Translations under genes and position numbers: made by a program
Assembly (NCBI GenBank): GCA_021825445.1
Contig: JAKAHA010000002.1
Location: forward strand, 50,461 to 114,460
Direction of reading: 5' to 3'
Source of the DNA: a bacterium
Lineage (GTDB): Bacteria; Patescibacteriota; Microgenomatia; UBA1406; GWC2-37-13
DNA length: 64,000 nucleotides
In this document: one piece after another, positions 1 to 64,000 of the stretch
Layout: each line of letters starts with the position of its first letter
How positions within the stretch are numbered: position 1 is the stretch's first letter
The notes under the pieces: model-generated
Seen by the model: the letters and a program-made list of their open reading frames with translations, nothing else
Database searches by the model: none
Told to the model about the DNA's origin: nothing

Positions 1-1
1 T

Positions 2-592
2 GGTTTGGGAAATTTGGGGAGCGTTAAAAATACCCTGGATAAACTGGGTGTTGATTCTATGATTTCAAAATCGATTAAAGATATTGAAAAAGCTGATGCC
101 TTGATTTTACCCGGAGTTGGTAGTGCTAGCCAAGGAATGGAAAATTTAAAAATAAACGGACTTAATAAAGTCTTAATAAATGAAATTAACAGAGGAAAAC
201 CATTCCTTGGTATCTGTCTCGGTATGCAACTTTTATTTTCAGACAGCGAAGAAGGAAATGTCAAATGTCTTGGTGTAATTGACGGAAAGGTTAAGAAATT
301 TAATTCGCAATTGAAAGTTCCACAGATCGGATGGAACCAAATAAAATATCAAAGATCAAATATCAAAGATCAAAAACTATTTAAAAAAATCCCTGATAAT
401 AGTGGTTTTTATTTTGTTAATAGTTACTATTGTCAACCTAAAGACAAATCAGTAATCGTTGGAGAAACAGAATACGGAATTAATTATTGTTCTGTTTTGA
501 TTAAGAAAAATATTGTTGCTACTCAATTTCACCCTGAAAAAAGCGGGCAAGTTGGTAAACAATTTATTAAAAATTTTATAAAACTAATATGA
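2..592 (+). CDS. hisH: Imidazole glycerol phosphate synthase subunit HisH (5' truncated by window edge)
   Basis: GLGNLGSV, LPGVGSASQGM, GKPFLGICLGMQLLF, QFHPEKSGQVG glutamine amidotransferase motifs; followed by hisF. Confidence 0.93.
   Translation, partial: GLGNLGSVKNTLDKLGVDSMISKSIKDIEKADALILPGVGSASQGMENLKINGLNKVLINEINRGKPFLGICLGMQLLFSDSEEGNVKCLGVIDGKVKKFNSQLKVPQIGWNQIKYQRSNIKDQKLFKKIPDNSGFYFVNSYYCQPKDKSVIVGETEYGINYCSVLIKKNIVATQFHPEKSGQVGKQFIKNFIKLI
346..373. repeat. 2 x 14-bp tandem repeat (atatcaaagatcaa) in frame inside hisH
   Basis: Direct reading; adds RSNIKDQ; same motif recurs at 27692-27722 and near 23699. Confidence 0.7.
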
Positions 593-1347
593 TCACAAAA
601 AGAATCATTCCATGTTTGGATATGACCGAAGGAAAGGTAGTTAAAGGTATACAGTTTGTAAATTTTCGTAATGCCGGCGACCCTGTAACTTTGGTTAAAG
701 AATATGATAAGCAAGGAGCCGATGAATTGGTATTTCTAGATATAACAGCAACAACTGAAAATAGAAATATTTTATTAGATGTTGTTAAAAGAACTGCACA
801 AAATGTTTCAATTCCATTTTCAGTCGGAGGTGGAATTCGATCAGTTGAAGATATGAAGTTGGTCTTAGAAAATGGTGCTGATAAAGTTGCTGTAAACACA
901 GGAGCATTTAACAATCCCAAACTCATTACTGATTGTGCAAATTATTTTGGTAATCAGTGCGTCATTTTGTCTCTGGACGCTAGACAGGTTAAAAAAAACC
1001 GTTGGAACGTGTTTATCAACGGAGGAAAAACAGATACCGGAGTTTCGGCGGTCAAATGGGCTAAAAAAGCAGTTGCACTTGGAGCCGGCGAAATATTGCT
1101 TACCAGTATTGATACCGACGGTATGAAAAAAGGTTTTGATATTGGATTAACAAAATTAATTTCCAAAAATGTCAATGTTCCAATTATTGCATCAGGTGGT
1201 GCCGGAAAAATTGACGACTTTTATGAAATATTTAAAAAAGGTAATGCTGATGCCGCTTTGGCGGCTTCGCTTTTTCACTTTGGAGATTTAACAATTAGTC
1301 AGGTTAAAAAATATTTGTGGAATAAAAATATTCCTGTCAGACTATGA
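589..1347 (+). CDS. hisF: Imidazole glycerol phosphate synthase subunit HisF
   Basis: [54 protein letters not shown]. Confidence 0.97.
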
Positions 1348-1658
1348 AAAAACTTATTCCAACCATTATTCAAGACTATAAATCAAAGGCAGTTTATATG
1401 CTTGGATATTCTAATGCTAAATCTTTAGAAAAAACTAAGAAAACCAGATATGTCTGGTTTTGGAGTCGCAGTCGGAAAAAACTTTGGACGAAGGGCGAAG
1501 AATCAGGAAATAAATTAAAGGTTAAGGAAATATATTTTGACTGTGATAGGGATACAATTTTAATCAAAGCCTTACTTATAGGCAAAAATGTCTGTCACAC
1601 CGGAAATTTATCTTGTTTTTCAAAGTTGTCATTTCCACGAAGGCGGGAATCCAGTTAA
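1344..1658 (+). CDS. hisI: Phosphoribosyl-AMP cyclohydrolase HisI, C-terminus extended by a palindromic repeat (SFPRRRESS)
   Basis: [37 protein letters not shown] motifs. Confidence 0.9.
1627..1655. repeat. REP-like repeat (gtcatttccacgaaggcgggaatccag) at hisI/hisE junction
   Basis: Same family as the two arms at 31521-31615. Confidence 0.7.
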
Positions 1659-1668
1659 ACACAAACAT

Positions 1669-1944
1669 ATGAAACTTAATAATTTGATAGAAATAATCCG
1701 AGATCGAAAGCTTAAAATGCCAACTAATTCGTATGTGGCTTCCCTATTCAGATTAGGAGAAGATCGGATTATTCAAAAAGTTGGTGAAGAAGCCATCGAA
1801 GTAGTGATCGCGGCAAAAAATAAAAACAAACAAAGAATTATTTCAGAAGTTTCCGATCTAATATTTCAACTATTTATTCTTTTAACTTTAAAAGAAATTA
1901 CTTTATCAGATATAGAAAAAGAGTTGGAAAGTCGAACTAAATAA
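1669..1944 (+). CDS. hisE: Phosphoribosyl-ATP pyrophosphatase HisE
   Basis: SYVASLFRLGEDRIIQKVGEEAIEVVIAAKN, EVSDLIFQLFILL; ATG at 1669 preferred over the repeat-internal start at 1588. Confidence 0.9.
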   Translation: MKLNNLIEIIRDRKLKMPTNSYVASLFRLGEDRIIQKVGEEAIEVVIAAKNKNKQRIISEVSDLIFQLFILLTLKEITLSDIEKELESRTK

Positions 1945-1948
1945 AATA

Positions 1949-2647
1949 TTATTTTGCTAAAAAATGTTTTCTTTCATTGTCAGAAAATTTTTCTATGGCA
2001 TATCTAAGCATTGTTCGTGGCATCGTTTTATAATGTTTGTTTAAGAAATCTGTCTCTGTTTTTTTATCTTTTTTCCCAACTTCACGGAGTGCCCAGCCAA
2101 CTGCTTTGTGAATCAAGTCATGTTTATCACTTAAATGAATCTCCGAAATTTTTAATGTATCTTCAAATTGATTTTCACGAATAAATGCAAAAGTAGAAAT
2201 AATTGCAATTCTCTTTTCCCATAGATTTTTTGATTTTGCCAATTTATATAAAATCTTTCTGTCTTTGTCGAGTAACCAATTTCCTAAAATATAATGACAA
2301 GAAAGATCAACGAGATCCCAATTATTGATTTTTTTGGTGTTTTTTAAATAAAAATTAACTATCTCTTCTTTAAATTTATTATCATCTATTTTTTCGTATT
2401 TTAATCTTAAAATCATCAAAGCGGAAAGACGATATTCATGGATTTTGCTATCCAGTAGTTTTTGCAAATCATCTAATTGAAGTGTTTGATATTTTTTACT
2501 GATTTCTCGAAGCTTAGGAACTGTAATCCCTATGAAGATATCCCCTTCTCCATATTGCCCTTTTCCCGTTTTAAAAAACCAGCTTAAATTTTTTGCTCTT
2601 TCTGGATCAGCTATTTTTTCTAATTCATTATAAAAAAACTGCAACAT
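1949..2647 (-). CDS. AlkD-like DNA alkylation repair protein (HEAT-repeat glycosylase family)
   Basis: VPKLREISKKY, HEYRLSALMILRLKY, NNWDLVDLSCHYILGNW, HKAVGWALREVGKKD. Confidence 0.85.
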   Translation of the reverse strand: MLQFFYNELEKIADPERAKNLSWFFKTGKGQYGEGDIFIGITVPKLREISKKYQTLQLDDLQKLLDSKIHEYRLSALMILRLKYEKIDDNKFKEEIVNFYLKNTKKINNWDLVDLSCHYILGNWLLDKDRKILYKLAKSKNLWEKRIAIISTFAFIRENQFEDTLKISEIHLSDKHDLIHKAVGWALREVGKKDKKTETDFLNKHYKTMPRTMLRYAIEKFSDNERKHFLAK

Positions 2648-2696
2648 ATTTAATAATAATTATACAATCAAATGTTATTTTGTTATAATTTACCTT

Positions 2697-3335
2697 ATGA
2701 AAATTTTAGATGTAAGCTCGGTTATTTTTCCCGAAATTAAAGTAATTAAATACGCTCGTTTTGTTGACACACGTGGATTTTTCACCGAGATTTACAGGAA
2801 AAGTGATTTTCAGAAAATCGATTTTTTAAAAAATAAAGAGTTTTTGCAATGTAATGTTAGCAGTTCGGAAAAAGGAGTCATCCGAGGTCTTCACCTACAG
2901 TGGAACCCCTATCTTGATAAATTAGTAAGGGTTGTAAACGGAAGAATGATTGACTTGTTTCTTGATATTCGTCTAAATTCCCCAACATTTGGGAAAATTG
3001 GTACATATGAGTTAGTTGGACACGATGATAAAGAATATAATGAGTGGATTTGGATCCCAAAGGGTTTTGCTCATGGAAGTGTTTTTAAAGAAAAAACTAC
3101 TATTGAATACTTTTGTACATCAGAGTATAGCCCTCAAACGGAAGCATCCATTTATCCTCTAGCTCCAGATATTGACTGGTCTCTAACCGACATATCTATC
3201 AAGATTTTTTTCAATGATTTTGTTAATAACGAATCACTTATGTCAGAGAAAGATAAAAAAGGTTTTACTTTGGCTCAATGGTTAAAAGATGAAAAGTCAA
3301 AAAACTTTATTTATGACGACCAAAATAGAGTTTAA
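2697..3335 (+). CDS. rfbC: dTDP-4-dehydrorhamnose 3,5-epimerase-like
   Basis: DTRGFFTEIYRKSDF, KGVIRGLHLQWNP, WIPKGFAHG cupin epimerase motifs. Confidence 0.88.
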   Translation: MKILDVSSVIFPEIKVIKYARFVDTRGFFTEIYRKSDFQKIDFLKNKEFLQCNVSSSEKGVIRGLHLQWNPYLDKLVRVVNGRMIDLFLDIRLNSPTFGKIGTYELVGHDDKEYNEWIWIPKGFAHGSVFKEKTTIEYFCTSEYSPQTEASIYPLAPDIDWSLTDISIKIFFNDFVNNESLMSEKDKKGFTLAQWLKDEKSKNFIYDDQNRV

Positions 3336-4419
3336 TGATCTTAATATTCGTGCAAAAAAATATCGTAGTGAAATTAAAAAGTTGATTGACAAAGTAATTG
3401 ATTCTAATTATTGTCTTAATGGACCTGAAAATAGAAAGCTTGAAAAAAACCTTTTGCATTTTTTAAAAAATGGATTTATTACAACGGTTTCTTCAGGTCA
3501 CGATGCAATTTTTTTAACTCTCAAGTCTTTAAAATTAAATAAAGAGGATGAGGTTATTTTTCCTGTCAATTCTAATCCAACCGCTTTCCCAATTGCCCAA
3601 ACGGGTGTCACACTTATACCCTGTGACGTTGATAAAAATGGATTAATTGATCCAAAAGAAATTTTAAAAAAACTTTCAAAAAATACACGAGCTATAGTAG
3701 TCACTCATCTTTACGGACTGGTCTGCGATGTAGATAAAATAAAAGAAATTATAGGAGATAAAAATACTTTTTTAATTGAGGACTGTGCCCAAGCTTTTGG
3801 AAGTCAATATAAAAATAAGTCTGTTGGAACTTTAGGTGATTTTGGATGCTTTTCTTTTTATCCAACTAAAAATCTAGGTACATTAGGAGATGGAGGTGCT
3901 ATTTGGATAAAAAATAAAGATTTTTATAATTATATTTGTTTGGCAAAATATTACGGTGAGAAAAAAAGATATTATAGTCGATTTATTTCTGGTCATAGTC
4001 GTATACCTGAAATTCAAGCCGGCATTTTGAATATTTATTTTAAAAATATTAAGCAGGAATTAAATTCCAGAATTCAACTGGCTAAATATTTTTATAAAAA
4101 AATTAATGAAGAAAAATTAAACAATTATATTGTGCCGTTAGATAATAATTACCTATCACCTCTTCACCTATTTGTTATTAAAGCAAAAAAAAGAAATAAA
4201 TTGATAAAATATTTAAAAAGTAAGGGAATTCCAACCCTTATTCACTATCCTTATCCTATTCATTTGATACCTGCTTTTTCTTATCTTGGTTATAAATCTA
4301 AAGATTTTTTGATCGCCGAGCGGTTGGCAAAAAATATACTAAGTCTTCCATTTCATCCGATGATAACGAAAAAACAAGTTGATTATATTTTTACTATTAT
4401 TCATAAATTTTATTATTAG
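3313..4419 (+). CDS. DegT/DnrJ/EryC1/StrS family aminotransferase
   Basis: SSGHDAIFLTLKSL, EDCAQAFGSQYKNKSVGTLGDFGCFSFYPTKNLGTLGDGG (PLP lysine motif); internal ATG preferred. Confidence 0.9.
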   Translation: MTTKIEFNDLNIRAKKYRSEIKKLIDKVIDSNYCLNGPENRKLEKNLLHFLKNGFITTVSSGHDAIFLTLKSLKLNKEDEVIFPVNSNPTAFPIAQTGVTLIPCDVDKNGLIDPKEILKKLSKNTRAIVVTHLYGLVCDVDKIKEIIGDKNTFLIEDCAQAFGSQYKNKSVGTLGDFGCFSFYPTKNLGTLGDGGAIWIKNKDFYNYICLAKYYGEKKRYYSRFISGHSRIPEIQAGILNIYFKNIKQELNSRIQLAKYFYKKINEEKLNNYIVPLDNNYLSPLHLFVIKAKKRNKLIKYLKSKGIPTLIHYPYPIHLIPAFSYLGYKSKDFLIAERLAKNILSLPFHPMITKKQVDYIFTIIHKFYY

Positions 4420-4470
4420 TTTTGATTATGATTTTTTTAACCTCTTTTTTTGAGGCTATTTATTGACTAA

Positions 4471-5175
4471 ATGAAAAAACTAAAAAGTCTAAGTATATTT
4501 TTCCCCTTCCTTAATGACGAAAAAACTGTTGCTAAGGCAATCGGTCTTGCTTACTCTGAAGGAAGTAAATTTACCGATGATCTGGAAGTTATTGCCATAA
4601 ATGGCGGAAAATCTCGTGATAAAACTTTTTTGGAAATCAAAAAACAAAAGAAAAAATATCTCAATTTGATAATTATTGACAAAACTGAAAATGACGAAGG
4701 TTATGCCGTAATCAAATATGGATTATTCAAAGCATCAAAGGACTGGGTTTTTTATACAGACGGAGATCTTCAATATGATATTAAAGAATTTTCCAAATTG
4801 GTGGATAAACAAATTCAAACTCGAGTCGACGTTGTTAATGGCTATAAAAAAAATCGAAACGATAATGCACTTCGAAAAATATTTGGTTTTTTATATCAAA
4901 AAATTTCAAAATATTTATTTAAATTGCCTATAAGCGATCTTGACTGTGATTTTAGGCTTATTAGGAAAAGATTTTTTAAAAAAATTGTTTTAAAATCTCA
5001 AAATTCATCAATACTGCTTGAAATGATTAAAAAACTAGAAAAGTGTGGGGCAAAATTTTCTGAAGTTGAAATTACACATTATCCTCGCCAATATGGTCAA
5101 TCAAATTACAAAGTTTTTAATCTTTTTAAAGAAAAAATATTTGGTGACTATAAAGTTTTTAAATCACTTAAATAA
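4471..5175 (+). CDS. Glycosyltransferase family 2
   Basis: SIFFPFLNDEKTVAKAI, DWVFYTDGDLQYD, DLDCDFRLIRKRFF. Confidence 0.8.
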   Translation: MKKLKSLSIFFPFLNDEKTVAKAIGLAYSEGSKFTDDLEVIAINGGKSRDKTFLEIKKQKKKYLNLIIIDKTENDEGYAVIKYGLFKASKDWVFYTDGDLQYDIKEFSKLVDKQIQTRVDVVNGYKKNRNDNALRKIFGFLYQKISKYLFKLPISDLDCDFRLIRKRFFKKIVLKSQNSSILLEMIKKLEKCGAKFSEVEITHYPRQYGQSNYKVFNLFKEKIFGDYKVFKSLK

Positions 5176-5217
5176 ATCCTAATTTCCTTCATTTATAGTA
5201 TAATTTACCAATTAATT

Positions 5218-5298
5218 GCTATCGTAGCTCAGCGGTACCTGCCCGCAACGCCTTCGCAAGCTCGACTTGCGTGGCAGGCGGGGAGCACCCGTTTTATA
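5218..5298 (+). pseudogene. 5'-half relic of tRNA-Met(CAT), interrupted in the D-loop by a 45-nt palindrome
   Basis: gctatcgtagctcagcggta + gagcacccgttttataa matches nt 1-36 of the intact tRNA at 5541 with one mismatch (CAT to TAT); no 3' half follows. Confidence 0.8.
5238..5282. repeat. 45-nt GC-rich palindromic element
   Basis: Outer stem CCTGCC/GGCAGG with inner hairpin CGCAAG-ctcga-CTTGCG; absent from the intact tRNA copy. Confidence 0.8.
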
Positions 5299-5303
5299 AC
5301 ATT

Positions 5304-5540
5304 ATGTTTTATACATATGTTTTGGAAAGTACTGTAGATAAAAAATTATATATTGGTTTTACTGGAAATTTAAAAAAAAGAGTTAGTGAACATAATCAAG
5401 GACAAGTAATGGCAACGAAATCAAGAAGACCGTTAATATTAATATATTATGAAGCTTGTTTGAATGAAGGCAAAGCTATAAAAAGAGAAAAGTATTTTAA
5501 AACAGGATTTGGTAGAAGGTATTTAAAAGAAAGAATTTAA
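5304..5540 (+). CDS. Small GIY-YIG domain endonuclease (UPF0213-like)
   Basis: MFYTYVLESTVDKKLYIGFTGNLKKRVSEHN...YYEACLNEGKAIKREKYFKTGFGRRYLKERI; stop codon abuts the tRNA at 5541. Confidence 0.9.
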   Translation: MFYTYVLESTVDKKLYIGFTGNLKKRVSEHNQGQVMATKSRRPLILIYYEACLNEGKAIKREKYFKTGFGRRYLKERI

Positions 5541-5615
5541 GCTATCGTAGCTCAGCGGTAGAGCACCCGTTTCATAAGCGGGACGTCACAGGTTCGAATC
5601 CTGTCGATAGCACCA
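5541..5615 (+). tRNA. tRNA-Met (CAT), CCA encoded
   Basis: gctatcg/cgatagc acceptor, loop ttCATaa, T-arm acaggttcgaatcctgt, discriminator A plus CCA. Confidence 0.95.
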
Positions 5616-5679
5616 AGCTTTCTTACTCACGTACAATCTGATTTTGTTAATGAAGTGCCAGGTTCCGTGTTTTATGTAT

Positions 5680-5889
5680 TTATTTAACCGGCGTATAATT
5701 AAACAGTGTACCTTTAGAAAATGTTGTTACCTGGTTTTTATTCTTCATAGTTGAAGTTGAAACACACCGAGCCGACACATCTTCTAGAATTATAATCTTG
5801 CAAGTATTATGTTTTCTTGCTCGAACTGGTTTTTCTAGTTTATATACCGATTGATTAAAACCTACTGTTGATCCTTTTGGAATCTCCAT
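5680..5889 (-). CDS. Hypothetical protein, 69 aa
   Basis: Intact ORF with an upstream TTGAAT-N16-TATAAT-like promoter; no recognised family. Confidence 0.45.
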   Translation of the reverse strand: MEIPKGSTVGFNQSVYKLEKPVRARKHNTCKIIILEDVSARCVSTSTMKNKNQVTTFSKGTLFNYTPVK

Positions 5890-5948
5890 ATGAATTTTTA
5901 ATTGACATTATATTAAAATTAACAATTAATTCAATATTGAACGTTTTC

Positions 5949-5968
5949 TTGTTGTTTATAAACAACAA
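5949..5968. promoter_or_regulatory. 20-bp perfect palindrome between divergent genes
   Basis: TTGTTGTTTATAAACAACAA. Confidence 0.35.
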
Positions 5969-6032
5969 AGAATAACCTGCTTTTTAGCCTTCTTTTGTAG
6001 ACTATTAACGACAAGAGTAGTATAATCGGTTA

Positions 6033-6455
6033 ATGAGAAAAGTTTTTCTCGTAATTCTTGTTTTTCTTTCGCCCTTTATTTTTAGTAATCCTGTTTTTGC
6101 TCATCCAGGAAGGACTGCATCTGACGGATGTCACTATTGTAGAACGAGATGTGACTATTGGGGAGTTCCTTGGTACGAGAGACATTGTCATAATGGAGGC
6201 ACTGTTCAAGGAGTTCAAGAATCTGCCCCTGTTTATAATCCACCAACTAGTACTCCAATTCCCTTACCAACATGGACACCTGCTCCAACTGAAACCCCAA
6301 TACCAACGGATACACCTACTCCTACTATCACACTGACACCTATACCAACAAAAATAATCTCTGTCATAAAAAAAGCTACTTCTAAAAAAATCAGTAAGCC
6401 AAATAACAAAACTATCAAGAAGAAAACCTTTTGGCAGTGGTTATTTAATAGATAA
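6033..6455 (+). CDS. Secreted protein: signal peptide, His/Cys-rich YHYH-like module, Pro/Thr linker, basic C-terminus
   Basis: MRKVFLVILVFLSPFIFSNPVFA; HPGRTASDGCHYCRTRCDYWGVPWYERHCHN; TPIPLPTWTPAPTETP; KKKTFWQWLFNR. Confidence 0.65.
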   Translation: MRKVFLVILVFLSPFIFSNPVFAHPGRTASDGCHYCRTRCDYWGVPWYERHCHNGGTVQGVQESAPVYNPPTSTPIPLPTWTPAPTETPIPTDTPTPTITLTPIPTKIISVIKKATSKKISKPNNKTIKKKTFWQWLFNR

Positions 6456-6670
6456 AATTTCCTGAAAATTAAACTTCCTGTTGGTATTTTGAAACAATGA
6501 AGAAAATATTTTTAAATTATCTCCAAGTAAAATAGCCAACTATAAATATTGTCTTTTCAAATACAAATGTGAAATAGACACACAAACAAGACTTGTATAT
6601 GGAAAGGTACTCCTGTATTTAGTTCTTAGAATTTAAATACAATTTTCAAAAATACAACAAAAATTTAGAA

Positions 6671-6739
6671 CCAAAACGAAATTCTTTATGTAACTATTGT
6701 GACTACCAACAGATCTGTCCGGTTTTTAAAGAGAGATAA
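6671..6739 (+). pseudogene. C-terminal remnant of a RecB/Cas4-like PD-(D/E)XK nuclease with Fe-S Cys cluster
   Basis: In-frame PKRNSLCNYCDYQQICPVFKER*; upstream frames interrupted. Confidence 0.5.
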
Positions 6740-6750
6740 ATTTACTTTGG

Positions 6751-6870
6751 TTATTTTCTTCTCAATTCTTTATCAAATTTTCCGAAAAAGATAAACATCA
6801 GAAAGAAGGCAATTAAAACTAATGCGTAACCTACTTGAAATTTTCTAAAAAACTCAGTTAAATCAATCAT
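6751..6870 (-). CDS. Small single-TM protein, 39 aa (not in ORF track)
   Basis: MIDLTEFFRKFQVGYALVLIAFFLMFIFFGKFDKELRRK*; ATG overlaps the stop of the upstream ORF. Confidence 0.5.
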   Translation of the reverse strand: MIDLTEFFRKFQVGYALVLIAFFLMFIFFGKFDKELRRK

Positions 6871-7045
6871 AAGAAAAAGTGGCTCTTTCTAATTTTAAAG
6901 CCAAAGACAAACTAATAATAATTAAGATGAGATCAAATATCAACACAAAAAGATTATTGATTGTCGGAACAGTTAGGATCAGAGTAGCGGCTATGTTAGT
7001 AAATAATGAAGAAAATACTCTCAAATGATATAGTTGAATATTCAT
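6863..7045 (-). CDS. Small two-TM membrane protein, 60 aa
   Basis: MNIQLYHLRVFSSLFTNIAATLILTVPTINNLFVLIFDLILIIISLSLALKLERATFSYD; tandem with 6751-6870. Confidence 0.55.
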   Translation of the reverse strand: MNIQLYHLRVFSSLFTNIAATLILTVPTINNLFVLIFDLILIIISLSLALKLERATFSYD

Positions 7046-7208
7046 AATAATAATAACCAACAATTTTTTACATGTCAGTAGGTTATAGCCTACAAAATAA
7101 CACAATTAGGATATGGAGACGGGATAATTTCGTCAATATACCACTTATATTTAACGTTGCACGAGCTCTTACTGAAATTTTTATTAATTTTTGCTAAAAT
7201 TGAAGCTC

Positions 7209-8099
7209 ATGAAAACACCTAATCTCTCAATAGTGATTGTTTCTTACAACACAAGAAAAATTACTGAAGATTGTGTAGAATCTATTAATAGATCACTTAC
7301 AAACACAAAAATAAAATATGAAATTATTGTTGTTGATAATAATTCTTTGGACGGCTCTCAAGAAACGCTTCAAAAAATCGCAAAAGACAGAGCAAACCAC
7401 CTAACTTATTTCCAAACCGGAAGCAATCTGGGCTTTGGTCGTGGAAATAATTTTGGCGTCAAGCGTGCAAACGGAAAATATATACTGCTTTTAAATACTG
7501 ATATGATTGTCCTCAATCGTGCCATTGAAAAACTTTATAATTTCTATGTTGTTCGGGAGAAACAGGTTCATTTTCTTGGAGCAAAACTTCTCAACAGTGA
7601 TTTGACTCCTCAACCATCCGCCTGCAGATTTTTTACTTTACCAGTTGTCTTTGCCACTTTACTTTTAAAAGGCGACTACTGGGGCTTAACTCGATCTTCA
7701 CCCGATAAATTTTGTCGAGTCGATTGGATAAGTGGAGCCTGTATTATGACCACAAAAAAGTATTACCAACGTTTAGGTGGCTTTGACAAAGATATTTTTA
7801 TGTACATGGAAGAAGTTGATCTACTATATCGTGCCAAAAAATTAGGATTAAACACTTTTTTTTACCCTGAATCACAAATTATTCATTTGGGTTCAGCCTC
7901 ATCCAACGGAAAGACTTTCCCAATTCTTCAAGTTTATAGGGGTTTTATATTTTTCTATAAAAAACACTTTTCCTTCTTCCATTTATTAATTCTTTATGCT
8001 ATCTTAAAATTTAAAGCCATTATTGCGTTATTAATTGGTAAAATTAAAGGCAACCGGTATTTGATTAGTACCTATGAACAAGCTTTTAAAATTTCTTAA
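7209..8099 (+). CDS. Glycosyltransferase family 2 (rhamnosyltransferase-like)
   Basis: LSIVIVSYNTRKITEDCVESI, IIVVDNNSLDGS, GFGRGNNFGVKRANGKYILLLNTD, GGFDKDIFMYMEEVDLLYR. Confidence 0.9.
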   Translation: MKTPNLSIVIVSYNTRKITEDCVESINRSLTNTKIKYEIIVVDNNSLDGSQETLQKIAKDRANHLTYFQTGSNLGFGRGNNFGVKRANGKYILLLNTDMIVLNRAIEKLYNFYVVREKQVHFLGAKLLNSDLTPQPSACRFFTLPVVFATLLLKGDYWGLTRSSPDKFCRVDWISGACIMTTKKYYQRLGGFDKDIFMYMEEVDLLYRAKKLGLNTFFYPESQIIHLGSASSNGKTFPILQVYRGFIFFYKKHFSFFHLLILYAILKFKAIIALLIGKIKGNRYLISTYEQAFKIS

Positions 8100-9570
8100 A
8101 TTCATTGACGACAATTTGTTGAAGTTTTTTCTTGGCGTTTATATATTCTTAATTCCTCTTTGGCCAAAATTGCCAATAAAGATGATCGACTACACTTACA
8201 TTGCTATACGACTTGAAGATATTTATCTGGTTGTAATGTCACTTGTATTTATCATTCAACTTTTAAGGAAAAAGATTACGTTGAATAAAACTCACCTGTG
8301 GATTTTCATCATTTATTGGATAGCTGTCTTCGCCTCAACTCTGTGGGCAATATTTATCGGCAAGACCATAGTTCTTTATCATCTTGGGTTGCTTCATGCC
8401 CTAAGACGGGTTGAATACATGATAGTCTTTTTCATAGTAGCTTCAATAATCAAAAACAAAAGGGACTTTTTTGCATTCATGAATCTTTACGTATTTTCAG
8501 TTTTTATTGTTGCTCTGTATGGTCTAGGTCAGAAATATTTTGGATTCCCAGCTGTGCAGACAATGAATCCTGAATACGCAAAAGGTTATATTTTATATCT
8601 TACTCCTGAGGCAAGAATTTCTGCTACTTTTGCCGGGCATTATGATTTGGCTTCTTATTTGGTTTTTTCTATACCGATTGTTTTATCTTTTTATTTTTAT
8701 TTTAAGAAAAATTATTTTTATTTACTTGTATTTGTTCTTTCTCTAGTAGTACTTATTGACACTTCATCTAGGATTTCCTTTGGTGCTTATTTGGTTTCGA
8801 CTATATTATTTCTCCTTCTTGCCCGAAAATATTTTTTTACTGTGTTTGTGGTTATTTTAACTGTCGGACTAATGTTTGCTTCAAAAGATTTAACTAATAG
8901 ATTTTTTAGAACTTTTCAAGTCAAAAGAATTTTAGTTAATGAAAAAACTGGTTCTGTTTATGTAAATCAAAATGTTACTACAAAAGAGTTACCTGCCGGA
9001 TCTTTTTATGTAAAGCTTAAAGATCAAACACCTGAGGTAGTTTCAGCCGGTCATATTGAAACCTTCAAAAAGCAGATTATTCAGGAACAAGTTAAAGAAG
9101 CATCAATATCTGCAGGTCAAAAATTAAGTGATAATGATTTTAATAAATTAATGGCTTCACTATCTGCTAATTTAAAAGGCGTCAACACAATTGTCTCAGA
9201 TATTTCGTTTGCCACTCGTCTTCAAGTTGAATGGCCAAGAGCAATTGAGGCATTTGGTAGAAATCCATTGTTGGGTACGGGACCATCCTCAATTACCGAA
9301 GCAACTGATAATGATTTTCTTCGCTGGCTTGGTGAAATTGGTCTGATTGGAACAACTACATTTTTGATGATACTTTTTCTGATAACAAAAAATATTTGGA
9401 AAAAAATTACCCAAGTCTCAAAAGAAAATAAGATACTTGCATATGGATTTATTTTTGGACTATTTGCCCTACTTATGAACGCGACCTATATCGATGTCTT
9501 CGAGGCTTCAAAAGTGGCCTATACTTTTTGGCTAGTCGCAGGAATTTTTACCGGCTATGAAAGAGAATAA
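8074..9570 (+). CDS. O-antigen ligase/polymerase-like membrane protein
   Basis: Multi-TM protein with SISFGAYLVS and RNPLLGTGPSS...DNDFLRWLGEIGLIG motifs; in a glycan cluster. Confidence 0.75.
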   Translation: MNKLLKFLKFIDDNLLKFFLGVYIFLIPLWPKLPIKMIDYTYIAIRLEDIYLVVMSLVFIIQLLRKKITLNKTHLWIFIIYWIAVFASTLWAIFIGKTIVLYHLGLLHALRRVEYMIVFFIVASIIKNKRDFFAFMNLYVFSVFIVALYGLGQKYFGFPAVQTMNPEYAKGYILYLTPEARISATFAGHYDLASYLVFSIPIVLSFYFYFKKNYFYLLVFVLSLVVLIDTSSRISFGAYLVSTILFLLLARKYFFTVFVVILTVGLMFASKDLTNRFFRTFQVKRILVNEKTGSVYVNQNVTTKELPAGSFYVKLKDQTPEVVSAGHIETFKKQIIQEQVKEASISAGQKLSDNDFNKLMASLSANLKGVNTIVSDISFATRLQVEWPRAIEAFGRNPLLGTGPSSITEATDNDFLRWLGEIGLIGTTTFLMILFLITKNIWKKITQVSKENKILAYGFIFGLFALLMNATYIDVFEASKVAYTFWLVAGIFTGYERE

Positions 9571-11011
9571 TTTTAGAATAAAAGATTTTTTTATTTTGAG
9601 TTTTATTTTAGTGGTCGCTTTTGTATTTCGTCTGTATAAAATCAATACACCCCTCGCCGATTTTCACTCTTGGCGCCAGGTTGATACTGCGTCCGTTGCT
9701 AGAAACTACGTAAAAAATGGCATAGATTTATTTCACCCTATTTATGACGATCTTTCAAATGTTCAATCGGGGTTCGAAAATCCTCAAGGATACAGGATGG
9801 TCGAGTTCCCGCTATACAACGCAATCATAGCTATTTTATATAAAACATTTCCTGTTTTTAGCCTAGAAATTTGGGGAAGATTGACAACAATTATTTTTTC
9901 GTTAATTATTATTTCAATAATTTACTATATCTTATTTAAGGAAAGTGGTAGATTATCGGCAATATTTGGCTCGCTCACTTATGCAATCCTTCCATTTTTT
10001 GTGTTTTTTTCAAGAGTGATTTTACCGGAGACGGCAGCACTCGCCTTTGCAATGCTCTCAATATTTTTTCTATATCTTAATATAGAATATAAAGAAAAAG
10101 GGCTATCATCTATCATCTGTCATCTAGCATCTAGCGTTTTATTCGCGGGTGCTTTACTGATAAAACCAACCATTATCTTTTATCTACTTCCAATCTTAGT
10201 TCTTTTTTATAGAAAATATAAATTGAGTTTGATAAAAAAATTTGATTTTTATTTGTATTTTGTTATCGTTTTTATTCCTTTGATATACTGGAGGACATAC
10301 ATAAAAAATTTTCCTGAAGGGATTCCATATTCCGATTGGTTATTTACATCTGTCAATACTTCTCAGGGTTTAAAAAGCATTTTATTTCGACCTTCATTTT
10401 TTCGCTGGATATTTTTTGAAAGAATAAATAATTTAATTTTAGGAGGATATTTAACATTATTTTTTGTACTTGGTACAATTTCAAAGCAAAAAAAATATTT
10501 GCCGCTTGCTTTTGTATTTTCTGCACTGGCTTATATTCTTGTCTTTCAAGGCGGTAACCTTCAACATGAATATTATCAAACTTTAATCTTGCCCGTTTTT
10601 GCAATGATGATTGGACTTGGAGTAAATTTTTTATACGAGCATAAAAATAACTTTATAAATTCTGGCTTCATTTCATTATTAATTTTCTTTATTTTTGGTT
10701 TTTCATTTTATTTTTCTTATTTTAAAGTAATTGATTACTATGGATATTCGCAGGAATTAGTTCAAGAGGCAAATGTGATAAGTAGCTTGACTGAGCCTGA
10801 TGCTAAAGTGGTGACTGATCGAACAGGAGATACAACCTTACTATATTTGAGTGGTCGCCGAGGTGCACCTTCAATCTTTAAAGACCCTGACGAGCTTAAA
10901 AAACTTGACTATAAATATTTAATTACATCAAGCCAAGGACAAATTGACATGATGAAACCATATTTTAAAATAATTTTTGAAAATGAAAAATTCACTCTGT
11001 TCAAATTATGA
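9557..11011 (+). CDS. Glycosyltransferase family 39-like membrane protein (ArnT/PMT type)
   Basis: FRLYKINTPLADFHSWRQVDTASVARNY then multiple TMs. Confidence 0.8.
   Translation: MKENNFRIKDFFILSFILVVAFVFRLYKINTPLADFHSWRQVDTASVARNYVKNGIDLFHPIYDDLSNVQSGFENPQGYRMVEFPLYNAIIAILYKTFPVFSLEIWGRLTTIIFSLIIISIIYYILFKESGRLSAIFGSLTYAILPFFVFFSRVILPETAALAFAMLSIFFLYLNIEYKEKGLSSIICHLASSVLFAGALLIKPTIIFYLLPILVLFYRKYKLSLIKKFDFYLYFVIVFIPLIYWRTYIKNFPEGIPYSDWLFTSVNTSQGLKSILFRPSFFRWIFFERINNLILGGYLTLFFVLGTISKQKKYLPLAFVFSALAYILVFQGGNLQHEYYQTLILPVFAMMIGLGVNFLYEHKNNFINSGFISLLIFFIFGFSFYFSYFKVIDYYGYSQELVQEANVISSLTEPDAKVVTDRTGDTTLLYLSGRRGAPSIFKDPDELKKLDYKYLITSSQGQIDMMKPYFKIIFENEKFTLFKL
10101..10135. repeat. Degenerate 7-bp tandem repeat in frame (atcatct/gtcatct/agcatct)
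   Basis: Encodes LSSIICHLASS within the GT39-like ORF. Confidence 0.5.
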
Positions 11012-12201
11012 AGATCCTGATGGTTACGCCCTACGTCCCATATCCTCCTTCATCAGGTGGTCAAATTCGGACATATAATCTGCTCAAATATTTAAGTCAA
11101 AATAATGAAATTACACTGGTTGCTTTATACAAAAATGATGAAGAAAAAAAATATGAATCTTATCTGGAAAAATATTGTAAACAAATTTATCTTTGCAAAC
11201 GCCCATCAACACCATGGCAATTTAAAAATATTTTTAAAACGATATTCTCGACTTCCCCTTTTTTAGTTGTCCGAAATTTTTCAGACGAAGCAAAAATAAT
11301 AATTAAAAAATTACTTCTTCAGGAAAAATTTGATGTAATCCACGCCGAAACTTTTTATGTAATGCCCCATATTCCAGAAACAAAGATCCCAACCGTCCTA
11401 GTTGAACAAACAATTGAGTATAAAGTCTACAAACACTTTGTCAATTCGCTTCCTTTTTATCTAAGATTTTTTATATATTTCGATATTGATATTATCAAGC
11501 TTAAATACTGGGAAAGATTTTACTGGAAAAAAGCAAGTGCGGTCGTTGTAGTATCTTCTTCTGATGAAAAATTAATAAAAAGTGAAGAGCCACAACTTAA
11601 AACTTCCATCATTCCAAATTGTGTCGGAGATGAAATGATTACAAGTAAATTGGAAAACAAAAATTTGAAAATACCAACTATATTTTTTCAAGGAAATTTT
11701 TTCTGGCTACAAAATGTTGAGGCAGCCAAATTTATTATCAACAAAATTTACCCACAACTTTCTCAAGAACTCCCCAAAGTAAAGGTTGTTATTGCCGGAC
11801 AAAATGCAAAAAAATTGGGAAATTTGATTGATAAAAATATAAATATAATAAATATTGAGCCAGACAATATTGATAAGGTAAAGGAATTATTTAAAAAAAA
11901 CACTTTATTTATTGCTCCAATTTTTGGACCAGGTGGAACAAGACTCAAGATACTGGCGGCAATGGGGTCTGGAATGCCGGTCATTTCGTCTGTCACAGGT
12001 ATTGAGGGCTTGGAAGTAACTAATAATAAAAACGTTGTCATTGCCAATGATCCTGGAGAATTTGTCATAAAAATAAAAGAGTTATTAACAAATAAACAGT
12101 TATACGAAAAAATAAGAGTAAACGCCTATAAACTTGTCAAAGAAAAATATCAATGGAGTCAGACTGCCAAAGAACTTGAATCAGTTTATAAAAATTTATA
12201 A
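11008..12201 (+). CDS. Glycosyltransferase family 4
   Basis: MKILMVTPYVPYPPSSGGQIRTYNLLKYLS; PIFGPGGTRLKILAAMGSGMPVISSVTGIEGL. Confidence 0.9.
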   Translation: MKILMVTPYVPYPPSSGGQIRTYNLLKYLSQNNEITLVALYKNDEEKKYESYLEKYCKQIYLCKRPSTPWQFKNIFKTIFSTSPFLVVRNFSDEAKIIIKKLLLQEKFDVIHAETFYVMPHIPETKIPTVLVEQTIEYKVYKHFVNSLPFYLRFFIYFDIDIIKLKYWERFYWKKASAVVVVSSSDEKLIKSEEPQLKTSIIPNCVGDEMITSKLENKNLKIPTIFFQGNFFWLQNVEAAKFIINKIYPQLSQELPKVKVVIAGQNAKKLGNLIDKNINIINIEPDNIDKVKELFKKNTLFIAPIFGPGGTRLKILAAMGSGMPVISSVTGIEGLEVTNNKNVVIANDPGEFVIKIKELLTNKQLYEKIRVNAYKLVKEKYQWSQTAKELESVYKNL

Positions 12202-12211
12202 AAAATAACTA

Positions 12212-13357
12212 ATGATCACAATAGGAGTTGATGGTAATGAAGCCAATGTTGAAAATAAAGTAGGAGTTTCGGTCTATGCACAAAATGTTTTGAATTACTT
12301 TAATAAAAGTGCCAATCAAGATATAAGATTTGTTGTGTATTTGAAAAATAAACCTTTACTTGAACTTCCAGAGGAAAATGAATTTTTTAAATATAAAGTT
12401 ATTCAAGGAAAATTTCTCTGGTCTCAAATTTATCTACCGCTGGAACTATATCTCCATAAAAATATTAATGTTTTTTTTTCTCCCGCTCATTATCTACCTC
12501 GTTTTTGTCAAGTTCCACAAGTAGTAACAATTCATGATTTAGCTTATATTTTTTTTCCGGAAGACTTTACTAAAAAAGATTTGTGGCAACTTACTAATTG
12601 GACAAAATTTTCGATAAACAAAGCCACTAAAATAATTGCCGTCTCCAAAACAACAAAAAAGGATATTGTGAAAAATTATGGAGTTAATGAATCAAAAATC
12701 ACTGTAATATATAACGGCTTTGAAAAAACTGCCGGAGCAAAAACCTCTGCGGTTGAGGAGCGAAGCGGGAAAACCACGGAGGTTAAGTCGTTGAAATATA
12801 TTCTTTTCGTCGGCACCATTCAACCAAGAAAAAATTTAGAAGTTCTAATTGATGCTTTTAATAAATTTATCCAAACAAATAGCGACTTCAAATTAATTAT
12901 TGTTGGAAAAAAAGGTTGGCTTTATGAAAGTATTTTTGAAAAAGTGAAAGCAATGAATCTTGAAGATAAAATTATTTTTGCTGGACACGTACCAGATGAG
13001 GAATTAATTTCGTATTACAAAAATGCTTTTTGTTTTGTATTGCCTTCGCTTTACGAGGGATTTGGAATTCCAGTCCTTGAAGCGATGAGCTATGATTGTC
13101 CGACGATTGTATCAATGACTTCAAGCCTGCCTGAGGTTGGAAGCGATGCCAGTCTATATTTTGATCCAAAAAATTCTGATGATCTACTTCAAAAACTAAA
13201 TATCCTTAAAGATGATGCTAAACTTAGAAAAGAATTAATCTCAAAAGGCAGGCAAAGAATTAAAGATTTTTCTTGGGAAAAATGTGGAAAAGAAACATTA
13301 GATGTTATCAGAGGGTCTATCAGAGGGTCAGTCCCTTTAGGGACTGACCCTATATAA
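12212..13357 (+). CDS. Glycosyltransferase family 4 with two in-frame palindromic repeat insertions
   Basis: VTIHDLAYIFFPEDF, ILFVGTIQPRKNLEVLIDAF, PSLYEGFGIPVLEAMSYDCPTIVS. Confidence 0.93.
   Translation: MITIGVDGNEANVENKVGVSVYAQNVLNYFNKSANQDIRFVVYLKNKPLLELPEENEFFKYKVIQGKFLWSQIYLPLELYLHKNINVFFSPAHYLPRFCQVPQVVTIHDLAYIFFPEDFTKKDLWQLTNWTKFSINKATKIIAVSKTTKKDIVKNYGVNESKITVIYNGFEKTAGAKTSAVEERSGKTTEVKSLKYILFVGTIQPRKNLEVLIDAFNKFIQTNSDFKLIIVGKKGWLYESIFEKVKAMNLEDKIIFAGHVPDEELISYYKNAFCFVLPSLYEGFGIPVLEAMSYDCPTIVSMTSSLPEVGSDASLYFDPKNSDDLLQKLNILKDDAKLRKELISKGRQRIKDFSWEKCGKETLDVIRGSIRGSVPLGTDPI
12742..12784. repeat. Palindromic insertion in GT4 (aacctctgcggtt...aaccacggaggtt)
   Basis: 11 of 13 arm positions complementary; encodes TSAVEERSGKTTEV just before the conserved ILFVGTIQPRKN. 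Confidence 0.65.
13324..13351. repeat. 28-bp perfect palindrome in frame at GT4 C-terminus
   Basis: AGGGTCAGTCCC-TTTA-GGGACTGACCCT; encodes RGSVPLGTDPI. Confidence 0.8.
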
Positions 13358-13364
13358 TATAAAT

Positions 13365-14342
13365 ATGATTCGCATAATTCCCGACGATTATTCATCAACC
13401 GAATACAACAAACTAGCCCATCATCCCCTTCAAACTTGGGAATGGGGAGCAGCCCGTAAAGAAACAGGGGTTGAGATTTTACGATTATCTGATGGCAAAA
13501 ATGTTTTTACGCTAACATTACATTCACTGGTTTATAAATATAAAATCGGTTATTTGCCACGATCCGTTATACCATCAAAAACTGTCTTAAGTTTTTTTTC
13601 TGATTATTGTAAAAAAAACAAAATAATTTTTGTCAAAATCGAACCTGACGTTGAAAAGTCTTCCAACAATGAAACAATGAAACAATTTAACAATTTAACA
13701 ATTTCCTCTCATCCATTATTTCCCTCCTGGACTCAAATTCTGGATCTAAATCATACCGAAGACGAGCTCCTTAAATCCTTTCATTCTAAAACTCGATACA
13801 ACATTCGTCTGGCTGAGAAAAAAGGTGTTGTCGTCAAAGAAATGTCGGATCTGGATGGATTTGAAATATTTTCTAAGCTTTATTTTGAAACTTGTAAACG
13901 CCAAAAATATTATGGTCACACACCAAAATATCATAAAATTATTTGGGAGAATTTGAAAAAAAATATCGCTCATATTTTGATTGCTTTTTATGACAACGTA
14001 CCCTTAGCATCTTATGAACTTTTTTATTTTAAAAACACTCTCTATTATCCTTATGGCGGAACATCGATTCAACACAGGAATCTTATGGCTTCAAATTTAT
14101 TGATGTGGGAAGCGATCAAACTGGGAAAAAAATTAGGAGCCACCAAATTTGATATGTGGGGATCTCTTGGTCCAGACTATGACCCGTCAAACGATTGGGC
14201 GGGATTTACGAGATTTAAAGAAGGATATAATACAAAATTTGTTGAATTTGTTGGAAGTTATGATTTGGTAATTAATCCAATTTTTTACAAAATCTACAAC
14301 TTTATTTACTTCCTGAGAGAAATATATTTAAAACTTAAGTAG
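13365..14342 (+). CDS. FemA/B/X-like peptidyltransferase (GNAT superfamily)
   Basis: HHPLQTWEWGAARKETG, LKSFHSKTRYNIRLAEKKGV, YPYGGTSIQHRNLMASNLLMWEAIKLGKKLG. Confidence 0.82.
   Translation: MIRIIPDDYSSTEYNKLAHHPLQTWEWGAARKETGVEILRLSDGKNVFTLTLHSLVYKYKIGYLPRSVIPSKTVLSFFSDYCKKNKIIFVKIEPDVEKSSNNETMKQFNNLTISSHPLFPSWTQILDLNHTEDELLKSFHSKTRYNIRLAEKKGVVVKEMSDLDGFEIFSKLYFETCKRQKYYGHTPKYHKIIWENLKKNIAHILIAFYDNVPLASYELFYFKNTLYYPYGGTSIQHRNLMASNLLMWEAIKLGKKLGATKFDMWGSLGPDYDPSNDWAGFTRFKEGYNTKFVEFVGSYDLVINPIFYKIYNFIYFLREIYLKLK
13663..13704. repeat. aacaatgaaacaat / caatttaacaat repeat in frame in the FemX-like gene
   Basis: Encodes NNETMKQFNNLTI; related copies 28571-28600, 39349-39386, 40683-40763. Confidence 0.65.
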
Positions 14343-14365
14343 TGGTGCAATTTATTACACCAGAA
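14338..14365. repeat. Hairpin module AGTAGTGGTGCAATTTATTACACCAGAA upstream of the 14427 gene
   Basis: Nearly identical to the reverse complement of 34280-34308. Confidence 0.7.
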
Positions 14366-14391
14366 TCGTTCCGCTACAATAAAAAAATCGC

Positions 14392-14420
14392 TTGAAAAGT
14401 AGTAGTAGTAGTAGTAGAAT
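14392..14420 (+). promoter_or_regulatory. Promoter TTGAAA-N17-TAGAAT with GTA trinucleotide repeat as spacer
   Basis: ttgaaa agtagtagtagtagtag tagaat; ATG 7 nt downstream of the -10. Confidence 0.65.
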
Positions 14421-14426
14421 GCCCAA

Positions 14427-14681
14427 ATGAGCTTAAAAATAATTTCTGAAAAATTACAACAAGATATGGGCTGGGGTAGGAAAGAAGGTCAAGGTTATAT
14501 CGGTTTATTTAATGAAAGAAAAATTAAATATCTTGCTCCAACGCCAAAAGAATTTCATCAGATGAAGGCTCTCGATTTTATCGCTGCACTCACATACAAA
14601 GAAATTTCTAAAGCCGTTGCAGCCGGAGTTGTAATAGGTGGATTTGCTATACCAATTGCACGAGGTTTATTAGGTCTTTAA
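14427..14681 (+). CDS. Hypothetical protein, 84 aa
   Basis: Intact ORF directly downstream of the promoter module; hydrophobic Ala/Gly-rich C-terminus. Confidence 0.55.
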   Translation: MSLKIISEKLQQDMGWGRKEGQGYIGLFNERKIKYLAPTPKEFHQMKALDFIAALTYKEISKAVAAGVVIGGFAIPIARGLLGL

Positions 14682-14684
14682 TCT

Positions 14685-14729
14685 TTACTTCCCCTTCAAC
14701 GCCACCTTTAGCACCTGATCGACGTATTT
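14685..14729 (-). pseudogene. Relic of a lon 3' end
   Basis: Minus strand [14 protein letters not shown] versus resident lon ...[13 protein letters not shown]; most nucleotide differences synonymous. Confidence 0.65.
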
Positions 14730-14744
14730 TAATAAACAAACCAA

Positions 14745-14772
14745 ATGTCTAGTTAATTAATTAACTAGACAT
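14745..14772. promoter_or_regulatory. 28-bp perfect palindrome ATGTCTAGTTAATTAATTAACTAGACAT overlapping the 3' end of the TrpR-like gene
   Basis: 25/28 identical to 15207-15234; CTAG half-sites. Confidence 0.6.
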
Positions 14773-15205
14773 CAATCATTTTCTGTTCTTTCTTTCTCTT
14801 TTCACGCTGCCACTCAAGATCACGGTCATGGTAATAGCCAACATGCGTAAACAAATCTGCAAATAAGTTTTCAAAAAAATGACTTATTTTTTCACTTTTT
14901 AAAAATGATTCTATGACTGTTATTAACCTCGTCTTCTTTTTATAAAACAATAAATTAAATTTTCCGACTGTGGCTCGAGATACCTTAATATGTTGTGCAA
15001 TCTCGACCTGCTCGACATTTTTTATAAGTAAATAGATGATTGCGATTCGCTTTGCAATCATTATCTGCTCAACCGGAGTCAGAATATCTTGAATGAGTTC
15101 CATAAACTCATCTTTGTCCCCAGCGTTATTAACAACCTCAAAAAATAATTGATAAAGCTTGAAAAGCTTTTCCTCATCTACAGGTCTTTTTGATATGTTT
15201 ACCAT
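14765..15205 (-). CDS. TrpR-like (YerC/YecD-type) transcriptional regulator
   Basis: LIQDILTPVEQIMIAKRIAIIYLLIKNVEQVEIAQHIKVSRATVGKFN matches Trp repressor HTH pattern. Confidence 0.85.
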   Translation of the reverse strand: MVNISKRPVDEEKLFKLYQLFFEVVNNAGDKDEFMELIQDILTPVEQIMIAKRIAIIYLLIKNVEQVEIAQHIKVSRATVGKFNLLFYKKKTRLITVIESFLKSEKISHFFENLFADLFTHVGYYHDRDLEWQREKRKKEQKMIDV

Positions 15206-15206
15206 A

Positions 15207-15234
15207 ATGTACAGTTAATTAATTAACTAGTCAT
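15207..15234. promoter_or_regulatory. Putative operator immediately upstream of the TrpR-like start codon
   Basis: atgtacagttaattaattaactagtcat, near-copy of 14745-14772. Confidence 0.65.
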
Positions 15235-15382
15235 GTGTAATTTTAAATAATTTCATGAACCATATTGACTTTATAACTTTATAGACTTTTCTTGTCAATC
15301 GCTTATAACCTACAAAACATATAAATTGGATTATATTAAAAGGCAAAAATCATCGAATGATACTATGGTCAAATTTTCGCTT

Positions 15383-15450
15383 GACCCCAAGAATTCTTTC
15401 CTCGTCGCGAGGTTTACATCCTCGCCTCCGAGGGGCGAGTCTACGGGGTC
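15383..15450. repeat. GC-rich three-way-junction palindromic element
   Basis: Outer stem GACCCC/GGGGTC enclosing hairpins CCTCG-tcg-CGAGG and CTCGCC/GGCGAG. Confidence 0.55.
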
Positions 15451-15512
15451 TTCGTCCAATCAAAATTGAATATTTAGACTTGAAAAGAAGAAGAAGAAGT
15501 AATATTTAGTAA

Positions 15513-16031
15513 ATGTCAAACGAAACATCAAATAAAACTGATTTTAGTCCCGATCAATTAAGTTCAGAAAATAGAAAAGTATTTGAAGATTTTTACGCTT
15601 TGACCGGAAAAATTCAGGCCGAATACGTTTCAAGTCCTGTTGGAGTTGGTTGGAAAAAACCTAGTCAATTTGATGTTTCAACTACTCAAGAGATAATGAA
15701 TAAAATTGATTCTAAATTTGGGACACAACTTTTGACAAAAAAACCAGAGGAAATCGATGCAATATTAATAGAAGAACTTGCGTTAAGTTATAAGGAATCA
15801 CCGTTGGACAAGGCCTTGTTGAATCCATTTACAAAAGGATTAATTGGAGAATCAATAATCGTCGATGGTATTACCTCTGATAGATCTTATTTTTTTAATA
15901 CTAATATTAAAGGAGTTATGTTACATATTGAAAGATTGAATATTATGCGCAGAGGACACAATGCCACTGTAGTGCAGTCAACTTTAATCGGATCAAGTAA
16001 CCCAATTTTAAAACCAAAAGTAACTACTTGA
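15513..16031 (+). CDS. Hypothetical protein, 172 aa
   Basis: Intact ORF; upstream TTGAAA followed by a GAA-repeat spacer; no family recognised. Confidence 0.6.
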   Translation: MSNETSNKTDFSPDQLSSENRKVFEDFYALTGKIQAEYVSSPVGVGWKKPSQFDVSTTQEIMNKIDSKFGTQLLTKKPEEIDAILIEELALSYKESPLDKALLNPFTKGLIGESIIVDGITSDRSYFFNTNIKGVMLHIERLNIMRRGHNATVVQSTLIGSSNPILKPKVTT

Positions 16032-16032
16032 T

Positions 16033-18387
16033 TTACTTCCCCTTCAACGCTACCTTTAAGACTTGATCCACATGATCTACATAATGGAACTGCAAGTCTT
16101 TAAGAACTGACTGTGGAATATCCTCAAGATCTTTTTTATTATCTTTTGGAATGATAACGGTCTTGATGCCAGAACGATGAGCGGCGATTATTTTTTCTTT
16201 AATCCCACCAATCTCCAGAGCTCGACCTCGAAGGGTTATTTCTCCAGTCATCGCAACTGTTCTAATTGTTGGGGTTTTAGTTAGCGCTGAGATCATGGCG
16301 GTTGCAATCGCAAGTCCTGCTGACGGTCCATCTTTTGGCACTGCACCTTCTGGTACATGAACGTGAATATCAATTTTGTGATAAAAATCTTCTTTGAGTC
16401 CAAACTGTTTCCATCGGGGTCGGATGTAGGAAAGAGCTGCCTGACATGATTCTTTCATGACATCGCCCAGATGACCTGTAAGGGTTAGTCCGCCTTTACC
16501 AGGCATAATGGCAACTTCAATAAACAAAATGTCTCCGCCCGCTTGAGTCCAAGCCAATCCTGTTGTGATTCCGATTGTATCGCGTGCCTCAATCATCGAA
16601 TTTGAAAATTTAAAAGGTCCGAGATATTTTGTAACATCAGTCAAACCTACATCTTTATTTTTAACTTTCTTTTCAACTATTTCTCGGGTTAATTTTCTAA
16701 ATATTGTCGAAATTTGTCGTTCTAAATCGCGAACTCCTGCCTCTCGAGTATATCTTCGAATAATTGTCTTTAAAGCTGAATCAGTAATTGAGCCTTCTTT
16801 ATTATCAAGACTGGTTGCGTCCAATTGTTTTTGGACTAAATGAGTTTTTGCAATGTTAAATTTTTCGTCCTCAGTATATCCAGGAAAATGAATTACTTCT
16901 AGTCGATCAAGTAAAGCATTTGGAATGGTATCCAACATATTGGCAGTTGTAATAAAGAAAACATCTGAAAGATCAAATGCCACTTCAAGATAATGATCTG
17001 AAAAAGCCTGGTTTTGTTCGGGGTCAAGCGCCTCAAGTAAGGCTGATGATGGATCGCCCCTGTAATCTTTTCCAATTTTATCGATTTCGTCCAACATAAA
17101 AACCGGATTTTTTGTCCCAGCTTGTTTTATCCCCTGAATCATTCGACCGGGAAGAGCTCCAACGTAAGTTCGACGATGACCGCGAATTTCGGCTTCATCT
17201 CTGATTCCACCAAGAGATATCTTGGCAAACTTTCGACCCAGTGCTCGTGCAATCGATTTACCAAGTGAAGTTTTTCCAACTCCTGGTGGTCCGACAAAAC
17301 AAAGAATCGTCGGCTGTCGACCTTTGGTTTTTTGAGTTAATTCTTTCTTTTTTCTCATCTCCATTACTGCCAAATACTCCAAAATTCTTTCCTTGATTTT
17401 TTTCAGTCCATAATGATCTTCGTCCAATATTTTTTCAGCTACTTTTATTTCAATATTATTTTCGGAAGATATCGACCAAGGCAGCTCCACCAACCAATCA
17501 AGATAAGTTCTGACGTATGAAGCTTCTGGATTAAATTGTGACATTTGTTTTAATCTTTTTAATTCTTTTTCTGCTTTTTCCTCAACTTCTTTTGGCATTT
17601 TGGCTTTTTTAATTTTTTCTCTATATTCAGAGGTATCTTTATCTTCTCCTTTTTCGCCAAGCTCTTCTTCTATCGTCTTCATCTTTTCTCGGAGTATCGA
17701 CTCTTTCATTCCGCGATCAAATTTTTTTTGAGTTTTTGAAGTAAGACTGTACTCAATTTCCAATACCTTAATTTCACGGTTTACAAAATCTACTTCCTTT
17801 TTTAGCTTTGTTTTTAGATCGATCTCCTCAAGTAACATTTGTCTTTCTTGGGGCTTCAGATCAAGAACAACTGCAATCTGATGAGCAAAGTTTATAGGAT
17901 TATCAGTGTTTAAAATATTCATTAAAAATACGAAGTCAACCGTCTTACCCAAATTAATTGCTTTTTTTATTTGAGTTGAGATATATCTGATCATCGCCTT
18001 GATCTCATCATCCTCAATCACGTTTTCTTTTATCACTTCAACTTTTGCTTCAAACCATAAATCTTGCTTGGTAAAAGAAGTAATCTTTACAATTTCGACT
18101 CCTTTAACTAGTGCATTTATTTCGCCCTTATCTCCTGGAACGGTCTTATCAATGGTTGCAAGTACCCCAACCTGATAAAGCTCATTACCTTTTGGGTCGT
18201 CAGAAGCAGGGTTTTTTTGCATCAATAAAACAACTTTTTTGTCGCGGCGCAATGCTTCGTTAATCGCAGCCACGCTCTTGGCTCTTCCAAATACTAAAAC
18301 ATTTTCAGTCCCCGGAAATACGATTCCATCGCGCACTGGTGCCACTGGATAAACGGATTGTCCTAACGCTCTAATTGAAAATACCAT
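16033..18387 (-). CDS. lon: ATP-dependent protease Lon
   Basis: [22 protein letters not shown] Walker [27 protein letters not shown] Ser/Lys protease domain. Confidence 0.97.
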
Positions 18388-18503
18388 ATGTTTTAGCAGT
18401 ATAACAAAGTAATTGCTAACTGTCAATACCCATTTTTAGAGGTCTAACCTATAGTATTTTATACTATTAGTAGGCTCTAAACTTACACAATCGTTCAACT
18501 AAA

Positions 18504-19355
18504 TTAAATAAATGTTTTTGTTATTTTATCAAATTCCATAAATCTTTTTTTATCAATTAACACCTCATTCTTTAGCTGCGGAAGTTGATCAGTATATGAC
18601 GGTTTTTCAACTTGATAAATTACTCCCAGTGGAAATTTTTCTTCATTCATTTCCAGACTTTTTTGCACAGCTTCGCGAAAGTCATCTTTTTTGTAATCTT
18701 CACCCAATTTATACACACGCTGTAAATAATACTGATACGTATTGATTTTATTAAAAGATACGCATGGTTGCAAAATATTTACCAACGAAAATCCTTTATG
18801 GTTTACTGCAGCCTTAATCATACTAGCTGCATGTATGGCGTCCCCTGCAAAACTTTGAGAAACAAAAGTAGCTCCTGAGGTAATGGCAAAGCTTAGAGGG
18901 TTTATAGGAGTCTCAATTATGCCTGAGGGAGTTGATTTTGACTTAAATCCTTTTTGAGCGGTTGGAGCTGATTGACCTGTTGTTAAGCCATAAACCCCAT
19001 TATCATGGACTATGACTGTGATATCATGATTACCTCTACACGCATGCAGAAAATGATTTCCTCCTTCACCATAGGTATCTCCGTCACCCGCAATGACAAT
19101 TACTGGCATCTTGTGGTTGGCTATTTTAATCCCAATGGCAGTCGGGATTGACCGACCATGAAGAGAATGGATCGCATAAGCATTTAAAAAATCATTCATG
19201 TTTCCTGAGCACCCTATTCCAAAAACGGCAGCAACTGATGATGGACTCAAACCCAATTGCACTAAGGCTTGTTTTATGGCAATTCCAATCCCCCAATCTC
19301 CACACCCCGGACACCAAGTCGGATTGTAACCTGAAAAATCTTGAATGTTTGTCAT
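18504..19355 (-). CDS. 2-oxoacid:ferredoxin oxidoreductase beta subunit
   Basis: PTWCPGCGDWGI, GIGCSGNMNDFLNAY, GDGDTYGEGGNHF TPP-binding motifs. Confidence 0.93.
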   Translation of the reverse strand: MTNIQDFSGYNPTWCPGCGDWGIGIAIKQALVQLGLSPSSVAAVFGIGCSGNMNDFLNAYAIHSLHGRSIPTAIGIKIANHKMPVIVIAGDGDTYGEGGNHFLHACRGNHDITVIVHDNGVYGLTTGQSAPTAQKGFKSKSTPSGIIETPINPLSFAITSGATFVSQSFAGDAIHAASMIKAAVNHKGFSLVNILQPCVSFNKINTYQYYLQRVYKLGEDYKKDDFREAVQKSLEMNEEKFPLGVIYQVEKPSYTDQLPQLKNEVLIDKKRFMEFDKITKTFI

Positions 19356-21115
19356 AATTTATTAATAATTTCTTTTACTGTAATTGATCTTCCATCATAT
19401 CTTAATATTTTATTTTTTATTTCTATCCCCGTCTCCATCGCGAGTATTTTTCCAAACTGCCCCCAAGAATTATTTTCTATCAAAATATATTTTTTATCAT
19501 GCTTAAATAATTCTTTCACTTTGTGGGTGTCAATTGGATAGATGTGATTGAAATGAATTAAGGTTGTCTCGATATTTTTTTCTTTTAATAATTTTTGAGC
19601 TTGAAGGACGATTCCTTTTGTAGAACCCCAAGAAACAAAAACCGTTTCAGATTTATCAATATCACCATAAACTTTTGGCATTAAAAAATCGTTTTCTAAA
19701 TATGTTATCCATTTTCTCGCTCTCTTGTCTACCTGGTCAATCCGAGGTTTAGCCTCCTCTGTCGTATGACCATCTTCAATATGTTCATAAGAATTTGCCT
19801 GATAAAAATATCCTGGCGTCCCTGGAATTAATCTCGGCGAAATTCCATCTTCAGTAATTTGATATCGCAAAAAGTTTTGAATTTTAATATTTGAATTTTG
19901 AGTTTGGTTTGTCATTTGAATTTTATCATTTGTTATCACTTTATTAATTAACTTACCTCTATTAATCTTATATTCTGATATAAATTTATCTACAAAACTT
20001 TTTTCTACACTCTTATGTGATTCCGAAAGGTACATATCAGACATCACGATAACAGGTAGTTGATATTGGTCTGCTAAATTGTAAGCTTTTGCTGTCAGTT
20101 CAATCATCTCTTCGTTGTCTCCTGGTGCAAGAACTATTTTTGGGAATTCTCCGTGACCTGAAAAAATTGTAAAAAGCAAATCTCCTTGTTCAGTCCACGT
20201 AGGCATTCCAGTTGCAGGTCCAGGACGAGATGCAATAAAAACCACAATTGGAATTTCAGTAATTCCCGCAAGTGATAAAGTTTCAACCATTAATGCAAAG
20301 CCTCCACCTGAGCTACCAACCGCCGAGCGAACTCCGGCAAAAGATGAACCAATCGCAGTATTGATTACTGAAATTTCGTCTTCTGCATGGCGAACGACGA
20401 TTCCAATTTTTTCAGCCCAAGCTGCCAAATCGGTAAGGACTGTTGAAGAAGGTGTCATTGGATAGGCAACATATACTCGAATATCTGCTATTATGCTTCC
20501 AAGAGCAAACGCATCATTTCCAGTTAAAACAAGTTTATCGTCTCCTGGCTTTTTAACCAAATAATTTAAAATAAAATCTGAATAATTTTTCTTTACCTCA
20601 TCATATCCTGCTTGGACAAACTGTCTGTTAAAATTTATTACCTCTTCACCTTTTTTTGCAAATTGTTCAGAAATTATTTTTATCAACTCATCGATATCTC
20701 CACCTAGCAAACCAATTGAAGCACCAAGAGAAATTGTATTTTTCATGACAGGCTGACCTTTTAGTCGAGCAAGAATTTTTTTAAAAGGAATAATTATTTT
20801 TTTAATATTCTCTTTTATTTCAAACTCATCTTGATCAAATACAACTAAACTTTCAGGAGTCAATCTTGATCTATGTTTTTCGTAAGTTTCTTTATTCAAA
20901 CAAACCAAAACATCAATCGACGGATTCAAATGAGAGGCATCTGAATTTGAAACATGAACCTCATAGGCATTATGACCACCACGAATGAGAGATGGATATT
21001 CAACGTAGTCAAAAATGTGATAGCCGGAACGAGTGGCGATTTTTGAAAATACAACTCCTGTAGTCATTATTCCAAACCCTGCCTCTCCTCCAATCAACCA
21101 TGTAAAATCATTCAT
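19352..21115 (-). CDS. 2-oxoacid:ferredoxin oxidoreductase gamma-alpha fusion subunit
   Basis: GGEAGFGIMTTGVVFSKIATRSGYHIFDYVEYPSLIRGGHN; YPMTPSSTVLTDLA; VSWGSTKG. Confidence 0.93.
   Translation of the reverse strand: MNDFTWLIGGEAGFGIMTTGVVFSKIATRSGYHIFDYVEYPSLIRGGHNAYEVHVSNSDASHLNPSIDVLVCLNKETYEKHRSRLTPESLVVFDQDEFEIKENIKKIIIPFKKILARLKGQPVMKNTISLGASIGLLGGDIDELIKIISEQFAKKGEEVINFNRQFVQAGYDEVKKNYSDFILNYLVKKPGDDKLVLTGNDAFALGSIIADIRVYVAYPMTPSSTVLTDLAAWAEKIGIVVRHAEDEISVINTAIGSSFAGVRSAVGSSGGGFALMVETLSLAGITEIPIVVFIASRPGPATGMPTWTEQGDLLFTIFSGHGEFPKIVLAPGDNEEMIELTAKAYNLADQYQLPVIVMSDMYLSESHKSVEKSFVDKFISEYKINRGKLINKVITNDKIQMTNQTQNSNIKIQNFLRYQITEDGISPRLIPGTPGYFYQANSYEHIEDGHTTEEAKPRIDQVDKRARKWITYLENDFLMPKVYGDIDKSETVFVSWGSTKGIVLQAQKLLKEKNIETTLIHFNHIYPIDTHKVKELFKHDKKYILIENNSWGQFGKILAMETGIEIKNKILRYDGRSITVKEIINKL
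19871..19938. repeat. In-frame repeat-derived segment in the alpha subunit
   Basis: Encodes NDKIQMTNQTQNSNIKIQNF, low-complexity insertion before the conserved RYQITEDGISPRLIPG. Confidence 0.6.
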
Positions 21116-21116
21116 A

Positions 21117-21392
21117 TTACTTCGGGAACACTCTGTTACCCTGTGCATCTTCGATAATAATTGCTGCAACTGGACAAGCTTTAGCCGATTCTATTATGTT
21201 TTCAATTGAATCATCATCTATAGAATTTAAAATTGTAGCTTTGGCTTCATTATCCAAAACATACGCTTTTGGTGAAACCGCGATACAAGTGCCAGCACCA
21301 ATGCACAAATTTCTATCTACCCAAACCTTATGACCAGATTTTAATGTAACAGGTCCTGAAGGATTCTTTTGATCTTTGATTTTTGGATCCAT
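21117..21392 (-). CDS. Single-cluster ferredoxin
   Basis: VDRNLCIGAGTCIAVSPKAY...AKACPVAAIII; directly upstream of the oxidoreductase genes. Confidence 0.9.
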   Translation of the reverse strand: MDPKIKDQKNPSGPVTLKSGHKVWVDRNLCIGAGTCIAVSPKAYVLDNEAKATILNSIDDDSIENIIESAKACPVAAIIIEDAQGNRVFPK

Positions 21393-21489
21393 ATTGAGTT
21401 AAATATTAAATTATTAATAATAAATCACAAATAAATTTTAAATATTAAATTTAAAGTTTATTACTTATTTGGAACTTGAAATTTATTAT

Positions 21490-21852
21490 TTAAAATTTTT
21501 TTAATAATTTATGCAATGCTTCCAACGGTAATACTGCACATTTAATTCTCGTCATCCCCAAATCTATTCCCAACATCTTAATAATAAACTTCGTGTTAAG
21601 CTTTTTCAATTCTTCTTTTGTCTTATTTTTTGCAAAGTCGGTTAGCATTGAAGCGGATGCTGTGGAAATAACACAACCTTCACCATGGAACTTAATTTCC
21701 AAAATTTTTTCCCCCTCAAATTTGACTGTCATTTCAATCTTATCTCCACATAAAGGGTTATTAACTTTGACTAAATTATCAGATTTTTCAATCTTGCCGT
21801 AATTATGAGGATGGTGATAGTGGTCGAGAATTATATCTTGATAGATGTTCAT
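21490..21852 (-). CDS. sufU: SufU/NifU-like Fe-S scaffold protein
   Basis: DHYHHPHNYG, NPLCGDKIEMTV, GEGCVISTASASMLTD, RIKCAVLPLEAL. Confidence 0.93.
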   Translation of the reverse strand: MNIYQDIILDHYHHPHNYGKIEKSDNLVKVNNPLCGDKIEMTVKFEGEKILEIKFHGEGCVISTASASMLTDFAKNKTKEELKKLNTKFIIKMLGIDLGMTRIKCAVLPLEALHKLLKKF

Positions 21853-23096
21853 ATTAAAATTTTCTTTACTTTTTTCAGTCCCTCAATTAATTTTTCCACG
21901 TCATTTTCATCATTATAAATATAAAAACTTGCTCTGACTGTTGCGGGTACTTTTAATCGTGTGTGAAGAGGCATGGCACAGTGATGTCCTGCACGAACAC
22001 AAATTCCACTATCTGCCAAAATTTGAGCAATATCATGAGGATGAAATTTACCAAAACTAAAAGATATTATTCCTCCTCTATCATCAATATTTTTTGGTCC
22101 AAATATTTTAATTTCTTCTCCAAACTTTGCAATCGCTCGATCGATCGCAAAATCAGTTATTTCTTTTTCATGTTTTCTAATATTTTTCATGTCTACTTTT
22201 TCCAAAAATTTTATTGCTTCTTTTAAAGCTATGACTTCGCCAATTGCTGGAGTTCCTGCTTCAAATTTATGTGGGGTATCTTTAAATGTTGTTCTGTCTA
22301 CGTAAACCTCATCAATCATATCCCCGCCATACATAAATGGATACATTTCATTTAGAAATTTTTCTTTTCCCCAAAGGACACCGACTCCAGTTGGTCCCAA
22401 CATTTTATGGGAAGAAAAAACAATAAAATCAGCTCCCATTTTCCGAACATCAATTTTCAAATGAGGCACTGCCTGAGCCGCATCAACTATTACAATAATT
22501 TTCGGATTAATTTTTTTCGCCTCTGCAATTATTTCTTCGACTGGATTAATCGTTCCCAAAACATTGGAAATATAAGTCAACGCTAATATTTTTGTTTTCT
22601 TAGAAATTATTTTTTTTAACAATTCTGAATTCTTAATTTTAAATTCTAAATTTAAAATTCCATCTTCATTAATATCTATAACCTTAAACGTTGCCCCAAT
22701 TTCATTTGTTAAAACCTGCCAAGGAACGAAGTTTGAATGATGTTCCATAATAGTTGTGACGATTTCATCGCTTGGTTCAAGAATCTTGCGACCCAACGAA
22801 TAGGCAAGTAAATTTATTGATTCTGTAGTATTTCTGGTAAAAATAATTTCACGAGCATTATTAGCATTGATGAATTTTGAGACAACTTCTCTGGTTTCCT
22901 CAAATTCCGTCGTTGCAATTTCCGACATCGGATAGATCCCTCTAAAAACATTGGCTGAATATTTTTCATAATATTCCCTGATTTTATCAATAACTATTTT
23001 TGGCTTCAATGAAGTCGCTGTCGAATCAAGATAAACTAAATCAGATCTATTTTCAAAAATCGGAAATCGTTTTTTTATATTTTGTATGTTTGACAT
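21849..23096 (-). CDS. sufS: Cysteine desulfurase SufS
   Basis: VYLDSTATSLKP, MEHHSNFVPWQ, VFSSHKMLGPTGVGVLWG, RAGHHCAMPLH. Confidence 0.95.
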   Translation of the reverse strand: MSNIQNIKKRFPIFENRSDLVYLDSTATSLKPKIVIDKIREYYEKYSANVFRGIYPMSEIATTEFEETREVVSKFINANNAREIIFTRNTTESINLLAYSLGRKILEPSDEIVTTIMEHHSNFVPWQVLTNEIGATFKVIDINEDGILNLEFKIKNSELLKKIISKKTKILALTYISNVLGTINPVEEIIAEAKKINPKIIVIVDAAQAVPHLKIDVRKMGADFIVFSSHKMLGPTGVGVLWGKEKFLNEMYPFMYGGDMIDEVYVDRTTFKDTPHKFEAGTPAIGEVIALKEAIKFLEKVDMKNIRKHEKEITDFAIDRAIAKFGEEIKIFGPKNIDDRGGIISFSFGKFHPHDIAQILADSGICVRAGHHCAMPLHTRLKVPATVRASFYIYNDENDVEKLIEGLKKVKKILI

Positions 23097-23099
23097 ATT

Positions 23100-23684
23100 T
23101 TATGCCAAGCCGTCCGAACCTCGGAGGTTAGTACAAGCGTGGCTGTAAGGCTCTATTTTTTCAAGGATTTCTTGTATAAAGCCTGAAATTAATAACTGTT
23201 CTGCCATTTTTTGATCTAAACTGCGACTTTTTAGATAAAATAAAGATTCTTCGTTAATTTTACCAGTTGTTGAACCATGAGTACAAAAAACATCGTTTGC
23301 CAATATTTCTAAAAATGGACGAGAGTCAACAAAAACTTTATCACCTAAAATCAAATTTTTATTTTTTTGATATGCATGAGATTTTTGTCCGCTCTTTTCA
23401 ATCTTAATTAACCCTTGGTAAAGAAACTTTGACTGGTCTTCAAAGACTCCCTTTATCAATAAATTCGAAGTCGATCCAGGAGCAATGTGATATTGATTTG
23501 TTTTTAACTTAAAAGATTCTTCTTTTTTTCCATGATACAAACCTAGTATTTCCAAATTAACTCCACCTGAATTTATTTTAAAATCAAACTCACCGGAGAG
23601 ATTATAAAAGAAGACCGTATAATTACCCGGTCTATCGAAAACTAATTTATTTTGTCTAGTTTTATTTAAGTCTATATATTTCAT
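23100..23684 (-). CDS. sufD: Short SufD-like protein with repeat-derived C-terminus
   Basis: DKVFVDSRPFLEILANDVFCTHGSTTGKINEESLFYLKSRSL is the conserved SufB/D C-terminal region; position between sufB and sufS. Confidence 0.82.
   Translation of the reverse strand: MKYIDLNKTRQNKLVFDRPGNYTVFFYNLSGEFDFKINSGGVNLEILGLYHGKKEESFKLKTNQYHIAPGSTSNLLIKGVFEDQSKFLYQGLIKIEKSGQKSHAYQKNKNLILGDKVFVDSRPFLEILANDVFCTHGSTTGKINEESLFYLKSRSLDQKMAEQLLISGFIQEILEKIEPYSHACTNLRGSDGLA
23101..23140. repeat. Palindromic repeat forming the sufD C-terminus
   Basis: Minus strand TGTACTAACCTCCGAGGTTCGG; encodes ACTNLRGSDGLA*. Confidence 0.55.
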
Positions 23685-23786
23685 AAATCAAAGTTTAAAG
23701 ATCAAAGATCAAATCCAAGTTTAAATCTCAAAAATTTTTAATTTTTAAGCTTGTTTTTGCACTTTGATATTTGATATTTAATATTG

Positions 23787-25196
23787 TCATCCTACACTCC
23801 CGCTCATTTCCATTCTAATTAATCTGTTTAACTCAATCGAGTATTCTAACGGAATTTCTTTGACAATTGGCTCAATAAAACCGTTAACCAATAAAGTTTC
23901 TGCTTCTGATTTACTTATTCCTCTGGACATTAAATAAAATAATTTTTCTTCACCTAATTTTTCAACGGTCGCCTCATGTTGTACTTCACAATCTTTTTCG
24001 TTAATTCTCATATATGGGTAAGTATCCGATCTTGATTGCTCGTCCATGATTAATGCATCACAAGAAACATAAACTTTCGAATTTGTAGCTCCTGGTGACA
24101 CTTGAACTAATCCGCGATATGAAGTTCTTCCTCCGTCTTTAGAAATTGACTTGGAAATAATTCTTGAAGTTGTATCTGGCACCATGTGATATATCTTGGC
24201 TCCTGCATCTTGGTGTTGATCTCTGGCGGCATATGCAATTGACAAGACTTCGCCATGTGATTTTTTGCCTTTCAAAATAACACTTGGATATTTCATCGTC
24301 ACTCCACTTCCGATATTACAATCAACCCATTCCATAATGCCATCCTCATCAACGATTGATCGTTTGGTAACGAGATTATAAATATTATGACTCCAATTTT
24401 GGACAGTAGTGTAGCGGACCCGGGCTCCTTTTTTAACAAAAATTTCAACCACTGCCGCATGAAGAGATGCGGTTGTATAAATTGGTGCAGTACATCCTTC
24501 GATATAATGGACAAAGCTTCCCTCTTCGGCAATTATTAAAGTCCGCTCAAATTGTCCAAAACGCTCAGCATTGATTCGAAAATATGCCTGCAGCGGCATC
24601 GGTAATTTGACTCCACGAGGAACATATACAAAAGAGCCACCTGACCAAACGGCGGAATTTAAAGATGCAAATTTATTATCGTTTGGATTAATTAACGTTC
24701 CAAAATATTCCTTAACTATTTTTGAATATTTTTTGAGTGCCGTATCCATATCACAAAAAATTACGCCGTTTTTATTGAGCTCCTTATTTATACTCTCATA
24801 AACTACCTCCGATTCATATTGTGCCGAAACTCCCGATAAAAAATTTTTTTCTGCCTCTGGAACTCCAATTCGGTCATAAGTATCTTTAATTTCCTTTGGC
24901 AAATCTTTCCAAGAATTAACCTGTTTATCAGTTGGTTTAATATAGTAATAAATATCATCAAAATTAATATTGAAAAGATCAGCTCCCCACGAAGGCATTT
25001 TGCTTTTGATAAAACTTTCGTATGATTTAAGACGAAATTCCTTCATCCAAATCGGCTCATTTTTTAAGGCAGAAATATTTTTAACCGTCTCTCTTGTCAA
25101 ACCTTTCTTTGCTTTAAAAATATTTTTCTCCGGCATCGAAAAACCGAATTTATAGTCAAAATTTAAATCAGATTTTTGCATAACCTGTTTTTTCAA
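23787..25196 (-). CDS. sufB: Fe-S cluster assembly protein SufB
   Basis: SAVWSGGSFVYVPRGVKLPMPLQAYFRIN; VHYIEGCTAP; SDTYPYMRINEKDCEVQHEATVEKLGEEKLFYLMSRG. Confidence 0.96.
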   Translation of the reverse strand: MKKQVMQKSDLNFDYKFGFSMPEKNIFKAKKGLTRETVKNISALKNEPIWMKEFRLKSYESFIKSKMPSWGADLFNINFDDIYYYIKPTDKQVNSWKDLPKEIKDTYDRIGVPEAEKNFLSGVSAQYESEVVYESINKELNKNGVIFCDMDTALKKYSKIVKEYFGTLINPNDNKFASLNSAVWSGGSFVYVPRGVKLPMPLQAYFRINAERFGQFERTLIIAEEGSFVHYIEGCTAPIYTTASLHAAVVEIFVKKGARVRYTTVQNWSHNIYNLVTKRSIVDEDGIMEWVDCNIGSGVTMKYPSVILKGKKSHGEVLSIAYAARDQHQDAGAKIYHMVPDTTSRIISKSISKDGGRTSYRGLVQVSPGATNSKVYVSCDALIMDEQSRSDTYPYMRINEKDCEVQHEATVEKLGEEKLFYLMSRGISKSEAETLLVNGFIEPIVKEIPLEYSIELNRLIRMEMSGSVG

Positions 25197-25875
25197 TTTC
25201 CTTTGCTAATTTATAGTTTCCTTTTTTAACAATTTTTCCATCGACCATCACAAGAACTTCATCTGGTTTGACATATTTCAAAATTCTATTGTAGTGCGTG
25301 ATTATTAAATACGTTTTTCCTTGTTTATTTTTCGCCATAAACTCTGCGATTGTTTTTAATGCATCAACGTCAACTCCGGTATCAATTTCATCAAATATTA
25401 ATAACTTGGGATTGAGAACAGATGCTTGCAATAGTTCTAGTTTCTTTTTTTCACCACCCGAAGTCCCTTCGTTAAAAGATCGGTCTAATAATTCTTTTTT
25501 TATCTTCAATAATTTTGCGGTTTTTTCTATCTCTTCTCGAAGTGCTAGTGGATCTTTTCGCCCTGTAATTGCAGTTCTGAGTAGTGAAAATATATTGACT
25601 CCGGGTATTGACAAAGGTGACTGGAACGAAAGAAATATTCCAGCTTTTGCTTTTTTATCTGCTTCAAAATTTGTAATATCTTTATTTTCAAAAATAATTT
25701 TACCTGACTTGATTTTATAAAAAGGATGACCCATCAAAGTTAAAGCAAAGGTAGATTTTCCACTTCCATTTGGACCCATCAATACATAAACCTTATTTTT
25801 TTCTAATTTTAAATTTAAATTTTCTATTATTGTTTTACTGGCGATCGAAACAGTTAAATTTTTTAAAGTTAACAT
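25168..25875 (-). CDS. sufC: Fe-S cluster assembly ATPase SufC
   Basis: VLMGPNGSGKSTFALTLMGHPFY; SGGEKKKLELLQASVLNPKLLIFDEIDTGVDVDAL. Confidence 0.96.
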   Translation of the reverse strand: MLTLKNLTVSIASKTIIENLNLKLEKNKVYVLMGPNGSGKSTFALTLMGHPFYKIKSGKIIFENKDITNFEADKKAKAGIFLSFQSPLSIPGVNIFSLLRTAITGRKDPLALREEIEKTAKLLKIKKELLDRSFNEGTSGGEKKKLELLQASVLNPKLLIFDEIDTGVDVDALKTIAEFMAKNKQGKTYLIITHYNRILKYVKPDEVLVMVDGKIVKKGNYKLAKEIEKTGYAKI

Positions 25876-25880
25876 AAGTC

Positions 25881-25898
25881 ACTTTAATTAATTAAAGT
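25881..25898. promoter_or_regulatory. 18-bp perfect palindrome upstream of sufC
   Basis: ACTTTAATTAATTAAAGT, overlapping the rrf2 stop codon region. Confidence 0.4.
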
Positions 25899-26282
25899 AA
25901 TTAATTTAATTTTTTTTAATTCTTTTATCAAGACTGCGTTCAATTTGTTTTTAATAAAATCTTTATGGTTGCAAATTTTTTCAAACTTACAATCAAAATC
26001 TTTATTAACGCAACTACTGATTAAAATATCTGTTTCAAAGATTTTCAAATAATCAAAAAGCGAGAATTTTTTTATATCACTTGAAATAATATATCCGCCA
26101 CTTTTACCTTCTCGACTTATAAGTAATCCGTTTTTGACTAACTCAGCAGCGATTCTCGCCAAAAATCTTTGTGGTAAATCCGTCGCCTCAATTAGCTCTG
26201 ATAATGTGACTAATTGCTTTTTTTTATAAATGTAAGAAATCATTATTAATCCGTAATCTGATTGTTTGGTTATTGCTAACAT
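25884..26282 (-). CDS. Rrf2/IscR-family regulator
   Basis: MLAITKQSDYGLIMISYIYK; LPQRFLARIAAELVKNGLLISREGKSGGY; three Cys (SSCVNKDFDCKFEKIC). Confidence 0.88.
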   Translation of the reverse strand: MLAITKQSDYGLIMISYIYKKKQLVTLSELIEATDLPQRFLARIAAELVKNGLLISREGKSGGYIISSDIKKFSLFDYLKIFETDILISSCVNKDFDCKFEKICNHKDFIKNKLNAVLIKELKKIKLITLIN

Positions 26283-26312
26283 ATACTTGAGTAGTAATAG
26301 TTTAGCAAAAAA

Positions 26313-27377
26313 TTATATGGAGTCAAATTTATTTAAACTCATTCTCGGAATCCGACCAAGTTCATCTATATTTTTTATAAACAAATCTTTTTCTGCTTTA
26401 AATCCTGCCACCACCCCAATCATTGAAGCATTGTCACCTGTTAAATATTTATAAGGTGGAAATAAAACCTCTCCATGATATTTACTAATTAGGTCACGCA
26501 TTAATTTTCTCAGTCGTAAATTAGCCACCACTCCTCCCACTACAATTAATTGATTAATTGTAGTAAGTTTAATCGCCATTTCGGTTTTTTTAATCAAAGT
26601 ATCAAAGACGGCTTCCTGGAAAGAACTTGCCAACTGTTTAATGTTTTGGTTGACATGTGCACCTTTGCCATCTTGACCGTTTAAAAAATAGTAAAAAGAT
26701 GTTTTTAATCCAGAAAAAGAGAAATTTAAATCCTTTGATTTCAACATTGGACGAGGAAAATTATGAAAGTCAATATTTCCTACTTCTTTTGCCAATCTTT
26801 CAATTACTGGTCCACCAGGATAACCCAATCCTAAAATTTTTGCCGCCTTATCCAGAGCCTCACCTGATGCATCGTCTAAAGTTGAACCAATTATTTCATA
26901 ATCTAAATGATTTTTAAACAGGACAAATTCTGTATGACCGCCAGAAATAATTAGAGCTAAATATGGAAATTTAAAATCACGTTTTGGATTGCCTTTGCTA
27001 TTTTGCACAAAAGCTGAGTAAATATGACCTTCTAGGTGATTAACGGAAATTAATTTCTTATTATATTTTTTGGCTAACTCTTTTGCTTTTTTAATCCCAA
27101 CCTCCAGTGCAACCGCCAAACCTGGTCCTTGTGTCACGGCAATTGCGTCGATATTATGTAGGGAACAAATATTTTTGTTCCCTACTTTACGCAATGTTTC
27201 ATCAACCACAAAATCAATTCTTTCTTCATGAGCTCGCTTTGCAATTGACGGCACCACCCCTCCCCATTTTTTATGAAGTAAAATTTGAGAATAAATAACA
27301 TTAGATAAAACTCGTCGTCTAGAAGTTATGGCAACAGATGTTTCGTCACAAGATGTGTCAATGGCTAAAATTCGCAT
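26313..27377 (-). CDS. tsaD: tRNA t6A biosynthesis protein TsaD
   Basis: MRILAIDTSCDETSVAI; VPSIAKRAHEERI; SVNHLEGHIYSAF; VGGVVANLRLR. Confidence 0.96.
   Translation of the reverse strand: MRILAIDTSCDETSVAITSRRRVLSNVIYSQILLHKKWGGVVPSIAKRAHEERIDFVVDETLRKVGNKNICSLHNIDAIAVTQGPGLAVALEVGIKKAKELAKKYNKKLISVNHLEGHIYSAFVQNSKGNPKRDFKFPYLALIISGGHTEFVLFKNHLDYEIIGSTLDDASGEALDKAAKILGLGYPGGPVIERLAKEVGNIDFHNFPRPMLKSKDLNFSFSGLKTSFYYFLNGQDGKGAHVNQNIKQLASSFQEAVFDTLIKKTEMAIKLTTINQLIVVGGVVANLRLRKLMRDLISKYHGEVLFPPYKYLTGDNASMIGVVAGFKAEKDLFIKNIDELGRIPRMSLNKFDSI
27158..27185. repeat. 28-bp palindrome in frame in tsaD
   Basis: GTAGGGAACAAA-TATT-TTTGTTCCCTAC. Confidence 0.8.
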
Positions 27378-27482
27378 AAATTTCTAATTGCCTAATTTTT
27401 AATTGACCTAAATAATTTCCAGCAACCAATTGAGATTGGAATTTATTTAGAATAATTAGATCAATTAGATTAATTAGGTTAA
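27378..27482. repeat. Intergenic ~105-bp inverted-repeat element, copy 1
   Basis: ctaattgcctaa...ccaattgagattgg...agatcaattagattaattaggttaatta. Confidence 0.7.
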
Positions 27483-28570
27483 TTATTAATAATAATTTCT
27501 CTCTCTTTTTCATTAATATACCTCATCTTCACATAAACAATTTCGCCTTTACTTTTTAGCAACTCAATAATCTCTCCCGCTTTCTCACCCCACTCAAAAC
27601 ATAAAATATTTCCAGGAATAAGAAATTTTTCTAAACCTAAATGCTTAAATTCATCTTTATTTTCTAAATTATATAAGTCAACATGAATTAACTTTGATAT
27701 TTGATCTTTGATATTTGATATTGTTTTATCGTATTCATAATATATTACATATGTAGGAGATATTATATTTTTGATTCCCAACTGTTCTCCAATCCCCTTA
27801 ACAAAAACTGTTTTCCCGACTCCCATTTCGCCTTCAATGATAAAGATTAATGGTTTTTTTCGTAGAGACAAGGCATGCCTTGTCTCTACATCTTGAAATA
27901 TTTTATTGGCGACATTTTTTGTTTCTTTAAATGTCTTTGATAAGTATGTTTTTGAATTTTTTGAAAAATCTTTATCTCCTTGACGCAAAATCTTAACATC
28001 AGACTGTGACAAATCAACGACAGTTGACGGTTTATTCTTTGGCAATATCCCAGCGTCAATTATCAGATCTATCAAATGTTTTTGTTTTTCTGATACTTGA
28101 TTAAATAACGATTCTATTGAATAATGAGGCGAACGACCAGCCAAGTTGGCAGAAGTCGCAGTGATTGGTTTCCCAAACTGTTTGACCAATACTTCGATGT
28201 ATCGATACATCGGTACTCGAATTCCAAGCGTCCCAGTTTCCGATTCCAGAAATTTATTAACTTGATGTTTCGATGGTAAGACAATTGTGTATGGTCCAGG
28301 GATTATTTGTTTGATTGCTTTTAATTGATCTTCATTGACCTTAACTAAATCTTTCAACATTTTTAAATTACAAAAAACTGAGATCGGTTTTCCAGCTGGT
28401 CGATTTTTAAATGCGATTAATTTTTTGACAGCTTCTCCGTTCTGCGCATCGCACAACAAACCATAAACAGTGTCCGTTGGAAAAATTACCAAACCACCTT
28501 CTCTCAATATTTTGACTATTTGACTTATTACGTCTTGATATTTTTCTTTATTAATTCTTACTGTTTTCAT
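27479..28570 (-). CDS. TsaC/Sua5 (YrdC domain) - TsaE (YjeE) fusion
   Basis: YrdC: VIFPTDTVYGLLCDAQN, KNRPAGKPISVF, TATSANLAGRSP; TsaE: IEGEMGVGKTVFVKGIGEQLGI, SPTYVIYYEY, HVDLYNL, CFEWGEKA. Confidence 0.93.
   Translation of the reverse strand: MKTVRINKEKYQDVISQIVKILREGGLVIFPTDTVYGLLCDAQNGEAVKKLIAFKNRPAGKPISVFCNLKMLKDLVKVNEDQLKAIKQIIPGPYTIVLPSKHQVNKFLESETGTLGIRVPMYRYIEVLVKQFGKPITATSANLAGRSPHYSIESLFNQVSEKQKHLIDLIIDAGILPKNKPSTVVDLSQSDVKILRQGDKDFSKNSKTYLSKTFKETKNVANKIFQDVETRHALSLRKKPLIFIIEGEMGVGKTVFVKGIGEQLGIKNIISPTYVIYYEYDKTISNIKDQISKLIHVDLYNLENKDEFKHLGLEKFLIPGNILCFEWGEKAGEIIELLKSKGEIVYVKMRYINEKEREIIINN
27692..27722. repeat. atcaaatatcaaagatcaaatatcaaag repeat in frame in the TsaE domain
   Basis: Encodes ISNIKDQISK between YYEYDKT and LIHVDLYNL. 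Confidence 0.65.
27862..27889. repeat. 28-bp perfect palindrome in the TsaC-TsaE linker
   Basis: GTAGAGACAAGGCATGCCTTGTCTCTAC; encodes VETRHALSL. Confidence 0.85.
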
Positions 28571-28642
28571 AACAATAAAACAATTTAACAATTGAGCAAT
28601 GATGTCCTTAATTTTATCAAAATTTCTGCTAAAATAGCCCAT

Positions 28643-30496
28643 ATGACCAAAACTAAAAATAATCTCAAGATAACTCAATTTAAGTTCAATATTAATCTTC
28701 GTAATTTTTTTATTATCTTTTTTGTTTTATTGTTTCTTTTTTATGCATTTAAATCAATAACAAACGAAGTTAAACAGGTTGCTCCCGAAAAGTCCATTAC
28801 CACAATTGTCCGCGAGGCAAAGGATGGAAAAATAAAAAAGATTGATATTATCGATAATAAATTATTAATTTACTATAAAAATGACAAGTTGGCTCTTTCC
28901 TATAAAGAAGTTGGTGAGACATTCGTAAAAACTTTAAAAGATTCAGGAGTCAATCCGGGTAGTATCGACATAAATATTAAAGATACTCAAGGGTCAACTG
29001 GACTTGCTAGTATTATTGGAAATATTTTACCGACGATTCTTATGGTTGCTTTTTTTATCTTTCTTTTTCGTCAAGCAAAAGGTGCTCAAGATAATGTTTT
29101 TTCGTTTGGACAAAATAGAGGAAAAAGATTTGTAAAAAGTATGACTAACACAACATTTGCCGATGTTGCAGGAGTCGATGAAGCAAAAAAAGAACTTGTT
29201 GAGATCGTTGATTTTTTGAAAAATCCCGCTAAATATAAAAAGCTTGGAGCTAGAACTCCAAAAGGAGTTTTATTAGTTGGACCTGCTGGATGTGGAAAAA
29301 CATTACTTGCCAAAGCAGTAGCTGGCGAAGCTCATGTTCCCTTCTTTTCAATTGCAGGATCTGAATTTATGGAGATGCTAGTTGGAATTGGAGCCGCTCG
29401 AGTCCGTGATCTTTTTGCAACTGCTAAAAAAAATGCTCCTTCTATTATTTTTATTGATGAAATTGATGCAATTGGGAGAGCCAGGTCAGTCGGGATGATG
29501 CCGTCCCACGACGAGCGAGAACAAACTTTAAATCAAATTTTAGTTGAGATGGATGGATTTAATCCGACTGAACAGGTGGTCGTCATTGCCGCAACCAATC
29601 GCGGCGATCTACTTGATACTGCCCTACTTCGACCAGGTCGTTTTGACAGACGAGTCATAGTTGATTTTCCAGATCTTGAGGGACGAAAAGCTATTGCCAT
29701 TATACATGCAAAAGGTAAACCTTTCGACGAATCAGTCAATTGGGATCGAGTGGCAAGACGAACTGTAGGATATTCAGGAGCCGATCTTGAAAACGTATTA
29801 AACGAGGCGGCAATTTCGGCTGCCCGAGTTGCCCGAGAAAAAATTAATATGGAAGATATCGAAGATGCGGCGACCAAAGTCAAACTTGGACCAGAAAAAA
29901 AGCGTCTTCAATCGGATATTGACAAAAAATTAACTGCATACCACGAAGTTGGTCACGCCGTCGTTTCCCATTTTCTACCTCATACTGATTCAGTTCACAG
30001 AATTTCTATCGTCTCTCGAGGAATGGCGTTGGGTTATACTTTAATTCCCCCGGGAAAAGATAAACTCCATGAAACTAAAACAAATTTGTTAGAAAAAATT
30101 GCGGTGATGATGGGTGGACGAGCAGCTGAAGAGGTGATTTTTAACGAAATAACAACCGGTGCTTCAAATGATTTTGATCAGGCAACGTCTGTTGCCAAAG
30201 CGATGGTTGTAGAATATGGGATGAGCACTCTTGGACCTATTAATTTCGGTCCAACTCGAGACGTAACTGAATGGGGAAAGACATACATGGAACAAAATCC
30301 TCTTTCTCAGGAAGTCATGAATAAAATTGACGCTGAAATTAAAAAAATAATTATGACTGCTTATGATCAGGCTGTCAAAATTGTAAAATCAAAAAAAGAT
30401 TTGATGGATAAAGTTGCAGAGCTTTTGATAAAAAAAGAAAGTATTGATCAAGATGAGTTTGAGAAGATAGTGGGGAAAAAAGAAAGATTGACCTAA
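28643..30496 (+). CDS. ftsH: ATP-dependent zinc metalloprotease FtsH
   Basis: [52 protein letters not shown]. Confidence 0.97.
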
Positions 30497-30600
30497 TTAA
30501 TCTAATTATTCTAATTGATCTAAATAATACTCGATGACCAAAATTGAAGCTTGGACATTTTTTAGGTTAATTAGATCAATTAGAAATTAGAAATTTTTTA
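30496..30600. repeat. Intergenic ~105-bp inverted-repeat element, copy 2
   Basis: taattaatctaattattctaattgatctaaataat...ccaaaattgaagcttgg...ttaattagatcaattagaaattagaaa. Confidence 0.75.
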
Positions 30601-31521
30601 ATGCAAACTCTTCTTATAATCGACGGTAACGCCATTATGCACCGGGCATATCACGCTCTTCCTCCTTTTAAAGCTGCTGACGGAACTCCAACCAATGTTG
30701 TTTATGGTTATCTTTCGATGCTTAATAAAGTTGTCACAGACTTTAAACCAGATTATTTAATTTCGTGTTTTGATACACCAGAAGAAACTTTTAGAAATAA
30801 ATTATTTAAGAAATACCAAAGCCAGAGACCAAAAATTGACGATGATTTTATCCTCCAAATTCCTCTCGTCAAACAGGCAGTTGACGCCTCAGGTATTGAA
30901 AGAATGGAAAAGGCGGGATACGAGGCCGATGATCTGATTGGAACAATAACAAGAATTTTTGAAAAAAATAATTTTAGAGTTGTTATTTTGACAGGGGATA
31001 AAGATATTTTTCAATTAATAACTGACTCGGTCTTTGTCGCCTCTCCCCAATTGGGACTGGCTAATATAAAAATATTTGACAAAGAAGAGGTGGAAAAAAA
31101 ACTCGATATCGCTCCAAATCAAATAATTGAATATAAGGCTCTTGTTGGAGATCCTTCAGATAATTATCCGGGAGCCGCAGGTATTGGACCAAAAACTGCT
31201 TGTAAATTGATTCACCAATTTGGGACTGTTGAAAATATTTATAAAAATATTGATAAAATTGAGTCGGAAAAGGTCAGAGAAATTTTAAAAAAAGAAAAAG
31301 ATAACGTTTTGTTGTCTGAGAAATTGGCAACCATCATGACCGACGTTGAAATTGATTTAGATATTGAAAGGTTGAAGTTTAAAGGATTTAATAAAAAATT
31401 GATTGATTTTATGACGAAATATCAGATGAATACGCTAACGAAAAGAATTTTTGGAGAAAAGGAACTGGTAAAAAAAGAAGAACCAAAGAAAGAAAAACCT
31501 GATCAAATTGGTTTGTTTTAG
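30601..31521 (+). CDS. Stand-alone 5'-3' exonuclease (PolA N-terminal domain-like)
   Basis: LLIIDGNAIMHRAYHALP; FDTPEETFRNKLFKKYQSQRP; GYEADDLIGTI; GDKDIFQLI; GDPSDNYPGAAGIGPKTA. Confidence 0.9.
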   Translation: MQTLLIIDGNAIMHRAYHALPPFKAADGTPTNVVYGYLSMLNKVVTDFKPDYLISCFDTPEETFRNKLFKKYQSQRPKIDDDFILQIPLVKQAVDASGIERMEKAGYEADDLIGTITRIFEKNNFRVVILTGDKDIFQLITDSVFVASPQLGLANIKIFDKEEVEKKLDIAPNQIIEYKALVGDPSDNYPGAAGIGPKTACKLIHQFGTVENIYKNIDKIESEKVREILKKEKDNVLLSEKLATIMTDVEIDLDIERLKFKGFNKKLIDFMTKYQMNTLTKRIFGEKELVKKEEPKKEKPDQIGLF

Positions 31522-31615
31522 TGTCATCCCCTCGTAGGAGGGGATCCAGACTAAAATCACTTTATTTATTTTATAATGTAATTATCGACTGGATTCCCGC
31601 CTCCGCGGGAATGAC
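31521..31615. repeat. Paired REP-like repeats in inverted orientation
   Basis: tgtcatcccctcgtaggaggggatccagact ... gactggattcccgcctccgcgggaatgacat. Confidence 0.8.
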
Positions 31616-31639
31616 ATCAATTTTTTATATTATTTTAAT

Positions 31640-33403
31640 ATGTGTGGAATTTACGGAATCATTAACGATAAAAATAATCAAGCAGCCCAAAACGTGCTTG
31701 AAGGCTTAAAAAAACTTGAATATCGAGGTTACGATTCTTGGGGTGTATCGGTTATATCGAGGGATCAAATAAAAATTGATAAGCATATTGGAAAAATTGG
31801 CGAAGCTATGACTAATTTGCCCAGTGGTTTAATAGCACTCGGTCACACTCGATGGGCTACCCACGGCGGCGTGACGGATCTAAACGCTCATCCTCATCTG
31901 GACTGTACTAAAAAAATTGCTGTCATTCATAACGGCATTGTTGAAAACTATCAAGAAATTAAGGAAGAATTAATAAAAAAAGGTCATCAATTTGTTTCAG
32001 AAACCGACACAGAGGTAATTGCCCATTTAATTGAAGAAAAAGCAAAAACAAAAACGATTAATGAGGCGGTTTTTGAAACTTTCAAAATCCTTCGAGGATC
32101 AAATGCAATTGCGGTTTTGGACTATGAATCTCAAACAATTATTGCCTGTCGAAACGGTTCCCCGCTTGTAGTTGGTTTGGGACAGGGTCAATATTTTTTA
32201 GCGTCGGATGTCCCGGCATTTTTAAAAGAAACAAACACGGTTTATTTTTTAAATGATGGGGAAGCGGTTGTTTTGAGTAAAAGCGGAGTCAAACTTTTTG
32301 ATATCGATTCAGAAAAAGAAAAAATATTGACACTACAAACTCTCGACTGGAAACTTGAAGATGCTGAAAAAAATGGTTATCCTCATTTTTTGTTAAAAGA
32401 AATTTACGAACAGTTAAAAACTATTCCAAAAACAACTTCTATAAACGAAAAAGAAATAAATAAATTGACAGAAAAAATTAAAGGTGGATATAAAATTATA
32501 CTGACTGGATGCGGAACTGCCTCCTACTGTGCACTTGCTACTAAATATTTTTTTGCAACTCAAGGCGTGGAATCTCAAGCTATTTCATCTTATGAATTTA
32601 TGCCTTTTTCAAAGTTTATTGATAAAAAAACCTTAGTTTTTGCAATCTCTCAATCTGGAGAAACAGCCGATACTTTAATTGCCGTGAAAGAAGCAAAAAA
32701 AAGAGGGGCAGAAATTGTGGCAGTTATAAACGCCAGAGGATCAACTTTAGAGCGACTTGCTGATACAGTTTTATCAGTTGGTGCCGGACCAGAAATTGCC
32801 GTCGTCTCAACCAAAGCTTTTACTTCCCAGCTGTCAACGCTTTACTTACTTTCGACAGCTGTCGCGGATAAGTTTGAGGAAGGAAAAAATAAAATTAATA
32901 AATTGGGTACGGTATTGACAAACTTACTTAATCCCGTATTAATTAATCGATTAATCGATACAGCAAAAAATCTGATGAATGAAGAACATATGTATTTGAT
33001 TGGTAAACATCTTAACTATCCTGCAACTTTAGAGTTTGCTTTAAAAATTAAAGAAACAAGTTATATTCACGCCGAGCCATTTGCCGCCGGAGAACTAAAA
33101 CACGGAGTAATTACTTTAATCCAAAAAGGTACTCCTTGTTTTGTTTTGGCGTCTCAGGACGAAGTCAAAGACGAAGTGCTTTCGAGTGCCTCAGAAATCA
33201 AAGCTCGTGGAGGACTCATCATTGGCGTCGCTCCATTTGAATCAAATGAATTTGATGTTTTGATAAAGACTCCCGATCTTGGAAGTCTGACAATTTTTGC
33301 CAATATTATTGTTGGACAACTGCTTGGATACTACCTTGGCGTCGGTCGTGGAGCTGACCCCGATAAACCCAGAAACTTAGCCAAAAGCGTGACGGTGAAG
33401 TAA
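31640..33403 (+). CDS. glmS: Glutamine--fructose-6-phosphate aminotransferase
   Basis: MCGIYGIINDKNNQ; GHTRWATHGG; two SIS domains; PRNLAKSVTVK C-terminus. Confidence 0.97.
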   Translation: MCGIYGIINDKNNQAAQNVLEGLKKLEYRGYDSWGVSVISRDQIKIDKHIGKIGEAMTNLPSGLIALGHTRWATHGGVTDLNAHPHLDCTKKIAVIHNGIVENYQEIKEELIKKGHQFVSETDTEVIAHLIEEKAKTKTINEAVFETFKILRGSNAIAVLDYESQTIIACRNGSPLVVGLGQGQYFLASDVPAFLKETNTVYFLNDGEAVVLSKSGVKLFDIDSEKEKILTLQTLDWKLEDAEKNGYPHFLLKEIYEQLKTIPKTTSINEKEINKLTEKIKGGYKIILTGCGTASYCALATKYFFATQGVESQAISSYEFMPFSKFIDKKTLVFAISQSGETADTLIAVKEAKKRGAEIVAVINARGSTLERLADTVLSVGAGPEIAVVSTKAFTSQLSTLYLLSTAVADKFEEGKNKINKLGTVLTNLLNPVLINRLIDTAKNLMNEEHMYLIGKHLNYPATLEFALKIKETSYIHAEPFAAGELKHGVITLIQKGTPCFVLASQDEVKDEVLSSASEIKARGGLIIGVAPFESNEFDVLIKTPDLGSLTIFANIIVGQLLGYYLGVGRGADPDKPRNLAKSVTVK

Positions 33404-33412
33404 ATATTAAAT

Positions 33413-33691
33413 TTAAAGATAATGCATCAATCCCAACAAAGCTCCAGATGCTAATATATCTGCTAGTGCCAGTGCACCCCTAAACGTTAAATGGCTTTTT
33501 TTATATTCCACCGAATCATAATACAATTTACCATCAACTCCAATTCTTCTGGATCCAGTTTTTATTATCTTACCTCTATTACTTCCAGGTGAGTTAGATA
33601 AGAGTTTACCTGCAAACACGTTAAACCGAACATTTGTTGTTAGACCTAGCCGATTAAAAAAATTTGAAAATCCTTCTCCTCTCATTTTCAT
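33413..33691 (-). CDS. Hypothetical protein, 92 aa
   Basis: Intact ORF; minus-strand promoter TTGAAA-N17-TAGAAT with ATG 6 nt downstream. Confidence 0.55.
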   Translation of the reverse strand: MKMRGEGFSNFFNRLGLTTNVRFNVFAGKLLSNSPGSNRGKIIKTGSRRIGVDGKLYYDSVEYKKSHLTFRGALALADILASGALLGLMHYL

Positions 33692-33769
33692 GAGACTATT
33701 CTACTATCAGACGTCTTATTTTTCAATTGAATTGGTAGATTGTTGGACGGGTCTAATAATTAATATTAT

Positions 33770-33791
33770 CTTGTGAACGATCGTTAACAAG
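33770..33791. promoter_or_regulatory. 22-bp near-perfect palindrome, possible operator
   Basis: CTTGTgAACGATCGTTaACAAG. Confidence 0.4.
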
Positions 33792-33803
33792 GTAAAAAAT
33801 AAT

Positions 33804-33884
33804 ATGGGAATATTTTTGATAATTATAGCTGCCGCTAATATGTATTGGGGCTACAAGGCAGATACGAAAATGAAAAAAGTGTGA
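33804..33884 (+). CDS. Candidate 26-aa single-TM miniprotein
   Basis: MGIFLIIIAAANMYWGYKADTKMKKV*; YWGY motif also in the 60595 ORF. Confidence 0.3.
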   Translation: MGIFLIIIAAANMYWGYKADTKMKKV

Positions 33885-33911
33885 TAGTGAAGCAATACGA
33901 AGATTTTTAAA

Positions 33912-34169
33912 TTATCGTCTAAATACACCAATTAGTCTAATAGGTTCATTTTCGCTTGCGTTTGTTTTAGGTTCCCTGTAATATGGCTTCCCATCGAGTT
34001 GATAAACCATATTTATGGTTTGATGTAATTCTTCTGAACCACGCAAAGTTGCAAACACACCTATTGCAATTCGCGTTATTAAAAATCTCTGGAACCAACC
34101 TCTTTCCGTGAGCAGATTACGAAATTGCACCGCTTTACGTTCTCCGTTACTTTCTCCTTGTTGAGGCAT
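33912..34169 (-). CDS. Hypothetical protein, 85 aa
   Basis: Intact ORF; minus-strand promoter TTGACA-AGTAATAGTAGTAGCAG-TACAAT with ATG 8 nt downstream. Confidence 0.55.
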   Translation of the reverse strand: MPQQGESNGERKAVQFRNLLTERGWFQRFLITRIAIGVFATLRGSEELHQTINMVYQLDGKPYYREPKTNASENEPIRLIGVFRR

Positions 34170-34279
34170 ACAACTAAATTGTACTGCTACTACTATTACT
34201 TGTCAAGCGGCGCTGAAAAATATGCTACACCGTAACATTAGGGTGTAACAATTTCCATAATAGTTCATCAAATGATTAT

Positions 34280-34308
34280 TTCTGGTGTGATAAATCACAC
34301 CACTACTA
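34280..34308. repeat. Hairpin module, second copy (minus orientation)
   Basis: Contains GGTGTGATAAATCACACC; reverse complement matches 14338-14365. Confidence 0.7.
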
Positions 34309-34330
34309 ATTTGATACAATTTAATTATCA

Positions 34331-34855
34331 ATGACCCGAACAAATAAAAAAATTATAATCTACGTCTTGGCAATCATTTTGGCGGTTATTCAATTATTAT
34401 TTAGCAAAAACAATTTTTTACCAACATCAAATCAAAATGTACAGACGCCCAATTTGGGCGTCTCTACGATCCCAAACACAAAACAAACTGCCCTCGTCAC
34501 CCATGTCATTGATGGAGATACAATTGAGATTGAGGGGAAAATAAAAGTCAGATATATTGGAGTAAATTCACCGGAAATTGATCAATGTTTTGCCGAAGAA
34601 TCATATATGGAAAACAAAAAATTAGTTGAGGGAAAAACAGTTAGTCTTGTTAAAGATATTTCGGATAAAGACAAATATGGTCGTCTTCTTCGCTATGTTT
34701 ATGTTGGGGATCAATTCGTCAACGAATATTTAATAACAAACGGATACGCCAAAATAATGGTAATCAAACCTGATATAAAATATTATCAAAAATTCAAATC
34801 TTTAGAAAAACAAGCAAAAGAAAATAATTTAGGAATGTGGAATAAATGTAACTAA
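34331..34855 (+). CDS. Thermonuclease/SNase-family nuclease, membrane-anchored
   Basis: THVIDGDTIEIEGKIKVRYIGVNSPEI; SDKDKYGRLLRYVYVGDQFVNEYLITNGYAK. Confidence 0.9.
   Translation: MTRTNKKIIIYVLAIILAVIQLLFSKNNFLPTSNQNVQTPNLGVSTIPNTKQTALVTHVIDGDTIEIEGKIKVRYIGVNSPEIDQCFAEESYMENKKLVEGKTVSLVKDISDKDKYGRLLRYVYVGDQFVNEYLITNGYAKIMVIKPDIKYYQKFKSLEKQAKENNLGMWNKCN
34439..34467. repeat. 29-bp palindrome in frame in the nuclease linker
   Basis: GTACAGACGCCCAATTTGGGCGTCTCTAC; encodes VQTPNLGVST. Confidence 0.8.
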
Positions 34856-34959
34856 GTATTGGTGAGGGCAAAAAATGGCAATAGAAAAAGTAGGAAAACT
34901 GTATCGAAGATCCATTCTGTCTCCAGTCCGGCTGTGCTTTCCAAAACTTCGGTTGACAT
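34852..34959 (-). CDS. Candidate 35-aa single-TM miniprotein
   Basis: MSTEVLESTAGLETEWIFDTVFLLFLLPFFALTNT*. Confidence 0.3.
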   Translation of the reverse strand: MSTEVLESTAGLETEWIFDTVFLLFLLPFFALTNT

Positions 34960-35012
34960 ATTAACTTAACAACTGCCAACACTCATACTATATCACAATA
35001 ACTATTTATATG

Positions 35013-35894
35013 TCAAATTTTCCTTGTTACCATCAAAGCACCTCCTATTGCCAATATGCCTCCAATTATAATTCCTAAAGTTAACTTTTCAGAAAGTAAG
35101 AAAAAAGCCCACAAAAAAGTAGCAGTTGGTTGAAGATACATTGTCATCGATGCAATAACTGGAGAACCGTGCTTAATTGCATATTGATACAATAAATAAT
35201 AGGCTGCTCCACCAAAAATTCCCACAAAAAATGTCGAAAAAATTGAAGATAAATTTAAACTATAAAACAAATTCGGATTCGCATAATAATCCTTCATAAA
35301 TAAAGGGCACAAAACTGCTGATGCCGTTAAACTAAATATAAACGTTATGGTTAAAGGAGAATAATATTTGTGAAATTTTTTTGATAATACAGTATAAATC
35401 GTAAAGCAAGTAACCGCTGTTAGTACAATTAAATTTCCTAAAAAATTCCCACTAAAATCAATTGCTTTATCTAAAATAGGCAATATTATCAGAGTTAAAA
35501 CACCTGTCAGTCCTAAAAATATACCAATAATTTTTCTGGAATTTAATTTTTCTCTCAATATAAAATATGAAAAAATCGCTGCTATCACTGGCACAACTGC
35601 ATATAACATCTGTGAAACTGTTGCAGTCGTTAACCTGACTCCAAAAGCGAAAAGTGTGACATTAGCTGTTGCCAATAAAGAAAGAAAAACCACTTTTAGT
35701 AATTTTTTTTCTATCTTTTGTTTTTCTTTTAAGACAAAAGGTGCCATACAAAGCGAAGCAATAAAAAATCGGAAAAAAGTAAAAGAAAAAGGAGGTATTT
35801 GCTTTAGTCCAATCTTTGCAAAAACTGAAATTCCCCCACCAAAAATAGCTGCCAAAATAACAGAAATTAACGCTTTAAAATTATCAGATTTCAT
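35013..35894 (-). CDS. EamA/DMT-family transporter
   Basis: 10-TM-like protein with two EamA-type repeats; AIFGGGISVFAKIGLKQIPPFSFTFFRFFIA. Confidence 0.85.
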   Translation of the reverse strand: MKSDNFKALISVILAAIFGGGISVFAKIGLKQIPPFSFTFFRFFIASLCMAPFVLKEKQKIEKKLLKVVFLSLLATANVTLFAFGVRLTTATVSQMLYAVVPVIAAIFSYFILREKLNSRKIIGIFLGLTGVLTLIILPILDKAIDFSGNFLGNLIVLTAVTCFTIYTVLSKKFHKYYSPLTITFIFSLTASAVLCPLFMKDYYANPNLFYSLNLSSIFSTFFVGIFGGAAYYLLYQYAIKHGSPVIASMTMYLQPTATFLWAFFLLSEKLTLGIIIGGILAIGGALMVTRKI

Positions 35895-35968
35895 AAATTT
35901 ATATATTTTTGAATGTAGTTATAGTCTGGATCACCGTCTTCACGAGATGACATAATCTCATTCATATT

Positions 35969-38623
35969 TTAGTTCGGATAATGACATTTTTTATATTTCT
36001 TCCCACTCCCGCACCAACATGGATCATTCCTTCCCAATTTTCCATGCGGTTTGGTGATTGCCTTGTCCGACGTAGCCTTGACGGAGTCAGGGTTATTTGC
36101 TTTAAAAGGATCAATTGAGGAGGCTGATTGCAGAACCATTCTTGCCTTGTCCGACGTAGCCTTGGCGAAGTCGGAGGTTGTTGAAATTTCAATTTTAAAC
36201 AATCTTCTTGTTATTTCAAAATTAATATTCCCAATCAATTTTTCAAACATTAAATATGCTTCGTTTTTATATTCAACCAGCGGATCAAGTTGACCATAAC
36301 CACGCAGATTAATTCCTTCTCGCAAATCTTCGATCGCCGTCAAATGATCCATCCAAAATTTATCGATCGTTGATAGTGCTACCGATTGAATAATATTTTC
36401 CCAAACTTCTTGACCTAATTTCTTTTGCCTGACATTATATTCTTTATCAATTACTTTATTCAAAAAGTTAATAATTTTTTCTTCATTTTTTGATTCAATC
36501 ATTGATAATAATTCTTTTTCATCAAACGGAATCATCATATTTAATTCCTGAATTAATTTCGTCTTATCATCATTCGTCAGTTGATCAATATTGATCATAT
36601 AATTATTGACAAGTACCGATATTTCTTCCTTATACATTTGTATGATCGTTTCCTTAGTAATTTGTTTTCGCAGTTCATAAACAATCTGTCTTTGTTTATT
36701 TAATACATCATCAAAATCAACCAGATGTTTTCTTATGTCAAAATTAAAACCCTCGACTTTTACCTGAGCTTGCTCTATCGCTTTGGAAACCATCGAATGG
36801 GTAAGAGGTTGATCTTCTGGAAAATTTAAAAAAGTCATCATCTTTGAAATTTGTTCTCCTCCAAAAATTCTCATTAAATCATCTTCAAGTGAAACAAAAA
36901 ATCTTGACTCACCAGGGTCGCCCTGACGACCCGAGCGTCCCCGTAGTTGATTGTCGATTCTTCTTGATTCATGTTTTTCTGTTCCTAAAACATATAGCCC
37001 ACCTAGTTTAACAACTTCATCGTGATTTCTTTGCCATTCATTCATCATTTTTTTATCAACTGGAACCGCCCCACCAAGAACAATATCAACTCCACGTCCA
37101 GCCATATTGGTCGCAACAGTTACCGCACCTTTTTCACCAGCAGAAGCAATTATTTTTGCTTCTTGTTCGTGATTTTTTGCATTAAGTAATTGATGAGGAA
37201 CGCCTTTATTTTTAAGCAACATCGAAAGATATTCATTTTTTTCGATCGAAGTTGTTCCAACCAATATCGGTCGACCAATCTTAAAGTTCTTAGCAATTTC
37301 CTCAACTACGGCATTAAATTTTCCCTTTTCAGTTTTATAGATCATGTCTGGAGCGTCTTTGCGTTTCATTGGCAAGTGAGTAGGAATTGAAATTACATCA
37401 GCATTATAAATTTTATGAAACTCTTCTGCTTCAGTTGTGGCAGTTCCTGTCATTCCTGCTAACTTTTTATACATTCTAAAATAATTCTGCAAAGAAACTG
37501 TTGCTAAAGTCTTTGACTCTCTCTGGATTGTGACACCTTCTTTTGCTTCAATTGCCTGATGCAATCCTTCTGAAAATCGTCTTCCTTGAAGTAGTCGACC
37601 AGTAAACTCGTCAACTATTATTACTTCATTGTCTTTGACAATATAATCTTTATCTCTCTTAAAAAGAGTGTTTGCTTTCAAAGAAGCTTCTATATGAAAG
37701 AGCGTATCAAAATCTTTTTCATAAATATTTGAAACATTTAAAATTCCCTCAATCTTTTTAATTCCCAAATCAGTTAAATTCGCAGTTCTTAATTTTTCAT
37801 CAATGACATAATCTATCTTTTCACTTAATTGATTAATAATTTTTGGATATAAATAATATTTTGATGTATCTTCTTCATTTGGAGCTGAAATAATGTGAGG
37901 AGTCCTTGCTTCATCAATTAGTACCGAATCTGCCTCGTCGATAATAGCAAAATAATATTTTCTTTGCACGGTATCTTTTTGACTCGACGCCATATTGTCC
38001 CGCAAATAATCAAATCCAAATTCGCTGTTGATCCCGTACGTGATATCGGCCTCATAAGCTTCTTTTCGCGATACCGACCTTAAATGTTGAAGACGCCAAT
38101 CGACAGTATCTTTATCAGTAAACTTCAAATCAAACAAAAAAGATTTTTCGGAAATCATCGCAGCTGTCGTTAACCCCAAAAAGTTAAAAACCGTACCCAT
38201 CCAACCACAGTCTCGTCTCGCCAAATAATCATTAACCGTGACTAAATGAACTCCTTTTCCTGACAATGCATTTAAATATAAAGCCGGTACCGAAGAAAGT
38301 GTTTTACCTTCTCCTGTTTTTTGCTCAGTAATCTTACCCTCATGAAGGGCAATCGCCGCAATAAGTTGAACATCAAAGTGACGTTGTCCTAAAGTCCGCC
38401 TAGCCGCCTCTCGAGACAGAGCAAAAGCCCAAGGTAAAACTTCATCTATTTTATTTTCATCTGCTTGAACAATTTTTTGAAGTTTTCTTGTTTCAACTAC
38501 AAAATCTTTATCCTTTAAGTCTCTAGCCTTATCTTCAAGATTATTTATCTCTCCAACTTTTTTTTGAAGTCGATTAATCTCTCGTTGATTGTAGTCAAAA
38601 AATGATTTGAAAATGTTAAACAT
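35969..38623 (-). CDS. secA: Preprotein translocase ATPase SecA
   Basis: IALHEGKITEQKTGEGKTL; TNMAGRGVDIVLGG; LRGRSGRQGDPGESRFF; C-terminal CWCGSGKKYKKCH. Confidence 0.97.
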   Translation of the reverse strand: MFNIFKSFFDYNQREINRLQKKVGEINNLEDKARDLKDKDFVVETRKLQKIVQADENKIDEVLPWAFALSREAARRTLGQRHFDVQLIAAIALHEGKITEQKTGEGKTLSSVPALYLNALSGKGVHLVTVNDYLARRDCGWMGTVFNFLGLTTAAMISEKSFLFDLKFTDKDTVDWRLQHLRSVSRKEAYEADITYGINSEFGFDYLRDNMASSQKDTVQRKYYFAIIDEADSVLIDEARTPHIISAPNEEDTSKYYLYPKIINQLSEKIDYVIDEKLRTANLTDLGIKKIEGILNVSNIYEKDFDTLFHIEASLKANTLFKRDKDYIVKDNEVIIVDEFTGRLLQGRRFSEGLHQAIEAKEGVTIQRESKTLATVSLQNYFRMYKKLAGMTGTATTEAEEFHKIYNADVISIPTHLPMKRKDAPDMIYKTEKGKFNAVVEEIAKNFKIGRPILVGTTSIEKNEYLSMLLKNKGVPHQLLNAKNHEQEAKIIASAGEKGAVTVATNMAGRGVDIVLGGAVPVDKKMMNEWQRNHDEVVKLGGLYVLGTEKHESRRIDNQLRGRSGRQGDPGESRFFVSLEDDLMRIFGGEQISKMMTFLNFPEDQPLTHSMVSKAIEQAQVKVEGFNFDIRKHLVDFDDVLNKQRQIVYELRKQITKETIIQMYKEEISVLVNNYMINIDQLTNDDKTKLIQELNMMIPFDEKELLSMIESKNEEKIINFLNKVIDKEYNVRQKKLGQEVWENIIQSVALSTIDKFWMDHLTAIEDLREGINLRGYGQLDPLVEYKNEAYLMFEKLIGNINFEITRRLFKIEISTTSDFAKATSDKARMVLQSASSIDPFKANNPDSVKATSDKAITKPHGKLGRNDPCWCGSGKKYKKCHYPN
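36060..36092. repeat. In-frame palindromic repeat in the secA C-terminal linker, copy A
   Basis: Minus strand encodes PDSVKATSDKA. Confidence 0.75.
36144..36176. repeat. In-frame palindromic repeat in the secA C-terminal linker, copy B
   Basis: TCCGAC...GTCGGA stem; minus strand encodes SDFAKATSDKA. Confidence 0.8.
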
Positions 38624-38700
38624 AGAAATATGATACTAATCTACAAATGAATTCTAATCTACGAATTATTTGCAGATTAGCATATATTCGTAGATTTGGA

Positions 38701-39399
38701 TCATTTAATAAAATATTCTTGTGGTATCACCAAAATTTTATACGCCGAATAAGTATTGTTTTTTTCCGACCCTGTTTTTTTAACAACAAAATGAACCGTG
38801 TCTCCTTCTTTTAATTTGCTAAATCCTATTGTTTCTTTTAGTAAAGTTTTAATGTTAACCATATATTGTTTCGTTCCCGTTTCAATATCTAGGCTATAAG
38901 TATTTTTGTCGCTCGTCAAAACTTTTATATTATATGTTTCTTTATTTATTTCAGTTATTTTCCCCGAATCGACTAAAAAATTTTCATCAATTAAAACAAT
39001 ATTAGCAGTGATGGTATTATCCGACACCACTCCACTGACAATTACATAATCGTTTTTTTCTATGTCATCTTTTTTTATTTCTTTTTTTGATGTTCCCAAA
39101 ACTTTAAAAACTTTGGTTAAAGTATCATCAAATTTTACTTGATTGACTTCATCTGAATTTATTTTCATACCATTTCCATCTCTACTTAAAACAAATCCTG
39201 AAATAGCTTTATTATTTTGTCTTCTAATTTCCAAAACTTTATTGGCAACTTTATCTTTTAGTTGTTGAATGTCTTTGTCAACCACAATCGATGGAGATGA
39301 TGAAGCAGTAGAGGATGGAGTTTGTCCCAAAGCAATTGAATTTGTGAAAAAACAATAGAACAATATAACAATGAAACAATTTTTTATGGCGTTTTTCAT
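38701..39399 (-). CDS. Secreted hypothetical protein (DUF5666-like beta domains)
   Basis: N-terminal signal peptide; VSGVVSDNTITANIVLI repeats. Confidence 0.6.
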   Translation of the reverse strand: MKNAIKNCFIVILFYCFFTNSIALGQTPSSTASSSPSIVVDKDIQQLKDKVANKVLEIRRQNNKAISGFVLSRDGNGMKINSDEVNQVKFDDTLTKVFKVLGTSKKEIKKDDIEKNDYVIVSGVVSDNTITANIVLIDENFLVDSGKITEINKETYNIKVLTSDKNTYSLDIETGTKQYMVNIKTLLKETIGFSKLKEGDTVHFVVKKTGSEKNNTYSAYKILVIPQEYFIK

Positions 39400-39830
39400 A
39401 ATTCGCTATCTATATAATAGACTTTAATAAATTTTTCTTGTGGTCTAAATTGTTTTTCTTTTGGATAAACAACGATTTTAATTGAATTTTCTCCAAGTGC
39501 CAAAGGAAATTCAAAATCAAATTTTTCATTCGTATTTTTAACTACCAAATCTTTGATTGGCGACTGAACGACGATTAAAGAATCTTTACTGACTATACCT
39601 TTAAAACGAATGGTATCTTTTTCGTAGATTGCATTGTTTGCCGGTTCGGTTAATTCTAATGATTTCATCTCAACTCCAGTTAAATTTGATGATACTATTT
39701 TTTCTTTGAGAGGTGGGATCACTTTATTTTTAGAAAGTTCTATATCCTTACTTTTTAAAGAAATAAAAACCGCTACGATTCCTCCAAAAAGCAAACCTAA
39801 TATAATGGCAACCACTGTTTCTTTTTTCAT
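39396..39830 (-). CDS. Membrane-anchored extracellular Ig-like domain protein
   Basis: TM at N-terminus then ELTEPANNAIYEKDTIRFKGIVSKDS...FPLALGENSIKIVVYP. Confidence 0.55.
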   Translation of the reverse strand: MKKETVVAIILGLLFGGIVAVFISLKSKDIELSKNKVIPPLKEKIVSSNLTGVEMKSLELTEPANNAIYEKDTIRFKGIVSKDSLIVVQSPIKDLVVKNTNEKFDFEFPLALGENSIKIVVYPKEKQFRPQEKFIKVYYIDSEL

Positions 39831-40687
39831 AGATTAATATTTTCTCTCAATACTTCTGGAATCGTCTCGATAATATTATTTACATTATACCAGTATCCTT
39901 TTGATTGAAAAAGCTTATCTCCTGTTTTTTTTAACAATATTGAAGCTATAACTACTGAAATCAAAGCAGGATTATTTGAAGATAATGCAGTTGTTAATCC
40001 CGCCAAGACGTCTCCCGTGCCACCTTTTGTCAACCCGGCGTTTCCACCTTCAATTAAATAAGTATCTTTTCCATCGGAAACAATATCAGTGATCGCTTTT
40101 AGTAAAATAATCGTTTTATATTTTTTTGCCATTTCTTCCATTAATTTAACTTTTTCTTTGAGTGGAAGATTGAGTATTGGTTGTCCAAATAAAGTCTCAA
40201 ATTCTTTTTGATGAGGTGTGATGATTGCGGTTTTTTTCAATTTTAATAGCCAATCTGCTTTCATCATTTGTAATGCACCGGCATCAAAGATAAATTGTTT
40301 TTCGGGAAAATTATTTATTAGCGATTTGGTTAAATTATAAGTGTATTTTGCTTCTTCCCCCTCACGCACCATACCTGATCCAACCAAAATTGAATCATCT
40401 TCTTTAACATATTCCATTAATTTTTCTTGGGGAACAATAATGCCATTTTGAAATTTTTTCTTCAATGATAAAAATATTTCTTGATTTTCTTCTGTGGATG
40501 AATAATGAACCATATCACAAAAATGAGAAGCAACTTCAGCAGCCCAAAGAGACGCCGAATGAAATAAGGAGGAACCTCCAATAATCAATACTCGACCATT
40601 TTGACCCTTGTGAGAGTTAGATTGGGGTAATTTTAATTTTTTTAGAAATGTTTGAATTGATTTAATATTTGATGTTTTAATAATCAT
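39827..40687 (-). CDS. nnrD: NAD(P)HX dehydratase-like (carbohydrate kinase family)
   Basis: SHKGQNGRVLIIGGSSLFHSA; TPHQKEFETLFG; GGNAGLTKGGTGDVLAGL. Confidence 0.82.
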   Translation of the reverse strand: MIIKTSNIKSIQTFLKKLKLPQSNSHKGQNGRVLIIGGSSLFHSASLWAAEVASHFCDMVHYSSTEENQEIFLSLKKKFQNGIIVPQEKLMEYVKEDDSILVGSGMVREGEEAKYTYNLTKSLINNFPEKQFIFDAGALQMMKADWLLKLKKTAIITPHQKEFETLFGQPILNLPLKEKVKLMEEMAKKYKTIILLKAITDIVSDGKDTYLIEGGNAGLTKGGTGDVLAGLTTALSSNNPALISVVIASILLKKTGDKLFQSKGYWYNVNNIIETIPEVLRENINL

Positions 40688-40787
40688 AGTTGTTCTATTG
40701 TTCCATTGCTTCATTGCTCCATTGTTTCAAAACAATGAAACAATTTAACAATGAAACAATGATTTAATGTTATAATTTTACATTATT

Positions 40788-42572
40788 ATGTTAACTCATG
40801 TTGAGCTTAGAAAAAAGTATGCAGATTTTTGTATAAAAAATGGTCATAAAGAAATTCCTGCAATTCCTCTTGTTCCTCAAAACGATCCCACAACTTTGTT
40901 TACCGGTAGCGGGATGCAACAGTTAGTTCCGTACCTACTTGGAGAACCGCACCCACTGGGAAAGAGGGTATTTGACATCCAACCTTGTATAAGAGCTCAG
41001 GATATCGATGAAGTCGGAGATAATCGCCATACAACATTTTTTGAAATGATGGGTAACTGGTCACTTGGAGATTATTTTAAAAAAGAACAACTGACTTGGT
41101 TTTGGAAATTTTTGACTGAAGAAATTGGTTTGGATAAAGAAAAACTTTACGTTACGGTTTTTGCCGGTGACAAAAAAAATAATTTATCTGCTGATGAAGA
41201 GTCAATAAAAATCTGGAAAGGTTTAGGAATTTCTGATGATCATATTGGAAAATATGGTCCGGAAAAAAATTGGTGGTCACGAGCTGGAGTACCTGACAAT
41301 ATGCCATCTGGCGAGCCTGGAGGACCAGATTCCGAAGTTTTTTTTGAATTTACTCAAATTCCTCATGACAAAAAATTTGGAGAAATTTGCCACGCTAATT
41401 GTGACTGTGGTAGGTTTATGGAAATTGGAAATTCGGTTTTTATGCAATACAAGAAGGTACCGTCTGGTACCTTCCAAGATCTGCCGGCAATGAATGTAGA
41501 TTTTGGTGGTGGACTGGAGAGAATAGCGGCTGCTTTAAACGATGATCCAGATATTTTTGAAACAGATTTATTTTCAAAAATAATTATTGAAATTGAAAGA
41601 ACCACAGGAAAAAAATATGATGTTAAAAATAAATCCAAGATGAGAATTATTGCCGATCATTTGAAAGGTGCGACTTTTCTAATCGCAGGTGGTGTCATCC
41701 CAGGCAATAAAGAACAGGGTTATATTTTGCGAAGATTACTTCGACGAAGTGCCTTAAAAATGTACGAGTTAACCGATGGAAAAACTACCGATTTTGCAGA
41801 AATTGCAGATACCGGAGTTCTTACAACTTATGACCAAGTACAAGGAATTGATAGAAATAAACTTAAAAAAGAAGTCGTTATGATAATCGGGGAAGAAATA
41901 AAAAAATTTAATTTGAGTATCACTCGAGGGTTAAGAGAAATTAAAAAAATAGAAAAAGTCGATGGAAAAATCGCTTTTGATCTTTATCAAAATTTTGGTT
42001 TTCCATATGAGTTGACTGAGGAACTTTTCAGAGAGAAAGGACAAAAGATAGATAAAAAACAGTTTGCAAATGAGTTTAATAAACACAAAGAATTATCTAG
42101 ATCTTCATCAGGAGCAAAATTTAAAGGTGGACTCGCCGATCATTCTGCTCAAACTATTAAATATCACACAGCTACTCACCTACTTCACCAGGCATTATTC
42201 GATGTCATAGGGTCTGATGTTAGACAAGAAGGATCAAATATAACGACGGAAAGACTTCGTTTTGATTTTGCATCAACCATAAAACCAACTGAGGAGCAAA
42301 TAAAAGAAGTTGTAAAAATAATAAATAAAAAAATTGAAGAAAAACTTCCCGTTGAATTTAAAATTATTCCAAAAGAAGAAGCGTTAAAACTTGGAGCAAA
42401 GTCTTTTTTTCGGGAAAAATATCCAGATATGGTTAAGGTCTATTTTATTGCAAATTATTCAAAAGAATTTTGCGGAGGACCGCATGTAAAAAATACCTCA
42501 GAAATTGAAAAAATAGAAATTTATAAATTTGAAAAGATAGGAAGTAACTTATATCGAATTTATGCAAAATAA
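40788..42572 (+). CDS. alaS: Alanyl-tRNA synthetase lacking the C-Ala domain
   Basis: TLFTGSGMQQLVPYLLGE; RHTTFFEMMGNWSLGDYFKKE; HTATHLLHQAL; FCGGPHVKNTSEI at the very C-terminus. Confidence 0.94.
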   Translation: MLTHVELRKKYADFCIKNGHKEIPAIPLVPQNDPTTLFTGSGMQQLVPYLLGEPHPLGKRVFDIQPCIRAQDIDEVGDNRHTTFFEMMGNWSLGDYFKKEQLTWFWKFLTEEIGLDKEKLYVTVFAGDKKNNLSADEESIKIWKGLGISDDHIGKYGPEKNWWSRAGVPDNMPSGEPGGPDSEVFFEFTQIPHDKKFGEICHANCDCGRFMEIGNSVFMQYKKVPSGTFQDLPAMNVDFGGGLERIAAALNDDPDIFETDLFSKIIIEIERTTGKKYDVKNKSKMRIIADHLKGATFLIAGGVIPGNKEQGYILRRLLRRSALKMYELTDGKTTDFAEIADTGVLTTYDQVQGIDRNKLKKEVVMIIGEEIKKFNLSITRGLREIKKIEKVDGKIAFDLYQNFGFPYELTEELFREKGQKIDKKQFANEFNKHKELSRSSSGAKFKGGLADHSAQTIKYHTATHLLHQALFDVIGSDVRQEGSNITTERLRFDFASTIKPTEEQIKEVVKIINKKIEEKLPVEFKIIPKEEALKLGAKSFFREKYPDMVKVYFIANYSKEFCGGPHVKNTSEIEKIEIYKFEKIGSNLYRIYAK

Positions 42573-42574
42573 CT

Positions 42575-42916
42575 ATGAAAAAACCTCTAATTGAATTTTC
42601 CGATTTTTTAAAACTTGATGCTAGAGCGGGTGAAATAAAAACCGCTGATCTTGTAGAAAATTCAAGTAAACTTCTTGAACTTACACTCGACTTGGGAGAA
42701 GAATATGGCGAAGTAACGATCCTCTCAGGTATTGCAAAATATTTTTCCCCGGAAACACTTATTGGAAAAAAAGTTCCTGTTATAGCAAATCTTGTCCCAA
42801 AACCTATGGCAGGAAAAATTTCAAATGGTTTTATCCTTATGGTTGACTTACCAGGACACATACCTCTTTTGATTGAATTACCCCCTTCTACCCCAAACGG
42901 TTCTATTTTGTGTTAA
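42575..42916 (+). CDS. Trbp111/MetG-C-like tRNA-binding domain protein
   Basis: DFLKLDARAGEIKTADLVENSSKLLELTLDLGEE; VPVIANLVPKPMAGKISNGFIL. Confidence 0.87.
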   Translation: MKKPLIEFSDFLKLDARAGEIKTADLVENSSKLLELTLDLGEEYGEVTILSGIAKYFSPETLIGKKVPVIANLVPKPMAGKISNGFILMVDLPGHIPLLIELPPSTPNGSILC

Positions 42917-43022
42917 CAACGATCATAATTTCCCACTTCTCCTACTTGACAAAATTTTAAAAAACGGTACAGTTATAAGGTGATTATTTTTAAATTACGA
43001 ATTAATAATTTTTAATACAAAT

Positions 43023-43841
43023 ATGCCAAAAGCAAAAAAAACAAAAAAAGAATCCTCGATCAGTGTCTCTCCTGTTACCTATTCTCAACCAAACAATAAT
43101 GTTCTTTATGCGATGATGGGGGTCATGACTCTTTTTATGGTTTTTATAACAATTAAAGTGTTTGCCTTAGAAAAAAAAATTGGCTCTATTGGAGTCGGTG
43201 GAGCAGTCGCTCAACAGGAATCACCAATATCAGTTCCCAATCTTAAAAAGATTGCTAAAGAACTTAAATTAAATACAGGAAAATTTGATAAATGTTTGGA
43301 TTCCGGAGAAAAAAAATCTCTTGTTGAAAAAGATGCAACCTATGGACAAAGTCTTGGCGTTCAAGGAACTCCAGGGTTTTTTATTAATGGACAATTTTTG
43401 GCAGGAGCTTTTCCATTTCAGTTTTTTAAGGAAATAATTGACAAACAAATTGATGGAACAGCGTCAAGTGAATGTACGGCTTATTCAACTGAATTACAAA
43501 AATATTGTTCTGATCCGGCAAATTTAAATTTTAATCCTGCTGCAAAACCAGTCGATTTAGCAAAAAGTGTTGCAACAGGTGCAAAAAACGGCAAAGTTAC
43601 CATCGTTGAATTTTCCGACTTTGAATGTCCTTACTGTATCCGTGCTTTCCCAACAGTAGAACAAATATTGAAAGAATATAAAAAAGATGTAACTTTGTAC
43701 TTTAAACAATATCCGTTAGTACAGATTCACCAGAATGCACAAAAAGCAGCTGAAGCTTCACTTTGTGCACAGGACCAAGGAAAATTCTGGGAATGGCACA
43801 ATAAAGTATTTTCTATAGAATCTGCCATCCAAGCTCAATAA
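43023..43841 (+). CDS. Membrane-anchored DsbA-like thioredoxin-fold protein with permuted half order
   Basis: cis-Pro half (GVQGTPGFFINGQFLAGAFPF) precedes CPYC half (VTIVEFSDFECPYCIRAFPTVEQ). Confidence 0.82.
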   Translation: MPKAKKTKKESSISVSPVTYSQPNNNVLYAMMGVMTLFMVFITIKVFALEKKIGSIGVGGAVAQQESPISVPNLKKIAKELKLNTGKFDKCLDSGEKKSLVEKDATYGQSLGVQGTPGFFINGQFLAGAFPFQFFKEIIDKQIDGTASSECTAYSTELQKYCSDPANLNFNPAAKPVDLAKSVATGAKNGKVTIVEFSDFECPYCIRAFPTVEQILKEYKKDVTLYFKQYPLVQIHQNAQKAAEASLCAQDQGKFWEWHNKVFSIESAIQAQ

Positions 43842-43854
43842 TAAAATCAATTTG

Positions 43855-43926
43855 TGATCCTAATCGGAATCGAACCGATGTTTACAGGATGAGAACCTGC
43901 CGTCCTGACCACTAGACGATAGGACC
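43855..43926 (-). tRNA. tRNA-Glu (CTC), CCA not encoded
   Basis: Minus strand GGTCCTATCGTCTAGTGGTCAGGACGGCAGGTTCTCATCCTGTAAACATCGGTTCGATTCCGATTAGGATCA; loop ttCTCat. Confidence 0.9.
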
Positions 43927-43961
43927 AAGCTGAGCTTGGTCTACCCTCGCTTAGCGAGGGG
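43924..43961. repeat. Double hairpin repeat overlapping the tRNA-Glu 5' end
   Basis: GACCAAGC-tga-GCTTGGTC followed by CCCTCGC-tta-GCGAGGG. Confidence 0.7.
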
Positions 43962-44011
43962 ACCTTCAGTTTGACTTTCAAAGTGCTATCAGGTAATATT
44001 TTAACATTAAT

Positions 44012-44038
44012 CCCCTGATTTGCGAGGGGGTTTTGTTT
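44012..44038 (+). terminator. Terminator-like hairpin and T-rich tract just upstream of greA
   Basis: CCCCT-gatttgcg-AGGGG then ggttttgttt; alternative stem ATCAGG (43988-43993)/CCTGAT (44014-44019). Confidence 0.45.
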
Positions 44039-44042
44039 AAAT

Positions 44043-44501
44043 ATGACAAAAATACAATTAACTCAAAAAGGCTTTAACGATCTGCAACTTGAATTGGAAG
44101 ATCTACTAATTAATAAAAAACCTAAAGCCATCGATAGATTAACTAAAGCTCGTTCGATGGGTGATTTATCTGAAAATAGTGAATACACCGCAGCCAAGGA
44201 GGAACGCGAATTTGTTGAAGGAAGGATTAAAGAGATCCAGGCAATTTTGGATAACGCTGAAGTTAATCTAGTTTATAAAGCAGGTAACCAAATCGAGATT
44301 GGATCGACTGTCGTCGTAGAAACTAATGGAGAAAAAGATTCTTTTCAAATAGTTGGTGAGTTCGAAGCCGATCCGATGAATAAAAAACTTTCTCAAAATT
44401 CTCCGATTGGTCAAGCCTTGATTGATAAAAAGGTTGGAGATCAGGTTGAAGTAAACATTCCTGCCGGAAAAGTCCAGTATAAAATAGTTGACATTAAATA
44501 A
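44043..44501 (+). CDS. greA: Transcription elongation factor GreA
   Basis: LTQKGFNDLQLELEDL; MGDLSENSEYTAAKEEREFVEGRI; SPIGQALIDKKVGDQVEV. Confidence 0.95.
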   Translation: MTKIQLTQKGFNDLQLELEDLLINKKPKAIDRLTKARSMGDLSENSEYTAAKEEREFVEGRIKEIQAILDNAEVNLVYKAGNQIEIGSTVVVETNGEKDSFQIVGEFEADPMNKKLSQNSPIGQALIDKKVGDQVEVNIPAGKVQYKIVDIK

Positions 44502-44503
44502 TT

Positions 44504-45157
44504 TTATTTATTAAACAGGTTTTTCAAAATTGTAAAAGCTCTGTCGACATTATTTGCATCTATTATCAAAGTTATTTCATGTGAAGTTGAAACCACTTCA
44601 ATAACGTTAATTCCTTCCCAAGCCAATGGTTTTAGAATATAATAATAAACCCCAGGAGTATTGATATTTTCTTCAGCTAATTTTATTGTCACTGAAGATA
44701 AGTTGTTAAATCTAAAAATTATTTTTTCATGCTGATATATTTTTTCAATCTCTTGTTTTAATTCAGTACTGGCAATAATCGTTGTTTCAAAAACACCTTC
44801 TGTAATTGTTCCAAAATAGTCCCTTTGCGAATTAATTGTTTCTAACAATCTTTGATGTTTCAAAATCAATGTTCCTGAGTTAGCCACCGTGAATTCAATC
44901 AAATTTGACCTAACAATTATGTCGGGTGAATTTTTAAATACCTTGCCTATATCTACTTTATTTGATGTTTTTATCGACAACCTTTTTAAAGCCATAACAA
45001 TAGCACCTTCTTTTACTTTTTTATAAAGTTCTTTCTCAATTTCCGGTTTAATAATCCTGGCCAAAGCCGAAAGATTGATAATTCCCTCACAAAGGCTTTC
45101 TTCAAGAAATGGCGTTTTTTTGACTATTTTTTCAACGATTTCGGGTATAGTGATCAT
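44504..45157 (-). CDS. Hypothetical protein, possible ACT-like domain at C-terminus
   Basis: SSVTIKLAEENINTPGVYYYILKPLAWEGINVIEVVSTSHEITLIID resembles ACT domain. Confidence 0.5.
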   Translation of the reverse strand: MITIPEIVEKIVKKTPFLEESLCEGIINLSALARIIKPEIEKELYKKVKEGAIVMALKRLSIKTSNKVDIGKVFKNSPDIIVRSNLIEFTVANSGTLILKHQRLLETINSQRDYFGTITEGVFETTIIASTELKQEIEKIYQHEKIIFRFNNLSSVTIKLAEENINTPGVYYYILKPLAWEGINVIEVVSTSHEITLIIDANNVDRAFTILKNLFNK

Positions 45158-45266
45158 AATTTGTTAGTATTTTAACATTTTATATGTTTTTTGTCAAATT
45201 ATATTAAAAAATTGACATTCCCATTCTAGCCGTTATAATAATCTGATTGTTAAGTTGACTTAGCTT

Positions 45267-46286
45267 ATGTCACCATCAGAAAAATTAAATACTAGTGTCG
45301 GTCGACCGGGTGAACCGGAACCTAGAACATTTTCTAGGTTATATCAAACCCTTATTGACCCGGTTAATGAACTTAAATACTTAATGTCTAAATTTAGAGA
45401 TCTGGAAGCTTTATCAAATGATTATAGAAGGACTGTGTTGAGAAGTTTGTGTTCAAAAGACGTTATAACTCAAGCCTTAAAAACTAATCTTCCGATTGAA
45501 GCGGTTATTCCAATGAATTTGGTGACCGATGATAATTCTTCGATCGTGTTTTTAGGAAAAAATAATCACGAATCGCCTTCTCAGGGACGAAATATTAAAG
45601 ATTTAATTGAACATCGAAATAATCATAAAATACCATTGGAAAAAGTCAGGTCAATCCCAAAAGGATTCAATTTAACAAATCAAATTAATGAAAATGATGA
45701 GATAAACTTACTTGCCTTATGGGAACGTTTTGGTTGGAACCGCGTTCAAATCAGAAATTTTATTCAAATGATGAGATCTAATCAAGATGACCTATGGTTT
45801 AGTGGTGTCCGTGATTCAAACTCTAAAAAACTGGTCGCCGCGAGCACTGCTGAAGCAATGCAATTCTCCGGAATTAAATATATTGAAACAACCGAGTATA
45901 GCACACTTGACGGCTATGAAAATCTTGGCTTATGTACTGCCTCTGTTGCCGGTTTGGTAGCTCAAGTTTTAAACGCACAGCATATTTTACCGACGGTCAT
46001 TACGGCCGAATTTAATACTTCATCAACTTCGGCGGCAATCGGTGCTTCTGCTGGGTTTGTAATTCCAAAAACCGACGGTGTTTCACAAATACTTTCTTAT
46101 AATGTAGCGGTTGTCGACGGTGCATCAGCCAATCCGGTTTTTATAAACGATCATCAAACCGATAGGGGAATACCTTTTAGATATTTGAAAGATTTTGCTC
46201 TAGCGGTATTGCCAAGAGAAAATATAGATCGTTTATATTCCCAAGTAGAAATCAAACAAATTATAAATTTATATGACCCACAATGA
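45267..46286 (+). CDS. Possible GNAT-like N-acyltransferase
   Basis: SKKLVAASTAEA; LDGYENLGLCTASVAGLVAQVL; PTVITAEFNTSSTSAAIGASAGF loosely follow the GNAT motif order. Confidence 0.45.
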   Translation: MSPSEKLNTSVGRPGEPEPRTFSRLYQTLIDPVNELKYLMSKFRDLEALSNDYRRTVLRSLCSKDVITQALKTNLPIEAVIPMNLVTDDNSSIVFLGKNNHESPSQGRNIKDLIEHRNNHKIPLEKVRSIPKGFNLTNQINENDEINLLALWERFGWNRVQIRNFIQMMRSNQDDLWFSGVRDSNSKKLVAASTAEAMQFSGIKYIETTEYSTLDGYENLGLCTASVAGLVAQVLNAQHILPTVITAEFNTSSTSAAIGASAGFVIPKTDGVSQILSYNVAVVDGASANPVFINDHQTDRGIPFRYLKDFALAVLPRENIDRLYSQVEIKQIINLYDPQ

Positions 46287-47278
46287 AAATATTATATTCG
46301 CCTACCCATCTCTCTCATGTTCCGGAGTTTGAAATTTTTAATGGACATCCCGATGCCCATGCCGAGGTACCATCAAGAATTGAAAATATTAACAAAAGTT
46401 TAATTAAAAATGGTTTTAAAGTAAATAATTTAACGAAAAAAACTCCAATTTCCTTGATTGTAAAAACTCATAAAAAAGAATATGTTGATTTTATAAAAAA
46501 AGGCTCGGTGTTTTTATATCCATCAGTATTCCCATATAACGATTTAAATCAGGGCAGAAAACTTTCTAATAATTTAGCAAATCATGGGAAATATTCCTTT
46601 GATCTTTATACACCAATGTTAAAAAATATATTTAAAATCGCTCATGAATCATCATCATTAGCGTATGAACTTTCAGAAGAGATTCTTAATAAAAAAATAA
46701 AAGTAGGTTATTCACTCTGTCGTCCTCCAGGACATCATGCTGAAAAAGCTCGAATGGGTGGATATTGTTATTTTAACAACAGCGCTATAGCTGCTCAAAA
46801 TCTCTCTTCAAAAGGTAAAGTCGCCATTCTCGACGTTGATTTCCATCATGGTAATGGTACGCAAAATATTTTTTACGATCGAGGTGATGTCTTGACTATT
46901 TCAATTCATGCCGATCCTAATTGGAAATTTCCTTTTTACACCGGGTTTGCTGATGAAATTGGTCTTTATGAAGGTGAAGGAAAAAATATAAACTTTCCGC
47001 TACCAAAAGGTACCACAAATACCCAATACCAAAGAACTTTGGAAAAAACTTTGAAAAAAATTAAAGATTTCCAACCAAAATATTTAGTTGTTCCCCTAGG
47101 GCTTGATACACATCGTGACGATCCAATTGGAGGCTTTCAATTAACGACTGATTATTATCAAAAAATGGCTAAAACTATTAGTGATTTAAAAATTCCGACT
47201 TTAATTATCCAAGAAGGAGGATATAATACCGCCTTACTTGGAGATAATGTCGTCTCTTTTTTAAAAGGTTTTATATAA
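46283..47278 (+). CDS. Histone deacetylase / acetylpolyamine amidohydrolase family protein
   Basis: RPPGHHAEKARMGGYCYFNNSAIAA; ILDVDFHHGNGTQNIFY; SIHADP; IQEGGYN. Confidence 0.93.
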   Translation: MKILYSPTHLSHVPEFEIFNGHPDAHAEVPSRIENINKSLIKNGFKVNNLTKKTPISLIVKTHKKEYVDFIKKGSVFLYPSVFPYNDLNQGRKLSNNLANHGKYSFDLYTPMLKNIFKIAHESSSLAYELSEEILNKKIKVGYSLCRPPGHHAEKARMGGYCYFNNSAIAAQNLSSKGKVAILDVDFHHGNGTQNIFYDRGDVLTISIHADPNWKFPFYTGFADEIGLYEGEGKNINFPLPKGTTNTQYQRTLEKTLKKIKDFQPKYLVVPLGLDTHRDDPIGGFQLTTDYYQKMAKTISDLKIPTLIIQEGGYNTALLGDNVVSFLKGFI

Positions 47279-47362
47279 TATAAAGATACGATTTGACCAG
47301 ACCGAAAAGTTGAGCCCGTTAGGGCGAAATCCCGCATATAATAGTGCGGGACAAAAAATATT

Positions 47363-49693
47363 ATGATTTGGGCAGATAGAGAAGCAAAAAGACTTAAAGA
47401 AAGAAACTTACCCCTTGAATGGGCTGATGACATGAAAACCCCATCAGGGCGCGTTCACGTCGGCTCTCTTCGAGGTGTCATTGTTCACGACCTGATTCAC
47501 AAAGCCCTTAAAAATATTGGCGTAAATACCAAGTTTTCTTATGTCTTCAATAATATGGATCCGATGGATGGAATGCCATCTTACTTGGACGCAAATAAAT
47601 GGGGAAAATATATGGGAATGCCTTTATATAAAATTCCTTCTCCTGAACCGGGATTCAAGTCTTTTGCCGATTATTTTGCTTCAGAATTTATTGAAGTTTT
47701 TAATTCTATAAACTGTAAACCACAAATTATTTGGTCACACGAACTTTACAGATCAGGAAAAATGAATGAAACAATTCGTTTAATATTAGATAAAGCCGAT
47801 ACCGTTCGCGACGTCTACAAAAAAGTTGTCAAAAAAGATCGTCCTCCAACTTGGTTTCCGTATTCTCCAATTTGTGAAAAATGTGGAAAGATCGGAACAA
47901 CCAGTGTTTACAAATGGGATGGAAAATATGTCCACTATCGTTGTGAGCCAAAAATGGTTGAATGGGCCACAGGGTGTGGATACGAAGGAAAAGTTGAGCC
48001 AATAAATGAAAATGGCAAATTGGTTTGGAAATTGGATTGGCCCGCTCATTGGAAAGTAATTGGAGTAACAATTGAATCGTCCGGTAAAGATCACATGTCC
48101 TCAGGTGGATCTTATGATATGGGAATTCATTTCTGTAAGGAAGTATTGGGTACTGTTGCGCCGGACGCCCTTGGTGGCTATGAATGGTTTACAATCGGTG
48201 GCAAAAAAATGTCGTCATCAAAGGGAATTGGTTCTTCCGCTTACGAAGTTTCTCAAATCTTACCCCCAGAACTTTTACGTTTTTTGCTTGTTCGAACGCC
48301 AATTAAGACTCATCTTGATTTTGATCCGGTTGGAGATACGATTCCTAATTTGTTTGATGACTATGATCGTTGCTTGAATTCTTATTATTTAAAATTAGAA
48401 AACAATTTACCAAAAGATAAAGCCGGAGAGGTTGCAGATGATCAAGCCAGAATAATAGAACTTTCAGAAGTAAAACCTTTACCTAAAACTAGACAGTATA
48501 TCCCCAGGTTTAGAACGATTGCCAATTTATTAAAAACAAAAAAAGAAGATATAAATAAATTTTTTGAGACACAAAAAAGATCTTCTCTAACAAATGATGA
48601 AATCAAAATTCTTGATGAACGAATAAAATTCGCAAAAATTTATTTGGAAAAATACAGCCAAGATAAAAATTTGAGTATAGGGGAAAAAATATTTTCCCCA
48701 TCTGAATTGCAAAAAAACTTCTTACTTCAATCGTTTAATCGATTGAAATCTTTGATCAATAAAGATAACAAAGACGAGATTCAACAGACTATTTTTGAGT
48801 GTATTAAAACAACTGGAATAAAACCTAAAGATGCTTTTGAAGCTATTTATCAAACACTGACAGGGAAGCCATTTGGACCAAAAATTGGAGAATTAATTTT
48901 AGACATTGGCTTTGGTAAATCTTTATCGATGTTAAAAGGAAGTAATCAAGATATTGTCAAACAAACAACAAATAAATATACTTATCCCGAGCTTACTGAC
49001 AAAAAAATATTTTTCATCGACTCGACAGTTGCACAAAAATACCCGTCAATCAATATCGGAATTGCTGTTATTAAAAACGTTAATATTAAAAAATCTGATC
49101 CGCGTCTACTTGAAGAAGTCGACCAATTTATTAAATCACAATCAAATTTATCTAATGAAATAATTAGCAGCTATCCTGAAATTCAAACTTACCGAAAACT
49201 TTATAAAGAAATGGGGTTAGATTGGCACTCAAAAAGACCGTCTCCCGAAGCACTACTTCGAAGAATTGCTACCGGTAAAGGACTTTACAACATCAATACA
49301 TGTGTTGATGCATACAATTTAATTGTTATGAAACATCACGTTTCAATTGGAGCATTTGATTACGATAAATTAAGATTCCCAACATTATTAAGATTTCCAA
49401 AAAATAACGAAGAGATATTGCTTCTTGGAGATAAAGTTCCGACCAAATACAAAACAATTGACTTAGCTTATTTTGATCAGGCAGGCGGATATAATATTTA
49501 TTTTAATTATCGCGACGCACAAAGAACCGCTGTAACAGAACAAACAAAAGATATAATTTTGAATATTGATGGAATTTATGATGTCACTAGAGCTCAAGTT
49601 GAACGATCCTTGAAAGAATCAATTGATATTATTACCAAATACTGCGGCGGCACCGTCGAGTTTGCAGGAATCGTTTCAGCCGCGCAAATTTAA
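47363..49693 (+). CDS. lysS: Class I lysyl-tRNA synthetase with fused C-terminal B3/4 domain
   Basis: TPSGRVHVGSLRGV; KMSSSKGIG (KMSKS-like); C-terminal YRKLYKEMGLDWHSKRPSPEALLRRIATGKGLYNINTCVDAYNLIVMKHHVSIGAFDYDKL. Confidence 0.93.
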   Translation: MIWADREAKRLKERNLPLEWADDMKTPSGRVHVGSLRGVIVHDLIHKALKNIGVNTKFSYVFNNMDPMDGMPSYLDANKWGKYMGMPLYKIPSPEPGFKSFADYFASEFIEVFNSINCKPQIIWSHELYRSGKMNETIRLILDKADTVRDVYKKVVKKDRPPTWFPYSPICEKCGKIGTTSVYKWDGKYVHYRCEPKMVEWATGCGYEGKVEPINENGKLVWKLDWPAHWKVIGVTIESSGKDHMSSGGSYDMGIHFCKEVLGTVAPDALGGYEWFTIGGKKMSSSKGIGSSAYEVSQILPPELLRFLLVRTPIKTHLDFDPVGDTIPNLFDDYDRCLNSYYLKLENNLPKDKAGEVADDQARIIELSEVKPLPKTRQYIPRFRTIANLLKTKKEDINKFFETQKRSSLTNDEIKILDERIKFAKIYLEKYSQDKNLSIGEKIFSPSELQKNFLLQSFNRLKSLINKDNKDEIQQTIFECIKTTGIKPKDAFEAIYQTLTGKPFGPKIGELILDIGFGKSLSMLKGSNQDIVKQTTNKYTYPELTDKKIFFIDSTVAQKYPSINIGIAVIKNVNIKKSDPRLLEEVDQFIKSQSNLSNEIISSYPEIQTYRKLYKEMGLDWHSKRPSPEALLRRIATGKGLYNINTCVDAYNLIVMKHHVSIGAFDYDKLRFPTLLRFPKNNEEILLLGDKVPTKYKTIDLAYFDQAGGYNIYFNYRDAQRTAVTEQTKDIILNIDGIYDVTRAQVERSLKESIDIITKYCGGTVEFAGIVSAAQI

Positions 49694-49696
49694 AAA

Positions 49697-50311
49697 GTGA
49701 AAAAAATTTTGATCGCCTCCACCAACCCAGGAAAAATTATTGAAATTGAAACTGGGTTAATAAATTTAGGAAAACAAAATATTAAAATTCTTACATTAAA
49801 CGACGTAATAGTGGAGGACAAAGTACCGGAAGAAAGTGGAGACACTTTTAAAGAAAACGCTTTAATTAAAGCCAAATTTTACGCTAATTTAACCAATTTG
49901 CCAGTTATATCCGATGACGGCGGGCTAGTCATCCCCTATTTAAATAACGAACCCGGAGTCAAGTCAAAGCGTTGGCTGGGAAAAAATGCTACGGATTTAG
50001 AGCTTATTAACCATGCGCTTGATAACCTCCGAGGTTGTACAGGCACACAAAGAAAAGCTTATTTAGAAACTTGTCTTTGTTTTTATAATCCTAAAATAAA
50101 ATTAATTATTTATGAAATGGAAAAAATATCCGGCCATATTGCTGAAAAACCAAGTCAAAATCCAATTAGTGGTTATCCTTATCGTGCCATATTTATTGTT
50201 GATAGATTCAATAAATATTACGACGATCTAACTCATAAAGAGCATGGGAAAGTTAATCATAGATTAATGGCTCTTAAGAGGTTGACAAAAAAGATTAAGG
50301 ATTTGATATGA
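49697..50311 (+). CDS. RdgB/HAM1 family nucleotide pyrophosphatase
   Basis: ILIASTNPGKIIEIE; ESGDTFKENALIKAKFYANLTNLPVISDDGGLVIPYLNNEPGV. Confidence 0.9.
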   Translation: MKKILIASTNPGKIIEIETGLINLGKQNIKILTLNDVIVEDKVPEESGDTFKENALIKAKFYANLTNLPVISDDGGLVIPYLNNEPGVKSKRWLGKNATDLELINHALDNLRGCTGTQRKAYLETCLCFYNPKIKLIIYEMEKISGHIAEKPSQNPISGYPYRAIFIVDRFNKYYDDLTHKEHGKVNHRLMALKRLTKKIKDLI

Positions 50312-50323
50312 TAATCAAGTAAT

Positions 50324-51577
50324 ATGTTATCCCTTGATTTTATTCGTGCTAATAAAGAGAAAATTATTGCGGCGGCAAAAAATAAAAATCGTAAGATTGA
50401 TATTGATAAGATCTTGTTACTTGATGATGAACGTCGTGAACTTATTCAAAAAATCCAAGTCCTTCGTGAAGAAAGAAACAAAACTTCCCACGGAAGACCT
50501 GACGAAAAAACCATTCAGCGTGGGAAAGAAATCAAAGAAGAATTGAAAAAGTTTGAAGAATCTCTTTCATCCATATTGATCGAATTAGACACATTAGTCT
50601 CATTTGTTCCCAATGTCCCGTTAGACGAAGTACCAATCGGAAAAGACGAATCAGGCAATGTCGAAGTAAAAAAATGGGGAGAACCAAAAAAGTTTGATTT
50701 CGAAGTCAAATCTCATCTAGACCTAGGTTTGTCGCTTGATCTTTTTGATTTAGAACGTGGATCCAAAGTCTCTGGTTTTCGCGGATATTTTTTGAAAAAT
50801 CAAGCCGCACAATTACAATTTGCTATTCTTTTTTATGTTTTTCAAAAATTGGTTGCTAAAGGTTACGTTCCAATGATTGCTCCTTCAATTGTCAAAGGTT
50901 TTACTTTATTTGGAACAGCTCAATTTCCCTGGGGAGAGCAAGAAGTTTATAAATTAAATGATGAAGACGCGTACTTATCAGGAACTGCCGAAGTTCCAAT
51001 AACTTCATATTATTCTGGTGAGATATTAAATGAGAAAGATTTACCTAAAAAATTTGTGGCCTTCTCCCCATGTTTTAGACGAGAAGCCGGATCGTATGGG
51101 AAAGATGTCAAAGGTCTTTATCGGGTCCACGAATTCTGGAAAGTAGAGCAAGTAATTATTGCTAAAAACGATATTAAAGAATCAAAAAAACTTCATGAAG
51201 AATTGCAGAGAAACACAGAAGAAATAATGGAAGACCTTAAAATCCCATATAGAAGACTACTTATGTGCACCGGTGATATGGGTGAACCGCAAGTCTACAA
51301 ATATGATACGGAAATTTGGATGCCTTATCGAAATGGCTATGGAGAAATTGCTTCAAATTCGATCATGGGCGATTTTCAAACACGTCGACTCAAAATAAAA
51401 TACCGCAAAAAAGACGGGACGACCGAATATTGTTATTCCCTAAATGACACGGCTATCCCCTCTCCAAGAATTTTAATTGCAATTTTGGAAAACTATCAAC
51501 AGAAAGATGGAGGTATTAAGATACCTGAAGTTCTCAAATCACTTGTGGGATTTAAAGAAATTAAGGCGTTGGCGTAG
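50324..51577 (+). CDS. serS: Seryl-tRNA synthetase
   Basis: MLSLDFIRANKEKII; AYLSGTAEVPITSYYSGEIL; FSPCFRREAGSYGKDVKGLYRVHEFWKVEQ. Confidence 0.97.
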   Translation: MLSLDFIRANKEKIIAAAKNKNRKIDIDKILLLDDERRELIQKIQVLREERNKTSHGRPDEKTIQRGKEIKEELKKFEESLSSILIELDTLVSFVPNVPLDEVPIGKDESGNVEVKKWGEPKKFDFEVKSHLDLGLSLDLFDLERGSKVSGFRGYFLKNQAAQLQFAILFYVFQKLVAKGYVPMIAPSIVKGFTLFGTAQFPWGEQEVYKLNDEDAYLSGTAEVPITSYYSGEILNEKDLPKKFVAFSPCFRREAGSYGKDVKGLYRVHEFWKVEQVIIAKNDIKESKKLHEELQRNTEEIMEDLKIPYRRLLMCTGDMGEPQVYKYDTEIWMPYRNGYGEIASNSIMGDFQTRRLKIKYRKKDGTTEYCYSLNDTAIPSPRILIAILENYQQKDGGIKIPEVLKSLVGFKEIKALA

Positions 51578-53753
51578 GAGTCACAATCAATGCTTGATTA
51601 CAGTTAGCTGTATTTTCTGTACCCTTGATAAAATACTCTTTTCTTCCATAATAACAATTCTTTTCCACAACATTAGCTGGTTTTTCATACCAGCTATTAT
51701 TTCCGCCATAACTTTTTAATAAATAGCTCATTACCCTATTCCAAATTGGAGCTGCTCCAGTAATACCAGAAGTTAAATATGGATTCATTGGGGTATTATT
51801 ATTATTACCTACCCAAACGATTACCAAAAATTCCGGAGTATATCCGATTGTCCAGTTGTCTTTTTTATTATCAGTTGTTCCAGTTTTGACCGCAACCTTA
51901 TACCCAGGAATTTCCAAAGATGAACCTTGTCCAAAAGCAAATGTTCTGGCAAAATTATCTGATAGTATGTCACTAATAATAAATGATATCCCGGAATCAA
52001 TCTCTTTTATTCTCGATGGTGCTGCTTCACGCAACACATTTCCCTCACTATCTTCAATTTTTTTAAAATAATTGACAGGTATTTTATATCCTTGGTTTGC
52101 AAGCACTCCAAATGCCTCAGCCATATCAACCATCTTAACTTCTCCGCCGCCCAAGGTTAAAGATAATCCATATCTGGACTTATCACCCCAAGTTGTAATT
52201 CCCATTTTTGTCGCATAATCAATAAAATTTTCAACACCAATACTATTGAGTGTTTTAACTGCTGTAATATTATAAGAATTAGCTAAAGCATAACGTAACG
52301 GCACGTTACCATGAAATTTATTATCATAATTGACAGGTCTATACGATTCGGACCCCGAGATATTAAATACAGTTGGAGAATCGTTGATTATGGATGCTGA
52401 AGTATATCCTTTTTGCAAAGCCAGTGAATACATTAACGGCTTAATCGAGCTTCCAGGTTGACGAGGAGCTGTCGTAACATTATAAGCACCATTTAACTCT
52501 GAAAAATAATCAACTGATCCAACCATAGCCAATATTTCACCGTTTGAAGGTCTTGTTACCAGAATTGCACCATTGGTTACATTTAAGTATTTGATTTTTT
52601 CAAGCTCCTCCTTAAGAATTTTTTCTGTTTCCTCTTGAATTTTATAGTCTAAAGTTGTTCTCACTTTTAAACCACCTTCTTCAACGGTTTTAATACCATA
52701 ATAATTTTCCAATTGATTTTTCGTATAAAAAACAAAATGAGGGGCTCGAATTGACGTTTTTGGAGGCAATACATCGATCTTTGACGATTGACTTTTTTGC
52801 TTTATTTCTTCTGTTATAAAGTTTTGATTTTTCATCGAATTCAACACTTCATTTCTCCTTTTTTTAGCCGCATCAGGATTAATATATGGTGAATATATTG
52901 AAGGGGCTTGTGGTAGACCTGCCAATAACGAAGCTTCTTCCAAAGTTAAATCTTTAGCTTTTTTTCCAAAATATGTCTTTGATGCTTCCTCAATTCCATA
53001 TGATGAACCGCCGTAGGGAACTTGATTTAGATACATCTCAAGTATTTGGTTTTTCGTATATATTTTTTCTGCCCATAATGCCAATATTACTTCTTTAATC
53101 TTCCTCGATATTGTTCGCTCGGGTGTCAATAATGCAGTTTTTACAAGTTGCTGCGTAATTGTTGACCCTCCCTGCAAATTTTTATTTACTGCCATCTCCT
53201 TAACTGCTCTTATTATTCCTGAAAATACAGCCACTCCTTGATGGCGATAAAAATCCTTATCTTCAATGGCAATTGTTGCCTGGGCAATATACGGAGGAAG
53301 TTCATCAATTTTCACCGGAGTTCTATTTTGATCTCTATAAATTTCGTAAAGCAATTTGTCATTTCTATCATAAATATGAGTCGACAAAGGATAATTTGTT
53401 TTTCCTATATTGTACGGGGAGGGAAGATTTTTAATAAAAATATATAATTGAAACAATAAAACCACACTTAAAGTAATCAAACATCCAAGAAAAAAATATT
53501 TTGCTTTTTGAAAAGCAGAATTCCTTGCAAATTTAGGCAATTTAAATTTGATCAAAGATATTTTTGGAAGATTAATATTTGGAAAATTAATTGGTCTCAA
53601 CTTAATCCTAGCTATTTGACCATAAATCAAGAAAATAACTTTCAATATTAATCCGCCTATAAAAATTATTGGAGTTACAAGACACTTTTGAGTAATCTCC
53701 CCAATAGTTATGAAGAAATTGACCAAATAATATAAACCTTTACTTACTTTCAT
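51561..53753 (-). CDS. Penicillin-binding protein 1A family (transglycosylase/transpeptidase)
   Basis: AIEDKDFYRHQGV; QGGSTITQQLVKTALL; RQPGSSIKPLMYSLALQKG; KTGTTDNKKDNWTIGYTPE. Confidence 0.96.
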   Translation of the reverse strand: MKVSKGLYYLVNFFITIGEITQKCLVTPIIFIGGLILKVIFLIYGQIARIKLRPINFPNINLPKISLIKFKLPKFARNSAFQKAKYFFLGCLITLSVVLLFQLYIFIKNLPSPYNIGKTNYPLSTHIYDRNDKLLYEIYRDQNRTPVKIDELPPYIAQATIAIEDKDFYRHQGVAVFSGIIRAVKEMAVNKNLQGGSTITQQLVKTALLTPERTISRKIKEVILALWAEKIYTKNQILEMYLNQVPYGGSSYGIEEASKTYFGKKAKDLTLEEASLLAGLPQAPSIYSPYINPDAAKKRRNEVLNSMKNQNFITEEIKQKSQSSKIDVLPPKTSIRAPHFVFYTKNQLENYYGIKTVEEGGLKVRTTLDYKIQEETEKILKEELEKIKYLNVTNGAILVTRPSNGEILAMVGSVDYFSELNGAYNVTTAPRQPGSSIKPLMYSLALQKGYTSASIINDSPTVFNISGSESYRPVNYDNKFHGNVPLRYALANSYNITAVKTLNSIGVENFIDYATKMGITTWGDKSRYGLSLTLGGGEVKMVDMAEAFGVLANQGYKIPVNYFKKIEDSEGNVLREAAPSRIKEIDSGISFIISDILSDNFARTFAFGQGSSLEIPGYKVAVKTGTTDNKKDNWTIGYTPEFLVIVWVGNNNNTPMNPYLTSGITGAAPIWNRVMSYLLKSYGGNNSWYEKPANVVEKNCYYGRKEYFIKGTENTANCNQALIVTPTPTP

Positions 53754-53801
53754 GGGTGAATTTTACCATATATTATAGGTTTATTCAATGAGAATTGAAA
53801 G

Positions 53802-54539
53802 TTATATTTTTGTTAGTTTAGCAGTTACTACCAATCTTTCCAGCCATGTTCCGGGAGGCTCACATGTAATAAGAGTCAAATATGAGTCATCCTTTTTTTG
53901 TTCCAAAACCGATATATCCTTTGGTTTAACTATAAATAACGATGCAACTTCATACTGATATTCAAATTCCCCAACATTAATATATATTTTGTCTCCTTTT
54001 TCAAGAGACGAAAGGTACGTAAAAATTGTTTTATAGTCCTTTGGATCATATAATTGAGGTAAAGTCGAATGACCAAAAATAGCAACATTACCATACTCTC
54101 CCGGTAGTGACTGAGGTAAATAATGAATGAGACTTTTTGTCAGATCTTCACCACCAACAACAACTCTTGCATTTTTAATGTTAAGTTTCGGTATTGTTAG
54201 AGTATATTCTTTTATAGATAATTTTGACAATTTATTTAATTGAGGAGAGGCAGGAAACCAAATACTTGCCTGAGTATAGTCTCGTAGATTGTTTGAAAAA
54301 ATATTAAATGCACCCAGTACCGAATTGGCATCTTTTAATGAAGAAGTATTGTTGTCAGAAACTGGAACATTGATATTGTTTTTTAAAAATAAACTCGAAT
54401 AAATAGTAAAAGACACAATGGGATAAAAAGACCAAAATAATAACATCGCTCCAGCAAATAAAAATAAATAGGAAAAATTATTTATTGCTTTTTTCTTGGA
54501 TGAATAGGTTTTATTTTTAACGTAAACATGGAGAGCCAT
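53802..54539 (-). CDS. Sortase
   Basis: LTIPKLNIKNARVVVGGEDL; GNVAIFGHST; YLTLITCEPPGTWLERLVVTAKL. Confidence 0.88.
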   Translation of the reverse strand: MALHVYVKNKTYSSKKKAINNFSYLFLFAGAMLLFWSFYPIVSFTIYSSLFLKNNINVPVSDNNTSSLKDANSVLGAFNIFSNNLRDYTQASIWFPASPQLNKLSKLSIKEYTLTIPKLNIKNARVVVGGEDLTKSLIHYLPQSLPGEYGNVAIFGHSTLPQLYDPKDYKTIFTYLSSLEKGDKIYINVGEFEYQYEVASLFIVKPKDISVLEQKKDDSYLTLITCEPPGTWLERLVVTAKLTKI

Positions 54540-54541
54540 AA

Positions 54542-56545
54542 TTATAAACTAGAATTTTTTATTATAATGTTTTTTGTGAAAAAAGGTAAATAATTATTTA
54601 AAAACGGTAGAGGCTCACCGATGTTTAAATTATATCCCTCAATTTTATATCGACTTTTCAGGATTTCCTTAATCTTAGATTCATTTTTCCCAACGATATT
54701 ATTTTTTATTTCATCTGATAAAATTTTCATACTTGCCTTAGCACTAACTCCAGCATTAACCGACAACAAATTGCTATCTTCTTTTTTAATTTTATTTATT
54801 GTATAAGAAATTTTTTCTTTTTCTAGGGAATATTCTTTTCTTACATCTGGCTTGAGTAATACTAAAACTTTGTCAAGAAATGTTTGTTTGTTATATAAAT
54901 ACTGAGTTACACTTACCGTTGCTTGAAGAGTCAATTTACTACTTTCCTCGCCAATTTCTTTCGAATAAATCATTTTATTAAAGTTTGTTTCAGAAAGTGC
55001 TGAAACGATTGCTTCATTTGGTAGTACTTTAATAGATGGGATTTCTTTTTTAGCTTTATTAATAATGATTGTTTTTAATTCTTCTTGATCTTTTTTAGAA
55101 ACTGTTTGTATCTGTTTTTTAGTTCCTCCGGAAAAAGCCGAATCATTAACGGCAAAATATACAGATGAGGATAATCCATCGAAAGAAAATCTTTGACTTT
55201 TTGATAAATTTCCATCAATGCCAATCGCAGACGCAGTCACTGTACCGCTATTTTTACCTGGCAACTTAGCAGAACCGTCTGCGGTCAAACTCGAAGAAGC
55301 TACTTTTACATCTGTGTCTAAAATAAATTCTAATTTTGAAGCTGTAAGGATTGATCCTTTTGTAAAAACTTTTTCCTTATCATCAAAATTGTGAATCGTC
55401 ACTTGACCACGTGCTTTATCTCCAACTTCTTGTTTTCCAGTTGTACTAATAGCTTCAGAAAAGCTAGCAGAGGAACTAGAAGTTCTATATTCCAATTCTA
55501 AATTAATATCTTTATTTATGTTTTGCGATGGTAAGTATAATGTCAATTCTGCCTTATGAAAATAATATTCGTTAATAAATAGACTAAAAATTATTATTAA
55601 GATACCTACTATAAAAAATATTTTTCCGGAAAAATTAATCTTGATAGCTGGAAACTTATTCATTATTGACCACGCTTTGGCTTTCCAATCGGTTTTCGGT
55701 AAAATATTAATTTTTGTATCTGTTTGGTCAATTTTTACCTCACCTACATCTTCGTTAACAATAAATCCAAAGTTTGTTACTTCATTTATCGTCTCAACTA
55801 CCGGAACTTCAGTGGAGGAGGAAGTTTTTATTTGCTCTCCAAATATTTTCATCAAACCATTAACCACTTCGTCCTCTGATAATATGTCAACTTTTGGAAT
55901 CTGAATAAAATAATCACTACCCCAACGGTGACTTAATATTTTTGTTGTTGTATCATCCAGATTGTCTGAATCATAAAGAATGATGCGAGACGGTAAAGTA
56001 TTCTTTTTCTTAATTTCTTCAAAACCTTCGGTTAAATCGGCTACAATATTATCTGTCCTACCTAAAACTATTTTTGAGTCAATTTTCCCTCCAATATATG
56101 AGAATATTCCCACCTGGGTTTTATCTATCTCAACCAATATGGCAGTAAGAGCAGAATTATTTTCATTTTGTAAATAATAGTTAACCGCTTCATAGCACTC
56201 TATGTATCCCATTGGCTTCAAGTCTAAAGCCTTGGTTAACTGTTTAATTTTTTGTAAATATACGGGTTTAATATCTCCTATTTTCTCATCAACAAGATGG
56301 GAATATACAAATATGATTGTCTTATTTATTTCTATTTCTAAATTTTTTTCTAATTTATATAATGATTCATCTACATCGTTCGTCAAATTTTCCCAACCAT
56401 TTGTATAGTTAAATTTTTCTCGATCCAATAATTCCAAATGATCATTTTCCCTTAAAAAAATCATAACTATCCCTTGACTTTCTTTTAAGAAAATTCCTAA
56501 AAAATACTCCTTCTTTTCTTTCTTTGAAAAAAATGGTATTTTCAT
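54542..56545 (-). CDS. Large single-TM protein: cytoplasmic PilM/FtsA-like half and extracellular Ser/Lys-rich half (baseplate-J-like)
   Basis: KIPFFSKKEKKEYFLGIFLKESQG; IFFIVGILIIIFSLFINEYYF TM; KARGQVTIHNFDDKEKVFTKGSILTASKLEFILDTDV. Confidence 0.45.
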   Translation of the reverse strand: MKIPFFSKKEKKEYFLGIFLKESQGIVMIFLRENDHLELLDREKFNYTNGWENLTNDVDESLYKLEKNLEIEINKTIIFVYSHLVDEKIGDIKPVYLQKIKQLTKALDLKPMGYIECYEAVNYYLQNENNSALTAILVEIDKTQVGIFSYIGGKIDSKIVLGRTDNIVADLTEGFEEIKKKNTLPSRIILYDSDNLDDTTTKILSHRWGSDYFIQIPKVDILSEDEVVNGLMKIFGEQIKTSSSTEVPVVETINEVTNFGFIVNEDVGEVKIDQTDTKINILPKTDWKAKAWSIMNKFPAIKINFSGKIFFIVGILIIIFSLFINEYYFHKAELTLYLPSQNINKDINLELEYRTSSSSASFSEAISTTGKQEVGDKARGQVTIHNFDDKEKVFTKGSILTASKLEFILDTDVKVASSSLTADGSAKLPGKNSGTVTASAIGIDGNLSKSQRFSFDGLSSSVYFAVNDSAFSGGTKKQIQTVSKKDQEELKTIIINKAKKEIPSIKVLPNEAIVSALSETNFNKMIYSKEIGEESSKLTLQATVSVTQYLYNKQTFLDKVLVLLKPDVRKEYSLEKEKISYTINKIKKEDSNLLSVNAGVSAKASMKILSDEIKNNIVGKNESKIKEILKSRYKIEGYNLNIGEPLPFLNNYLPFFTKNIIIKNSSL

Positions 56546-56548
56546 ATT

Positions 56549-57976
56549 TTAATTAATATTATATTTTGTAAATACTTGATCTATTCCTGATTTGGCGGTA
56601 CTTAATGCTTCTTTATATGAAACTCCCAAAATTGTACTATTGATCGCGTTTTCTATATATTTTATTATCTCATCGTTTAGTCCATTATCCATGGTTCTAG
56701 AAATTATTGGTAAAGATACAAAGTTATTTGCTTGCTTGATAACCGCTCCCAGATAAGGCTCTTGTGCTAAAAGAGGTGCTAAATCAACCCTTGAATAAGG
56801 CTCACCAAATGGTCTAATTTTACTTTCAATTTCATATAATTTAGTCATATTTTCCTTTTCCGTTAAAAATTTCAAAAATTTCCATGCTTCCAACTGATTA
56901 CTACTAAACCTCGAAACCCCCTCAACCCAGTATGATGAAATTGATATTAAAGAAGTTCCTGGAACAACTGGTACAGGTACAACCTTCATATCTATATCAG
57001 GATTGGATGATTTAATAGCTAGAATTTCCCAAGAAGGGACTATGATCATGGCGACCTTTTCTTGAATAAAAGCAGTTGTTGAATTTACCATCTCTTCATT
57101 CCAATATCCCTGTGGAGATTCACTAAATTTTCTGTAAATTTCCAAAGCTCCGGATGCTTCATCCTGATTTAGTTTATTTAAAGATCCTCCATTTTGAAGT
57201 AACAGTAATCCAAAAATATCAGAAAAATGATCAACATTTGAAGTAGTGCCAAGTGCAATTCCCGATGTTATCAAGCTTCCAGATTGACTTTTGACAGTTA
57301 ATTTTGGGACAATTTGGGTAATGTCATCCCATGTCGTTGGAACAATTGAGACGCCAGCTTTTTTGAATAAACCTTGATTATAAACCAAAACCAGACCATC
57401 TATCGTCAATGGTAACCCATAATAATAATTACCAACCTTAAGATCTTTTTTGTGAACAGGATAAAAGGTTTTGTCAAATTCGTCACCGTTCATGATCGTC
57501 GGAGGAAGGGGGGCTACTATATCTTTTATTTCTGGTAACCAAGTATTGTGAAATCTAAAAATATCAGGCTTTTCGATCGTCCCCTGACTCACACCTTCAT
57601 TTTTAGTTCTATTCACTAATTTTTCACGATAACTTTGAGGATTCATTTTTTGATAAGTAATTTTTATGTTTGGATTTTTTTGTTGATAGGCAGTTATTAA
57701 TGGTTCCATCACCTGACTTTCTTCCCATAAACCCCAATAAATCAAATTAATCGATTTTTTACTTGAATTACCGGAAAATAATGCTTTAACTATAAAAATA
57801 AATATTATCAAAAACAAAATTACTCCTCCCACAATAAATATTCGTTGATTATTATTTTCTTGATAAACAGGAGGTGGTACATTCTCAAAATTTAAGTCTT
57901 GAGGAGCTTCTTCAATCGCAGGTTCATTATTTACGATACCTTGATTTTGGTCAACAATTATTTTATCATCTTCCAT
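56549..57976 (-). CDS. Membrane-anchored extracellular sugar-binding (family 1 solute-binding) protein
   Basis: TM IFIVGGVILFLIIFIFIVKALF; LIYWGLWEESQVMEPLITAYQQKNPNIKITYQ; PDIFRFHNTW; QLEAWKFLKFLTEKENM. Confidence 0.9.
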   Translation of the reverse strand: MEDDKIIVDQNQGIVNNEPAIEEAPQDLNFENVPPPVYQENNNQRIFIVGGVILFLIIFIFIVKALFSGNSSKKSINLIYWGLWEESQVMEPLITAYQQKNPNIKITYQKMNPQSYREKLVNRTKNEGVSQGTIEKPDIFRFHNTWLPEIKDIVAPLPPTIMNGDEFDKTFYPVHKKDLKVGNYYYGLPLTIDGLVLVYNQGLFKKAGVSIVPTTWDDITQIVPKLTVKSQSGSLITSGIALGTTSNVDHFSDIFGLLLLQNGGSLNKLNQDEASGALEIYRKFSESPQGYWNEEMVNSTTAFIQEKVAMIIVPSWEILAIKSSNPDIDMKVVPVPVVPGTSLISISSYWVEGVSRFSSNQLEAWKFLKFLTEKENMTKLYEIESKIRPFGEPYSRVDLAPLLAQEPYLGAVIKQANNFVSLPIISRTMDNGLNDEIIKYIENAINSTILGVSYKEALSTAKSGIDQVFTKYNIN

Positions 57977-57982
57977 ACTATC

Positions 57983-59389
57983 ATGATATCAAAAAATAGA
58001 AATTTAAAAGGTAATATTTTGTTGACATTAATGCTCGTCTTTGGATTAATTGCTATATCGACGACTGTTTTTATTTTTTTAAAAAATGAAAAAAATATAG
58101 GCAATAAAATATACCCAAATGTTTACTTAGATAACCAAAATTTTGGCTTAAAAAATAAAGATGAAATAATCAATTATTATAATAATAAATCTTCTGAATT
58201 AGAAAATATTAGAATAACTATTTTTTATGCAAATGAGCCTGTTGCCTCTTATTCTGCTCAAACTCTTGGAATAAAATATGACGGAAAAACAATTGCGGAA
58301 AGGGCTTTTCTGATTGGACGCTCAACTAATTTATCATCTAAATATTTTCAAAAAATTTTGTCAATTTTTAATTTAAAAAGGTTTAATTTTGAAAGCCAAA
58401 TTGAATATGATAATAGCAATATTAAGGATTTTTTATCTCAATCTGAAGATAAATATAATTTACCGGCAAAAAATGCTTTATTTAAATTTGAAAAAGGAAA
58501 GGTTGTTGAATTTAGAAAAGAATCGAATGGTTTAAAAATCAAGACAAACCAGTTTTTATCTGAGATTGATAAGATTGTAGATAAACTCAAAATTGATCCA
58601 GCTAACAAAAAAATTATTTTGAATTCTGAGGTTGTTAAGCCAGAAATAAAGCTATCTGATATTAATGAATATGGAATAGAGGAGTTTATTGCTGAAGGCA
58701 AATCCGATTATACTCATTCAATCCCCCAAAGAATCCATAATGTCATTCTTGCCGCCTCAAAATTTAATGGAGTTTTAATACCCAAAGGTAAAGAATTTTC
58801 TTTTAACGAAACTATCGGAGACATCTCTTCGCTCACCGGATATCAACCAGCTTATGTCATCAAAGAAGGCAAGACTGTCTTGGGAGATGGCGGTGGAGTT
58901 TGTCAGGTGTCAACAACTCTTTTCAGGGCTGCCCTAAACGCCGGACTACCTATTGTTGAACGTAGTGCCCATGCCTATAGAGTTGGCTACTATGAAAATG
59001 ATTCGGAGCCGGGTTTTGATGCGACTGTCTATGGTCCAACTGTTGATTTAAAAATAAAAAACGATACTCCAAGCTATATCTTGATTGAAACGGAAGTTGA
59101 TAAGGAAAATAATTTGTTGTTTTTTAAACTATATGGGAAAAAAGATGGGCGTCAAGTACAAATATCCAAGGCAACTGTCTATGACGTTGTTCCTGCTCTT
59201 CCTCCAAAATATCAAGATGACCCAACTCTTAAAAAAGGGGTGACAAAACAAGTTGATTTTCCCGCAGGTGGAGCTAAAGCTTTCTTTACTTACAAAGTTT
59301 TTCAAAAAGACAAAACAATTATTGACACAAAATTTTATTCCAATTTCCGCCCTTGGGCAGCTGTATATCTAGTAGGAACCGCGGACTAA
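57983..59389 (+). CDS. VanW family protein
   Basis: RIHNVILAASKFNGVLIPKGKEFSFNETIGDIS; GDGGGVCQVSTTLFRAALNAGLPIVERSAHAYRVGYYE. Confidence 0.9.
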   Translation: MISKNRNLKGNILLTLMLVFGLIAISTTVFIFLKNEKNIGNKIYPNVYLDNQNFGLKNKDEIINYYNNKSSELENIRITIFYANEPVASYSAQTLGIKYDGKTIAERAFLIGRSTNLSSKYFQKILSIFNLKRFNFESQIEYDNSNIKDFLSQSEDKYNLPAKNALFKFEKGKVVEFRKESNGLKIKTNQFLSEIDKIVDKLKIDPANKKIILNSEVVKPEIKLSDINEYGIEEFIAEGKSDYTHSIPQRIHNVILAASKFNGVLIPKGKEFSFNETIGDISSLTGYQPAYVIKEGKTVLGDGGGVCQVSTTLFRAALNAGLPIVERSAHAYRVGYYENDSEPGFDATVYGPTVDLKIKNDTPSYILIETEVDKENNLLFFKLYGKKDGRQVQISKATVYDVVPALPPKYQDDPTLKKGVTKQVDFPAGGAKAFFTYKVFQKDKTIIDTKFYSNFRPWAAVYLVGTAD

Positions 59390-59515
59390 AATTTCTAATT
59401 TTTAATTACTCTAATTAACCTAAATAATAACCAATGTTTAATTCCCAACTACTTATTGGAACTTGGTAATTTTTTAGAAATTAGACAAATTAGGTTAATT
59501 AGGTCAATTTATCTA
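59390..59515. repeat. Intergenic inverted-repeat element, copy 3
   Basis: ctctaattaacctaaataataaccaatg...attggaacttgg...aaattaggttaattaggtcaattta. Confidence 0.75.
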
Positions 59516-60105
59516 AATAGCCTTGCCCTTCCAAGTTTGTAATGAAGGTCTTTATTTCGTCTTTCTCCGATTATTTTTGCCGGGACTCCGCCTACGATTG
59601 CGTAAGGCGGAATATCTTTTGTAACAACAGCACCAGCTCCAATGACTGCTCCCCGACCAACCGTCACCCCGGCTAAAATGATTACTCTTGGTCCAATAAA
59701 TACGTAGTCTTCGATGGTGACCGGTGCATTTGTAGCTACAAAAGTCTCATTATTAACGTCATGTTCGCTATTGTAAATCATCACCTCAGTTGCGATATCA
59801 ACATGATTACCTATCTTTAATAGATCTCGACCATCCAAAACAACTCCTTCGCCAATAATTGTATCTTCACCAACGGCAATATTTCTAGGATCATAAAATC
59901 TTGCTTTTGTATGGATGGTTGAACCTTTACCAATTTTAATTCCAGCAAGACGATAAAAAAATCGACGAAAACAATGCAGAGGAACACAACTAACTAAATG
60001 AAGTAAATAAACCTCAAATTCAAGAAAGATATTTTTTATTCTATTTACAACTTTTCCAAAAACTTGGGATACCGTCAACGCATTTCCATCTTTATCTTTG
60101 ATCAT
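59509..60105 (-). CDS. Left-handed beta-helix acyltransferase (hexapeptide repeat)
   Basis: NIAVGEDTIIGEGVVLDGRDLLKIGNHVDIATEVMIYNSEHDV; VIGAGAVVTKDIPPYAIVGGVPAKIIGER. Confidence 0.9.
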   Translation of the reverse strand: MIKDKDGNALTVSQVFGKVVNRIKNIFLEFEVYLLHLVSCVPLHCFRRFFYRLAGIKIGKGSTIHTKARFYDPRNIAVGEDTIIGEGVVLDGRDLLKIGNHVDIATEVMIYNSEHDVNNETFVATNAPVTIEDYVFIGPRVIILAGVTVGRGAVIGAGAVVTKDIPPYAIVGGVPAKIIGERRNKDLHYKLGRARLFR

Positions 60106-60146
60106 GATACTTTTATTATATCAAAGAATCCCATGGGAAACTTTTA

Positions 60147-60392
60147 TTATCTACCTGTTAGTCTTGCCATTTTTTGACCCTTAAATACAACTGGCTCTTG
60201 AGAAGACTCAACAGGTGGTTTAGGTTCTACTGGAATTTCCAAAGGCGTCGCATTAATTATACGATCAATATGGCTAGTATCTATTTTATTTATGTCAGTA
60301 ACTGGTGTTGCTGCAATAATCTCAGGATCAGGCTTCAATATGCGTCTTACTGTGTCTGGAGAAATATTAATTTGTTCTGATACATCTAGCAT
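60147..60392 (-). CDS. Hypothetical protein, short HTH-like N-terminus plus Pro-rich tail
   Basis: MLDVSEQINISPDTVRRILKPDPE resembles a LacI-type HTH stretch; EIPVEPKPPVESSQEP tail. Confidence 0.4.
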   Translation of the reverse strand: MLDVSEQINISPDTVRRILKPDPEIIAATPVTDINKIDTSHIDRIINATPLEIPVEPKPPVESSQEPVVFKGQKMARLTGR

Positions 60393-60594
60393 ATTTATTA
60401 TTAATAACAATTATATTCTTTCAAATTCCTTCCCAAAATTCAAACCCTGTATCGAATGGTACAGGGTCAAATTTTGAAGGGTTCTTCATCAAAGTTAGTG
60501 GAATATTATGGAACGATGAATCGTTCCACTACGAGAAAAAATATAATTTTATTAAAGTCCGTGGACTTTTACAATTTTTGCTATACTTTTTTAT

Positions 60595-60735
60595 ATGAAA
60601 AATTTTTTAATATTAATATCTGTTGTCTTGCTTGCACTAGGGATTTATTGGGGATACGGAAAATATCAGAACTTAATGAAGAGAGACGATCAAAGAAAGA
60701 AATCCGTAAATGAAATCCCCTCCTCTATTCAATAA
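60595..60735 (+). CDS. Candidate 46-aa single-TM miniprotein
   Basis: MKNFLILISVVLLALGIYWGYGKYQNLMKRDDQRKKSVNEIPSSIQ*; preceded by a TATACT box. Confidence 0.4.
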   Translation: MKNFLILISVVLLALGIYWGYGKYQNLMKRDDQRKKSVNEIPSSIQ

Positions 60736-62510
60736 ACTGGCTCATCTGAAATAAATCTTGACGGGGTCGAATAGCCTTGAGAGCCAAATATAAATCTTTT
60801 TCTGGTGTTTGTGATATAAAGAGTTTTTTTTGCACGAGTAATACCAACATAAAAAAGACGCCGTTCTTCCTCAAGTTGAAATTGATCGTCAATTGACCTT
60901 GAGTGAGGAAGCAGTCCTTCCTCAACGCCAACAATAAAAACATGGTCAAATTCAAGCCCCTTAGCCTGATGAAGGGTCATTAAGACGAGTCGCCTATTAT
61001 TCCTTGTTTCTTTTTCATGTTGTGAATATTCAGACTCAACAAGAGCCACTTGTTCCAAAAACTCCAACAGTTTTGGAAAACTAACGGCGACTGATTTTAG
61101 TTCTTTAATATTTTCTAGTCGACTAAAATCATCGGGATCTTCGGAATCAAACATTTTTAAAAATCCTACGCTCTCAAATATTTTTTCCATAAGCTCTTCC
61201 GTCGTAAATGAATCTATTTTGTCTTTTACCTCTTCATAAAGTATTTTAAATTTTGCAAATCGAGTTTTGCCGATTTTTAAAACTCGCTCTAAAGAAACCG
61301 ACTCATTTGGGTTAAGTAATAATTTTAAATATGCCAAAATATCTTTAATTTCTTTTCTTTCATAAAATCTTGTTCCGCCGACTAAAATATATGGTATTGC
61401 GTACCTAATCAGCACTTCTTCCAGAACTCTCGATTGAGCATTTGTTCGATATAAAACAGCAAAATTTGGAAGCTCTAATTCAGTATTCGCGCTTATTAAT
61501 CTTGTTATTTCTTCTGCCACATAAATTGCCTCTGCCTGTTCATTATCTGCCTGATAAAAAGTCACATCTTCTCCCTGTTGATTACTGGTAAACAGATGAA
61601 GGATCGGATGAGTATTATTTTTAGAAATAATATTAAAGGCAAAATCAAGAATTTTTTGAGTCGATCGATAGTTTTCTTCCAAATGAAAAGTCTTTGATCC
61701 TGGGAAATCTTTTTCAAATTTTTTAAGATTGGTAATGTCAGCCCCACGCCATGAATAAATACTCTGCGAAAAATCTCCAACCACAGTAACATTTTTTGAT
61801 TTTTCAGCCAGCAACTTTGTCAATATATATTGAACTAAATTAGTATCTTGAAATTCATCAATTAAAAAATATTCATATTTATTTTGCAAGCGACCCAAGA
61901 CCGATTTATCTTTTTGAAAAAGTTGTGTTGTCATAATGAGTAAGTCGTCAAAATCGACTCCTTTATTTGCCGCCATCTTCTTTTGATAGTGATAATAAAC
62001 ATCAGCAACAAGTGCCGATTGATGAAATTTAAAATTCTCAAGAAAATTTTCCGGCGTAATCATCTGATTTTTGGCAAGTGAAATATAATAAGAAAAATAT
62101 CCAGGAGTTTTTTTCTCAAGTTTTCGCTCGGAAATGATTTGTTTAATTAAAGTTTTTTGATCATTATCATCGTAGATTATAAAGTTGCGATCAAGCCCTG
62201 CCTCATTAGCATATGTTCGTAGAATTCTGACACAAAAAGAATGATAAGTACCTACAAATCCTAAATGAGTAGTGCCTCCTAATTGCTGATTTATTCTTTC
62301 TTTCATTTCAGCCGCGGCTTTATTTGTAAAAGTCAACATTATAATTGTCGAAGGATGTATTTTTTTTTCTTTAACCAAATATATGACTTTACTAACTAAA
62401 ACTCTGGTTTTCCCTGATCCAGCTCCCGCTAAAATAACAGTTGGGCCAATATAATTAATCACAGCCTCTTTTTGTTTTTTGTTTAGATGTTTTAGAATAT
62501 CTATGTCCAT
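60729..62510 (-). CDS. UvrD/PcrA/Rep family DNA helicase (short C-terminus)
   Basis: VILAGAGSGKTRVLVSKVIYLV; FLIDEFQDTNLVQYIL; VGDFSQSIYSWRGADI; LMTLHQAKGLEFDHVFIVGVEEGLLPH. Confidence 0.96.
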   Translation of the reverse strand: MDIDILKHLNKKQKEAVINYIGPTVILAGAGSGKTRVLVSKVIYLVKEKKIHPSTIIMLTFTNKAAAEMKERINQQLGGTTHLGFVGTYHSFCVRILRTYANEAGLDRNFIIYDDNDQKTLIKQIISERKLEKKTPGYFSYYISLAKNQMITPENFLENFKFHQSALVADVYYHYQKKMAANKGVDFDDLLIMTTQLFQKDKSVLGRLQNKYEYFLIDEFQDTNLVQYILTKLLAEKSKNVTVVGDFSQSIYSWRGADITNLKKFEKDFPGSKTFHLEENYRSTQKILDFAFNIISKNNTHPILHLFTSNQQGEDVTFYQADNEQAEAIYVAEEITRLISANTELELPNFAVLYRTNAQSRVLEEVLIRYAIPYILVGGTRFYERKEIKDILAYLKLLLNPNESVSLERVLKIGKTRFAKFKILYEEVKDKIDSFTTEELMEKIFESVGFLKMFDSEDPDDFSRLENIKELKSVAVSFPKLLEFLEQVALVESEYSQHEKETRNNRRLVLMTLHQAKGLEFDHVFIVGVEEGLLPHSRSIDDQFQLEEERRLFYVGITRAKKTLYITNTRKRFIFGSQGYSTPSRFISDEPVY

Positions 62511-62522
62511 GAAGTATAATTA

Positions 62523-62655
62523 TAAATTAAATTGACCTAATTAATCTAATTGATCTAATTTTTAAAAAATGATCAAATTCCAATATAACAAATTTAAGAA
62601 TTAGATATTGGATATTATTTAGGTAAATTAGAATAATTAGTAATTAGAAATTAAA
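62523..62655. repeat. Intergenic inverted-repeat element, copy 4
   Basis: ttgacctaattaatctaattgatctaattt...ttaggtaaattagaataattagtaattagaaatt. Confidence 0.7.
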
Positions 62656-62660
62656 AAAAG

Positions 62661-63710
62661 ATGTCTCTCAAACTAAAGCTGACCATAATTGCTTCTTTCG
62701 TTTTGATCGCCCTTATAATCCTCCTCCGTCCATATTATCTTTTCATTACTAAGACTTTAAAAATTTCCCCTATAAAAACTCTTTTTCTCTCAAATGACAT
62801 AAAAACATATAACAACCGAGTCAACATTCTTTTACTCGGTATAGCTGGAACTGATCATGATGGACCTAATCTTTCTGATTCAATCATGCTACTTAGTTAT
62901 AATCTAAAAGATAATTATTTAACTACCATCTCTATACCCCGAGATGTTTGGAGTGAAGCGTTACGCGATAAAATTAATTCCGCTTATGCGTACGGCGAAG
63001 CCAAAAAAAAGGGAGCTGGATTTGTATTGGCTAAAGCAGAAGTTGAAACTATAATAGGACAGCCGATTCATTATGGAATTGCAATAAATTTTGATCAGTT
63101 TGAAGAATTAATTGATTATTTAGGCGGAATTGAAGTAAATATTGAAAACTCTTTTACAGATAAAGAATTTCCAATTACAGGTCGTGAAAATGATCTATGT
63201 AATGGTGATCAAGAATTTAAATGCCGTTATAAAACAATTTCTTTTAACAAAGGTGATACTTTCATGGATGGAAAAACTGCCTTAGAATTTGTACGATCAC
63301 GTCATTCGATTGGATCAGAAGGAACTGATTTTGCCAGAGAAAAAAGACAGCAAAAAGTTGTTGAGGCTATTAAAAATAAATTAATAATAATTGCAAAAAA
63401 AATTAATCTTAGTCAATACGAAAAACTTTATAAATTGGCTGATAAACTAGTTAAAAGAGATATTAGCAATCAACAACTTGCGGTTATTTTTAAGAAAATT
63501 ATTTTAGGCAAAAAATTTAGTCAAGAAAAAATAATTCTTTCCGAAGATTTTTTTGTTAATCCAACCATCAATCTTGAAAAATATGATGGGCTATGGGTTT
63601 TAATTCCAATTAACGACGATATCAATATCGTTCATAAATATATTGATTGTAAGCTTGAAAAAGCAACAAACTGTGAAAGATTAAAGCCAAAAAGAGAAGA
63701 AAATCGTTGA
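62661..63710 (+). CDS. LytR-CpsA-Psr family protein
   Basis: NILLLGIAGTDHDGPNLSDSIMLLSYNL; SIPRDVW; INSAYAYGEAKKKG; ALEFVRSRHS. Confidence 0.93.
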   Translation: MSLKLKLTIIASFVLIALIILLRPYYLFITKTLKISPIKTLFLSNDIKTYNNRVNILLLGIAGTDHDGPNLSDSIMLLSYNLKDNYLTTISIPRDVWSEALRDKINSAYAYGEAKKKGAGFVLAKAEVETIIGQPIHYGIAINFDQFEELIDYLGGIEVNIENSFTDKEFPITGRENDLCNGDQEFKCRYKTISFNKGDTFMDGKTALEFVRSRHSIGSEGTDFAREKRQQKVVEAIKNKLIIIAKKINLSQYEKLYKLADKLVKRDISNQQLAVIFKKIILGKKFSQEKIILSEDFFVNPTINLEKYDGLWVLIPINDDINIVHKYIDCKLEKATNCERLKPKREENR

Positions 63711-64000
63711 GATTGCTACCCCAATCATTAAAAATCCTTTTTCCCAACTTCCTGTTTCTGGAAGAACTTGAGGGGTACTTGTAGTAATTGTTGGATTTTC
63801 TGGGGACGTAATCGTGGGACCTTTTGCCAGGACGATCTCTGTCGGCTCAATTGTTGGAGTTTCTTCTTTCACAACAACTGGACTCGGAACTACGGTAGTA
63901 ATTGTGGTTGGAGTAACAGCAACAGTTGGAGTGATTTTCAAAATTGGTGATGGTGTCATATTTGCATATTGAGAATTTGTCAACTCTAAGTTTTTATCCG
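63681..64000 (-). CDS. Partial Pro/Thr-rich surface protein with C-terminal LPETG sorting signal (start beyond window)
   Basis: VLPETGSWEKGFLMIGVAISTIFFSFWL*; frame open to the window edge. Confidence 0.75.
   Translation of the reverse strand, partial: DKNLELTNSQYANMTPSPILKITPTVAVTPTTITTVVPSPVVVKEETPTIEPTEIVLAKGPTITSPENPTITTSTPQVLPETGSWEKGFLMIGVAISTIFFSFWL

Follow-up and report, generated by a model that had tools for sequence, protein, structure and literature searches.

The tRNA-Met locus described here probably carries a mobile unit of CPR bacteria, composed of a G+C-rich hairpin and a gene for a 78-aa GIY-YIG nuclease, that would invade tRNA genes while one intact tRNA is kept and read through from the old promoter; we assign this reading, which we draw from sequence, a probability of about 0.6. 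This insert family, which recurs at many tRNA kinds in CPR bacteria, appears not to have been described before: the open-access literature searched, a scope outside which most subscription papers and preprints lie, holds no description of GIY-YIG/tRNA insertions in these bacteria.

A split tRNA-Met locus

The locus occupies positions 5194-5615 on the forward strand of the window, the 64,000-nucleotide stretch of bacterial DNA that was analysed. A -10-like native tRNA promoter motif, TATAGTATAATTTA (5194-5207, with TATAAT at 5199-5204), stands 5' of a tRNA-Met remnant at about the native spacing; the same motif precedes the uninterrupted tRNA-Met of two relatives (L040 and L043) at a similar distance and likewise the split tRNA of L210. 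The remnant consists of tRNA positions 1-20 (5218-5237, GCTATCGTAGCTCAGCGGTA, 20/20 identical to 5541-5560) and 21-37 (5283-5299, GAGCACCCGTTTTATAA, 16/17 identical to 5561-5577), which flank a 45-nt G+C-rich palindrome in the D-loop (5238-5282) that occurs once in the 64-kb window and is predicted to fold into a hairpin of -25.6 kcal/mol (5236-5285 in the labelling of the script). The original prediction correctly placed the end of this copied 5' half in the anticodon loop but gave its length as 36 nt; it measures 37 nt, 20 plus 17 around the hairpin. The single base by which the two 5' halves were said to differ, apart from the palindrome, is confirmed as C34->T. Scored against shuffled sequences, the upstream remnant reached a Smith-Waterman score of 40 (shuffle maximum, 22) and a split-remnant score of 31 (shuffle maximum, 9).

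CATT fills the gap between 5299 and the ATG at 5304 that opens a putative GIY-YIG nuclease ORF (5304-5540; 78 aa, stop codon TAA at 5538-5540 included; Pfam PF01541, E = 4e-16), and a complete tRNA-Met(CAT) (5541-5615; ARAGORN; Rfam tRNA, 72.4 bits) follows the TAA with zero gap, an arrangement that sequence, ARAGORN and Pfam bear out as first described. The ORF is the sole coding content of the insert in the window, from which a site-specific integrase is absent. The complete tRNA beside it is unchanged and equals the uninterrupted tRNA of L040 (74 nt identical) and of L041 (73 nt).

Empty sites in relatives

A glycosyltransferase (GT2) gene outside the element (7191-8099, forward strand) adjoins tRNA-Met in more than 15 genomes and serves as a synteny marker for the locus. 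L040 and L043, in which the GT2 gene is 83% and 80% identical, respectively, hold an uninterrupted syntenic tRNA-Met in the orientation of the window, and relatives without the insert number ten for the Gly locus and two for the Lys locus; the insert is thus polymorphic for presence and absence at conserved sites for Met, Gly and Lys. These empty orthologous loci argue for insertion into the tRNA gene, as was first proposed, over the decay of an old tandem. The opposite picture, in which no relative keeps an uninterrupted tRNA at the locus or a tandem pair has plainly decayed, is contradicted by L040, L043 and the recurrence of the layout elsewhere. At the Gly locus, the remnant may represent another allele than the complete tRNA, but decay would fit as well.

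Recurrence across tRNA genes and genomes

The window's own assembly (1.02 Mb, 33 contigs) contains ten GIY-YIG genes, one of them long and, judged by its length, of the UvrC kind. Five adjoin or overlap a same-strand tRNA (Met, Lys, Gly, Ser and Glu), and a sixth lies farther behind that tRNA-Ser. When 400-nt stretches at all 46 tRNAs were surveyed, partial tRNA copies were found at 4/5 GIY-YIG-linked tRNAs versus 2/41 others (Fisher p = 4.4e-4); the fifth linked copy, the 3' remnant of Glu, lies at the edge of its stretch and was detected separately, and all five linked tRNAs therefore have a partial copy across the ORF, versus 2/41 of the rest. The two exceptions are tRNA-Leu(TAG) and tRNA-Leu(TAA), where a 5' remnant without an ORF has one and the same two-hairpin unit in its D-loop. 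This unit, which begins CTCAACTCGTAGTTTCC, spans L010:12955-13039 and L070:996-1079, and a related two-hairpin copy is located between tRNA-Arg and tRNA-Ala in L220 (G004). This genome has one copy each of the Lys, Gly, Ser and Glu anticodons; CAT occurs twice, the second CAT tRNA being presumed to be the initiator. Among the ARAGORN predictions is also a tRNA-Ser whose anticodon, ACT, is unusual.

The linkage extends through the genus, where a tRNA lies within 260 nt on the same strand for 33 of 74 small GIY-YIG ORFs in 20 genomes (expected, 1.9%) and on the opposite strand for 0/74. A search of GTDB species genomes with a close subfamily alignment (A2; alignment A1 was too diverse) returned at least 80 loci. 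In 49 of 80 listed CPR-wide relatives, a complete tRNA starts between -38 and +122 nt from the stop codon, a fraction that is not a census because the query was built from tRNA-linked ORFs. At least 12 isotypes are represented among the tRNAs behind the listed relatives, and almost all of these tRNA-linked loci are in CPR bacteria; homologues labelled as other phyla are, among the matches listed, mostly longer and mostly devoid of an adjoining tRNA. The search for other layouts of tRNA half, GIY-YIG ORF and tRNA was thus rewarded at many isotypes, five of them in the own genome, and while the tRNA-Met layout exists as described, it is not a one-time event: the genus and CPR loci show a family that hits many isotypes.

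Anatomy of remnants and hairpins

The palindrome, first treated as a side feature of the first tRNA half, is more than that: a significant upstream remnant is present at 49 of 68 loci in which the ORF precedes a tRNA, and 45 of these 49 are best fitted when split by an insert of hairpin length. Of 48 inserts, whose positions could shift wherever the alignment was ambiguous, 39 lie in the D-loop or at positions 7-9, which are unpaired parts of the 5' cloverleaf. The remnant begins at tRNA nt 1, preceded by 0-15 nt of upstream sequence that is also duplicated; its end lies mostly between tRNA positions 15 and 37 and reaches the T-loop in some loci, a spread that does not accord with the anticodon loop as the shared target. 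Two loci are mirror images, with a complete tRNA, the ORF and a 3' remnant in that order (L006, Glu; L105, Phe).

The seven acceptor bases of the remnant match those of the complete tRNA in 38/50 loci, whatever the isotype, and ORF similarity does not track tRNA isotype; therefore the duplicated half is usually derived from the target and not supplied by a fixed element, although a minority of loci hold a foreign whole tRNA. The source of the tRNA piece, the target itself or a donor, probably differs from locus to locus.

Hairpin variants preserve pairing through two-sided changes, as seen by eye in Leu and Asp/Val examples. Exact-pattern copies of the hairpin number 10 in 20 genomes, 4 of them at tRNAs and 6/10 elsewhere. 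Units of remnant and hairpin are stacked at one tRNA in L200, L132, L145 and L157, and the L200 stack is located behind the end of a second GIY-YIG ORF. In L068 (G036), a complete tRNA-Ile(TAT) is followed by GGCGGGCAGG and then by an exact copy of its own 3' half from position 35. A T-box-like RNA match at L023:2373-2536 (E = 1.2e-6) is below the Rfam gathering score.

The GIY-YIG protein and its relatives

The ORF encodes a GIY-YIG domain with conserved catalytic residues, as free-standing homing endonuclease genes do (Pfam E = 4e-16), and residues Y5, Y16, G18, R26, H30, E62 and K66 are invariant in 28 tRNA-linked relatives. ORF similarity tracks hairpin similarity (r = 0.50, p = 0.0002, uncorrected for host lineage); in the CPR subset, the correlation is modest (r = 0.21, p = 0.010, likewise uncorrected). 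In a tree of 71 genus ORFs, in which many forks are unresolved because there are so few columns, tRNA-linked labels are strongly clustered (0/200 shuffles as low, three labels jointly) and their clusters are separate from a large tRNA-less group. A phage origin of the GIY-YIG element was considered and rejected, just one IMG/VR contig having matched.

A possible route of insertion

We posit that the nuclease would nick or cut tRNA genes at conserved features, the D-arm, sometimes the anticodon or T arm, and near nt 1, and that repair would then put the unit in and duplicate the 5' part of the target tRNA. Since repair would copy this 5' part, one intact tRNA would survive. In the sequence, a dead copy does lie upstream, composed of tRNA positions 1-37 behind the native promoter and bearing the hairpin in its D-loop. 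The unit would be tolerated only where one intact tRNA stays, and would owe its own survival to that tRNA. The tRNA could then be produced by read-through from the old promoter followed by RNase P cleavage after the stop codon, and this processing would tie an elongator-type tRNA-Met gene to the element. With the old promoter still in front of the remnant, at close to native spacing, a cotranscript of half-tRNA, mRNA and tRNA is a natural prediction, and the layout upholds the mRNA-tRNA cotranscript anticipated earlier as a prediction; we infer the transcript itself, like cleavage by the GIY-YIG protein, the repair route and the RNase P cut after the stop codon, from the arrangement of the sequence. 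The stacked copies suggest that, unlike in textbook homing, occupied tRNAs are not immune. Hairpins lacking the ORF, and those with a whole foreign tRNA inside, appear to be non-autonomous relatives.

Some observations stand against this reading, the stacked copies and the modest correlation in the CPR subset among them. Target-specific tRNA sequence parts the hairpin from the ORF, for which a single insertion offers no simple explanation; six of the ten exact-pattern hairpins lie away from tRNAs; and the complete tRNA is foreign at some loci. A more daring version, which we consider possible but would not favor, is that the hairpin and the GIY-YIG protein constitute a new kind of mobile element that recognizes the tRNA cloverleaf, in extruded or single-stranded DNA, instead of one sequence and inserts into any tRNA gene where the cloverleaf is unpaired, while the forms that lack the ORF or carry a tRNA swap essential tRNAs between CPR lineages.

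Alternative explanations

The strongest competing explanation, to which we would give perhaps one chance in five, holds that the replacement tRNA, or its 5' half, arrives with the element: the resident tRNA would be broken and then repaired from donor DNA containing ORF and tRNA, so that all or part of the intact tRNA comes from the donor while the resident persists as remnants, as in the mobile ORFs (mORFs) of fungal mitochondria, which set a precedent (PMC3630166). A clearly foreign complete tRNA is indeed found at a minority of loci (L134, L151, L103 and L111); in L134 and L151 it is accompanied by resident 5' and 3' remnants, and in L103, L111 and L033 the remnants are of another allele. 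The nested units of L064 (G035), L065 (G025), L067 (G021) and L210 (G002), in which a complete foreign-type tRNA-Met lies between hairpin arms with the ORF absent, also favor a donor. All four are sited in the anticodon loop of the resident tRNA-Met (CA^T); in L210, the resident tRNA is cut exactly at CA^T by a hairpin carrying a different complete tRNA-Met, and the units of L064 and L210 are nearly identical though they reside in different genera. Against a donor as the general source, the acceptor strands of remnant and complete tRNA are equal in 38/50 loci and their sequences are locus-specific, and isotype does not predict how closely ORFs are related. At the locus in the window, the remnant agrees with the complete tRNA, and the two routes, copying from the target and import from a donor, are therefore indistinguishable there.

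A less probable alternative, with odds on the order of one in ten, is that the hairpin is the true mobile element, a palindrome of the REP or Rickettsia type, with the GIY-YIG gene either carried along by it or parasitizing those tRNA loci on its own. This would accommodate the two-hairpin units that lack the ORF, found at two tRNA-Leu genes and, in G004, between tRNAs, as well as the hairpins away from tRNAs, two of them within apparently homologous reading frames; it is opposed by the GIY-YIG/tRNA linkage, which is far above expectation, and by the parallel between hairpin and ORF similarity.

That the GIY-YIG gene is a settled host gene, such as a regulator or maturation factor of the cotranscribed tRNA, is improbable: in its favor, the active site is conserved and the position upstream of the tRNA constant, but presence at the same locus is patchy among close relatives, copies stack at one tRNA and isotypes vary freely. 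Least probable is a plain tandem tRNA duplication that decayed around an unrelated ORF, which would account for the sequence likeness of remnant and complete copy but not for the single uninterrupted tRNA of relatives at the Met, Gly and Lys loci or for the same ORF family between tRNA pieces at many isotypes.

Relation to known systems

Islands and prophages that integrate in tRNA genes use a site-specific integrase and usually restore the 3' end. The unit that we favor shares with them the tRNA target and a duplicated tRNA piece and differs in that the insert holds just a 78-aa GIY-YIG ORF. Group I introns in bacterial tRNA genes likewise combine a tRNA target with a homing-endonuclease partnership (PMC3984707); they differ in their ribozyme, which was not found in the 20 loci searched here, and in their need for splicing, which the complete tRNA beside the insert makes unnecessary. 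A group I or other catalytic intron was considered when a TATAGTCC-like stretch 5' of some ORFs resembled an intron core, and was rejected, as an Rfam match was absent; in 20 loci, Rfam returned no intron or other ribozyme family at E <= 1.

The nearest system in logic is the fungal mORF and the nearest in target is SegB. In mORFs, for example those of Allomyces atp6 and Glomus atp9, an endonuclease ORF is inserted together with a duplicated gene piece in an essential gene, which keeps a working copy while its native piece is displaced, and the atp9 case is also GIY-YIG (PMC3630166). The same layout is found here, with the endonuclease ORF between the displaced remnant and the working tRNA. 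Whereas mORFs affect the 3' ends of mitochondrial protein genes and supply a foreign piece (PMC3630166), the present element affects tRNA genes, mostly at their 5' ends, with a piece that is usually identical to the target and with a hairpin added. T-even phages encode SegB, a free-standing homing endonuclease of the GIY-YIG type that cleaves inside tRNA genes (PMC13096335), which makes tRNA targeting by a GIY-YIG domain plausible; the SegB cleavage motif, RAWTSGAAC (PMC13096335), corresponds in our reading to the T-loop consensus in reverse complement. SegB resembles the present element in that a GIY-YIG gene lies beside tRNA genes of many isotypes and in the microhomology between the segB 3' end and the tRNA 5' end, and differs in being phage-borne, not chromosomal, and in that a hairpin-bearing tRNA remnant before the ORF is not reported for it (PMC13096335).

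If our reading is correct, CPR bacteria harbor a widespread selfish element that is mobile across isotypes and, as the leader of a needed tRNA gene, hard to lose, a bacterial counterpart of phage SegB and the fungal mobile ORFs. Such an element would offer a way for tRNA genes to be replaced and horizontally transferred in streamlined genomes, help to explain the many tiny GIY-YIG genes of CPR bacteria, and provide natural fused mRNA-tRNA transcripts for tests of RNase P processing.

REP and Rickettsia palindromic elements are short dispersed palindromes, some of them within genes. The hairpins described here differ in that most of them occupy unpaired positions in the cloverleaf of dead tRNA copies, and in their link to GIY-YIG genes. 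Two hairpins, of 42 and 39 nt and thus multiples of three, occupy the same place in apparently homologous reading frames of L214 (G002) and L215 (the window's own genome); they are reminiscent of the Rickettsia palindromic elements.

Follow-up and report, generated by a model that had tools for sequence, protein, structure and literature searches.

A CtdA-like B3/4 domain fused to class I and class II lysyl-tRNA synthetases in Patescibacteria

Introduction

What does a B3/4 domain do on a lysyl-tRNA synthetase (LysRS)? The question is raised by one gene in the window, the 64,000-nucleotide stretch of DNA analysed here. LysRS is the one synthetase for which both class I and class II forms exist (PMC7373986). 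A 2024 review gives no editing domain for it, reviews credit it only with pre-transfer editing at the active site, and another editing review does not mention it. Host-restricted bacteria with small genomes are, moreover, reported to tend to lose editing. A preliminary description, made from sequence alone, had read the gene as a class I LysRS of about 500 residues followed by a B3/4 domain of about 220 residues, likened to the editing domain of phenylalanyl-tRNA synthetase (PheRS). It had considered the fusion unknown in model organisms, which agrees with the reviews, and had inferred proofreading or tRNA deacylation in cis.

Results

The LysRS half of the fusion gene

The open reading frame is uninterrupted, with zero internal stop codons, and encodes LysRS and B3/4 in a single continuous frame (Table 1). 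Residues 1 to 517 matched the class I LysRS family profile (NCBIfam TIGR00467) with an E value of 3.3e-102 and 342.7 bits against a cut-off of 147.55, so that this part of the preliminary description held. The catalytic domain was matched in the PDB by P. horikoshii LysRS (1irx, E 1.7e-54), which, like the fusion, comprises catalytic and anticodon domains with the same motifs. This structure, the only one of a class I LysRS matched in the PDB, ends without an editing domain, whereas the fusion adds one past residue ~545. Membership of class I is met by the full-length profile and by both the HIGH-type and KMSKS-type motifs; charging of tRNA-Lys with lysine is inferred, without an assay. The linker between the two halves is predicted to be flexible, with pLDDT values below 50 for residues 529 to 536 in a full-length structure model.

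The fused gene was the sole LysRS found in the source genome, which is 97% complete. The remaining class II LysRS-like matches in this genome score below the family cut-off. One of them, a 352-aa ORF, is EpmA-like and adjoins an EF-P-like gene, and another, of 621 aa, is presumed to be AspRS in the absence of a domain scan.

Table 1. Features of the LysRS-B3/4 gene (window coordinates unless given as residues)
Feature	Position	Strand	Remarks
LysRS1-B3/4 fusion gene	47363..49693	+	776 aa, ATG to stop
Class I LysRS catalytic domain (tRNA-synt_1f, PF01921)	47366..48472	+	aa 2-370, Pfam E 1.5e-88
HIGH-type motif H32-V-G-S35	47456..47467	+	from translation; H32 and G34 invariant in 58 fusions
Four-Cys insert C171, C174, C194, C205	47873..47977	+	invariant columns in 58-fusion alignment; zinc-ribbon-like, no data on metal binding
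KMSKS-type motif K282-M-S-S-S286	48206..48220	+	K282, M283 and S286 invariant in 58 fusions
LysRS1 anticodon-binding domain (Anticodon_2, PF19269)	48560..48925	+	aa 400-521, Pfam
Inter-domain linker	48926..48997	+	aa 522-545, full-length model
Complete CtdA-like B3/4 domain	48998..49690	+	aa 546-776 (~230 aa), by fold
PF03483 (B3_4) core	aa 610-751	+	E 4e-21, 75.8 bits vs gathering cut-off 29.3
VDAYN motif	49304..49318	+	aa 648-652; conserved B3/4 motif, VDLYN in Arg type
GAFD motif	49349..49360	+	aa 663-666; GGED in Arg type, H265-A-F-D in E. coli PheRS beta
FNYRD motif	49502..49516	+	aa 714-718; Lys-type signature, WNWR(E/Q) in Arg type and CtdA

The C-terminal domain has a CtdA-like fold

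The B3/4 assignment held by profile as well as by fold. The absence of a PF03483 match, which would have refuted it, did not occur, the score lying above the cut-off. The proposed boundary was slightly off: the profile covers only the core of a CtdA-like fold that spans residues ~546 to 776. The domain was modeled with a mean pLDDT of 97.5 from 80 aligned relatives. In a Foldseek search of the PDB, the top two hits were CtdA structures (9f7e and 9mkl; for 9f7e, E 1.4e-14, TM 0.80/0.83 and 16% identity), and PheRS beta subunits ranked behind them with E values of 1e-10 to 1e-7. The closest solved relative is thus CtdA rather than PheRS, which refines the initial label. At the sequence level, the Lys-type domain profile matched both CtdA and PheRS beta (E 1e-7 to 1e-5). 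By profile and predicted fold, we conclude that the domain comprises an entire deacylase fold of the CtdA type, ~230 aa long; enzymatic data on its catalysis are lacking.

Residues that are conserved across B3/4 proteins are present in the alignment (N645, V648, D649, N652, D705 and N715), including D649, N652 and D705, which are common to nearly all members. This was not the case for beta-His265 and beta-Glu334, which we take to be the pocket residues of E. coli PheRS. They align with G663 and N734 and are not conserved; the pocket His is missing from CtdA too. CtdA shares with the LysRS-linked domain the fold over its whole length, a size of ~230 aa, the equivalents of N652, D705 and N715, and the pattern VD-x-YN. 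However, CtdA is a stand-alone protein that acts on tRNA-Arg, whereas the LysRS domain is tethered to its synthetase. Because the CtdA motifs CRRWNWR(Q/E) and GGE(N/D) are absent and replaced by FNYRD and GAFD, we did not class the LysRS domain as CtdA. The PheRS beta editing domain likewise shares PF03483, the fold and a position in cis to a synthetase, but it lies inside the beta subunit of a different synthetase, whereas in the LysRS fusion it forms a separate C-terminal domain. As judged by sequence alignment, the specificity pocket resembles neither that of PheRS nor that of CtdA.

Fusions occur mostly in Microgenomates-group bacteria

A survey of the candidate phyla radiation, which the preliminary description had proposed, revealed many fusions, mostly in Microgenomates-group Patescibacteria. 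Named genomes were scanned by domain alignment with Lys-type patterns as the query, and the best 80 of 183 candidates were kept. Among the 79 resulting loci were 64 class I LysRS fusions, 11 class II LysRS fusions, three archaeal stand-alone proteins and one contig-edge fragment. No synthetase other than LysRS was among them, although a scan of this design does not prove that the domain is exclusive to LysRS. Most of the hosts belonged to the Roizman-, Gottesman-, Levy-, Davies- and Woesebacteria; minor contributors were Dojkabacteria, WWE3, CPR3, Wirth- and Shapirobacteria and a single Anaerolineae. Of the 72 genomes in the family to which the window belongs, 27 gave a match: 23 of them to a class I fusion, three to a class II fusion and one to a distant protein that stands alone. 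In a sample of 379 genomes from the phylum, class I LysRS was found in 69, five of which carried the domain, and B3/4 was attached to class II LysRS in six further genomes. That 64 class I fusions recur in independent assemblies rules out an assembly artefact.

Several candidates were rejected. ORFs of 757 to 795 aa in four genomes (G002, G014, G015 and G016) looked like further fusions through a short match to residues 493 to 572; the two of them that were scanned (L038 and L040) proved to be DUF4012 proteins, matched by chance. L043 is a divergent LysRS1-like protein without B3/4.

The three archaeal stand-alone proteins (L164:4492-5154, L165:4477-5154 and L166:1109-1816) show the Lys-type features VDAYN, AFD and YRD and group with the LysRS-fused domains. 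It is possible that they are trans-acting counterparts.

The domain persists through exchanges of LysRS class

Class I and class II LysRS are not homologous, and a single clade of B3/4 domains is fused to both. The domain thus goes with LysRS function rather than with class I LysRS alone, which had first been taken as its partner. A tree of 83 domains required seven switches of LysRS class, at least five of which were forced by well-supported branches, and a thinned, more careful domain tree required six (bootstrap range, 6 to 6). Constraining either class to a single clade was rejected, with AU P values of 6e-7 for class I rows and 2e-87 for class II rows. Supported nestings included a class II fusion (L114) within class I Gottesmanbacteria and two others (L135/L147) within class I Levybacteria. 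Several subfamilies, with identities of 33 to 88%, are represented among the class II enzymes that carry the domain.

Gene order is informative in this respect. The arrangement greA-[LysRS]-ham1-serS was occupied by LysRS1-B3/4 at L102, by LysRS2-B3/4-HD at L161 and by LysRS1 without the domain at L020. Since either class is found at the same locus, the catalytic half was replaced in place while the B3/4 domain stayed. Chimeric assemblies are excluded by paired recurrences in different genomes (L116/L134, L135/L147, L157/L158 and L178/L179). These findings show that the B3/4 domain was retained across repeated exchanges of LysRS class.

Some fusions carry additional domains. An HD-type domain follows B3/4 in three class II fusions (L158, L159 and L161) and one class I fusion (L120) and occurs on a class II LysRS without B3/4 at L170; it seemingly moves between LysRS classes too. 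It should be noted that this call has Pfam support in L170 and weak support in L158, and rests on sequence similarity for L159, L161 and L120. One 1,119-aa ORF (L168:591-3947, G379) combines class II LysRS, HD, B3/4 and DUF2000, and another (L151:2974-5643) reads LysRS2-B3/4-DUF2000. Fused class II enzymes at L160 and L180 also have classical tRNA_bind domains.

Lys-type and Arg-type domains

The same bacteria also have related B3/4 domains that either precede ArgRS in a single protein or occur as stand-alone proteins. These Arg-type domains mostly display VDLYN, GGED and CRRWNWRE, as in CtdA, whereas the LysRS-linked ones display VDAYN, GAFD and FNYRD. In a joint tree, all 81 Lys-type rows were split from the Arg type (SH-aLRT 97); the Lys side of this tree also takes in the stand-alone proteins from archaea and two long branches of MetRS/TrpRS. 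The ArgRS fusions (L033, L034, L169, L172, L173 and L174) resemble the LysRS fusion in carrying B3/4 in cis on a synthetase for a basic amino acid, but differ in the N-terminal position of the domain, in its mostly CtdA-type motifs and in its separate clade. An N-terminal B3/4 domain on ArgRS was not described in the literature that we searched.

One fusion departs from the Lys-type rule: the class II LysRS at L181:552-2855 (G298) has a B3/4 domain of the Arg type, bearing CRRWNWRE. Other synthetases were also seen with B3/4: a MetRS with the domain at its C terminus (residues 667 to 793 of 812; L175:1746-4181, G310) and a TrpRS preceded in one ORF by two domains of editing type, tRNA_edit (YbaK/ProX family) and B3/4 (L176:166-2424, in G162, a genome that is 68% complete).

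Selection on the domain and its gain and loss

Compared with L088, its closest relative in the named set, the window's gene is 82% identical in the domain and 84% in the synthetase half. For this least saturated pair, dN/dS was ~0.08 and ~0.05, respectively. Synonymous sites were mostly saturated in other pairs, in which amino acid conservation was similar in both halves. The B3/4 domain is under purifying selection.

Its presence is nevertheless labile. Within the family and its neighbors, class I LysRS has gained or lost the domain at least six times, and 10 times in the best tree. Two orthologues from the same genus, with a LysRS 81 to 82% identical to that of the window and the same kind of locus, are cleanly without the domain. 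Such repeated gain and loss implies that the domain is not essential everywhere. A fidelity function needed only in some conditions would fit this pattern, which is an inference and has not been shown.

A tandem duplicated B3/4 was observed on one LysRS1 of 1,109 aa (L081:2690-6016, in the same genome as L150), and leftover B3/4 fragments lie downstream of the gene in two relatives (L083/L098 and L084/L094).

Gene neighborhood

The position directly upstream of LysRS-B3/4 is repeatedly taken by genes of the LysW pathway for lysine and ornithine (lysZ and lysJ), by one for an EgtC-like amidotransferase or by one for an M20 deacylase (L092, L094, L096, L104, L107, L110, L120 and L138; M20 at L118, L135, L141 and others). 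Lysine-pathway neighbors (LysZ, LysJ and M20) are also found at the domain-less locus L048 and, therefore, were not used as evidence. In the window, a 339-aa protein and a histone-deacetylase-family protein are encoded just upstream of the LysRS gene (45267 to 47278). The former had no Pfam or NCBIfam match, and the pair recurs upstream in several relatives (L090, L093, L115, L117 and L124). The lysine 2,3-aminomutase gene ablA is located directly beside LysRS-B3/4 at L095:1458-2825 and near it at L191:1231-2586 (G006), where a weakly AblB-like acetyltransferase is adjacent.

Discussion

We propose that the C-terminal domain is a tethered post-transfer editing domain, an aminoacyl-tRNA deacylase acting in cis on tRNA-Lys. 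We consider this likely, with a probability of roughly 0.7, in the absence of enzymatic data. The fusion itself, the fold, the motifs, purifying selection and the tie to LysRS of either class are shown and support the proposal. Catalysis, action in cis and the identity of tRNA-Lys as the target are inferred; proofreading in cis, as first suggested, remains the best-supported inference, with no data on catalysis or substrate. In this view, LysRS would load tRNA-Lys, sometimes with a near-cognate amino acid; the 3' end of the tRNA would swing on the flexible linker, or rebind, into the CtdA-like pocket; and the wrong ester would be hydrolysed while correct Lys-tRNA is spared.

The amino acid that would be removed is undetermined. 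Arg, Thr and Met are possible candidates, since E. coli LysRS, a class II enzyme, mischarges tRNA-Lys with them and fails to deacylate the products (PMC5370406). A need for editing is plausible, since no LysRS other than the fused one was found in the genome and the E. coli enzyme is unable to deacylate these products. A lysine analogue accepted by both LysRS classes may be a further candidate. Sources differ on ornithine: its mischarging by E. coli LysRS was not seen (PMC5370406), and LysRS2 was found to charge it weakly and LysRS1 not at all (PMC8001834). Because LysRS1 does not charge it, a substrate shared by both classes is more likely another amino acid, and this question stays open.

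Several points count against the proposal. The domain is only 16% identical to CtdA in sequence, lacks the pocket His and Glu of PheRS and is labile. The Arg-type domain on the class II LysRS at L181 weakens a strict rule of domain to tRNA, and the check for exclusive linkage to LysRS covered no more than the 80 best of 183 loci plus the sampled genomes.

Among alternative explanations, a noncatalytic module for tRNA binding or processivity, helping LysRS to hold tRNA-Lys, is unlikely. Classical tRNA_bind additions on some fused class II enzymes (L160 and L180) speak for it, and repeated loss is compatible with an accessory role. However, the whole CtdA-like fold is kept together with D649, N652 and D705, and distinct Lys-type and Arg-type motifs are not predicted by such a role.

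Editing in trans of another misacylated tRNA, such as canavanyl-tRNA-Arg, with LysRS as a mere carrier, also has little in its favor. The closest solved relative, CtdA, is a stand-alone protein that deacylates canavanyl-tRNA-Arg, as shown in vitro and in vivo (PMC10018355), and L181 bears the Arg-type CRRWNWRE motif. Against this, LysRS of one class or the other was the only fusion partner observed for Lys-type domains, and most Arg-type domains were on ArgRS or stood alone. A carrier role also leaves unexplained why the domain follows LysRS through class changes.

Specific hydrolysis of beta-lysyl-tRNA-Lys, protecting cells that make beta-lysine, is more doubtful still. In its support, the EpmA-like gene of the source genome adjoins an EF-P-like gene, and AblA is encoded beside or near LysRS-B3/4 in two relatives. 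However, KamA-family enzymes were found in 4 of 26 domain-bearing genomes of the family versus 13 of the 46 others and not in the source genome, and EpmA-like genes are near universal. Co-occurrence data thus speak against beta-lysine as a general substrate. Finally, a decaying passenger without function, which might be suggested by the partial second B3/4 copy that two relatives have downstream of the gene, is largely refuted by the selection data, with conservation similar to that of the essential synthetase half, and by retention of the domain through class exchanges.

In-cis editing by a B3/4 or CtdA-like domain is already known in kind; here, it would reside on a synthetase for which no editing domain has been described. 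We found no description of a LysRS-B3/4 fusion in the open-access literature searched; subscription papers were outside its scope, and "B3/4" is unsearchable as written. Domain databases probably display the architecture, but no study devoted to it was found. The chief interest is that one proofreading-type domain has stayed in place while the two unrelated LysRS classes were exchanged repeatedly. A bolder reading, toward which we lean only slightly, is that these bacteria have what reviews do not list for LysRS, an editing domain dedicated to it.

If editing in cis is correct, a dedicated domain common to both LysRS forms would close the gap in LysRS editing, and its presence in these bacteria would run against the loss of editing reported for small genomes. 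It would also constitute a natural experiment, as two unrelated catalytic cores would each be found joined to a common proofreading module. Since near-identical relatives differ in having or lacking the domain, and either LysRS class can occupy the same locus, a few purified proteins would suffice to test the question. That the domain was kept while the loading enzyme was replaced suggests that these bacteria may possess a dedicated proofreading step for lysine, undescribed so far.
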